Source: Sipunculus nudus
Lineage: Eukaryota; Annelida; Sipuncula; Golfingiida; Sipunculidae
Length of the DNA stretch: 64,000 bases
Direction of reading: 5' to 3'
Assembly (NCBI GenBank): GCA_026874595.1
Contig: CM049309.1
Coordinates: 69,794,926-69,858,925 of the forward strand
The notes beneath the pieces are model-generated. The model ran no database searches, had not been told where the DNA came from, and saw only the letters and a list, made by a program, of their open reading frames with translations. Positions 1 through 64,000 of the stretch are shown here, in pieces. Position numbers and translations under genes: made by a program. The first letter of the stretch is position 1. Each line of letters begins with the position of its first letter.

Positions 1-1195
1 ATTAGAACATTAAAGCATGTCTCCTGCAGCTGGATGACTGATAAATCCTTTTTGTTTTTATTAAGAGGATGCTGAGTTAAATTTGACTTGGGCATGATTC
101 CTTTAATTAACATATATAGCCTAATTTAATCCATTTTTAACAGAATTTCATGGGTTTTATATGTTATGATTATGCTATGAACTTAATAACCTAAGAGACA
201 AAAGATTTAAATATCCATAATATGATGTCTGTCTCATTGTAGATTTTGTGTTTTGAACACTGTGACTGATTACATCATAGATGTGTAATATATTAATTTT
301 TTTTATATCCATATGCCTGGGATCTTGTTGATTTTATATTTGGAACAAACTTAATGTTTTCTCTTATTTTGTTTTTGCTACACCTACACAAGGAGGTATA
401 ATTTTTTTTTTCATCATTTGTCTACTGGTTGGTTGGTTTACAAAAAAGTTTGATTAGGATGATGGGCAGAGGTATATATGCTTATGTGGCCTCTGGCTGC
501 TCTCTAAGTCTGACATGTTGTTGTGGATCTGCCATAAATGTTATCTGTATAGTATCAAGTTGAATCTTTCATTGTACTTAAATTCAGGCTATGTTCTTTG
601 GGGCTGTCATGAAAAAATTGGGTGATCAGCTTATGTGGATTGACAAAATCAATCAATGGCAGTAACATGAATTACTATTAACCCTTTACTGTTTACAGGT
701 GAAGTAAAGATCACTAAGAACTGGCACCATGATCTCCCTCATATGGATATGATTCTCTTAGGTCAAACATACTGCATAATTATTTCCAGTTCTAAAAATT
801 CCAAAAAACATACATCAAACCCTCTCTGTAGGAACTGTTGAAAATTTGGTAATATATATAATAGTTATAACAAAAGCTGAGAAAGATATTTCCTGTAATG
901 TTAATATAAAGAGTGCCAGAATTCAGTCTTTACATACTGGTACCAAAGAGAAAACAATCAGTATGAACACTTCTGTCCATACCTTTGCCAATTATGTTTT
1001 TTTCCCTGTCCTGGTTGGAGGTCAAATGCAAGAAAAGCTTTGCATTTTATATTGTTTAATCCACAAAATTATGCTAAAATATTCTGAATCCATTTTTGAA
1101 TATTTAAGAATATTTGTTTAAAACTTGAATACATTTAATGAGGTTTTTTTTTTATCAGAATGTGCCTTCATTTGTACTTACTGTTATAAAAAATA
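1..1195. other. gene-free AT-rich DNA
   Basis: Low-complexity AT-rich sequence. Open frames are short, have no recognisable protein pattern and no splice context. I see no gene, RNA or clear repeat here. Confidence 0.5.
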
Positions 1196-1375
1196 TACAG
1201 TGGAACCCCACAATTACGTCCACCTTGGGGACTGTCCAAGGTGGTCATAATTTGGGGGTGGTCGTATTTGTGAAATTCTAAGTTACCAGGACCATATATT
1301 TGGGACCAAGTAAAAAGGTCATAATTATGGGGTAGTTACAATTGTGAGGTGGTCGCAAGGTGGGGTTCCACTATA
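1196..1375. mobile_element. MITE-like palindromic element flanked by TA
   Basis: The left end CAGTGGAACCCCAC and the right end GTGGGGTTCCACTA are inverted copies flanked by TA on both sides. The interior is also partly self-complementary (GTCCACCTTGGGG near the left, GGTGGTCGCAAGG near the right). There is no coding capacity. TA flanks and short terminal inverted repeats are typical of Tc1/mariner-mobilised MITEs. The family assignment is inference. Related elements lie at 16.64, 24.77 and 59.54 kb. Confidence 0.75.
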
Positions 1376-3094
1376 CATACAAGAGTCAGATGTATCCTTT
1401 ATATTTATATATTCACCAGAATTATACATGGTCAAAAATATTAAACTTAAGCATGACCTAAAACAGAACTTGGACTGAACTTCCAAGTTTTATGTACCAA
1501 ATAATATACAGTAATTTTTTACTTCACACTAGCACTTTTTCATGCAAAGTTTGTGTTTAAAAGCATTTGAATTTTGCACTTCCTTTTTGGGATATCCTGT
1601 AAAAACTTGAATTTCTGCACTGGATGGTAAAAATTCATGGTTTTTAAGCACCAGATGTGATGCCTCAGCTGAATAAACCTGCTGGTTCCAAAGTTTGATG
1701 GCACTTTCAGTGACTCTTGCAAAATTTTAGATAAAAGTTAAAACTAGATGTATTGTAAGTGTAACCTTGTAGATTTCCCATAGGTACTTATGGTGGCAAG
1801 ATTCTCAGGGGTATGGTTAAATAAAACTTTGTTCTTTTACCAGCAGTCACCACAGTGTAGACTTTGAACCTATCTTATGTTTTACAGTAAGGAATATTAA
1901 CTCACATGATTTAATTTTGCCATTCTTATTGAATCTTTTTTAAAGAATAGCTCATGTTGATGGTACTGTCAATTGATTGGAATGAGGGTGAAGGTAACCA
2001 TACAATATAAATGTTAATTTAATAATTACTATCTTGAGTTAAGGTTTTGAATGCGTAGGGCTGGTAAACTTGTGACATATAAATCATTAACAGCATAGGC
2101 TGATGATGGCCATAAAGATATCTTGCATGTGTATGCGTGTGGGTTGTGTTCATGTAATGGCACTCATGTTTACTTGGATTCCTCTGTATGCTCTTCAGAC
2201 CTCTTTCCTGGACATTCAGGATTCCCTATAGGAAATAAGATCCATATTTAGAGTCCCAGTAATGTAGACAATCTATTTGCTTGCCATCATTTGTCCACAA
2301 GGACCAGTCTCTAGTCTGGATAGCCAGAGGTAAATTGACATATAACAGGAAGGGGTCTGCAAGCAAGCGTAAAGATGTCTATCTATAATATGCTAAAAAA
2401 TACAGCATTCTTGACATGTTAGTTGAATCTTCCACAACTCAAAACATTTGTACTGGGGTGCAATATAATTATATTATTCCTACTTTTGTTAAGGATATTC
2501 ACTGTGTATGTAAAATATGTTTTTGTTAATTTTCTGCTTAATGTTATTGGGTGGGGTTTTATCAAATTGTCTATTTAATCAAATTAGTGACTTGACATAA
2601 TCTTACATGGTGAGAGATTATTTATTATCCATCCCTCTTTGTACTGATGTAATCAGATAATTTTATGTTAATGTGTAATTTTAATAATTTTGAAGAAATA
2701 ATTCATGAAGGATTTTTTTTATGTTTCCATAATATTAAATGCACACTTTTAATATGGACTAGTCTGAACAACATTAGTCATACTGGTAATCATACTGGGG
2801 ACCGGATTGAGTACCCAATTAGTACTTAACAACATAGGCAGAGTGGAAAGTAAAAAAATCTCTCTATATATATGGAACACCATTAGTTTATTGCATTCTG
2901 TTTCAATCATGTATTCATCCATCATCACCCTTCTCTTGTCTGAACACGTCAGATGTAAACAAATATCTGTGTTTATTGTCACCTCGATGGTCAAGAGATA
3001 AACAATTGGCCCATTTTACACCATGCTCTGCATTTATTCTGTATGTACATACTATCAGGAGTTAGCTACAACAAAACATTAAATTATAACATTT

Positions 3095-3096
<2 letters not shown>
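1376..3096. other. gene-free DNA with one diverged dispersed-repeat copy
   Basis: No gene is visible. Around 1955-2040 there is a diverged copy of a short dispersed repeat (ACTGTCAATTGATTGG...GGTGAAGGTAACCATA) that also occurs near 8220, 31650 and 33155. The rest is unremarkable. Confidence 0.4.

Positions 3097-3142
<46 letters not shown>
3097..3142. repeat. (TA)n microsatellite
   Basis: Uninterrupted TA dinucleotides for about 23 units. Confidence 0.97.
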
Positions 3143-3147
<5 letters not shown>

Positions 3148-3696
3148 TATCATGTATGTATATAACATAAAAAGCACTGCAGTTTACAGAAGAAGCACAG
3201 ACTAGTCCATGGCACTCAGTTAAGATCATCTGCAAAGTTCATCAAGTGTGGGCTTTCCCACAAGGGTCTACTTAACAAGCTGACTAAGCTAGCAAACTAA
3301 GCAGGCCTCTTTAAGTGCAAATCTTTAGGTGACTGACAACTGGAATTCTTCATAAAAATATAATTTCTGGTGCAGTGTGCATGTTGTATTTACAGTTTGT
3401 GCTTTTTATTGAATTCTTCTATGTTCAGTCAGGGTTTAATCTTTGGCAGTCTTTTCACCAAGCTTGCCACTATATCAATTTCCTCAAGGACTAGATATTA
3501 CACACCAATGATTTTAAGCCAAAACTCAAGGAGACATACTACCATGCTCTAGCTTTGCATTTAAAGCAGCAGAGGACTTAGCCCAAATAAATATCTGGAG
3601 AAAACTAAGCAACTAAAAGACCTGGGATCAGTCGATGTGCAGCAGACGTATCCAGTGCGATGGGAAGCCAGAGTGGAGTCCAGGGTGCAACGTGTA

Positions 3697-3702
3697 TTTA
3701 TT
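3697..3702 (-). promoter_or_regulatory. polyadenylation signal AATAAA of the polyprotein gene
   Basis: The minus strand reads AATAAA here, about 36 bases past the TGA stop of the polyprotein gene. This would give a very short 3'UTR. It is the nearest canonical signal, and I did not identify the cleavage site. Confidence 0.55.
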
Positions 3703-3737
3703 ATTGGTGATCCACATGATCAGCCACGAGTCAGGAA

Positions 3738-6299
3738 TCACTGGCTGGTGACTGGGGTCTCCTTCGTGGCTGCCCCCTTCACCGGTGTTTCTTCCTTAAT
3801 TCCCCAGACTTTTTTATTTTTACTAACGTTAGGACTGTTTTTCTTGATCCATGCCATGTCACCACCCCATTTTTTGTCTTTAGCTACCTTTTCATCAGCA
3901 ACTACTTTTCCCTGCTTGGATTTTAACTCTTCTTCATGACTTTTTTTGTCCTTTTCTTGGTCCCTCTTAATCCAAGCCATATCTTGGCCCCATTTCTTAT
4001 CCGCGGAATCGCGCTTCATCCACTGCATATCTGAACCCCATGATTTTTTATCTTTATTGGTGTCCCGTTTAATCCAAGCCATGTCTTTGGAATTAAAGTG
4101 AGGCCCACTTGACCGTTTTTTTATCCAGGCCATATCTTGACCCCACTTCTTATCTGAACCACCACGTTTAATCCACGCCATGTCCTGGCCCCATTTTTTG
4201 TCAGGACCATTTGGCCCATTCCTTTTTATCCAGGCCATATCCTCCCCCCATTTTTTATTTGGTCCATTTCTCTTTATCCAGGCCATATCCTCTCCCCATT
4301 TCTTATCTGGGCCATTTCTCTTAATCCAGGCCATATCTTGTCCCCATTTCTTATCTGGGCCATTTCTCTTAATCCAGGCCATATCCTGGCCCCATTTCTT
4401 ATCTGGACCATTTCGTTTTATCCAGGCCATGTCTTGTCCCCATTTCTTTTCTGGACCATCTCTCTTTATCCAAGCCATATCCTCTCCCCATTTTTTATCT
4501 GGACCATTTCTTTTAATCCAGGCCATATCCTCCCCCCATTTTTTGTCTGGGCCATCAGGGCCATTCCTTTTAATCCAGGCCATATCTTGCCCCCATTTCT
4601 TATCAGGACCATCTGGGCCATTTCTCTTAATCCAAGCCATGTCCTGTCCCCATTTTTTCTCCGGACCATCCCTTTTTATCCAGGCCATATCTTGTCCCCA
4701 CTTTTTGTCTGGACCATTTCTCTTTATCCAGGCCATGTCCTCTCCCCATTTTTTATCTGGGCCATCTTGACCATTTCGCTTTATCCAAGCCATGTCTTGA
4801 CCCCATTTCTTGTTTTGTCCATTTCTTTTAATCCAGGCCATATCTTGTCCCCATTTCTTGTCTGGACTGTCTGGACCATTTCTCTTTATCCAAGCCATGT
4901 CTTGACCCCATTTTTTGTCTGGACCATCAGGGCCATTTCTTTTAATCCAGGCCATATCTTGGCCCCATTTCTTATCTGGGTCATTTCTCTTTATCCAGGC
5001 CATATCTTGGCCCCATTTCTTGTCTGGCCCATTTCTCTTTATCCATGCCATGTCCTGTCCCCATTTTTTATCAGGATTTCTCTTTATCCAAGACATGTCC
5101 TGGCCCCATCTCTTCATCCAGGACATGTCTTCACCCCATCTTTTCTCTCCTTCTCCCCTCTTGATCCATGCCATATCCTGTCCCCATTTCTTGTCATTGG
5201 CATTCCTTTTTATCCAAGACATGTCTGAGCCCCAGTTTTTCTTATCTTTATCTGCCTCTCTTTCAGTTACATGATGTTCACTGGCACTGGAGACATCTCG
5301 TCTTACTCTGACTGGTCCACTTCGCTTGAACCATTCACTATTAGCAGAGGTCCACATTCTCTTGTGGGCATAGGGTGGAACACGTTTGACCCAGTCAATA
5401 CTATCAGGATCAAAATTTCTCTTTTCCAGCCAGTCCAAGTCCGTATTTAGTGGTACATATGACCCAGTGCGCTTCAACCATCCGATAGAATCAGCATCAA
5501 AGGGTGCTCGTTTCAGCCAATCACTATTAGCCACAGACCACATACGTTTCTCAAGTGGTTTTTCATCATAAAAATCTTGGTCAGAGCTGCGTTTCAGCCA
5601 GGCAAGAGCATCCTGCCTGGGCCAGTCCCGTTTACGAAGCCACTGACTGTTGGCATATTTCCAGATCCTCTTTTCCAGATCGGGGTTGGACCTTTTTCGC
5701 TCATCCAGCCAAGCAGCATCAAAGGTATCCCAGCCCTTCTGTGCATCTCTTCGTACCCTTTTACTATGGTCTGCAAGCACTATGTCAAAGGAGCCAGAAA
5801 AACCACTGCCATCTGGTTTGACCATCACTGTTGGAGCTTCAAAAGAGGAAGGGACATCTCCAGCATCATTTGGCATCACCAGGATTTCAGAAGACAGCTC
5901 TTGGTGCTGGGGGCTGGCCACTTTCACAGCAACACTGAATGGAATGTGTTTAGTGGACTTACCTGGCAGCCATGTGGAAAATGAGTAACTGCCATCAGGT
6001 CCACTGACCACTGCACTGTGGCATCCAGCTTCTACCCCATCGTTTTGGAGAATATTTAAGTGCCACACATCTATCCTAGCATCTGACACAAGTGCACAGT
6101 TTTCATCCCTGACATGACCATGTACAGTCACTTTTGGGCCCTGTTTATCCAGCATGTCACATTCTTTCTCCAGTAAAGGTCCACTGATGGATTGTACACT
6201 GTGTCCAAACTGAGGTGTTGGACTGCATGTCTTTACCTCAGCGGCCGCAATGGACACCCACAGGAGAATTATCGTACCTACCAGGCAGGAGTGAGCCAT
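3738..6299 (-). CDS. secreted multi-copy WGxDMxW peptide precursor with an intradiol-dioxygenase-like N-terminal domain
   Basis: 853-residue secreted precursor in one exon. Residues 1-20 form a signal peptide (hydrophobic 6-19, likely cut after AAA). Residues about 40-176 resemble intradiol ring-cleavage dioxygenases: a GHVRDENCALVSDARIDVWH strand pair, SGPDGSYSFSTWLPG, then KHIPFSVAVKVASPQ, which aligns with the family's RPAHIHFKV region. The second His of that HxH pair is Pro, and the two Tyr iron ligands are not apparent, so catalysis is doubtful. RVRR sites at 181-184 and 331-334 bound a cassette of eight different Trp peptides. From residue 355, 26 copies of W-G-x-D-M-x-W-I/M (16 are exactly WGQDMAWI) plus one Phe-for-Trp copy are separated by KK and KR. 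No Gly precedes the dibasic sites, so no C-terminal amidation is predicted. The start codon has a GCCATGG context. The layout says neuropeptide or other secreted-peptide polyprotein; the receptor and function are unknown. Confidence 0.93.
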   Translation of the reverse strand: MAHSCLVGTIILLWVSIAAAEVKTCSPTPQFGHSVQSISGPLLEKECDMLDKQGPKVTVHGHVRDENCALVSDARIDVWHLNILQNDGVEAGCHSAVVSGPDGSYSFSTWLPGKSTKHIPFSVAVKVASPQHQELSSEILVMPNDAGDVPSSFEAPTVMVKPDGSGFSGSFDIVLADHSKRVRRDAQKGWDTFDAAWLDERKRSNPDLEKRIWKYANSQWLRKRDWPRQDALAWLKRSSDQDFYDEKPLEKRMWSVANSDWLKRAPFDADSIGWLKRTGSYVPLNTDLDWLEKRNFDPDSIDWVKRVPPYAHKRMWTSANSEWFKRSGPVRVRRDVSSASEHHVTEREADKDKKNWGSDMSWIKRNANDKKWGQDMAWIKRGEGEKRWGEDMSWMKRWGQDMSWIKRNPDKKWGQDMAWIKRNGPDKKWGQDMAWIKRNDPDKKWGQDMAWIKRNGPDGPDKKWGQDMAWIKRNGPDSPDKKWGQDMAWIKRNGQNKKWGQDMAWIKRNGQDGPDKKWGEDMAWIKRNGPDKKWGQDMAWIKRDGPEKKWGQDMAWIKRNGPDGPDKKWGQDMAWIKRNGPDGPDKKWGEDMAWIKRNGPDKKWGEDMAWIKRDGPEKKWGQDMAWIKRNGPDKKWGQDMAWIKRNGPDKKWGQDMAWIKRNGPDKKWGEDMAWIKRNGPNKKWGEDMAWIKRNGPNGPDKKWGQDMAWIKRGGSDKKWGQDMAWIKKRSSGPHFNSKDMAWIKRDTNKDKKSWGSDMQWMKRDSADKKWGQDMAWIKRDQEKDKKSHEEELKSKQGKVVADEKVAKDKKWGGDMAWIKKNSPNVSKNKKVWGIKEETPVKGAATKETPVTSQ
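3840..5237 (-). repeat. coding tandem repeat of 48/57 bp encoding WGxDMxW peptides
   Basis: Within the precursor, 27 peptide units are laid out as spacer (NGPD or NGPDGPD), KK, WGQDMAWI, KR. The commonest DNA unit is 48 bp, and a 57 bp form carries an extra GPD triplet pair. Copies 5-23 are nearly identical. Edge copies are divergent: WGSDMSWI first, then late copies FNSKDMAWI, WGSDMQWM and WGGDMAWI. The antisense strand of this array also reads open for long stretches. That follows from the repeat composition and is not a gene. Confidence 0.95.
5298..5747 (-). other. N-terminal cassette of eight non-identical Trp peptides (residues 185-334)
   Basis: Between the two RVRR-D sites the precursor encodes eight different peptides with a Trp one residue before the basic site: WDTFDAAWLDER, IWKYANSQWL, DWPRQDALAWL, MWSVANSDWL, APFDADSIGWL, TGSYVPLNTDLDWLE, NFDPDSIDWV and MWTSANSEWF. 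Four have two Trp separated by exactly six residues. All end Trp-hydrophobic (Leu, Val or Phe), matching the Trp-Ile/Met ends of the main repeat. This suggests the two peptide classes share an origin. The relationship is inference. Confidence 0.8.
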
Positions 6300-6379
6300 G
6301 GCCTGAAAGGAGGCACTATGGCCTTGTGTATTCGGTAAACTTCGTCTTGTAGACTGATTATATCACTTCTCCCTGGATT
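6300..6379 (-). other. 5'UTR segment of the polyprotein exon with its 3' splice site
   Basis: Just upstream of the start codon the minus strand reads TTTTTGCAG then AATCC, a good polypyrimidine-AG acceptor. The exon would start at 6379 and give 80 bases of 5'UTR before the ATG. A second, weaker acceptor (CCTTTCAG) lies only three bases before the ATG. So at least one further upstream non-coding exon is expected. Confidence 0.6.
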
Positions 6380-7256
6380 CTGCAAAAAGAAAACACAGAT
6401 AATAGTACAAAAGGTAAACATCAAAGAATCCCTGCTATTTTTTCACAATACATCACACTACAACAAACGGTTATGATTATGCTTCATGGCATGAAGATGT
6501 AAAGTTTTCCCTACAAATGATACAGAAACTATGATACAGGGAGTATGATTTCTCTAACCTGAAAATTTTCATTTACATATGACTAAAAACTTCAGTCCCT
6601 GAAGATTATTAAAAATCTATCTACATAAAATATGTAACTATCATATTACTGCTACATGACTGCTACTGTCAAAAGAAATCTGAAGAAATACTGCTATCTT
6701 GAAAGAATGAAAGAAGTACTAAGCCTGCGAGTAAAAATATAAGGAAGCTGCCTTGAAAATGATATGTGTGTGCTCCACAGAGAATGAATGATTGTAAAAT
6801 CCTACACAAGGAAATACCAGGCTAAAGAGTCCCTAACAATAATTCTTTGCAGAAGACCATGGTGACAGAGTACTGGTAGCTGTCGTAATGAGGAGATTTC
6901 TCAGCTGGATGGGTTCTGGATCTAGATCTAAATGTCATGGCTTTCTGCTTCTAACATGTTATACCCTTTGAGATCATGCATTCCTCATGATAACATGATT
7001 ACAGATTTTTAATATATATTTTCCCCAACAATGAATGTGCCCACAGACACAATGTTTTGCTGGTAGTAATTCAATAATCCTGTACATTTTTTTTGGTCTT
7101 TTTCTGGTTTAACCATGTTTTCTTTTTCCTTGTACAACCAGACAGCTGTTGTCTTTATATGGTCAAGAACCCACTGATATTCTTTTTAAAACATATTTTG
7201 CAACTGACTGTCAATCCACTTCTTTGCTTAATACCTTGAAATTAATGTATGAGTAC

Positions 7257-7606
7257 TGTTACGGGGTGACATAAAAGCGGACCGAACTGTCTTGCAGGTG
7301 AAGCTTGCTTTTCTGGTGAAGCGGTTGGAACGCCAGACATGTGCACCACAGACATGTGTACGAATCCCAGATCAGCCAAATATTTTCCCCTGAGCAATCT
7401 GTCTTTGTAACGAATGGGGGCTCGTCCGGGATGATGGCAAACTTTGTGGCCCGGGGAATGGTGGTTTGAAGTAATTGGGAAATTACCACCACCTAGTTCA
7501 CTGAAGGTGTAAGTCTTGTTCTGATAGCAGAATGCTCTTTAGAGGGGAGTGTTACAGGGTGACATAAAAGCGGACCAAACTGTCTCGCTAGTGAAGCTTG
7601 CTTTTC
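7257..7606 (+). mobile_element. miniature LTR retrotransposon (TRIM-like) with tRNA-Pro type primer-binding site
   Basis: A 5' LTR of about 155 bp begins TGTTACGGGG and ends near GTAACGA at 7412. At 7415-7432 follows TGGGGGCTCGTCCGGGAT, the 18-base complement of the tRNA-Pro 3' end used as primer-binding site by many retroelements. After only ~120 bases comes a purine tract, TTTAGAGGGGAG (7538-7549). A second copy of the LTR start (TGTTACAGGG, from 7550) matches the first for ~57 bases and then diverges. No gag or pol is present. The order LTR, PBS, PPT, LTR with almost no interior is that of a terminal-repeat retrotransposon in miniature or an internally deleted element. The 3' LTR is truncated. 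Confidence 0.8.
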
Positions 7607-10600
7607 TTGTATTGTTAAGTGGTGATTGTGGATATGCAGAAGAAACACTTTAGACATTTATAGTAGAAGGTATATTTTGTAAACAGAATTTTCTTTTGAA
7701 AACTGCATTAAGGTTTCTTTTTTTGGTGTATACTCTATCATACTTTTCAGAAATTGTTCTCTTTATATTTGCAGAATTAAAATTTTGTTTCAAATTTCCT
7801 TTGTTATATTTTTCCTGAACAATCCCTGAATATGTGAAGATGTATGTAGGAACTTTTTAAGTGTGGTAAGAACATGATGTGACAACACTTCACAACATTT
7901 TTTCAACCTAACAGCTTCAACTTCAAAGGAAAGTAATAAGACTATACTAAAACATAGTCTTTCTTCATACTCTGTGAAACAAGTTTGTAGAAAAAATAGA
8001 TATTCTGGTTTTTATAGTGCTTTCACTCTATAAAATATAGAGAAAATACTTTCAGTGCAGAGATGACATTGTAAGATTGAAGTCCATATACAGACAAAAT
8101 CTAATTAACCAATAACAGATTACTCTTCATTCAACTTATAGTCAATCACCAAATTACATGAAAGATATTGTGATACCAAAATCTCTTAAATGACCTATTT
8201 AATCCTAAGGTCATGGTCTGCTGATAGCACTGTCAAGTGAATGAGGATGAAGGTGTCTATATGACAAAATATGATGTGTTATAATGAAGCCTTCCAGAGG
8301 AAAAGGCATAGAAATGAAAAATGGCACTCAAGCCTCTGAATTTCAAGTTTAATATATTAGATTGTGAACAATAAAGAGCCCACCTCAGGTAATTTTTAAG
8401 TCTTGATAGTGAATTCTGGTGATCAGTTTAAAATTTTAAAATGTATGAGCTCACGGTTAATTTAATTCTGGGACCTTTGGCACTGCAGTGCATCATAAGT
8501 TAATGATGCCCACTCCTGTCACTTGAAATTTAAAAAACTAGCTATATACCAATCATTTCAACATGCGAGCTGTGATATCCAGTTTTTAAAAATGCATAAA
8601 ATTGCAGCCCCCATGAGCAAGAACCTGGGAGACAAACCTGTTAGGTATCTATAGAGGTCAGGGATGCAGATAAATTGTAATCCAATGAGAGTCTCCAGGT
8701 CATCTTTTGGTGGCAAGGGGACAAGTATGTAAAGTTTCAAAAGGAATAACACTTTTTTGGACCACACTAAAATCCTCAATTTATGGTAGGATGTAAACAC
8801 AGGTATTATTATTTAGCATTGTTTGTATATTAAGACTATTTAAGAATGTAATTATGTGCTAGGCCTGTTCTGACAGGTCAGATGTTCTGGTTTGTTCCTG
8901 TGTGTGTATAATAAATAACTGAGAGGTCTGTCATAGGTCACCTGAAATATTTCTCACCAGAAAGCTACCAGATGGCCCCTGTTCCTAGAAATCAAAAGAT
9001 GATATTACAGTGATGCAGAGAGTTAAAAGAAGGCTTTCTGGAGACACACTGAGGTAAATATAACAGGCACAGGTGGGGGATGTGTCAGGTATGAACCAAT
9101 GACGACATACCTGCCCTCTTTACAGCTGAGCCTGAAAATGCCACAACCTAGGACAATGTATGCCGATCAGATTTTCTGTCTCTATTAATACACTCATTTC
9201 ATTGATGAAAATGCCTGCCTTTTAGAACTTAAAAGTCAAAGAGGCCAATAAGAGGTTAAAAGTACACTTTGACATTTCCACATTATGTCTCTTATTCATT
9301 TTTTAATTACAATTTAGAGCTTAAGACATATATACAAGTATACAGTCCTGAGCTGTTTACATAATATTTGTAAATGAATCAAACTGCTAAAATGTATGTT
9401 TATTTTAAAATTTCTCCACTTCAGAGCTTAAATGTAATCTCTCATTCCCAGCAGATTTCTAAGATTAATTTAAGTGGCATCACTAAGAACTATTTAAGTT
9501 GCATCAAGAGTGTTTTATATTCATTTCTTGCATGGATCAAACACTAAATAAAGGGTCTCACAAATATTTTAAAGGTACTGGTATTAGCCACAGTGATGAA
9601 AGGCAAGTTTTGGCTCAAATACATTATTTTATTTATAATAAGAATCTAAGAACTTTGCAATTAAGATTCTAGATTAGAAAAAAAAATTACATATGATGTG
9701 TACTTTTTACTGTCAATTATAAGGTATCCTTAAGAAAGATTTATTAGTATAATTTTAATCCAGCATGAAAACCCATATAGTAATCATAAGAAGCCAAAAC
9801 TTCTCTCCTTGACATTAAAAGCTGATTTTGCATCGACAAAGAATGAAAAATGCCATATGTGAGATTAACTACAATTTAATGAAATAACACTCCCTGCATC
9901 TGCTCCCCCACACCTGAAGCTGCCGAACCCATAAACAATCTGGTCTACAATAAAAGAACAACAACAATGCCGCATGAAGAAATACTTCCTGTTGTCGATT
10001 TTTAGCAATACACAAGCTGGACATCACTCCAATGATTTTTTTTTGGTATATATTAATAATAGAAAAAAAAGAGGAATTTTACTTAGACTGAATCTGAGAC
10101 TGAAATCATTGCTAGACTCTGATAATATGACAAATAAATGCTGCATGTAAACAGGAAACTGCTGGTTTTTGTCCACCTGCACTTTCATTAAAATCCAACA
10201 TGTAATTTTCTTAAAATACCAGTAGTGATAAGAAACATCAACTATGCCTACTATGTTTACATGCCTGTAATTTTTTTTATAAATAAAAATTTTTGGCCAA
10301 ATTGGGTAAAATTGCAAAAAAATTGATGTTATATTCTATTGAACAAATTACATATTTATCTAGATGAAAACAGCAATTTTTTTATTATAATAATCAATAT
10401 TTATATTACAGTTTGTGAACAGAGCTACTGGCCCTTGTGTTATTAAAAATAAAAGCCAACATTTAGATTAACCAATGAAATATGCCCCTGTTCTAATGCT
10501 CATTCTGGCCTTTTCTTTTTTATTTGTTTACATAATTTCCTAGGTCTCTATTTTCAAATCACCACTGCAGTTGATTCACAGTGTTTTTCTTGTCAGGTGA

Positions 10601-11745
10601 TACCTGTGGTTTGATTTGCTTGTCAAAACATGTGCATCTGGACATTAGTATTTCTAAATTAGTAATGAACCCATAATCATAAATGTGGTAGGGATGATAT
10701 GATGTTGATGACCAAATTCATCCTTATGAATGTTTATTATTAATTAAACATAAAACAAGGTGATATTTAGATACTGTAATGCAAATTCTCAAGAATAAGC
10801 TAATGTAAGGAATGTTTAAGGTTTAATCAATACAATATCACCCAGTTAAGATAATCAGTTATTTTTGTTGTATGTCTGGCATCAGGGAAAACTATTCCAT
10901 CTAACCTTCTTCTATATTTAGTATACAAATAAAAAAAAAATAAAATACGAGTACACCTCATGTGTTATTGATATATACTCTACATCATAACAGCCAGGGC
11001 AGGAAATTTTAGCCTAGATTATATAAAGGCTGAGAGTGCAAATGTTATCTGTAATGGTTAGTACAAAATTTATGGACTTGTTAATCTTTCAGGCCTAACC
11101 CAGCCAGAGCCAAGGGAGTGAGGGGACCTGTGGAGGTGGGTGACTGACAGGTCAGCTGCTTCACAGCTGTGGATGTCTGGCTTTACAATAGTGTAGGAGT
11201 AGCTTAGATAACAGCAAGGTGCGCATTTGAACCCTCGCATTATAATTTAACTAAGCTACCTGATGACTTACTCTCCTGTTTCAATGGAATGTCTGACATT
11301 GGAACCAGAATGTTACTGCCTCTCATTGGTGGTTCCCCCTGCACAAGCAGGGCACCTGCCTGTACCTGATATCACTGCTATCTGTGTTATTAATAATTCA
11401 CACCCCAGACTATTAATCACATTTCTCAGGCTTCAGAGGCTCCAGCCCTAGGTTAGAAGACTGACTTGTGTAACAAAGTGGTCAGTTTGATACATGTAAG
11501 TGCCATCACAGGCTAGATCTGGGTGTCCTGCATCAGTAATCACAACTTGGGGACATTCAGGTCAAATGATGTATCACTAATTGTATCTCTGGTTCTCAAT
11601 AGGAAACATTACCATCTGTTCCCCCACTCCCTCAATTATTATTAGAGGGTTAGTACTATAAGTATCATAAATTTTTTTTTATTATCAGTACTACCATACC
11701 ATACAGTTTCCTTTTCATATTTTTAAAGCCAGCTTTTCATTTATG
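7607..11745. other. gene-free intronic or intergenic DNA
   Basis: AT-rich DNA without a recognisable gene. A diverged copy of the short dispersed repeat seen at 1955 lies near 8215-8285. A stretch near 11195-11240 is loosely tRNA-like but not convincing. Confidence 0.4.
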
Positions 11746-12150
11746 TTTTCTATACAATTTATGTGATTTATGACTTAATCTGCTCACATATTAAACAAAT
11801 TTAGGAAATTCCTATTATGTAAAGTTCTTATTATACCTCAGCGATGGATGAATGAGCTTGTCTAAATACAGGCTTTTAATTAACAGCAATGTTGACAAAC
11901 TGAAAACCATGTAACCTATTGTTGCAAATGTGCTGAAGTTTAAAGGTTGCAAAGACACCCATTGCAAAACTCTGGTTTGTCTGCTTGCTGTCAGATGTCC
12001 TTGTTGAATGTGTTTGGATTATTTTGGCAGCAAGAGAAAAACACATCAGTGGCTATACACAGGACAAACAGCCTGTTCAGCCTGGGATCAGAGTTTTCCA
12101 TTTATATCCTATTTTTATAAAAGGTTTACGGGATTATCTTTAGTTAATAG
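11746..12150 (+). repeat. dispersed repeat family A, copy 1
   Basis: Shares ordered blocks with 33.94-34.38 kb: AATTTATGTGATTT, AAAGTTCTTATTAT, CATGTAACCT, GCAAAACTCTGGTT, TGAATGTGTTTGGATTATTT. The two copies are in the same orientation and about 400 bp long. No coding potential is seen. The type of element is unknown. Confidence 0.7.
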
Positions 12151-14054
12151 GTGTCAAATACTGTAATAGGCCCTTTCAAGCATATATTTTAATGTTAAGT
12201 CCATTCTCTCAGTAGGCATTGTCTTCCAAAGAAGGATGCAGTTAACAATCTAACAACTTGGAAGAAACACTGTTCTAGGGGAAACTATAGTCCAGAGAAC
12301 ACTGGTCTGGAAAAAATATTTCTGCAAAACACTCGTCTTGGGAACATTTAATGACTGATCATAAGTCTACACAAGTAAAACTATTATATAATCTTAACAA
12401 ATCATGTACCTGATACAAATAATTTTAGTTTATTTTTTATACAGGTCTGGTCATGTATCATAAAGTTTTGTCTACCCCTTGCCCCCCCCCCCAAAAAAAA
12501 ATAGTTCCCCATTCACCTACTAAACAGTATGTTACAGGTCCAAACAGGGGACCTGGGTACACAGATGTCACTCCTGAAAAACACAGGAAATAACAAATTC
12601 CCCCAAATTCCAAAGAGGTCCCAGTCTCTTAAGACAGGATGATTCCATACAAAAATACAGAGTGCCAAAAAGCTACCTGGTATGATTAAAGTTCAACTGA
12701 TCACATGTAGCACATTTCCAGTGAAAGAAAAATTATATTAATGTCTGATTCCACATTCACAGGATTCTGACAACACTTATGCAATAGATAATATGCTTTT
12801 ATACAGCTCTCTGGATGTCAAGTTTGGTACTCTAAATACAATGGGCTTGAGCTAAAGCAAAAGTCTTTTTTTTGGAAACAGGCATTAAACAAATCTCTTT
12901 GAATGAGATAAAGTGTACTGTATTATATCTATAAAGAGATAAAAAATGAAATGGGCAAGAAGAGCTAAAAGAACACAGAAATTTGAGGTATTGGGTTTAC
13001 AATATAAACAATTGAACATGCAACCTGTTGTCTTCAAGTCACTTCTTTTATTCAGAAATAATATTAATATCTTTGTAGGATAAATAATCCCTGAAGAATG
13101 CAGAAGTCTTATCCTGAGGTAATGCTATCAGAACTGACCATATGTGTCCAAAATACTTTTAATTTATCAGCATTAACCTGAATTATTTTCTAACATTATC
13201 TCAGTTTTGCACATGAAAAGAACAAAGAACATGTAAGTAAACCACGTTGCTAGCTACTGGATAGCCAAGAAGTTACAAAATGACACCAGGGAATTAAATC
13301 TCAGATTCTCATTTGAACCTCTTCCAGCATCGAGAATAAAAAACGAAAAACTTTTCTGGTGGCAGAATGTAATTACTTAAATTTACTGCAGAAGTAAATA
13401 ATGACATAAGCTAGATGTATGTGAGACAAAAGGTCAGTACCATTTTTCAAGGTAAAACTGGGCAGGCCGAGATTCATTGGAACTGAGCTGAAGTACTGAT
13501 TGTCCTGTGATATGTGAATGCTGTAACACCTTTTCTTAGTAAGAATAGATGCCAGCTCCAGTCAACCCTGAATAACGTATAGATTAAAGACTGTGTGTTT
13601 ATCACCTGACAGCAGCTTCAACAACTATTATGGATGAACCAGACAGCAAACAATCTAGCTCTACCCAGAGCAGAACACAAAAATAGTGCTTAATAACGGA
13701 TCATAACTTCACAAGTCCCGTATACAGAGACAGGCCACACAAACACCCACCCTCATCATCTCTGCTTTTCTCAAGAGATCTCTGCCACCTTTCCAGGCAG
13801 AAATTATCCCATAATGCCTTGTGATGAAATACTGCGATCCCTGAACACCCTCCTCTGTAGTAAATTATGTTTCTTCATTTGCGCTGGCAATTAACATTAA
13901 ACTGTAATATCCCCTTGGTTAATGAAACTGATGGCAAATGAATTACTGAAGCATTTCCCCTTGAGACCACTTTAAAATGGTAACTCAGTGCCTGGGACGC
14001 ATGTCTTCTCCCATGCAAAGGGACCAAATTAGAATGCAGATACGAGGAAGTATT
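12151..14054. other. gene-free DNA
   Basis: No gene or repeat is recognised apart from a C(12)A(9) run near 12482-12502. Confidence 0.4.
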
Positions 14055-14395
14055 AACCATAATTGTTAACTTTTTCTCTCAGTGGATTTACCAGATTTGA
14101 GGGAACATAAATCATAATTCTTCACTTTGTCTCAATTTTCTCAACCATAATTGTGGACTTTTTCTCTCAGTGAATTCAGCAGACATGAGAGAAAATACAT
14201 TATAATTCTCAACTTTGTCTCAAAATGAGTTCCAAAATATAAGAAAAAATTAAACACAATTGATACATTTTTTTCTCAATGGAGTCACCAGAGTGAAGGG
14301 AGAATTAACAACAATTGTTGACTTTGCTGTGGGTCCATTGATATGACAGAGAACAATCCACAAGAGAATTAACAATAATTTCCAATTTGTTCACT
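14055..14395. repeat. degenerate ~55 bp tandem repeat, about six units
   Basis: Units recur at about 14055, 14111, 14143, 14199, 14252, 14307 and 14371. Each starts near A-ACxATAATTGT and continues ACTTTTTCTCTCAGTGGATT...GAGGGA. Copies are strongly diverged, and long and short forms alternate. Confidence 0.6.
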
Positions 14396-15723
14396 ACGCC
14401 ATGTGCATTGATAGTATTAAACGGACATGTTTTGGATGGGGCTTAAGAAAATAAAACCAGTGCACAAGAAGGTAGACAGATTCAGCCTCATAAACAGACT
14501 TTATCTCTGCACTACTACCGTAAATAGCTTTTGATTAATTTGTCTGTGCCCATGTTGCTTTGCTTATGTCTGGAATTTCTCTCTTTACTGTTAGTTTCAG
14601 TGTCATTTGTCAGCATTCAGTCCTTTCTTATGCTTCTCCTCCAGCATGCTTAATCCTCTAAGAACTTGGTCTATGTGTTGTGGTCTGGGCATGCACGGAA
14701 AAGTGGCCATGATAAACAAGAGACAATAAAATATCACATTGTATGAGGGTACCGGGACGAACATGGACTTCAGAGGAACCATACATCAACCTGTGCGTTA
14801 CATTCGGCACAGATGATCGAGTCACTATACTTGTAATCACCATAGTAGAGGGCTGAAAAAAGACCAGTGTCTTTGCCCCTATGCTGCTTGTATTTACTGC
14901 TTCACAACACCTCAGCTAATAAATTGATTTGTCGTCTGACCAATGCGTTACAGTCAACAACAGTGCAGAAGCTTGTTTATTTTTCTATAAATATATTACC
15001 ATGCACTTCAGAATATCAGTTTAAGTGCTTTTTACATTAATCATTCTCTCAACACTAAAAAGTCTTTTGATTAACATCAGCATAACAGCCAGCTTCTGTG
15101 GTTTATTCTTGACCTTTTCTTCATTCTGGCCTAGGTATTAAACCGGTCACATGATTGTCATGCGGTTACATATAATCAATTCATTATTTTCAGAAAACAG
15201 ATTATTTTCCAAAGGGCAGTCCGTTTCTTAATCATGTCAATCCTGGTTTTACACAATCTGTAATAATGTTAAATATTTTAAGTTCATATTCTTATGAAAA
15301 TTCTTGTCTTTCAGGTAAAGCCATTTTAATATTATAAGCAAGAGGAACATATATAAATTATATGCATGCACTCTTCAAAGGTCAATGTCACCCTGCAATT
15401 TAGTTTTATAGTATTTTGATTACATAGTCCTTTGTAAGTGAATAACTATTTTTAGCTCAGCTGACTGAAAGACATCTGAGTTAAAGTGATCACTCTTTGT
15501 TTATCTCAGTTAAATCTATCAGAGGAACAAAAATATTTACAAAGTAGCAATACAAAATGAATAATACTAGAAACAAAAGGAGCATGAACAGCACTGGTGA
15601 TAAGAAATGCTGCAGTAAAGGTAACTAGGAGTAAACCAAAGAAGTGGGTGTGAGACAGATTGGTGGTGTTTGTAAAGGCCACAGACATATTAATCAAAAT
15701 CTGAACATCTGCTCAGATTTTAA
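14396..15723. other. gene-free DNA
   Basis: No supported gene. Short open frames here lack protein-like composition. Confidence 0.4.
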
Positions 15724-15793
15724 GCAGGACATGACCAAATGGTAAAGGCATTGAATTCACAGCTGAAATTCGCTGGTTCAATTCCTGCCACTC
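15724..15793 (+). mobile_element. tRNA-derived SINE head
   Basis: Internal pol III promoter pattern: an A-box-like AAATGGTAAAGGCA (15737-15750) and a B box GGTTCAATTCC (15775-15785) at tRNA-like spacing. The clover-leaf cannot be closed as a functional tRNA. The 3' extent of the SINE body is not clear. Confidence 0.55.
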
Positions 15794-16304
15794 CCTCTAA
15801 AGTAAAATGGAGACATTTTCAAAGTTACTGAGAGCATTGTACAAACTTTTAAAAGATAAGTCATGACAATTATTATTCCTAAACCCCTGCATATAATACC
15901 TGAAATTTAGAGGTGATAATATAACATATAATTCTTATCCATCTTCAGTCAATAGACAGTGCCACTTACAAGTCTTGGGCCTATCCTTTTCTGAACTACT
16001 GAGATTCCACAATGTCTTCAATTAATTTATACAAAACAGAATTCCAGTTTACATAAGAGTAAAATTATGTGAGAGCCTTCATTCAACGGTAGTGGCAATC
16101 AATAACAGTTTGAATTAATAGATTAGAAGTTTTGTTTTTATCAGTGATGCATGAACTTAGTAACAGTGAGACATGAACACAGTAATAAATATGTTACAAA
16201 TGAAAATCAGTTTAAGGTTAGGTATTTTTTGTGATTATATATATCTGCAGAATGGATGTTTCAGGATTACTTTTATGGGAAAGATGAAGCAAAAACAACA
16301 AAAA

Positions 16305-16484
16305 ATACCAAATTTCTTTTTGTATTATCCTATTAGAATATGAAGCCACTTGTATATCCTGGAAAAGATTTAACTGTTTGATTTAAGTTAAAAAATATCA
16401 AATTTCTTTTTGTATTATCCTGATGGAATAAAAAGCCACTTGTATATCCTGGAAAACATTTAACTGTTTTGATTTATGTTAAAG
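16305..16484. repeat. 90 bp tandem duplication
   Basis: Two adjacent copies of AAATTTCTTTTTGTATTATC...GCCACTTGTATATCCTGG...TTTAACTGTTTTGATTTA are offset by 90 bp with few differences, so the duplication is fairly recent. Confidence 0.9.
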
Positions 16485-16635
16485 TTGATACAGTTTTCAT
16501 AAAATCCCTTCAGTTGTTATACAAGCGTGTCCCTAAATGCAACTGAAGGGAATACTGCCATTTTGTTTAAGCTTAATAAAAACTTGTTTGATGTGGACAA
16601 GATTGAAGTAATTCAAACCATCATTGCCAGGTTGG

Positions 16636-16809
16636 TACAGTAAATCCTCGAAATTATGACCACCAATAAAGTGGTCCGTTTCTAAGGGTTGTCTTCTAGG
16701 CAAGGGCTTATATAAAGAGCAAAATAAGAATCAGGGACAATGGATAGATGGTCATTATTTTGAGGTTGTTGTTGAAGAGCGGTGGTCATTAAACAAGTGT
16801 TTACTGTAT
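16636..16809. mobile_element. MITE-like element flanked by TA, family with CAGTAAA ends
   Basis: Begins TACAGTAAATCCTCG and ends AAGTGTTTACTGTA, with inverted CAGTAAA termini and TA on both sides. Its interior GACCACC...GGTGGTC pairing resembles the elements at 1.2, 24.8 and 59.5 kb. Confidence 0.65.
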
Positions 16810-17168
16810 TACATTTTTTAAAGTTATTTAATATGACCTTTGATTATTATTCTGATTAGACTCAGTCACCATTAACAAATTGAAAGTCCAACAGACAAAT
16901 ATTTCTAAACATTGGTGAACAATATGGTCTCTAGGGACTTTCTGGTAATGACTGAATGTAAACAGGTTTTAGAACAACATGGTTTCTTGGGGATTTTTGT
17001 GATAATTGTATGTTCATAAATTATTCTTCAGTTAACCACAAATTACTGTGGTTTCAAAAGCAATCACACTGTGAATAAAAAGGCTATAAAATAATTACGA
17101 TCTGAAAGTAGGTTGACACTGCTAGGGCAGTTTAAACACAAAGTGATTCAAGTGGAAGCAAAAAGTAA

Positions 17169-17420
17169 ACCATCAAAGGGGAGCAGAAGCCAGTCTATCC
17201 TGGTGTGAAAATAAAAAAGTTTGTCCCATCAGGGAGTTTATTGTTAAATGTTCCTGTACAAAGCAAGTTTGTTTATCCTATTAGAAAATTGGAGCAATGG
17301 TTAATATGTGAGGGTGTACCAGCGGAGGAGTGTGCTGGACCATTATTGTTTGATCACTCCAAAATGCTCCAGACATTAACTCTAAATGATGCAACCGTGG
17401 AAAAAATATACAAAGCTTAG
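17169..17420 (+). CDS. unrecognised coding-like open segment (fragment or exon)
   Basis: A frame open for 83 codons after the stop at 17166 encodes a protein-like sequence (KPVYPGVKIKKFVPSGSLLL, then IRKLEQWLICEGVPAEECAG, then DATVEKIYKA and stop). It has no plausible initiator methionine near its beginning. The composition, with regular hydrophobics and few low-complexity runs, is unlike chance frames here. It could be a terminal exon of an unlisted gene, a decayed gene fragment or part of a transposon protein. I do not recognise the family. Confidence 0.25.
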   Translation, partial: TIKGEQKPVYPGVKIKKFVPSGSLLLNVPVQSKFVYPIRKLEQWLICEGVPAEECAGPLLFDHSKMLQTLTLNDATVEKIYKA

Positions 17421-18499
17421 TTTCAGTGCCCTCTGGGCTGTCTCCCTCGTTCCTCGTCGACTGGCAGGATCAAAGGAGGAAGTAGCCACACCACTAGCAC
17501 CCATTATCTTCTTGAAGGCTGGCCTTTCAAGCATTCATCAACCCTTCAGTTAGCACCACTGGGTCCCCAGGAACCCTACATTCCCTTGCTAGGCACGCGT
17601 TTGCTGATAATCAGAGTGGGAGCTCTAGAACTATGATGATCATCTGATGACAATTATTTTTAAGTGGGGATGTCCATCAAGTCAGTGTCTCACCAATAGC
17701 TTCCGCATTAGTTGAATTTAATCGAAAACAACCAAGCTTCCGGAACCAAGCAGAGCCAAAACGTCTTTTTTCACGCCCCCCAAACATTTTTCAGTCAAGA
17801 TAAATGTAAATCCGGAAAAGCTGGGCCAAACACGTTCGCTAGACACACAAATGACACCAAGCAACAGCATTGAGACTGAAAACTTGTCTAATCAAAAGGG
17901 CAGGTGGACTGGTGAGCCACTTGTCTTAGACAAAAGAAACCACTAATCAGCAGCAGGTAGGCTCCATACCTATACAATCCCTGCTACACAATTCAAATTA
18001 GTCACAAGAACAGATCGAAAAGTGGTAATTTACGATTCCTCATATGTACGACGTGACAGTAACGGACTGTAAATAGGAGCCGCTGTGAAAGACCTGGTCT
18101 GGACGAGGGAAGGAAATGCAGGGATATTGCCACAAGCTACAAAAGTAATGGGTGAACGTTACTCAGTCCAGGTCAGCTTCTCCATGACAGTCAACAATGC
18201 CTATTCCCAATGCAACCTTATCTAGGGCATGCAGGAGAGCCAATTGTCCCCGCCATATGGATTGTCACAATTTTCAATTCGTGCTGATTGGTGTTTGTTT
18301 CTTACTGGAGTCTCCGAACATATGTGAACATGCCAAAGTTCAGTGAAAGCCACCAAAAACTAAACAGGTATCATGTTCACAATCATCTGCAGTGTATCAA
18401 TAACATGGCCTGGGATTTAATCAGATTTCTTTCACCTGTTTCCTGCAGGTATTCTTACTTGAATATGGCAAATATATATGTAGCCTGATTATGCCGGTC
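17421..18499. other. higher-GC stretch without a recognised gene
   Basis: Noticeably less AT-rich than its surroundings, with no long open frame. It could be regulatory or a decayed gene region. Nothing specific is supported. Confidence 0.3.
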
Positions 18500-19400
18500 T
18501 TGTACAATTTGATGCAAGCTTCCCTGGTTTATTTTAGATACAATAAAATATTAGTTTTCTTTATACCTAAACTAATATGGGTATATATAAATAAACTTAA
18601 TACCCACATAAATCCTGCCCTGTATCATTTAAAGGGACTTCTTGGGTTTATATAAGACTGAATAAAATGTTACTTTCCATCAAAATAAGACACATTTATT
18701 TTTGAACTGAACATCTCTACATTCATTGTCATATATCAGGTGATGACTTGTAAATATCAACTGAATAAAAACTATTTTTCATTAAAACAGGGCAATTTAC
18801 CAGTGTGTTTATTCAAACCTAATATTCTTGGCAGACTTCAAGATATGATAGTGTTTCTGGTCTCTACACACAGATGAATATAATGTTACTGTTCAATAAA
18901 ATACATTAATTAATACATATATGCATTAACATATAACATGTTTGAACTTAATATCTGTGCCAAAGCCCACCCTTAGGCATCCCTCAAATTGGTTTAGTTG
19001 TATATATTACTTGTATATACTGGATTGAATAAAATTTTATATTTCCATAAAACACAACTAATAAGTATATGTTTTAAAATAATAAAAATATAAGATATCC
19101 TGTATCTTTTAAAATGATTTTCATGGTTTTAAATTAGATAGAAAAAGATTTTCCTTCAATTATACAAGACCTTGGTGTATTAATTGGAATATCACTATAA
19201 ATCCTGCCCTGTTTCACTTAAAAAGACTTCCCTGGTTTAACTATGATTGGATAAAATGTTACTTTTCATTTTAACAAAACTAATATAGTGAACTTAATAT
19301 CATTATAAATCAATTTTCTTTATCAGCTGATTAACTCTTTCCTGGTTTACTGCAGATTGAATAAAGGTCTACTTGAATTAAACTAATATAATATCTATAT
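18500..19400. repeat. degenerate ~110 bp tandem repeat, about eight units
   Basis: A motif of the form TTCCCTGGTTTA...GATTGAATAAAATGTTACTT...AAAACTAATATA recurs at about 18541, 18661, 18762, 18876, 19026, 19140, 19249 and 19360, with spacing of mostly 101-120 bp. Several units are preceded by CCTGCCCTGTATCATTTAAA. Copies differ at many positions, so the array is old. Confidence 0.65.
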
Positions 19401-22400
19401 ATTTGGTTTAAATTATATAAACTTCAAGCTATGATGAGATTTTTCATTGTTTTGACCAAAGGTAAAATAATTCAGAATTTTTAGTAATATATGAACATAT
19501 TGCCATACATTTATGAGAATTAATTATTATAAAAAATAGATAACAAATCACACCTGTAAAAAATTGATCTATAAAAGAAACATATCAATGATTCATTGCT
19601 TGAATTGAGTCTTTGAGTCACCATGTTTCCATTTCAGCTTAAGTGAATCTTTAATTAATTTAGATTCTGTCTTAGGCGCCAAACATGTTCCGTAGCTCCC
19701 ACAGTAATTACTTGAATCTGTGTAAATTAGAAAGACCGCATCACGTTACACACTCCAAGGTTCCTGGTCTGAGAATAATACCCTGAGGTCAAGCTGAGAC
19801 AACATGACTGCAAAATAAAAGTCTACTTTCAAATTAAGAAAAGGTAAAATATTATTCCAACCACAAAGGTGTCAAGAACAGGTTACCCAGCGGGTTCCAA
19901 AGAACCTACAATGTAACATGAACATGTACTAAGTGCCCAGTGGTTTCAACGCTGGCCAATTATACCCTATCATTGATATGCTCATCTGGTCTAATGGACT
20001 TGGGTGGCTCCTCTGAGCTGGCATGGAGAACCCCCATACACCAATGACTCCTTCAGAGTTCCAAGTCCTTCTTTATGAAATGGTCTGACATGCTGAGTTG
20101 AAAGGTGACTTTTAGTGATAAATAACCATAGCCAATGGTTTTTTGCATGCAGGCTACCCAGACATTAACCAGGCAGACTATAAGTGACTGGTTTCTATAA
20201 TGGAATAGAAAAAGAAAAAGCTAGGCTAGTCACACAATATCGCACGGGAGATGTGGCAAGATATCTGTCGGACAAACAAATAAGGCACTTCAACGTTAAG
20301 CAAAAAGTGATTTCTACTGGTTCAAATGGGATATACATTTTGTCTGTGGTATATTTATTTATGATGGGTGTTGAGGGGTATGTTATTTATAGGATCAGAT
20401 GTTTATTCCATTGTCTGGGCAATTCATCTGCTTGAGAACTTTATGGCTTTCACGCTGCATTACATCCCTAAGTCTGAGGGAACCTTTCACCGGAGATGAC
20501 TCTCTCCATTGGTCGGTGCCTTAATTCTTCTATGTCTGAAGTGGACCTTTTCATGATTACATCTTACTATTAGCATTCTATTAGAGTGGAAAATATGAAA
20601 TGGGACATGTGCCAAGGAAATGGGTTGGATGAAAAGACTGAAAACACTAAAAGAAAAAAATCTTCTTATTTCCGGTGAGGGGTGAAAGGTCTATGTAGGG
20701 GTGAATATTATTTATATATCTTATGCTGTAAATGAGAAAATGCATCATTGAAAATCACACTCCATGATCCTGCATGTTATAAATTTGATAACATTTGCTT
20801 TATGGAGATAAAACTCTTACTTTTGATTTCTATTTTGGCCAATGTCATTGTGACAATTAACTAATAGGTAACTTTGCATATATTTTCAGGAAAGCAAGGA
20901 CACTTCAAAGTCCTTAAATAAATGCTATTTGCAAAAAGAAACTTTTCATACTGTCTAAAACTTTGCCATTATTTAGTTAATACCATGTTTAGAAGAACAA
21001 AATCATTTAAATCACTTATAAATTTACAAATATGTCACAAAACATGCTTTAAAAGATATGATATTAAGATACATTTACAAATAAATTGTATTTATGTAAG
21101 GAAGTCATCAGTTTCTCCCATATCTGACTTAACACTGCTGGCTTTCAATAAAATAAAGATGAAATCATCATCTGCTCAGAAATATGCACTGTGACATACA
21201 TCAATTTGAATTAAACCTATACACAGACATAATTTTAAGACTGCCAGATGAGTGCAATGAGTCTTGTTCACTTTGGCAATCAGTCGATTCAAACAAAGTA
21301 TTCTTTAAGGTTTCAGGGCCTCATAAGCATCGTGAGGCATACATAAGGAAATGCTTAAATCAGTAATAATTGAAAGGGAAATACTATTATAACTAAATTA
21401 TACCATGAAGATGAGACTACATGATTTATGTGACTCAATGTACTATTATACTATCACTGTAGTGGTGATGTTACAAAAGAACAATGAGGCTACAAAGAAT
21501 CAATGATGCTACAATTATAAAACTGTATATAAAAGGACAAAGGCGTTCAAGGAGACCATGTCACGTAAAGCCCCATCAGTCTGATATAAACAATGACATA
21601 CGCTTCTTAGACACTCTGGAATCACACAGATTACTTATTCATTTGATTGTGCAATTGAGACCCTGTACCAGTTGGCACCTAGGCTATCCACCCGTGAAAT
21701 TGTAGTGAATCACGAAAATGAATGAAAATTATCTAATGACGTGTGGCCAACTATACCCTCCTGGACTTTCTCTTCTTGAATTCTGTATGTAGTGCACAGT
21801 GTTCAAAGCCTTGGCACATCAATACTAGTCATTAATAAGAAATCTGTTGAATCATAAGATGGAAATTAATGCCCATTTGTTTGTCTTTAAACAGAAAAAA
21901 ATTGAAAATATAACATTATTCAATAGCAAAAATATTATTAAATGTGTAGATTCTCAATGCCTAAGTAAAACAACCAGTAAATATCAAACCAGTATATATC
22001 AAACCAAAAATTGTGAAGGTTCTTGAAAATTAAGTCAAATAACAACTAAAATCAGTCAATATATTTGCCACAGACAACCAATAGGTCTCCCATTTTTTAA
22101 CTTTGTTCTTGAAATTAATTTTTTTTAGTATAAAACTTTGTGTTGAAATATCCAATACTAATATGTTTCTAATCTAAGCTATTGATGAACAGCTGAAATA
22201 TCCTTTACCAGACGTGTGTCTAATCTAGGCAGTTAAGACCTGGTCTTTAAACACTGGTCCTTAAGTATGAAGTGCCTTATTTGGAAAGGTGTCCTACTTA
22301 TAGAGGTGTTTGTTATTAAAGGTTTCCATGCATGGTGAAGGTTTAGGAAGAACTGAGAAAATAAGTTAAGTGATGGCACAGCATACAGCAGATTTCAGGG

Positions 22401-23040
22401 AGTGATGGAGATTGAGCTCTCTCAGAGAGCCATTATGCCTGACAGAAGATACATTGATGATTCTGATTATCTCGATATGAATCCCTGATAATACAACAAT
22501 CTGCTAAATTGCAATATGTTATCCAGTGGCCTTACTTAATTTCAAACTACTCTAGAAATAGTATCTCCCCAAACAGCAGACAAGAAATCAGTGAAACTGG
22601 GTAATATCAACGGAGCTCAACCAGTTGACGGAACTACAACAATATGGACCCCTTTATTTACAGAAAAAAAACTGTTGCAAACAAGGCTTTCACAAGTGTT
22701 TGTTGCTGTGCTAGAAGTGCTTACAGCAGGAATGACTGCATTTAAATAAGTTTCAAATAAAAAAGGAAGGCTTCAAACTTTGCCATGATTGTGGTCAAGG
22801 AAAACCATTAATGATTAATTATGTCTGTTTCTTACACATGTAATGAGTATATAAAACCAAGTAAAATACACTACAGACTAATCATCGTTTGAAATTGAAA
22901 AAGAAAAACTTAAAAGCCAAACCATTTAAATCCTCCAAGTTAATTAAGGAGAGGAATTTCTTTGAATCCTTCACACAAGAATGCTTCAATTAATAGCAAA
23001 GAATTAATCACCGGCAGTTATTGAAGTATAAAGTTAACTT
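19401..23040. other. gene-free DNA
   Basis: No coding region was recognised. Open frames near 20184-20435 and 20922-21366 have AT-driven composition and no splice or start support. Confidence 0.4.
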
Positions 23041-23041
23041 A

Positions 23042-23126
23042 CCTTGGAGTGAAGAGACAGTGCTGGTCTCGTCCTGACGACCGCAAGTTCCCGTGCAAGA
23101 GGTGTCAAAATGCTTCACGGCTCTGT
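23042..23126 (-). other. candidate non-coding first exon
   Basis: The minus strand has a near-perfect 5' splice site (CCAAG then GTAAGT) at 23042/23041, in an isolated less AT-rich island. An initiator-like CTCACAG lies about 30 bases below the TATA element at 23151-23157, so a transcript could start near 23126. Its most likely partner is the polyprotein exon starting at 6379 on the same strand. No transcript evidence is available here. Confidence 0.35.
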
Positions 23127-23150
23127 GAGGGATATGAATGCGTGGTACAG

Positions 23151-23157
23151 TTATATA
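23151..23157 (-). promoter_or_regulatory. candidate TATA box
   Basis: The minus strand reads TATATAA within AGGTATATAACTG, at the expected distance from an initiator-like sequence and from the strong donor at 23042. A CRE-like TGACATCA (one mismatch to TGACGTCA, read on the plus strand) lies upstream at 23284-23291. CRE sites are common in neuropeptide promoters; its use here is inference. Confidence 0.35.
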
Positions 23158-23299
23158 CCTGGTACTTCCATGGTGAGGTGTGCTCTGGTCTCTCACTCCT
23201 GGGGGTGTCACTGTCACTGCTGGCACTCCTCACAAGCTGAGTCGGTTGTTGGGCAAAGTGGGCGGATTCAGAGGAGCATGGAGTGACATCACAGAATAA

Positions 23300-24770
23300 T
23301 TGCATTATTTAGCCACAGGGCTGCTCACAGATTAGACGCCTTTATAGAGTATTGATGGTATAAACTATGGTGCCTGTCAAATAACAGCTGATCTTATTGG
23401 CCACCTGTAGGGGCCACATTGAGGCTGACTTTGCTTGATCCTGCTCTGTTGCCTGGATCACCACAGGTATGACAGGAGATGCTTTTCCATCAGGTATAAA
23501 GCTTCATCCCTTACCTGATCTCGTTATACCTGTGTTGGACCCCGGGCAATCCTTACCTCCAAGGTCTAGTAAACTAATCAAAGAACCCTTAACCCTCTGG
23601 TCACCCTTATGATGGCATAACTGAACTAATTACAGACCCTAAACAAATAATCAAATTCCTAATGTTGATCCACTCTTCTTGACTGTATTGACTTTAATTT
23701 CCTCATCATACAATCTAAGATTCAGTAATAAATAAAAAGCAAGATTATTAAATTAATTTGAGAATAAACATCAAGAACTTAATTGAGTTATATATTAACA
23801 TTTCTGATCCATTCTATGAAAAACAAGGGTTGGTATAAGGTTCAGTCCCATATCAATTAACTGCCAATTTGTAAAGTGACCTTATGATGAGAATAAAACA
23901 ATTTAAACATTTCATTATTCATGATGTATTAAAATTATGTTTCAATTAGGCCTTCTTAAACTCAATCTGATTATACCAGATTAATAAAACTAGAACTAAA
24001 ACTGTAACAATATGTGACTGATCCCATGGTTAAGAGATAAACGGGACTGGGATCAGGAACTATAAATAATATCATTTAAGCTTAAGCCCAGAACAAGGCA
24101 AAAAAAATATCATTATATTAATTTATGACATTGTAAAATTCACCATTATATCTGTCTTTTGACTAATTACTTGAGCTATCACTGAAGCCAAATAATGGAA
24201 AGAAAGCCCTAATACATTTGAAGTTTGAGTCAAAATCTCACTGTAGCAGATAAAATTAATGTTTGACATAAACCTTCTGCCAGTATGTTAGTAGTAAATT
24301 TCCATATTTGACTGATTATGAATGGGACACAGTATGATATATCACTGCATGAGCAGCTTCAGGACAGAGTTATACTTTTTATCTTTTCTTTTATAAACCT
24401 GATGGCTTTAAATGAAGATTGGCTGTGGAATACAAGGACAGTAAGGGGTTGACAAGAAACTCACTGGCCTGTACATTTAGAGAGAAAGAAAGAACTAACT
24501 TATTACAGACAAACATGTTATGAAATTATTTTTGTGAAGTGTTGATAACATCCACATACTTAACTTGTTTAACATTTAAATGAAGACAAATTCTTTTCTT
24601 TAATGTCAACAAGTACATCAACCCATATGTTAATCAATGTCTAGCCCAGTGCAAAATGATGTACTGACTAATTTAAAAGCAAAGTCTAGATATGCTTTAA
24701 CACTTCTTGCTTCATTCACTTCTGTAACAACACTGTCACCTTAGAGGACCCAGCTTCCCATATGTATCAA
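23300..24770. other. gene-free DNA
   Basis: Possible upstream regulatory DNA of the candidate promoter. No gene or repeat is recognised. Confidence 0.35.
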
Positions 24771-24955
24771 TACAGTGGAACCTGTCTGAAAGACCATCTA
24801 TCTAAAAAGACCACATGTCTATTAAGACCAACCTTGAGTTGACCAAAACCATTTAGATTAGTTACAACCAACCTGTCTAATAAGACCAACTGTGAATTTA
24901 GACTATTTTTGGCCAGTCCCTTATATGTGACCTTATTACACAGGTTTCACTGTAT
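24771..24955. mobile_element. MITE-like element flanked by TA, CAGTGGAACCTGTCTGA family
   Basis: Left end TACAGTGGAACCTGTCTG, right end CACAGGTTTCACTGTA, with TA at both borders. The interior carries repeated AAGACCA blocks. It is clearly homologous along its length to the element at 59536-59717. Confidence 0.8.
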
Positions 24956-27119
24956 ATATATATCCTTTACATGGAAATGTACTTTTCTTTAAGTCCAACC
25001 ATATTCCTATATTCCAGCTGGCCTACCATTGCCAGAAAGTATCAGAAATTTATGTAGACACCAAACGTGTTGCGGGCGTGCAATTCACTCAACATTTGCT
25101 CAACCAGAAGGCATGAAATCTTATATGTCATGATCAATAGACTGTTCCATTTGCAATAACTGTCTCAAGCTTAGATGTTTGACTCTTGGACTCAAGCCCT
25201 AATATGTGATGAAAAACTTCCTGACAAGAACAAAGAATTAGGTTTTACAGCCTAATGCATCGAGCTGATTTTGAGTTATGTAAGTGGTATGGCTCTTGCA
25301 ATGGATGACCAAACCTCGTTATGATATTGTTTTTTTTATATTATTTTTTATAGAATATTATTGACACAAAACAACTAATCAGCAGCTTTTAAAATATAGG
25401 TCTTTATGCAGGTGGTTAGGGAATTTAGCATTCATCAATTGGGATGATGTTGTGAAAAATAGACAGCTTTCTCAAATACTGATTTCATTGCATTTCTCAT
25501 ATAGTAATCTGCATATTGTTTTGGTATGACTTTTGGAGAAATAAGCCATTGTCCCATTACCATACTGCAGTTTGCTTTCTATAACTGATACGACAATTTA
25601 TAAAAATAGTACCACATTTCAACTGGTGCCCTTTGATGAAACACACTACAGCCCAAGATTTCAACTCATACAAATGACTGTGCAGAGTTGGTGAAATGAT
25701 TATCCAAAATATGCCTAAAATTTATCAGGTGGTCACTGGACAAGTAACAAAATACATTTAAAGGTCTGCTTTTAAGAGCTTCTGTAATGACCAGTGATTT
25801 GTTTGGACAAAGACTTCTTCATCACAATGTGAAATCATGTAATTCATTTATGTTTTTTGTTTGTTAATCGTGAGACCATTGATGTCAAAATTTGATCATC
25901 TTTGATGACATAAGTAGAATCATTCATAAATTCTACATAACATATGGACTTTCTGTTCATATGAGCTTCAATAAGATAAGTAGGATGAACTAATCAGCAT
26001 ACAATTATGACCCCCTCAATACAAATTATATTGTCATTTATAACTTTTAAATCTTAAAAACTAAGCTCTTTTTGAAAACCTTGTTTTATAATTATCATGT
26101 ACTTTATTCTGTCTAAGAAATCATTGTCACATGTATATTAATACATGATCTATAAATTACACCACCATCCAAGCTATGGAGAGTGCCTTGCATTAGTTAT
26201 TATAACTAGTTGCACAATCAATGTAAAATAAAGTTTATATTTGAAATAAAGTTAATTTTGTGAATTTGTTTAGGCTTTATTTAGCCATACTCTGCAAATG
26301 TTCAGCAATTAAGTAATTAAGCCAAAATTCATTCAGTAACATCAATCAAAATCTGCTGACCACGTTCAGCAGACAAGGAAAGCAAGCCCACAGTAGGAAG
26401 ACACAGAACAACTGCTGCCTCCTTGTGAGTAGCACAAGTACTTCCAATTCCCTTTTTACAGCAATACCTATCTTTGTCTAGCAAATTATTAGTAGGTAAT
26501 ATTATATTTCAGAAAAATATCAGAGACAAAATTAATATTGAAATTTAACCATGCATCCATACTTGGCTAAAATAACAATATGTATGTAAAAAAATGTGTC
26601 AGAAGTTCTATGAATAACGATACATATAATAAAGTATTCTCTTTAATTGATCAAATGTCAGGTCACTCACAGTTCACCCACCAGTTATGTTAATGATACT
26701 AAGGGTCAAAGGTTTAAAACTAACATTTAAAATGAATTTTCCCTTTTTTTTGCATTTCAAGGTACTTCATAAAAGCTTTGTTCTTCTCACAAAACATGAC
26801 AATATTTAATTAATTATAACTAATTATATAAAAAAAACACTGTTTACAGCATGAGCATGACATATAAATGTCACCACTTTGTTATTTTTGTTATAAAGAA
26901 ATCAACTGTAAAAGTACATGTATTTTAAAAGATACAGAAATGGTTGTAAACAATTTCTGAAAATATTCAAGAGCCCAATAAATAAATTCTTCAAATTCAT
27001 TAATGATCAAAACTTTCAGCTTCATATACCTTACTCAGGCCCAAGTTTTTTTCTGATTCAGAAATGTCTTTTATTAAACAGAAATATATATATACAGAAT
27101 ACATACTTTTGTTTAAAGC
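24956..27119. other. gene-free DNA
   Basis: No gene, RNA or clear repeat recognised. Confidence 0.4.
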
Positions 27120-27300
27120 CAGCTATTAACCTCCCATATCTGTAGAATTTATGTGATTTCTGACTTACTTGGTGTACATATTAGTGAACTATAGGTAATT
27201 TCTGTTTAGAAATAATGCAACTATTATGGATGCATGGAATTTTTAATCTACAAGCAGTTAGTAAACACAGCACATATTGCATCCATGTTGACGAACATAA
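27120..27300 (+). repeat. dispersed repeat family A, partial copy
   Basis: Shares TGTAGAATTTATGTGATTTC, a TGACTTA block and later AGTAAACACAGCA with the copy at 33.94 kb, in the same order. Only the left part of the family is present. Confidence 0.5.
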
Positions 27301-30300
27301 AAAATTTGTTTGTTGCATATATGTGGAATGTGTAAAATATATATGCAATGTTTACAACATTTTTCAGCCCAGTTAAATTCTGAACATGGATAAACCACAA
27401 AGCTTCATTTACACTCTTATTTCTTTACTTTCTTATTTCATTTATAATTTTACAACTGATTGTTAGGCTTAAAAAAGTAAATTAACTTTAAGCTCAACAA
27501 GATTTAAAGCAATTGTAGTATTCTAAGATGTCAAATGAGTTTGTTGTAAAATATTTTTTACAGTAGAAAATAAAAAAATTTACAAGTTTTAACTCATTTA
27601 AAGCATATAGGTTTTTAAGCCATATATAATAATTTTGTCTGGATAGTGATTTTTAAACTACACCAAGAAAGGCTTGGCGTGAACAACCCCATGTTTTACA
27701 TAGTATAACATTGGCTTTTTGCTGGTACAGCTCTGGAGTCAACATCCCTTTATATTTCACAAGGAAATGTGAATCAACCTGTCTAAAATATGAATAAATG
27801 TTATGAAAAACAGTGCTCATGGTCAACTATTGTGCAATGAGAGAGCATTGAATAGCCTTTAAGGAACACCATTCCTTTACAAAAGTGAACTGGTAAAAAA
27901 ATGTTTGTACAAAAAGGTATTTTTTAATTTATGTCTTGGACAGGAAGGAGAAACCCCTCCCCCAACCAATAGCATTTAAGCAAAAACCAGTATGGCTTGA
28001 GTTAATTTACCTTTAACTTGCACATCCCTGACACTGGGAATACTGGTAACTAATTTTTATACATATATTAAAAAAATACATATTAAAAATAATAAAATAT
28101 TAATATTTCAATGCAAAATGTTAAAGGTCAAAGCAAAAATTAAATTTATTTTATCAAAACTTTTTTAAATGCTAGTTTAAAGTCTTTAGTTTTTCAACAA
28201 AGTTCACAAAGACTTTGGGATACCAAGTTCATTAATTTAAAAAAGACCATAATAAATCGGAAAAAATATTTACCAATACACAGTAAAAATACACGCAAAC
28301 ATCTGCCAAACTTGTCTTTATTGTCCAAAAGTTAATTTTAGGAGCCACTTAGGCACAAATTACCCTTCACTATAAAAAAGGCTACAGCTTGTAATTTTTC
28401 ACAAACTTGCCAGTAAAGAAAAGAGTATATAGATTAATCAAGGGTTATGGCAGCTCAATCCCAAGCTAATATCAACAGGAATGAGGCCAAACTGTGGCAG
28501 GCCACCCACAGATCTACTTACTAAAAACCAGAGACAGAATCTGTAATACACGGAGAAGAAAGCAGGGATGAAGGAAGGGCTTGGGCAGACCAATAAAATA
28601 GCTGGACTCTTCTCACCTTGGTTAATTAAATGACAACCTCAGGCGTGGGAGTCAACACACTGATACAATATACAGGGTTCCGACGGCTCAAAGTTGCGTG
28701 ATGCCCCAGCGTAAAAATCTACAGCAATCATAAAAATCTATGCTTTTCAACTAAAGCCACTTAAAACAAGTGCCTGGGGTCTGGGGTTATGTGTGCTGCT
28801 GAGACAAGAAACTGTGGGGTTAAATATGATCAAGCAATGTCATGTCAAATAAGCATAAACTTCACAATCATGTGCATGGCAAAACAGTGGCATAAAAAAA
28901 TGATTTTCAAAGATTCTGGTGGCCAGGTTCATTAATTCAAAAAGATCACAATATTATATTACATTTTCTAGAGAAATTTGAAATTTAAACCCAGACCTTC
29001 AAATATGAATTTTCTTCAGGTTTTACTGTGGTTTCTGAAGTTTGCCAATCAGGATCCAGTGACAATCATGTTTGAAGGGTGAAAAAGAACAAATGTCCAT
29101 AAACATCTGCACTTCTTGGGTTTATTGGCATTTAAATGTAAAGCAATTTGGGCATGTATGTTAACAAGATGAGGAACAGCACGCTGCCGATCCACTACGT
29201 ATGACAACCAGAGCTTCCTTTTTGACCACGGAAGACTGAGTGATTGCTATAGATCAATAGTGGTCCACATCAGATCTTCTTGCAGTGACAACCCTGCTCA
29301 GACCAATCCTCACCATTCATTGGCTGAATCCCTAGCCAATCAGGCAGGAGCACAGAGGGCCTTCAACAGACAATAGAAAATTAATGACGCATGCTTTTCA
29401 GTTCTGGTCTACAATATTAAGCTAAATTAACATAACTCTCACTGATTTATGTACCAAGGGTTTTGGGATTAAGCTAGCATATGCTCTGAGAAGAGCAAGC
29501 TCCCGCTTGGCGGAAGACCACCAGCTGCCTTAGAGGGACAGTTTGGACAGGGCAAGAAATAGTAGATATAACAGTGGTCTGTTCTGCTTGCATGGGCTGG
29601 TGCCAAAGTGCTGCACACTGAAACCAGTGGCTTAGTGGTGAGCTTTAAAGAGAACTTATTAATCAATTAGTATCGAGTGGGTCCAAGTGATGTGAATCAG
29701 GAGCATCATACATTACTGGTAGTGATTTCTGAATCCTGTCAAAATAGGACAAACACAGTGCTGATGGCATTGTCAACACTAGCACAACCTATGCTGCATG
29801 GTATATTAGATTACGGTGATGGGAATTCAACTAAGGGTCTTGACACTGACAGGTGAGCTCGCCTTCAACAGCAGCCAGAATTAGAGTTGATGTTTAGCCG
29901 ATATTAATCTGTTTTATTGGCCTCATCTTTCACCCTACCCAGACACCTGCAGTTACATCCAAACATATCTTATTGTCCTGTTCGTGCAGAAAGACACAGC
30001 CAGTTTCTTATCCTCAACTTCTCAACCAGTCTTGGGTTTCTTAATATCTTTTAGACTTGAAAACTCTCACTTTTCATTGGAGATCTGAGTCTGATCTGAA
30101 TCTAATAAGCAAATACCTGAGATTCATTGGACATAATATTACCAGTTAGTCATGACCAAGTCTGAACTCTCAAACTTATGATATGCTGAAGTATTCATGT
30201 GCTCAAACTATGTAGGTAAATATGACAAAGAGATGATAATTGTTGCTTGTATGTACTTATATTACTCAATGACATGATGTTAAGTTATAAATTTTAGTTC

Positions 30301-33300
30301 AAATAAATTTTAATTAAGTACAAATAAACAGAACAGTCATATAAATTATACTGTACAACATAGCTCACCAATTAACTGGAAAGTAGAATGCATAATTTAA
30401 GCTGCCCTTTGTGTGTCAGATATCAGTGAACATGACCGCCAACCACCCTCACTCAAGCTCCGAAAAAAATTCCCCTTTACACCTTATTGTACTCAGTCAA
30501 TCTCTGCCTCTTCCCTTCAACTCAATTTTAATCCTTTTTGCAGTGCAGATGGACACATCAATACCACCTGGATTCAATACATGTATCCTTTTTAATGAAC
30601 TGGATCAAACTGTCATATCATGTAAAAATGAAGTGTAAGAGATGGATGAAAGGTGGGAAGGTAGCTCAACTCTTATAATTGATTGATTACTGGTCCTATG
30701 TTAAATAAAAATGAAAAAATTCCTGGCCATCTCTAGAATATGTACCTCATGTTTAACAACACCCTCAATTTGGCATGTATATCTCATATATATGGTTTTG
30801 TCTTATCTCATCTTGTGAAAAGTAATGTTTTGTGCTTAGTGTTCATTTAATGAAAACACTATTTAAGAGCAAAAAACTGCAAGTGGAGCTTTATTTGGAA
30901 AAAAACTTATAAAAACCATTAACTTATAGATTTTGTCTCAAAAGTGTATAAATGTGAGCAAATATACACACCTTATACTTGTTGAAAATACAGAAATTCA
31001 TGCATCAAGTTTTCAGTGGAATAAACTGAAATTCACTTTTCTTTCCCTCTGGAAGAAAGTTCTTAGTTTAAGTTTAGTAACTGAACTTGATGTGTGGAAA
31101 TAACAGGGAAATCACAAGTATTTAATTAGTACTGATACCACTGATGAGTGATTAGCAGGGAATGACTGATTACAGTGCACAGTGCCCCACAGCTCTGTGA
31201 TAGATTTGTTCAAATTAATCACTGTCTAGGTGTGGCATAGGTGCGGGGAGGCCTCTTTTTAGCAAAAACACTATCATTGCTGGGTCTCTTTTTAGGGAAC
31301 AAACTATCAATTCAGTAAATAAATTCTCTCACATTTGAAGGGCCACTGGCTATTTGAGGCTTTGAAAGAGCTTTTATCTTAATAGCTTCACACTCGGGGT
31401 TGAGTCCTCAGAGCCCGACTGAGACTTTTGATTACAATCTGACAGCTGGCAGAGATGGGGAAAGTATGTTGCTCCTATTAGTAGTCACACACTTGAAACC
31501 TGCCGCCTCTTGACATTGGGATACTGTATAACCTTTACAAACACCATTTTTCCCTGTGGTGTATCTTCAGGGTTTAATGTTCTTTTTTTTATCATTTTTT
31601 TTAAATATTTTTTTTTCAAATTCAGTCCATTGCCTATTAGTTGTGAAATCTACTCAATGTTGATGAAGGTAACTATACAATAAGAATTATATGTTATTAA
31701 TAAGCCTTATGGATTACAGGTCCCACATGCACAGTATTGTGAATGATTAAGAAATTATCCGCCTGTGATTAAGACAAGAGAGTGAATCTCTGAGGTTCTA
31801 TCAAATATCCACCTTGTTACCTCAGTGGTTCTGTCAAGGATCAAAAAGGGAGCTCTGAAATGAAATGCTATAAATACTAAGCTACCACATACAATATTTA
31901 TATCTGATTGTATTTTTTATAATATATGATTTTTTTTTTCAAGTTATTTTAGATTATCCGCTACTAGGGCTGAGATTTGGTCCACTACAGCCTTTATTAA
32001 ATTTGTTTATATTATTTTCAACATATGGTTTTACTTAAGCTTTACTTTTAAAAGAACTGAGAGTTTCTGATATTACTATTGGTACTCTGTTGACTTTATA
32101 AAATCAGTTACATAATTTTCTGTATTTACAAGTATGCCAATTTGCTGACATGCCAGGTGTTCAAACCGACATTGGCAGTCAAGTTTCTGTTTAATCAATT
32201 AAATCATTCTAACTTAATTTTTTAGCATTTTCTCTAGGTTTGAACAATCTATAATACAATTTTCATTATCACAGTTTTCAACTTGCAATTATTTTTAATC
32301 ACAAATATGTTTCGCAATATTGTGCCATCTAACACATTTGAAAAAAAAAATCAGATATGATTTTCAACATCCAGTCATCTAGATATGATTTGATCTTCAA
32401 TATTTAGTTAACTGACATCTAAAGTTAGAAAATTTGATATATTTTGTGAAATTTTTAACATTAGTATTTGTGAATATCTTAATTCTGATACACAGCTGAA
32501 ATCTTGGTTCAAAATGGTTAATATGTGACAGTTTATTACTTACTTGCATAATATTTATTTGTGCATGGATTGGTATATGTTGGATAATGTCCCTGGAGAT
32601 TTAATAACTTCAGTATAAACTCTCAACTCAGGAACTTACATGGTGCAGCATGACAGTTCGCTGACAATGACGGTGTGATACGGTCAAAAGCTACAGCTCC
32701 AAAACAAATGATTTTCTAACATATGGATCACGCAAAGAATATGTCATCACCCTACAAATATAGTAGCCAGACTCTGCAGACTAATAATTCATTTCCAGTC
32801 TCCTGACCTCAACACACCCTGATTCCACACTGCAGACTAAACAATAAGTTTTATTGAGTGCACTCCTCTTCCAGCAGGTAATGAAACAAATCAAAGTTTG
32901 TTTTCCCTGAAATTTATTAAGGACAGACTTTGTCTTTATATCTCTAAATTGAACAAGCCTTTGATGTCTCCGCTGGGAGTCTAGAAAGCATACAATCACC
33001 CCTGGTGAGTCTCTGAGGAACTAACTCTGAGACTGCACACCCAATGACTTCTAACGCATCTTCACAAACATATCAGAATTGGCCTAACAGAAAACATCTA
33101 GTCCTTTGGACTTTTTTTTCTTGTTAAGGATAGGTCCTCTGCTTGTAGGTTGCACTGTCTACTGAATGACAATTAAGGTAATTATATGATGAAGATTATG
33201 TGTTATTATCAGTAAAAGTATTTCTGAAATTTCATGCATGTGGCTTAGAATAATACAGAAGTCACACCCTGTAGTTAAGACATATGAGAAAATTATAAAA

Positions 33301-33940
33301 GTTCGACTGATATTTCACCTTTTTTGTCTTTGACGACTTAACTTGGCACCTTCACCTCTGAAGTCCAACACTTATGTCCAACCCATTCCATTTCTACATT
33401 CCTCTAATTTTTTTGTTAAACTGATTTAACTTTATGCATTTAAATTACTTCAAAAGTTAAAAGCATCCTTTGTCCTTGGCATTTAAGCAGATATATGGGC
33501 TCTCCATGCTACTAGTTTTGTTGCTCCACCATGCAAGACACCCATCCATTGTGGAATGGTAACCTTTCAAAATAGGTGTTAAAATTTCATGAGGGATGTG
33601 AGGATATAACGGTAAAGAAAACCATGGTTTTATGCTCTGAACATTTTGTAGGACATCAATTTTACTATTTCTTTTTATATTTTTGGATTGGTTAACATCA
33701 CACTCAACATTCCAAATTACTTTTCTGCTTATGTTCCAAAGTCCTCATCTATATACCAATATGAATATATTAACATGAATATATAAGCTATGTTGATTTG
33801 GTTCACAGTAAGCTTTGCTTGCTGTATTGTCATATCAAGGAAATCAACATCATGAAGTGCTGCTAACAAATATATGGATACAACTCTCACCTGAACAATA
33901 TAACTATTTATAGATCTTAAAGCAAGCTATACACCTACCT
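27301..33940. other. gene-free DNA with two dispersed-repeat copies
   Basis: No gene recognised. Copies of the TGAAGGTAACTATA-type short dispersed repeat lie near 31650-31810 and 33155-33330. They share a longer tail (ATTAAGACA...GAGA). 28.4-29.9 kb is somewhat less AT-rich, but nothing specific could be supported. Confidence 0.35.
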
Positions 33941-34380
33941 TTTCTATAGAATTTATGTGATTTCTGGCTTAACTCTGCCTACATATTAATAAACTCTTCC
34001 TGTTATAAAAAGTTCTTATAATGCCCTCTCTGTCAGATGTATTAGCTGCCAGCTTGTTTATCTACAAGCTTTTAGTAAACACTGCAATCTTGTCAAACCA
34101 AAAAAACATGTAACCTGAGGTGGTTGGTTGCCTATACGGGGAACTTGAAAGGACACTAGTTACTAAAACCCTTGGCAAAACTCTGGTTCATCAACCTGGC
34201 ACTACATGTCCTCACTGAATGTGTTTGGATTATTTTGGTGGCCCCCCACATGTTATAAACATGTGGATATAAACAAAACTAACTGCCTGTATGCAAGAGT
34301 TTTCACGTATTCTGGCCTATTTTTTATAAAGGTTCAAATAATTATCAACAGTCATTAGATGTCAGATACCATATTAGGCC
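33941..34380 (+). repeat. dispersed repeat family A, copy 3
   Basis: About 430 bp with ordered similarity to 11746-12150, including CAAAACTCTGGTTCATC and CTGAATGTGTTTGGATTATT. The longest of the three copies. Confidence 0.7.
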
Positions 34381-35589
34381 CCTAAATAATAATAAGCTAC
34401 TTTATGTTAGTTAATTTGGCCTTATATGGGCAATCAGGTCTTTTGTTTATAACTAGAGGGCTGTACTTTATATAAAGAACTGAACATCACTTTTTTAACT
34501 CTAATTGGAATGTTACAATTTTCACCTGTACAGTGTGAGAGTGTTGATTTCTGGTCCTCTTGTAAGGAATTTAAACAGGGATAATGACTTTCTGCCTAAC
34601 AGCATATTTTATGAACACACAAACTATCCCTCTGGTTACTTAGAATCCAGCTGGGCCAGTCAATGTACTTTTCCATTATGAACAGTAACATGTCATGTAT
34701 TCCCACCACTCACTGATTCAGAGATAATGCCTTCCCCATCTAAAGAATGTGTTGTATGTGTCTTTAAAACACTGGTCAAATAACTAGCATGGTGTTTATG
34801 AAACCAGCTTGGTCAGTCACCTCACAGTTCTGGTGCCAGTGCTTAAGATCCGTCCAATTAGACAAATGAGCACACGTGCCAGACAAATTGTAAAAGAGGG
34901 TTACGGTTCATCCAAATCAACATTTGACTTGCTGGACCAGGCACACTATATTAGCTTTACTGTACCCCTGTGTATATATTTCATGCCAGTAGTCATCATT
35001 GTTCAAAAGACAGATAATGAAGAGCTATACCAGGTACCATTAAGCTCAACAAGAGCTGGGTTCCTCTACCCAGTGATAATTCATTTCACCCAGCCATTGT
35101 GAACACCTACACATTCAAATCTTTACATAAAGTACATATAGGGGTGTGCCAATTATTCAATTATATCAATGATTGATCTTTTTCTTTCATAATCTATTAA
35201 ACTGGTTGCATTTTTGATAACTGATCAAAAACAATTATGTATGCACATGCAAAAAAGTCAAATAAACCAGAAAAACACATTCTAATGTTGTCAGAGTTAT
35301 ATAAACACAGGACACAAAGGGGTGAACAGCATTTGACCTGTACCTTGTGCAGAGAAAAGTGTCACCATCTGGCAGGTACCCTGACCTTTCAGTGTTACAT
35401 GGTCAGACTAAATATGTTAGGTCTAATTCTGTACAGCAGAAAAAATGGTAATATAGCAGGTACACAAAATAATTGATTAATAATCAATCATCAGTCATCT
35501 TTATCTTACAATTATCAAACATGATTTTATGACCAATTGCAAACACTATATTTTCATTTCTTTTGTTTGTCTTCTAAAAAAGGAAAAAA
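34381..35589. other. gene-free DNA
   Basis: No gene recognised. Short open frames at 34809-35102 and 35237-35476 show no family resemblance. Confidence 0.4.
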
Positions 35590-36545
35590 TTAATGTCCAA
35601 GGGGCTATGATGCTCAATTAACATACCTTCATTTGTTTGATAAAAGTAAAGGGACCTAAGGGTCATAAATAAATTTTCATTTGTTTCACTATTGACCCAT
35701 GGGTCTCAACGCTCAGCTGAATTTTTCTAAAAGAATACTAATATGAGCTTTTACAAAATGCGGGTCCTGTGATCAAATTTAAAGTGGATCTGTCTACCCA
35801 AACTGGAGATATCATCCATAAACTAATTTGTGAACTAATGGGCCTTGTGACCTTGACTTTTGACTTTGTGACCTAAAATCAAAAACAATGTTCCCCTATT
35901 GACAGGTGAGCTGCATGTGTACGACAGAATATTTGAATGAAAGTTTGATTTAAAATGCATCCACAATATTTTTAAAGAAGTGGGTCCTGAGACGTTGACC
36001 TTTGGCCTCATTCCCCAAAATTAAAAGGGTTCTTACTTTATTGGTGGGTCATATATAAATCAAGTTTGAAACCAATATGTCAATCCAAACTGGAGATATC
36101 ATCTGGTAACAAATATGTTGAGAGATGGCCCCTGTGACCTTGACCTTGTGACCCCCAAATCAATCAGATTCTTCCCAGCTATATGTGGACAATGGAAGGT
36201 AAAGGATAAAAGATTTGGCTAAAAATGTATCCACAATCTTTGTAAAGAATAGGGTCCTGTGACCTTGACCTTTGACCCTAAAATGTTTTGCTCTACAGGT
36301 GGGCTTTATAAAAGGCTAGTTTGAAATCCTTAGTTTAATCCATAGGTCAAAGTTATTTAATTTCAGGTTTCCAAGGAGATTTTTTATTTTCCTACATGAA
36401 TATTCAGTTACCTGTTTCAAAGGTTAGAGTTTACAATTTGTACCCTGAAAATGGATGGCTGGCAGGAGGACAGACAAAGCACCATTCCTTTACCTAAGTT
36501 GGCTTCCAGTCAGCTGAGCTAATTAAAAAACAAAAGACCCAAGGA
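35590..36545. repeat. dispersed repeat element with tandem TGACCTTTGACC motifs
   Basis: Successive ~130-150 bp units each contain GTCCTGTGACCTTGACCTTTG-type stretches (about 35845, 35990, 36130, 36255), then AATCAA, a 'gtgggct' block and CAATATGTC- or GTATCCACAAT-like blocks. The element ends AGTCAGCTGAGCTAA. The same end is seen at 44697 and 60799. Non-coding. Confidence 0.65.
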
Positions 36546-36989
36546 TCAGTATGCTCAGGTGACTGATTTTAAATTGTTTCTAAAAAATAGGTGAATCAGG
36601 GATAATTTTACTAAGGTTTGAAAGGACTGATTTTAAAATCAATAAAAACATTAAAATATATTAAAGTGACCAAGTGGTCATGATGCTCAGATAGCATCCT
36701 TTCCTCTATGAAAAAAAAGTGTGACCCCGGGCAAATGATGCTCAGCTGACAGTACTGAAAGTCTACAGCACCAGCTCCCTTGAAACAGGGCAGCTTTCAT
36801 TGATTAACACCAGTACCAAGGATGCATTAATAACATAGCCTCGCCTCTTATATGTCAAATTATTGCACAAGAGTTTTTTAATAGCTTTAATTAATTAAAA
36901 GATTCTTGCATCAGAGAACTAATACTTCACCAGATCTTATCATCATATTTAAGTAGTATCAGTGATTAAGAGCACTGCAAATGGTGCAT

Positions 36990-37470
36990 AATATCTCTAT
37001 CCCATATCCTGTGACCTCTGACCTCATTAAATATTTCTGAGTTTTTGCTGAAAATGGAATTAAGGTGAGAAATGGTATTAGTCAATATTCATAATGAGTT
37101 TCATGAAAATCCATCAGGATTTTTGGTAAGTTATCAAGGAGCCACCAGTCTAATGACCTCTCATCTCATTAAATATGCATGTATTTTGTTGGAAACTGAA
37201 CTTAGCAAGATTAATATTTCTGCTCAGATTTATATCTTTTTAATCCATTATATTCCTGGTAAGTGATTGCAGTAACACCTAGAAGCCTAGTGACCTCTGA
37301 CCTAATTGAATATGCATGGATTTTGCCCATAATCTAAGTCGGGTGAGATAATCTATTGGTCAGTTACTATGGTGAGTTGTATGAAAATCCATCAAAGCAC
37401 CAGTCAGTTATCACGGTGACACTTTAAAGTTAATGGACGGCTGGACCATTGGTATACCATAATACATCCT
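36990..37470. repeat. ~140 bp tandem repeat with DR1 motifs, copy A
   Basis: Three units start at 37012, 37153 and 37291. Units 1 and 3 carry a perfect TGACCTCTGACCT. Later in the unit come TATGCATG (units 2 and 3), then ATGAAAATCCATCA. The array ends GGTATACCATAATACATCCT, the same end as the array at 58.7-59.27 kb. Confidence 0.8.
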
Positions 37471-39509
37471 TTCAATGAGGACATATAAAAATTGAGATTG
37501 GGACACTTAAACAAGAATGTGCTATGTATTCAGAAACTCATTACTGAGTGAAGCTGCTATCAGACAAATGATACATGGACTATAGACAACTAACAGTTGC
37601 ATTATGACATCATATCCCAGGTAAGCTAGACATCACTGAGCTAATATTTTCCCCCCACAAATTTTTAATTTTATACTGCCATTTAATTCCTTAAGAACAC
37701 AGTTTTTGTATAGACAAATGAGTAAACTGTTTAAAGAAATTGCCATTTTATCTCCCCTTTATGAAATAATCTAACAGTACCAAGTCCACACTTTGGGCTT
37801 TAATGTACAGTGGGGTAATATGCCACAGTGTAATTGAGTCGGGGAATGTATCTCATCTGAGAGCCAGCATCCACTCTGACATTTAAACAACTGTAAAGGA
37901 TGCACAGTCAACACACAAGGAGATAACGAGGACATGTGTGAGTGTAAATGGCAACTACCCACAACCTGCACTGAGACAATTTGTGATGAAGTGACTGCAT
38001 ACATTACAAAGAACATGTTTAAAGCTTCATATGACAACTTGAAAAAGAAGTTAATTCCACAAATACAATCAGGACACTGGCTTTAAATTATTCTGTTTCC
38101 TATTTTCATGAGCTATTAATGTCAAGGACAATGAAAAATGTCTTGTTTTCATGTGATTTCACAATTAAGCTTATTTTGGACTTAGCTATTTAAAGATCAC
38201 TGTTACTTCTGAAAAGTATATCTTATATATAATTTACCCTGACCTCCTTTATAAACTTTTAAATGCTGGAATGTTATGTATCAAGTGACATTCAAAAGCC
38301 TTTTATATCTAAGCATAAAATAAATTAGATTCATGGACTTTGTATTGTACATTATTATGTTTTTATATATTTTGCACCAAGTGATATTCAAAGGTTGATT
38401 ATTTCCAAACAGAAAATATATAATAAACACTGACTTTCTGCAGCATTTTTCAAAATAAGAGTCACTTATTATTTAATGCTCAAAGGGTCATGGTTAATGT
38501 TAATAACAAGCTTATGTTAGAAGTTAATTTCAGAAACTGAAACTGCTCAGCATGGAAATGTCACCTGTGTATGTAGTTGCGATGGAGGCAGATTACCTCA
38601 CTCTAACAAAACAGTGTGTAAAGACCAAGAAAAGTGTCGCATTTGATTTAGTGTAATTTGTAAAAGGACTTCTTCCTGATCCCACAGCACTTGGTATGAG
38701 GGGCTCTGGGGACCAATACAACCAGTTGATTTCACATACAATAACGAGAGTATTCAATCTCCCATCCACCAGTGTCTCTTCATCCTGTTAAAAACATCAC
38801 TGTAATCAAGCTACTGGAGCTTCTGTGGCTTCAGTGATGTGCCATATTTATAGAATTACCTTCCCTGTATATACAATCTGTAAGTATTTTAAAGGAACTC
38901 ACCAATATGTTTATCACAATGTCCCACCTGGGAGCCTGTATACTAAGGTATACGTTATTACACCAGGTATCAAGCTGGGAAATGTCAATTTCTCTAGTCA
39001 TTTCACACTAGTTCATATAAATATGTGTTGGTGGCTTCCATTCTAAGTGCACAATGTGCCTTTACTTGGATAAATCCAATTTTGGTCATAGTCTTATATT
39101 TATTTAGTAATACAATTCCCAGTTATTGAAAAAAGAAGCTAGGGCTGATTAGGAAGGAACCACTGTATCAGGATTATTGATCTATACGTCTGTGTGAACC
39201 ATATAAACCGTAATCACGAAAGTACTATCATATAAATATACCTATCTTAACACCAAAGGGGTATAAGAAAACAAAATAATGGTTCGGTCTAATAAAAATG
39301 AGTCTATATGCCTGTAGAATCTGATTTATAGCTGCAGGAATTGGCTATAACCACAAATAAAACAATGGAACCCACAATTTTTTCATCTCCACGTAAACAT
39401 TTTTAAAAATCTTTTTTACACTTTGATATACTTGTCTACCTATTTGAAAAGATTCACAAAATGCACTGATATATCAATCAAGGCAAGTTGAATGATACAA
39501 TTATCAACT
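37471..39509. other. gene-free DNA
   Basis: No gene or repeat recognised. Confidence 0.4.
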
Positions 39510-40598
39510 GCATTGACAAGAATCAATATGATAAACAGTATCTCTGATAAGAATCAATGTGTTTATCAATGGCTCTGACAAGAATCAATGTGATTATCAG
39601 TGGCTCTGACAAGAATCAATGTGATTGTCAGTGGCTCTGACAAGAATCAATGTGATTGTCAGTGGCTCTGACAAGAATCAATGTGATTATTAGTGGCTCT
39701 GACAAGAATCAATGTGATTATCAGTGGCTCTGACAAGATTCAATGTGATTGTCAGTGGCTCTGACAAGAATCAATGTGATTATCAGTGGCTCTGACAAGA
39801 ATCAATGTGATTGTCAGTGACTCTGACAAGAATCAATGTGATTATCAGTGGCTCTGACAAGAATCAATGTGATTATCAGTGGCTCTGACAAGAATCAATG
39901 TGATTGTCAGTGACTCTGACAAGAATCAATGTGATTATTAATGGCTCTGACAAGAAACAATGTGATTGTAAGTGGCTCTGAAAAGAATCAATGTGATTAT
40001 CGGTGGCTCTGACAAGAATCAATGTGATTATCAGTGGCTCTGACAAGAATCAATGTGATTGTCAGTGGCTCTGACAAGAATCAATGTGATTGTCAGTGGC
40101 TCTGAAAAGAATCAATGTGATTGTCAGTGGCTCTGACAAGAATCAATGTGATTGTCAGTGGCTCTGACAAGAATCAGTGATTATCAGTGGCTCTGACAAG
40201 AATCAATGTGATTGTCAGTGGCTCTGACAAGAATCAATGTGATTATCGGTGGCTCTGACAAGAATCAATGTGATTGTCAGTGGCTCTGACAAGAATCAAT
40301 GTGATTGTCAGTGGTTCTGACAAGAATCAATGTGATTATCGGTGGCTCTGACAAGAATCAATGCGATTATCAGTGGCTCTGACAAGAATCAATGTGATTA
40401 TCAGTGGCTCTGACAAGAATCAATGTGATTGTCAGTGGCTCTGACAAGAATCAATGTGATTGTCAGTGACTCTGACAAGAATCAATGTGATTGTCAGTGA
40501 CTCTGACAAGAATCAATGTGATTGTCAGTGACTCTGACAAGAATCAATGAAATAATTAATGGCTCTGACAAGAAACTGTGATTATTAATGGCTCTGAG
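39510..40598. repeat. 31 bp minisatellite, about 34 copies
   Basis: The unit is GTGATTRTCAGTGGCTCTGA followed by CAAGAATCAAT, 31 bp, head to tail. The interior is nearly uniform; single-base variants (ATT-A/G-TCAG, GGC/GAC) alternate along the array, and both ends are degenerate. Units with TGTCAG carry a 6-bp inverted repeat with CTGACA around TGGCT. The array contains no spacers, so it is not CRISPR-like. Confidence 0.97.
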
Positions 40599-41354
40599 AA
40601 GTATTATTACAAAAAATAAATACAATCTTCATAAACTAAAAGAACAAAACAATTGTTTTAGATCATTCTTACTTAATCTGTATGAAGCAGAAAATATTGC
40701 AGCCAGTATGTATTGTGTGAGTCCATCAAGATATTCTGAAGCCTATTTAACATTAATGAACCTTTTGTTGACTTCACCAAGACACAGCTTTCTACCATAA
40801 TCACAGAAACAATGCTGTCAGTGCCAGGTGAGGTAATGTATATAATTTTGACTCTTAACATATTTTTTTATATATTATCAATCACTTTTGGTCAACAATT
40901 GATACTGACACTTCTCCTGATAATCAGCTGTAACTTTTTCAATAACCATTTGCTAAACCCAGGCAGATACTTGATACTAACATATCTCACTACAGCTAGC
41001 CTTATTATTTAATTTAAGAGAATTATGACAGTAGTCATTATTTACAGATTCATCATATCTATAGTTTGTATTTTTTTTCTGATTTCTATATTTTTCAGAT
41101 GCTCAAGTAATATTAATTTATACCATAAACAACAAAAATAAATAATTAAACATAAGTAAAGTACATTCTAATAATTACATGGTCTTCCTAAAATACATTT
41201 TTATCTCTCAGGCAATGTGGGCATATACCACAATTCATTCTCAAGAATTATACCATAATTCACACATACATGGCAAAGACATTCGTACAACCTATTTCCC
41301 CGTTTCAGTATACACTGTAGTACATATTAGAAATCACGGAACAATTTAAAATCA

Positions 41355-41640
41355 ATCAGAAGGAGGGCACCAATCTAATTTGTTAAAAAGTAGAATCACT
41401 CCCACATATCATCCTATATCTGATGATTCTGATCACAAATAAAACAAGTACTGTAAGGTACCAGTGTCCACTGATAAGGAAGGCACCAATCTACTTTCAA
41501 AATAAGTAGAATCATTCCCCCACATACCAACCTACATCTGATCACAAATTTAACCAGTGCTGAAGGTACCAGTCTCAACTGATAGGAAGGGAACCAGACT
41601 ACTTTCATAATAAGTACAGCCTTCGTCCCACACATCTGGT
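41355..41640. repeat. ~110 bp tandem repeat, about 2.4 units
   Basis: ACCAATCTACTTT...AAGTAGAATCA...CCCACATA...GATCACAAAT...AAGGTACCAGT...CTGATA-GGAAGG recurs starting at about 41370, 41486 and 41591. An 83-codon antisense frame across it is a by-product of the repeat. Confidence 0.75.
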
Positions 41641-43521
41641 CAAAAAAGGGGTCTCTGATGGTCATTCACATATTCTATGGGTACCTACATTTAAATGTCA
41701 GAGAGACATCACAAAAACTGATCTGTTAATGTCTTTCAAATGTTAAACAAAAATAGGAGAAAACCTTAAATGCCTTTTGCTTACACACACTGATAGAAAG
41801 TGTTCATGCAAATTTTATGGAAGCCAATGAAGATGTTTTTCATATTTTCAATTTTTGTTTAAGATCGATTCCCTCTGATATTATGTTTCAATTGAAAACC
41901 TATCAATTTTAAAATAGAATATGTTATATAAATTATTATAAATGTAATCACTGTGAATATATTTTAACTCAATACACTGGTGGGCCTGGCTGCTGGAGGA
42001 TAAGGAAATACAAACCTATAATAATAAAAAAATTTAATCTTGTTACACAATCAAATTGAGACTTTCTATTATATTAACTAAATCCAAATGAGTTTTTGAT
42101 TTATAAGAATGGATAAACCACAGTCTACCTTGAAAGTGAAAGCTTTTCCCTTTTATGTCAGCACTGGTTCATTTTTTTTTATTTGAAGCTGGTGTAAAAA
42201 CAGACCAAAATGTTCCTGCATCCACACACAGTTCTGGATCAACAGATAAATTTACTCAATGCTTCCTTTCCTTAAGATCTTTATGTCTTAAAAAATCCAT
42301 TTTTATACCAAATTTTCAGGGACATCAAGAAAAAAAATGTTCTATAGACTAGTGGGTGATTTAAAACAAGGGACCTATTGGTCAATGAGTTTTGCTGAAT
42401 TTTGCTGAATTCGCTCAGCTGAAGTTTGGAAAATATTAGTAACTGCAAAATATTTTATTTCTTTTGGTTTTTTATGTATATTACCATTTGAAAAGCTAAG
42501 AGAAATGGCCCTGCTGAAATGAAACTCTGTAAATTATAGACTAATGGACATGAGCTAAAGCATATGCACTGTGTAATAAACGAAATTTTTGGCCTGAAAC
42601 CATTTAGTGATGCACCAAGGGAAAAAAGAGGCCGACAGGAAGTGTTATATAAAGGTTACATTTCATAAACATATAATGTGTGAAGGTAATTAAGTTTTAA
42701 AAAGTTAAATATATGTACATATGAGTTAAAAATTAATCCCACAAAGTTTGACAAATATTCCTGATTCTAAAACTAAGTTTAACAGTGTTATTCACACTTA
42801 GGCCCAGCCAACTTTAAGAGATATGAATGAAATGCTACAAAGTATTTATATCTTCTTAAATCTTGTCAGTTTAAATCTATCTTAAATCTATCTCCTTTGA
42901 ATATTAGGATTAAATTTCTGAACATTTTTTTCTGAAAAAAAAGCAAAATTGTCCAAGTCTCAACAAAAAGAATTTATTTAACATCAAAATTATAAGATTC
43001 GTCTTGTTTATTTTTCCTGTGTATTGAAGGGGTGGGTGGGGGGAGGGTTCTCTGTTGTAACTGCTCCTTGCTGAAAAAAATGTGAAATGAATCATAGCAC
43101 AGTTCTGTCAACAGAATTGGGGGGGGGGAGAAAGTCTCCCTGTGGTATTATCTGCAGACAGCCTGATCAAGCTCAAAAAGAGAGAGGGCTTGCCCCAGTG
43201 ATGGGATAACATAACATCAGCCTGGGGAGCATAGAGAGCTGCACTGAATCACCAACAGTGACCAAAGTGGACTGCTTGACAATGTAAGGGAATACATCAA
43301 GAGCCTCCAAAAAAATTCAATAACTAACCTAATTTTGCAGCTTTTATTTTCAAATTTCAGATTTTATCAGAATAAATCCTTATGTGTACATGCTGTTTAT
43401 AAATTTTACTATATATTTACAGTATAATATATATATCTGAATTTTTAAATTGATTCACAAATCTAAACTGCATCAACATTTTTACTTAATTTAGTCAGGT
43501 AACATCACATTATGCACACAG

Positions 43522-43545
43522 ATATATATATATATATATATATAT
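43522..43545. repeat. (AT)n microsatellite
   Basis: About 12 AT units followed by T- and A-rich DNA. Confidence 0.9.
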
Positions 43546-43866
43546 TTTTAATAAAATATATTTTTTTTAATTTGCAAAGCAATATATATATGAAAATAAC
43601 ACTCCAATTCACAATTTTAAATTGCACCTTTATTTATCCATGATTTGTTTCATATATTATCAAATTATGCTTACTGATGGGTTGAATTATATTTTGTTTA
43701 ATTATTTGAAAGAAAATAAATTATTAAAAATGCTACATCAAAACAACATGGCATCTCTTGGATTACTTCTTGAATTAATAGTTCAAGAAAAGTTGTGCAC
43801 AGTGGATCAAAAACAGCTTTGCATTTAAAGAAATACAGCTGACAATAACAAGGTATAGGGGGAACT

Positions 43867-43881
43867 GGGGGGGGGGGGGGG
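43867..43881 (+). repeat. G(15) homopolymer
   Basis: Fifteen consecutive G, with a further G(9) near 43120. Unusual in such AT-rich DNA. It has quadruplex or slippage potential and is also prone to sequencing error. Confidence 0.85.
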
Positions 43882-44149
43882 TGTTAGGGTAGGGCCAATG
43901 AGAATAAGTGTATGTTTATTACAGCAGGGGTGTTCTGCCAGTGCTGCATCACTAATAAGGTTACCTAGGCAAGGCTGTAGTGATCAAGAGTGGGGTCTTG
44001 GATATACAAAATGCAAATACATTAGAGCATCTGAAAAACTTCAATAATTAGAATAATTTTCAAGCTTTTACTTTCAAACTTCAGAAATAAACAGATTAAA
44101 TCCACATGTATCCCGGCTGTGAAAAATAAATTAAATATACTAACGAAAA

Positions 44150-44697
44150 AAAAAAATGTGCACTGGTCAAATTTGGGCAAAATTTAAGTACCAATTTTAT
44201 ATTTGTGCTAATATCTTAAAAAATTAAAAGATTTTGATCTAATTTTGGGTATACAATTAAATTTTGATTAATTAAAGTTATATTACTGAAAAAAAGTCCC
44301 TGGCTTTCACATTTTTTGTGTTAAGTGACCAAATATTTTCCTGATTTTTTACAAATTGCAATATGTTTGGGCCCATAATTTTTTTAAATTATATAATACA
44401 GACCTAAATTCTGGCATGTACATAAGAAAAACAGATGAGTGGTTTTGATATTAGGCAGTCCTGAAGTGTGAAAATAGGTTTTTTTTTATAAAAAATTGAG
44501 GTTTTTCCTTAATTTCTCAAAGGAACAAAGTCGCAAAGACCCAGTTTTGGGCTTGGTAGGAGATCTTGGGGACATCTAACATTATGCTGAATTTTGGATT
44601 CCTAGGTCTTATGGTTTCAAAACCTGCCACACCTATGGACGGACGACGGACAATGGACCACCACTATAGCTCAGATGACTTATAGTCAGCTGAGCTA
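44150..44697. repeat. dispersed element ending in a near-perfect palindrome
   Basis: Non-coding element whose right end (44667-44697) is a 31-base palindrome. Its arms are TAGCTCAG-A-TGACT and AGTCA-G-CTGAGCTA around TAT, followed by AAAA. A similar end closes the element at 60.8 kb. I infer the left border only loosely. Confidence 0.5.
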
Positions 44698-46067
44698 AAA
44701 AATACTCCCATTGATCCATGTCAAATTGTTAAGAATTTGTGTGAATATTAAATAATTAATATAATAATGGTCCAAAAAACACAGAAAATGAGATGAACAG
44801 ATAACTGCAAAAATCTAACCTTATAAATATGAAGCTAGCAAAAGTATAAAATTATAAACTGAAGGAATATATTCAGAACAATAAAAGGGCATTCTTCATC
44901 CAGGCAAGAAATGTGTCACCATTCACCAAATCAGGGACTTTGGTCTGCTCTGCCTGCCAGATCAAAGGCGGCCTCTCATATCAGTGAATGACTCAAGGTA
45001 AGCCCCCACCTCAGGTGAGCTCTCTGAAGGCATAAGGGGAAACTCCCCCACAGTCATGTTTCACCCACAAATGAGTGCACCTTTCAGGGGTTCCTCAGTG
45101 TTACACACCTAGAACCCACAGGTGCAGGACACAGAGCCTAGTTGATGCCATGTGTTAATTTCAATCCTGTCACAAAGTACGAAACCAAAAATTGGAATTC
45201 TGCAGATGTACATAGTTCCTGGTTAAGCCAGGATTAAACTAGAGGCAGTTTACCCTATCAAATAATATAAAAGAAACATGAAGAGGTACAGAATTTGATT
45301 CTGTGAATGACATCCCTTCAGCTGGCTCATACACTAAAGTGACTAAAAAATGTTGTACTTGGGACTTTACATGGCATGCAACAGCTTTCTTTGTTCATTT
45401 GTAAAAAATAATTTTAATGAGGAGACTGTATAAAAGATACTGGCAATTTTTTTTATTTTTCTTTAGGTCCATCACTTGCTTGAAAAGAGATGATATTTAC
45501 TGGGGGCTGGGGTTGAGCAGCAGATCCAATTTATTCACAAAAGACAGACATGGATAATTACAGTCATAAATTCATCTATGACATGTCTCCTGTTAAGGCA
45601 CTTCACATGTACATGAAAGTGTGATGTCAAAGATGTTCTGCCTGAGCAACCAACCTAGCACAAAGAGCAGAGTAGCTGACTGATTTATATAATTAAATCC
45701 AAACAGACTAAATTAAAGTATGTCATATAGCTGACCACTGGATGAACAGACTTGCCAGAAAGAAATACTATATAATTTTTCATACATGCTCCTCTTGAAA
45801 AAAAGTACCTAGTTCACCATGAATTTTAGATAACTCCTACTATGTATTTACATGTACTTTGTGACTAATATCTCATCTTTTAAGATAAAAATTCTATAAA
45901 ATAAGAAGACGTCAAAAAAGTAGGCAAGTGACCAACTAAAGTTTAAATCTATTATTATATATACAAGACACTGACACAATCATGCCACAAGTTTGTATAC
46001 TTGTCAAATTAAGAGTATGAGAGGTCTCATGTACAACTCAAAATGACATGACCTCTGATACAAACCT
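44698..46067. other. gene-free DNA
   Basis: 44.88-45.17 kb is less AT-rich and contains a donor-like AAG/GTAAGC on the plus strand near 44998, but I see no open coding segment to support an exon. Confidence 0.35.
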
Positions 46068-46544
46068 CACACTGCAGTCATCCCAGACCTCCTTTGCTAT
46101 AACTGCTACTTTATATGGCAAGATTCTCTGGGTTCAACCAGACCAGGGTGGACACACAGCACAAAACTGTAACCAAACGAATGAGAGCACCAGGGTGGGC
46201 ACAGAGCAAAGAATTTTAATCAGAACAAAGATAGTGTAGTATCACATTGTGCATCCAACTCCAGATTTTAAACATGCAACTTCTGCTCTCATTGGTCTGA
46301 TTTCACAAGGATTCCAGCCCTGATTGGTCTGATTCTTGGCCCTGTGCCAGAAGCTGTGTTATCAGACAAAGAAGACCAGGTGTCACATGTTTAAAATTTG
46401 GAGCTGGATGCACCATGTGATACCACACTCTCTTTGTTCTGATTAAAATTCTTTGCTCTGTGCCCACCCTGGTGGTCGAACCATGGGAATCTTGCTATAA
46501 AATCAGCAGGTACAAGAATGGAGATCTGGGACAACTGTAGTGTG
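46068..46544. mobile_element. foldback (long inverted-repeat) element
   Basis: The outer arms pair: CACACTGCAGTCATCCCAGA at 46068 with TCTGGGACAACTGTAGTGTG at the right end. The inner arms pair GTGGGCACAGAGCAAAGAAT (46195 on) with its complement at about 46440-46470. The left arm has an extra ~45 bp block, and the arms meet around 46.33 kb. No open frame is present. One arm recurs, diverged, at 54336-54530. Confidence 0.8.
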
Positions 46545-46719
46545 TAACTGCTGCGTGAAGAGTTAAGATCTCTGATAATAATCTAATGCCAGTGAAACAG
46601 AATTTCTATAAATGAAATGCTCATGACAAATTAACCAGAGCTCTTATACACTGATTGTGAGAGAGGCAGGGTGTTAAACTGGTACATGTCTTAAAGTTAC
46701 AATTGCTATTTATTGCTTG

Positions 46720-47650
46720 CTACTATTATCTTGAAACCGTTTTTTCATTTTTTGAATACGGCCACAAGGGTGCGCTGGGTGCAAACCTCCCCAACATATC
46801 ATGTTTTGGCCAAAAATTGTTAGCCTCAATTACATAAACTATAGCTAATTTTCTTCCTCTGAGTCTTCTCAAAACCTGGTGTAGTCATTTGGACTCAATC
46901 TTGAGTCACTTTGTCAGTGTGTCAGTCCGTTAGTCAGCTGTCCTTAAATTCGCCTGCTTGCTGGTTTTTGGGTCTCACATATAGCATTCTACAGGCCACA
47001 GTTTTGAAAGAATCCTTTTGAAACTGGTACATCTTATTTCATACACTAATATCTCAAACCCTATTTTTCATTTTCTCGATATGGCTGCTAGGGGGTGCTA
47101 AAAAACGACCCTCCTACTAATATACTTATATTGGCCGTATCTCCAAAACTCATAGCCTCAATTACATAAACTATACCTTATTTTCTTCCTCTGAGTCTTC
47201 TCCATAATCTGGAGTAGTCATTTGGACTCAATCTTGAGTCACTTTGTCAGTGTGTCTTCTCAAATTCTTCAGTTGTCCTCAAATTCGCCTGCTTGCTGGT
47301 TTTTGCGTGTCACATATACCATTGTACAAACCACAGTTTTGCAGGAATCCTTTTTAACTGGTACAGCTGATGTCATACACTAATATCTCGAAAGTGTTTT
47401 TTCATTTTCAGGACATGTTTGCTAGGGCCGCTGCACTCGAGCCACTGCAACATATGAGTGCTTAGCCTTTCCTCCAAAACTGTGAACTTTATCTGCACAA
47501 ACTATAACTCATTTTGTTTCTATATATCTTCTCCATATGTTAATCTAATCATATGTTATCTAAAATGTGTCAGTGTGTCAGGATGTCTATCCGTTTGTCA
47601 GTTGTTGTCAGCTTTGTATGCTTTCATGTTTTTTGTGTGATATGTCATTC
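46720..47650. repeat. ~330 bp tandem repeat, three units
   Basis: The order ACTAATATCTCGAAA, TTTTTCATTTT, TTACATAAACTATA, TTTTCTTCCTCTGAGTCTTC, GTCACTTTGTCAGTGTGTC, TTCGCCTGCTTGCTGGTTTT, ACCACAGTTTTG recurs at ~330 bp. Units 1 and 2 are close; unit 3 is much diverged. Confidence 0.85.
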
Positions 47651-48229
47651 TCAGGCCCTAATTCCTCGGCATTCACTTTGAAGGTCACTCAATTGATAGA
47701 GAACCAACACTTTGTATGGACTGTCTGTTGTTTCATCTTCCGGCAAGCGCTCGACCTCTGGTCGTCTAGTCTTGTGGATCGTTGAATGAGGTCAGATTTA
47801 ACTCATTTTAGTAATCCAAGATCTAAATTTTACTTGGCAGAACATGCTGCACAGGAAATTCCTTGTACACCCAAGTAGGAAAACTTACCAAGCTGACAAA
47901 ATATACACAGTTAAAGTTCAGCAAGACTGTAACCAAACTGTAGTAAGATTAAAAAAGAAATCAATCACAAAACTGAAGTAACATGGAAATATGGACACAA
48001 ACAACATCATTATCATTTGTAACACAGAGGCTAATTATTTTTAAACATTATGTGGCTGAGACTTTCTCATGGTGGATCACAACTGCACTGTAAGTGCATC
48101 AGAGATTATGACTGAAGCAGAAACAGCTGATGACTGAACACTCAAGTCATTAACTTCAGCAAGCGATGGTCACACAGCTCCCTCTATGGTATGTGAGGGA
48201 CAATCCATCATGGCTATATTTCAGCGAGG

Positions 48230-48470
48230 GATGCCTTGGCCAGTATCATCTGGTGCAGGTTGTGCTGCATTTTGTGTCATTTATTTCTTGCTCATGGACA
48301 AGCCCCTCCACAGTTCCATCAATGTCTTCTGCTTTATTAACTGTCACATAGATATTTGGGTCCCAACCTGGAGCTAGTCATTGAATCTGTGCTGTGAGTA
48401 GCCCATCGCCAATGATGAACCCAATACATAGATTTCTGGTGTGAGGTCAGAGCCAGATGGTTTGTAAATT
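48230..48470 (-). pseudogene. decayed coding-like fragment of unknown family
   Basis: Read from about 48440 on the minus strand, one frame gives PEIYVLGSSLAMGYSQHRFN then a stop. A shift of frame at ~48376 gives APGWDPNIYVTVNKAEDIDG, then VEGLVHEQEINDTKCSTTCT and a stop. Both parts look protein-like, and the break makes this a pseudogene or transposon relic. Alternatively, the second part could be an exon, as a TAG precedes it. The family is not recognised. Confidence 0.3.
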
Positions 48471-48479
48471 CATGAGACA

Positions 48480-51400
48480 TTAAATGGATTGCCCTCATGT
48501 TCCAGAGACCAGAAAAGAGAAAAATGAATTGTCATATGAGCCAATTGTGAACACCAGTTAACCACTTCACAGTACAGATTCATTCACTGAACAAATAAGG
48601 TTAAAACTCAACATTTCAAACAAGCATATGCCAATGACAGCTCATAAAGGCTGTCCGTCAAATTAACACACGGTTTATGTGGCATAAATGAAATAAAACG
48701 CCCTTTCTACAATAAGTCTCTTTCTCAAATTCCAATGAACTGACCTGATAAAAATAAATCTTACACTTGGGGCAAGACTACATTATTTTTTCATGAATTT
48801 CTTGAAGATGGATTACATGTCTGAAAAAATCAGCTCTCTGAAAATGAATACAAGTTTGGCATGTTATCCACACATATCCCAGGATTCTGCCTACACACTG
48901 TCCTTACATTGATACCAGATGGCTATCAGAGGACAATTTACTTTATATATAACCATTTTGAATGTCAAGGGTTTCCTGTACTTCTGGATACATCAGAAAA
49001 CTACTGTTTTTACATTTTCTAGTCACAAAACTGCTCTAAAAATAACCACAAAAGTCTGAACTATTAGGTACCACCAATGACACTAAGCAAATTCAAGTTG
49101 CAAAGGGTCACATATTCCACTATCAGAGTTCAAACCTTTCAGACATTAACTTTGCCCAGTCCATTTACCTCTAAATTCTAACTTCTTACTAAATTAAAAA
49201 CTTATTCTTTATGTATTAGTTTTTATTAACATTTAGACAGTGTAAAAGAGTCAATGAAATGTTCTGCATGATAAGCAAATGAATAGAAATGCACAGAAAG
49301 ATGCCTAAGATATGTGACATTGATGACATGGCATTAACAAGCCACCAAATAGCTTTCAGTCATATTAACATTTGTCAGTCTGTAGATTTTTTCTTTCATG
49401 TAAGATTTATCAATTCATTATCATGTTAAATATAATGACAAAGTAAAAGTATATGCAGATCAGATCATTTTACATAGGTTCATTTGCAATGGTTCACATG
49501 GACCTGTGCCCTTTTACTAAACCAAACCCATGTTTGTTTAGAAGTCTAAATTTGCAACAGAAACCTGATTTTTAAAAATCAATAGATTTCTGTTGTTTGA
49601 CAAAATATTGAGGATACTTATGTATGGAAAGGATATTGCAATACGCAATGTGCATATTACCATATCACATTATACCAAAATGTCTATAAATTTACACACC
49701 CCTTTACAAATGTGTTATGTATGGATTTATTTTAAGGTGGTGAATAGATATGGTTCATCTGTGTCACACTGTATTTAAATAAAAAATAAAATGATTCTAT
49801 CAGGTAAGGTAAGCTGATTATTAGGCCTCTTGTAGCAGATTAAATGACACAGTTTGTTGATGCTACCTTAGTACAGTCAAAAACTACAGCAGTGTCAGTG
49901 CTGACAGTTCAAGATATAAGCACACCACAAAATCACTGCAAATTTCTAATCATCCTTAGTTTTTTGCAGTTTTTTTTAAAGTAATGTTGTGTTGGAAAAC
50001 AACAATAACCAAACCTAATCCTCAGAATCATAATTACATGCTTCAAACCCATCCCCATTTTTTTTTACATTGTCAATTCATGACCTGATTGATATTTCTT
50101 ATAAACAGACTGTACAAGATTTTTTTTTTATTTGTATCTAATTTATAATAAAGAAAATTAGAAAATATCATGGTTTCTTACTCAGAAGAGGGCCAGTCCC
50201 AGATCGGTGCAACAAAATTCAATAAATCTGTGACACACAACATGCATCATACACATTACCAACCTTGGCAGTCAAATAATCCCATCTTAAATTAACATAT
50301 AACTTTTCACCATCAGCATGATGTATCTCAATTCTTGGATTACTGAAGTTTTTGCCCGGAAATTTCAAGGTAAAAAACCCTAAAATACAAAGCTGGAGTT
50401 ACATTCACAAAATTAATTCTTAATTAGCAGAGAATTGACAGCCAAGTAATATCCTATGTTATTGATATCTTCTACTTCCCTTCAATGGAAGCTGAATTAT
50501 CTATCTCAATTATGAGGACTTACAAAGAAATAAAATCTGCTGCTTAATGCTCAGTGGAAATCAAAATTTCATAAATCAAACCATGCTGAACCATACAGCA
50601 CAGATTATAAATATTCCGATTTGTCTAAATGAAGATAAAATCAGTGGGAAACAACTGGGTTTCCTTCTGCCAGTTATTGCCTATTTTCATCATCCTTCAT
50701 GGCACAAAAAGAGACCTAAGATAGATGAAGATTAAATACACATATCCATCTGCAATTGCCTATTAGAACTGGTAACAAAATTACAATTGGAACTTTATGG
50801 TTGGGTCAAAAAATGGTTCCGTCATATACGGTGGCAATAACTATGTATACTTTTAACACTTAGCCCAAAACTGCAATCAGTGAAAAACAGGGTCACTGGT
50901 CTCAGTGCCCTGTGCCTGGTATTGTAGCCTCAATTTGATGTAACAAAGTAACACACTGGGGAGCCTAATTAGAGTCGTTTGCTAATTTGCCTAATCAATT
51001 ATCAATAGTGGCTGTGAGAAGGTTCTTGGACCAGCCGGCAGAGATAAAGTCACTCAGCAAATTTCCAGGCTGCCAAGTGGAGAATCAAATTAGCTTAAAA
51101 ACTGAGCAGTCATTAAATCAAATTACCACTTCATCAGAAGTGTAAAGAACATAACCAGGACTTTTTACCAGCCTAAGATTTTGTCCCCTGCATATATTAA
51201 CGGTACCTTGGACCAGAACCTTATACCTCAGAAGAGTTACATTCATCTCAGACATATTAAGCTGTATCAATTATCAAATCATCTAAGACATTAACCACCA
51301 TACCTGACCACAGACAGCTATACAATAGATGACTTTATACAATATGCTGGCTTCAGCTTGCTATGTAATAAAATATTGAGCAAATGGCAAAGATAATTAG

Positions 51401-53733
51401 GTTAAATAAAGATTCATGATAATCCTGTGTTTAATTTGTTAAAAGTTTTTCAAAGTTGTGTTTCATTTCCGAACCACTTTAATAAAATAATGGAAACATC
51501 TTTGGTACCACTGAAAAATTATAATTACACTGAAAAAAAACTTGCAATTTTGTACTGTCAAAGTATAGGGGGATAGCAGAAACTCTGACTCATCCAACAT
51601 TTAATTTTGTTATGATTTCATATACTTTGCAAGGTCAAAGGGCTCATAATCTAAGCTCAGGTGGGATTCTCAACCCAGCAAAGTTTTATATTATATATCA
51701 TACATATGATAACATAATCTCAAATTTACATTGTTAATGTTTATGCACCATTATGGCATCAACCACATTGGTTAAATAACATAAAACTCACTTTCTAAAT
51801 ATGAAAATATCAATAGGAAACTGAAATATTCAACCAAATATCAATCTCCTACTAGAATCAGTTTAATCACCATAATACCAAAATCTCATCAAGTTTTTTT
51901 TTTTTTACAATTCCTTTTTTTTTCGAGAGTCTTCACCTTAAACTTCATGGGACATACTGGATATTATTATTACTGGGTGTTTCTTTGTTATAAGGAGAGC
52001 CTTTTCCTGGATCTGGAAGTATATGAATGAACAAGAAAACGTACTGTACACTCCCACTTACAAAAATAAATCCTGACTTTTATGAATATTTACATTGCCA
52101 AAAACTGGATATTATTTATCACTTTGTAAGCTCTTGGTCACCTGCTCTGGGAGGCATCTGACAAAAGTGAAAAGATATACCACATAGGATTTTAACAGTT
52201 CTGGCTAGCAGCAGCAAGGTGAGTCGAAACATGTTACATTTAATTTTTTTTTTAATAATGTGCCACTGAATTTAGGTAATGCTTGATATTAATTTACCAC
52301 ATTTTCTGAATGCTCATCACTGTGAAACAAGAAAGCAATTTAAAGGGATGATCTTCCAATAAACACATTTTTTTCTTTATTTTTTTTATAATTGTCACAA
52401 ACATACTATTACAACATTTAAAACCAGGAGTTTCCTGCTTGACTGATTCATCAAACAATATAAGTATTCTTCTACACTTTTAAGAATGCTGAGATATAAT
52501 AATTAACAGCACAGATAGAGCACCTTTTAACTCTGATAGATCAATGAAGTTAAACTCAATTGTGTCAAACACATCTGTGCCATTTTCTGCTAAAATTTTA
52601 AGCCAATCATTTCAGTATAATTATTACCAAATAATTGAGGTTGACCTCAGATATGTCCAAGTACTTTTTCTGAGTCTCTTTTACTTCATCCCAATAAGTT
52701 TTACTGTAATTCACAGATATAACACTCGGAATTGATAGATTATGGAGTCAACATAAAAACTTGAATTATCTTCAGACTATATAGTCTGACATATACAACC
52801 TGAAATACAGAAAGAAACTAGTAAGTAAACTACATACAATCAGCCAACATAAGGGTAGACACTATACAATTCAGAGCTTGACATTAATCCCTGCTCACAC
52901 AAGGCTGTTATAATTCAGGGCTTGACATTAATTTGACATTAACAGATCAATCTGAGTTTGAATTTGTCCTCTGGGTAACAATATTACAGAACTGGAAAAA
53001 TTTATGAGCATGAAATTGTCATGAATTTCATGATGATACCTTATTTAATAAAGAAAAACAAATACTCTCAATGTCTCATTAATTGCACACTAGACTTTAG
53101 TATTTCTCCCTAATATATGCACACACAAAGCAAGAATACAAGGTTCAATGCATGGTAAATTTTTTTGTTTTAAATCTATCTATGTAGGGCAGTGACCAAC
53201 ATGTCTTTGTAACTGAAAAAAAAATTATGTAGAAAACAAAAACCCAAACATCTGCAAACATACTTGTGAATTTGCACCTACATATAGCGATAATGATAAA
53301 AGAATGCTTTTAACACAAAAGAGATGATTTGTTGTCAAGTGTGCAAACACAAAGACATGAAGACCCTTTGAACATCAAAGTGAGCCGTCTATGATGATAA
53401 TGACAAGTTGATCATTAGTTCATCTCCCCGAGTAGTTCATAGAATGTAAATGAATAAATATCATAATAAATTTTAGGGACTGCTTTTTTTTTCTGTGAAA
53501 GCTAAGGATTTTTTCGCCTGTACTAGTCCTATGGGGAAAGTGCTAATATACATCATATGAAAAATCTACTGTTTTGTACAAGTAGGCAATTTTGGACTCA
53601 GCAATACAGTAACTGTTACCAAACCTAAACTTGCATAACTGTTACCAAGGCCAAACATTACAACATTATATTTCAATAGCCAAAATTTCACTCCTCACAC
53701 AGCAGTTACACACTACAGTTAATCGAGATCCCC
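48480..53733. other. gene-free DNA
   Basis: No gene, RNA or clear repeat recognised. The 3' exons of FARSA were looked for here on the minus strand and not seen. Confidence 0.35.
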
Positions 53734-54268
53734 TTTAAGTACTGTACGTACGGGCTAATATGTTAAAACAAAAATTCAAACTTTGCTCAGAAACAGTTAA
53801 GATATTATTATTTAAAATGTTTTGTTACTCTTTATATTGTGCCAGTCTCTGGTGTCAATACAGAAAGTCCAGCATAGAAAAGGTGAAAGTGGCGTACAAT
53901 AATGCTTTTAGGATATTTCTTGGCTTTCCAAAACACTGCAGCATCAGCAAAGAATTTATCAGTCGTAACATTACCACCTTTGATGCACTAATGCGCAAAG
54001 AGTTTTATTCATTAAAAATGAGAATAACTGAATCTGACAACCTGTATGTCAGAACTTTGTATGAATCTGATCTATATCTAAAGTCAGACTTGTTTAATTT
54101 TCATAACCAGAAGATGTTTGTTATCAGATTATAAGTAATAATGCAGTTGGCCTAAATCCTATGTTATTTGCTTTCTACTGTTTTTTTCTTTCTATTCTTA
54201 TTTACTTTCATTGTTTCTGTATATGGACCATGAGTCTGTAATAAAACATTATTATTATTATTATTATT
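53734..54268 (+). mobile_element. 5'-truncated non-LTR retrotransposon: C-terminal end of the ORF, 3'UTR and (ATT)n tail
   Basis: A frame from about 53740, starting LYVRANMLKQKFKLCS, runs to the stop at 54134. It matches the pattern C-terminal to LINE reverse transcriptases: K-x-LF-x-MFCYSLYCASLWC, then KVKVAYNNAFRIFLGFP, then a region like FxxxNITTFDALMRKEFYSL. The stop is followed by ~110 bases of 3'UTR and an (ATT)6-7 tail. That tail is a normal LINE 3' end, so only the 5' part is missing. An in-frame stop lies just upstream. It resembles the Jockey/CR1-like group; the clade is uncertain. Confidence 0.85.
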
Positions 54269-54335
54269 TAACTTCTGCTTTGCTCATGGGTCTCAACACC
54301 AGGGCTCACACAAGGCCAAGAATTAAAAAAAATGA

Positions 54336-54530
54336 CAGTGGGTTGTTGCAAATTTAAAACTTGGAGTTGGACGCACCAGCAATATCATGCTCTCGTTGGT
54401 CTGATTACAATTATTTGCTCTTGTAAGCCCTGGTTGTTTACCAAGAGAATCTTGCTATACAAACCAGAGTTTAAAACAAAGAAGATCTGGAACAACTTCA
54501 GTGTATAATGCTGCATGAGGAGTGTAAATA
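54336..54530. repeat. single-arm copy of the foldback element
   Basis: Matches the right arm of the 46.07-46.54 kb element in order: AATTTAAAACTTGGAGTTGG, TTGGTCTGATTA, then CCAAGAGAATCTTGCTATA and GAAGATCTGGAACAACT. Considerably diverged. Confidence 0.65.
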
Positions 54531-55488
54531 TGCATTAATGAGATACATTAACATTTAACTTACGATTATAATAGGTGTATGTTTCAAAAGTACCAATTCC
54601 AGATGCAGTCATGTGAGCCCACATTAATTTCATTGGTCATCAATGAATGTACAAGCTCAGTGAGTAACTACCTAACTTCACAAATATTAATTATTCTATA
54701 TATCCTTTTTTTGGCATATATGAGTACTGAAGTCCTGATTCCCAAACTCATACAATGGGTGACATTTAACACAGCCTACTTTCAGCTATGAAACGTGGTC
54801 AAGAACCAAAAGTTATACTAACCTGTGCTGCCACCTGCAGACAAACAGCAATACTATACTGCATATCTACTGGGCCTGAATATCCTGCAACTTTTCTTTA
54901 AAATTATTCCACAACCAAACGGATGTGATTTCCACTTACCTGCTATTTCCTTTGTAATAATTCTTCTGTGGGCATTTCATCTTCAAAACGGAGGTGATTC
55001 CTCAAATGCACGAGGTAGTTTTAACAATCCAGTCAGAAAGAACCCAAAGAAAATGCCTCATGGGCTGTAGAACAGTTATCAACTTGTCAAAAACAGGTAC
55101 CGGTAAATCCATGCTAGATCCTGAAACTGGCTCTTGTGAAAAATGAAACAGGGACAGCAGCAAATAGTCATTACCTAGACAGATGTATAGGTTTGACTCA
55201 AGTTCCTGTGTCAGTGACAGTTAGTTCAACAACTGCCCTGTAGATGTCACTAAATTACAGCATATATATATCACCAAAACACAATGAACTTTTCATGAAA
55301 GTGGAAAATAAAAGAATCTTTATTGCTGCATGCATGCATCCCCCTTGGTGGCACATTTTATGGTGCATCCAATAGGACGACCCCCATACACACAGACACA
55401 TACATTCACACAAACAATCTAGATGACATTTGCCGTGGCTGATGTGTCCAGAACTTGCTCATTATATATCAAATACAAATCTACCTAC
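54531..55488. other. no gene seen; expected but missing 3' part of FARSA
   Basis: Minus-strand donors occur near 54940 and 54823, but the adjoining frames do not read as FARSA. The next FARSA exon was expected about here, judging from intron sizes of 0.4-1.5 kb upstream. Confidence 0.35.
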
Positions 55489-62606
<7,118 letters not shown>

Positions 62607-64000
62607 CTGAAAAAAATTTAAACATACTTGTGGAAATTACAAATAAAAAAGCCAATCGGAGAGGAAACATATGCAGAATAATACTTAAAATGGTAGATGA
62701 CTAACATTTACATTCAGTCTTTACAAATTTGTTTATAGGGGCCTATTCAAATATTTCATGTCTATTAAAAAAAGACAATTCCATGGACTTTTTAATGGAA
62801 ATAAAAAACAAACACTGATCCAACGCTTCACCAGCTGTCCATATTGTTTATATCCACTTGATTATTACATGTGAAGGGAACAAAAATGACAGCTAGTCAT
62901 AATCAAACTCGTCCACTAGGATATTTGATGGCAAATCAGACAAACCAGAGTTTGACAAAAGATTGCATTGCTTCATACATTTTCACCACCTTCTGTTACA
63001 TGCTTTTCCCTTTAATCATAAAAGGCATATGTACCATGTTTACTTACAGCTTGCAAGTTTAAGATAAACAAGCTCACACCTCCATCACAGAGATATTATA
63101 TAAGACCATTTCTTTGCAGGAGTTACCTTCATTAATATGTATGCACAGTAAACTGGAAATCACAAAAATTCTCTTTATGGACAGGTGAATAGCTGGCTTT
63201 AACTTTAGTACAGTAAAATATCAAATTTTATCCAAATTATTCACTCTCTTTGAATTGAGCATACAGGTTTATTTGTATCAATCTGCACAAGCACTTATAT
63301 ATTTCTAGTGAAAAAGTAACTCTTTACAGGTTAGGTAATTACATCTTTGTGTTATATAAACAGAACCTGAGTATTCCTCATATATTTAGATTCAAATGCA
63401 GATATTCATCAGATGAGCCCAAATCAATATCTTTCTTGAAAATTTACATTGATTAACAATCAGTCAATGTCACATTAATGGTATATCAGCCCCAGATGCC
63501 ATTATACAAGGAGAACAGTATACAAATCACAGGGTTTGGTGAAATGAAACAATTGATTTACAGTGATAATTTCCAAGAAAACTACTTCTACTTTGGTCAT
63601 CAATAGCATAATGCTAAGTGACATTTATCTAATGAAAATATGATAAAGACAATGTCCATTTAAGTACATAGACAAATGTGACCTCTTTTTTTTAATTTCA
63701 TTTCACTTGCATTTTTTTCCTCACATTCTGCTGTGTACATCTGAGTTGACTAAAATCAACCTTTATAACAAATCATGCAGTATAACATAGTTATTATGTT
63801 AGGTTCATGTTATAAAATGGTAAATATACAAAGTAGAAAAAAGACTGACACAACAGATTCTTTACACTCAAAGTGAGAACTTCTAATTTCAAAAGTATTC
63901 CCATTTTCTAATACATTGACAACTGTTTTTTGTTTTTTTTTTCTTAATTTCAGACCCATATGCAGCTGATACAACACAGATAGTGAGGCTAAAGGTTATC
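62607..64000. other. FARSA intron, no further feature seen
   Basis: AT-rich. The missing 5' exon of FARSA (about 50 codons) was not recognised here and presumably lies beyond the window. Confidence 0.45.

Follow-up and report, generated by a model that had tools for sequence, protein, structure and literature searches.

A putative secreted multi-copy peptide precursor of Sipunculus nudus with an apparently inactive intradiol dioxygenase-like domain

An open frame of Sipunculus nudus that appears to join an enzyme-like domain to a long series of Trp-rich peptides raises the question of what kind of protein it encodes, and what such a domain might do in it. The frame lies in a stretch of 64,000 nt (contig CM049309.1 of assembly GCA_026874595.1), here called the window, and the encoded protein is referred to as P0001. 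Frame analysis of the window revealed 853 codons open without interruption at 3738–6299 of the minus strand, and cutting of the translation at dibasic sites resulted in the organization listed in Table 1. An earlier note had described a signal peptide, a domain, 8 cassette peptides and 27 WGxDMxW-type units. This organization was recovered, with the refinement that a pattern count split the 27 units into 26 strict WGxDMxW units and a single degenerate DMAW one. The likely signal peptide was assigned by applying the cleavage rule for signal peptides to residues 1–20. Because no intron lies between the domain and the repeats, their fusion is not a gene-prediction artefact, and the same join of domain and peptides was seen again in a relative, P0002. 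According to a six-frame pattern scan, the motif occurs nowhere else in the window. Plus-strand frames of up to 296 amino acids across 4180–5274 mirror the repeats of the minus strand and were rejected as separate genes.

Table 1. Features of the P0001 locus, with positions in the window
Feature	Residues	Position	Strand	Basis
Coding frame, single exon, 853 aa: signal peptide, intradiol-like domain, 8 cassettes, 27 DMxW units, tail		3738..6299	−	frame list, translation, dibasic cutting
Likely signal peptide	1–20	6240..6299	−	hydrophobic core, AAA ahead of E21; from sequence
Intradiol-dioxygenase-like beta domain without canonical ligands, KR at its end	21–181	5757..6239	−	profile, PDB and model matches
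Eight mixed cassette peptides with spacers, between dibasic sites	185–326	5322..5747	−	dibasic cutting
Repeat block, 26 WGxDMxW[I/M] units and one degenerate DMAWI unit	355–820	3840..5237	−	dibasic cutting, pattern count
C-terminal tail with a further VWG start, motif left incomplete	821–853	3741..3839	−	dibasic cutting
Possible 3' splice acceptor TTTTTGCAG of a putative 5' UTR intron, end 81 bases upstream of the ATG		6380..6390	−	by eye
AATAAA polyadenylation signal, start 36 bases downstream of the stop codon		3697..3702	−	by eye

The number of Trp-rich peptides had been put at about 35, and 35 fragments indeed have a W with a single hydrophobic residue behind it at their end; in two of the 35, one or two acidic residues follow. 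In the cassette peptides, the terminal W is followed by L, V or F, and two of them have DE or E behind. On their C side, the strict units are followed directly by KR in 24 of 26 cases and by KK in the other 2; the spacers of the repeat block are mostly NGPD-like. Because KK stands directly ahead of W in 22 of the 26 strict units, the mature product could be either WGQDMAWI or a longer form that begins in the spacer. Comparison of the 26 strict units (10 codons each) yielded a pS of 0.905 and a pN of 0.062; these are pairwise values among tandem copies, which are not independent, and the selection pattern itself holds 5 of the 10 codons constant, excluding only the one degenerate unit. For the four-residue spacers (n = 14), pS was 0.53 and pN was 0.25. 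The repeat units are not a chance pattern: their synonymous sites differ, while the protein hardly does. This free synonymous variation with the peptide held constant suggests that the peptide itself is conserved, and that the repeats are not merely recently copied DNA.

The N-terminal domain comprises about 160 residues, has a beta character, and contains in frame the strings quoted previously (GHVRDEN...DARIDVWH and others). NCBIfam profiles matched it at 2.4e-5 (the best), 1.4e-4 and 0.003, with scores of 17–24 bits that are far under the equivalog cut-offs of 296–392 bits, and in a Pfam scan of the domain the score for PF00775 was under the family cut-off. The match to intradiol dioxygenase sequences in the PDB was 0.0014 for the single sequence and strengthened to 7.8e-5 with a two-sequence profile. 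Among the matches listed by Foldseek for a low-confidence AlphaFold model, 50 of 50 were intradiol (VIA ranks 1–20). The profile and sequence matches argue for descent of the domain from the intradiol dioxygenase superfamily, and the model, at its low confidence, suggests that the fold is shared as well; sequence profiles, PDB matches and predicted fold thus all agree with the intradiol-like domain proposed at the outset. The intradiol dioxygenases SACTE_2871 (PDB 4ilt/4ilv) and those of spider mites (6bdj/5vg2) have the sequence profile and the predicted beta-sandwich in common with the P0001 domain. In contrast to these enzymes, however, the P0001 domain is devoid of the canonical ligand set, contains one Tyr, and is fused to a peptide polyprotein.

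In intradiol dioxygenases, iron is bound by two Tyr and two His. Residues 1–181 of P0001 contain a single Tyr, Y105, and the presence of one Tyr instead of the two that are needed excludes canonical catalysis. Read by eye, the PDB alignment preserves none of the four ligand columns, and a different gap placement would preserve at most one His. An active dioxygenase was rejected, as the canonical iron ligands are gone, in line with the earlier suspicion that they had probably been lost. Cys residues are present at positions 25, 47, 68 and 93; those at 25, 68 and 93 align with Cys residues of P0002, and that at 47 lies near a fourth. According to passages of a paper on the spider-mite enzymes, intradiol dioxygenases were confined to bacteria and fungi until their transfer to mites, which reportedly acquired them from fungi (PMC9167512).

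A protein search with residues 1–300 gave no match at E 1. A whole-protein search retrieved two relatives, P0002 and P0003, and a search with a three-sequence profile then added P0004. Because the whole-protein and profile searches scored only the approximately 8000 candidates that shared the most words, the lack of hits in other animals says little. P0002, an ENA protein, has a signal-like start, an intradiol-like domain as in P0001, and the same kind of peptides, namely three W cassettes, 11 WA[K/R]DSGM[S/A]WI-type units and one variant. Its domain matches that of P0001 with a z of 15.9, and 0 of 1000 shuffles were equally good. The architecture of P0001 is not an isolated oddity, with domain and peptides recurring in P0002. 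The only named relative is P0003, a hypothetical protein from the annelid Paralvinella palmiformis; it contains mixed W cassettes and, after these, 15 units of the WGASGMSWI type. P0004, a JGI metagenome fragment that lacks its start, has nine units. The gap between the two Trp is 5 residues in P0001, 7 in P0002, and 6 in both P0003 and P0004. The unit end M-[A/S]-W-I-KR is dominant in all four proteins, with the KR dominance in the relatives referring to units picked by a pattern that demands a dibasic site.

The main result against a simple family story is the N-terminus of P0003. This Cys-bearing region (residues 1–153) gave a z of 3.9 against P0001, with 4 of 1000 shuffles equally good, and a z of −0.4 against P0002. 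In a profile test it was beaten by at least 8 of 2000 shuffles, and further searches returned only chance-level or sub-threshold matches; one profile comparison aligned the repeats alone and carries no information on the domain. A Pfam Transp_inhibit label on P0003 was rejected, as it covers 17 residues and, at 30.1 bits, stays below the cut-off of 33. Either the N-terminus of P0003 has diverged past recognition, or annelid precursors carry a different domain. Pattern stretches were also present in viral contigs (22) and in prokaryote genome contigs (28), with 0 confirmed relatives in either set, as expected for an animal gene.

P0001 shows both general hallmarks of neuropeptide precursors, with a likely signal peptide and with repeated peptides bounded by dibasic sites. 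Most likely, P0001 is a multi-copy peptide-hormone precursor, the dead-enzyme module of which has been retained for folding or granule sorting. More broadly, we consider it probable that the precursor is secreted, that the cut peptides are extracellular signals, and that the dead-enzyme domain is a folding, sorting or carrier module. The signal peptide would route the precursor into the secretory pathway. The beta domain, putatively of intradiol dioxygenase descent, would fold, perhaps with the help of disulphides, in a form for which the usual iron binding should be impossible, and may be retained for a role comparable to that of neurophysin in vasotocin precursors. Judging from the sites, prohormone convertases would cleave at KR and possibly at KK, and a carboxypeptidase would remove the basic residues. 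The expected products are eight different W-rich peptides and about 26 near-identical W-x5-W-I octapeptides whose C-terminus is free, the latter replaced by the longer spacer-initial forms if KK remains uncut. The putative peptides would signal extracellularly, most likely via a G-protein-coupled receptor.

The neurophysin fold is unrelated to the intradiol fold. The combination of a folded domain and a peptide in one precursor is common to P0001 and the vasotocin/oxytocin-neurophysin precursors, and the earlier view that peptide precursors normally have no folded domain was too strong, given that vasotocin-type precursors contain the neurophysin domain, as stated in a passage of PMC8557429. 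The neurophysin precursors have one peptide copy and a C-terminal domain, whereas P0001 has about 35 peptides and an N-terminal domain. Many non-amidated copies are found in the pedal peptide/orcokinin precursors as well as in P0001, pedal peptide being named as non-amidated in part of PMC4200219. Pedal peptide/orcokinin is described as having hydrophobic residues that are conserved in both its N-terminal and its C-terminal part, together with an SGF-type end (PMC5814872). By eye, the SGM core in the relatives of P0001 recalls this SGF-type core, a likeness of few residues. Pedal peptides and orcokinins are longer than the P0001 units and have no paired Trp; the P0001 units have WI at their end. 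The Platynereis WLD precursor, an annelid neuropeptide precursor with a W in its name, was compared by description only; identity was rejected, as WLD is described as Cys-bearing and, in the same excerpt, as reported from Platynereis only (PMC3890597).

The peptides might alternatively be the products of a gland and not of neurons, with the precursor released externally or into mucus, tube or egg masses and cut into Trp-rich peptides of antimicrobial, pheromonal or adhesive function. We regard this as unlikely: the trimmed main unit contains one Asp and no basic residue, unlike most antimicrobial peptides, and a strictly conserved short core between variable spacers is the usual picture for receptor ligands. 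A gland origin would nevertheless fit the high Trp content (70 of the 853 residues), the very high copy number, the lack of amidation, and the description of the spider-mite enzymes, animal relatives of the domain, as secreted proteins in a passage of PMC9167512.

The precursors of MIP/allatostatin-B/WWamide resemble P0001 in containing many short peptides with two similarly spaced Trp. Two Trp in the arrangement W(X4–7)W were found in all four proteins, where they are separated by x5, x6 or x7, inside the range that PMC8514136, in the portion concerned, gives for molluscan MIPs. However, MIPs are C-terminal amides (same portion of PMC8514136), and a scan for amidation signals found no Gly ahead of any dibasic site in P0001 or P0002; P0003 and P0004 have two Gly-dibasic sites each, all after spacers and none after a W peptide. 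Units without an amidation signal are by definition not MIP/allatostatin-B, and membership was rejected on this ground. P0001 differs additionally in its enzyme-like domain and in the extra Ile or Leu behind the last Trp of most units. A divergent MIP/allatostatin-B member that no longer has its amidation signal but is active at the MIP/sex-peptide receptor is very improbable, even though, according to part of PMC7270403, the non-amidated sex peptide with its paired Trp also activates this receptor. Least probable, and hardly to be expected, is an uncut, repetitive structural protein, secreted to bind surfaces or cross-link via the Trp and Lys in which its 27 repeats are rich, because the C-side dibasic site is kept (KR in 24, KK in 2 of the 26 strict units) while spacers and W-to-W gap change, and KR is dominant also in the relatives, in units picked for a dibasic site.

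Returning to the peptide-hormone precursor, we tentatively propose, as an extension that is itself doubtful, that a lophotrochozoan peptide-hormone family captured an intradiol dioxygenase and turned it into a dead carrier that sorts or holds Trp-rich, non-amidated WxnMxWI peptides, and that these are ligands of an orphan spiralian receptor, for example of the proctolin type. The ligand of the proctolin-type spiralian receptor is called unknown in a passage of PMC8557429. The peptides would be candidate ligands for orphan spiralian receptors, and they form a conserved non-amidated family, clearly tagged by its two Trp, M[A/S]WI and KR, for which existing peptidomes and transcriptomes can be searched now. 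The domain would be a case in which a metabolic enzyme supplied the folded part of a peptide precursor, a second solution beside neurophysin.

Multi-copy peptide precursors are an already known kind, to which P0001, with its putative function, would belong. Neither of the two outcomes named previously as refuting, a missing dioxygenase-fold match or membership in a named neuropeptide family, was obtained, and the statement that no family of this architecture has been described holds within the reach of the literature search: the exact repeat strings are absent from open-licence PMC papers, and no description of this precursor was found among the papers listed from these, although it may sit in supplementary precursor lists. 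Judging by the listing of open-licence PMC papers, 'intradiol' and 'neuropeptide' occur together in only three, all of them arthropod gene-expression papers, with no listed text joining both in one protein. The precursor family is real and conserved, apparently undescribed, and has an unusual dead-enzyme module.

In the rest of the window, no tRNA or Rfam family reached the gathering score, and no stop-to-stop frame of at least 150 aa was present in 7000–64000. Outside the gene region there are 135 frames of at least 60 aa. In a Pfam scan of ten of these, nine had no match and the tenth matched a DUF below the threshold, at 0.089. A frame of 131 residues at 53739–54131 (plus strand), without a Pfam or PDB match, reads like the last part of a LINE reverse transcriptase. 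The window also contains a minisatellite at 39514–40601, with about 35 copies of a 31-base unit (92% match), and a tandem repeat at 59990–60719, with about 2.2 copies of a 336-base unit (84% match).
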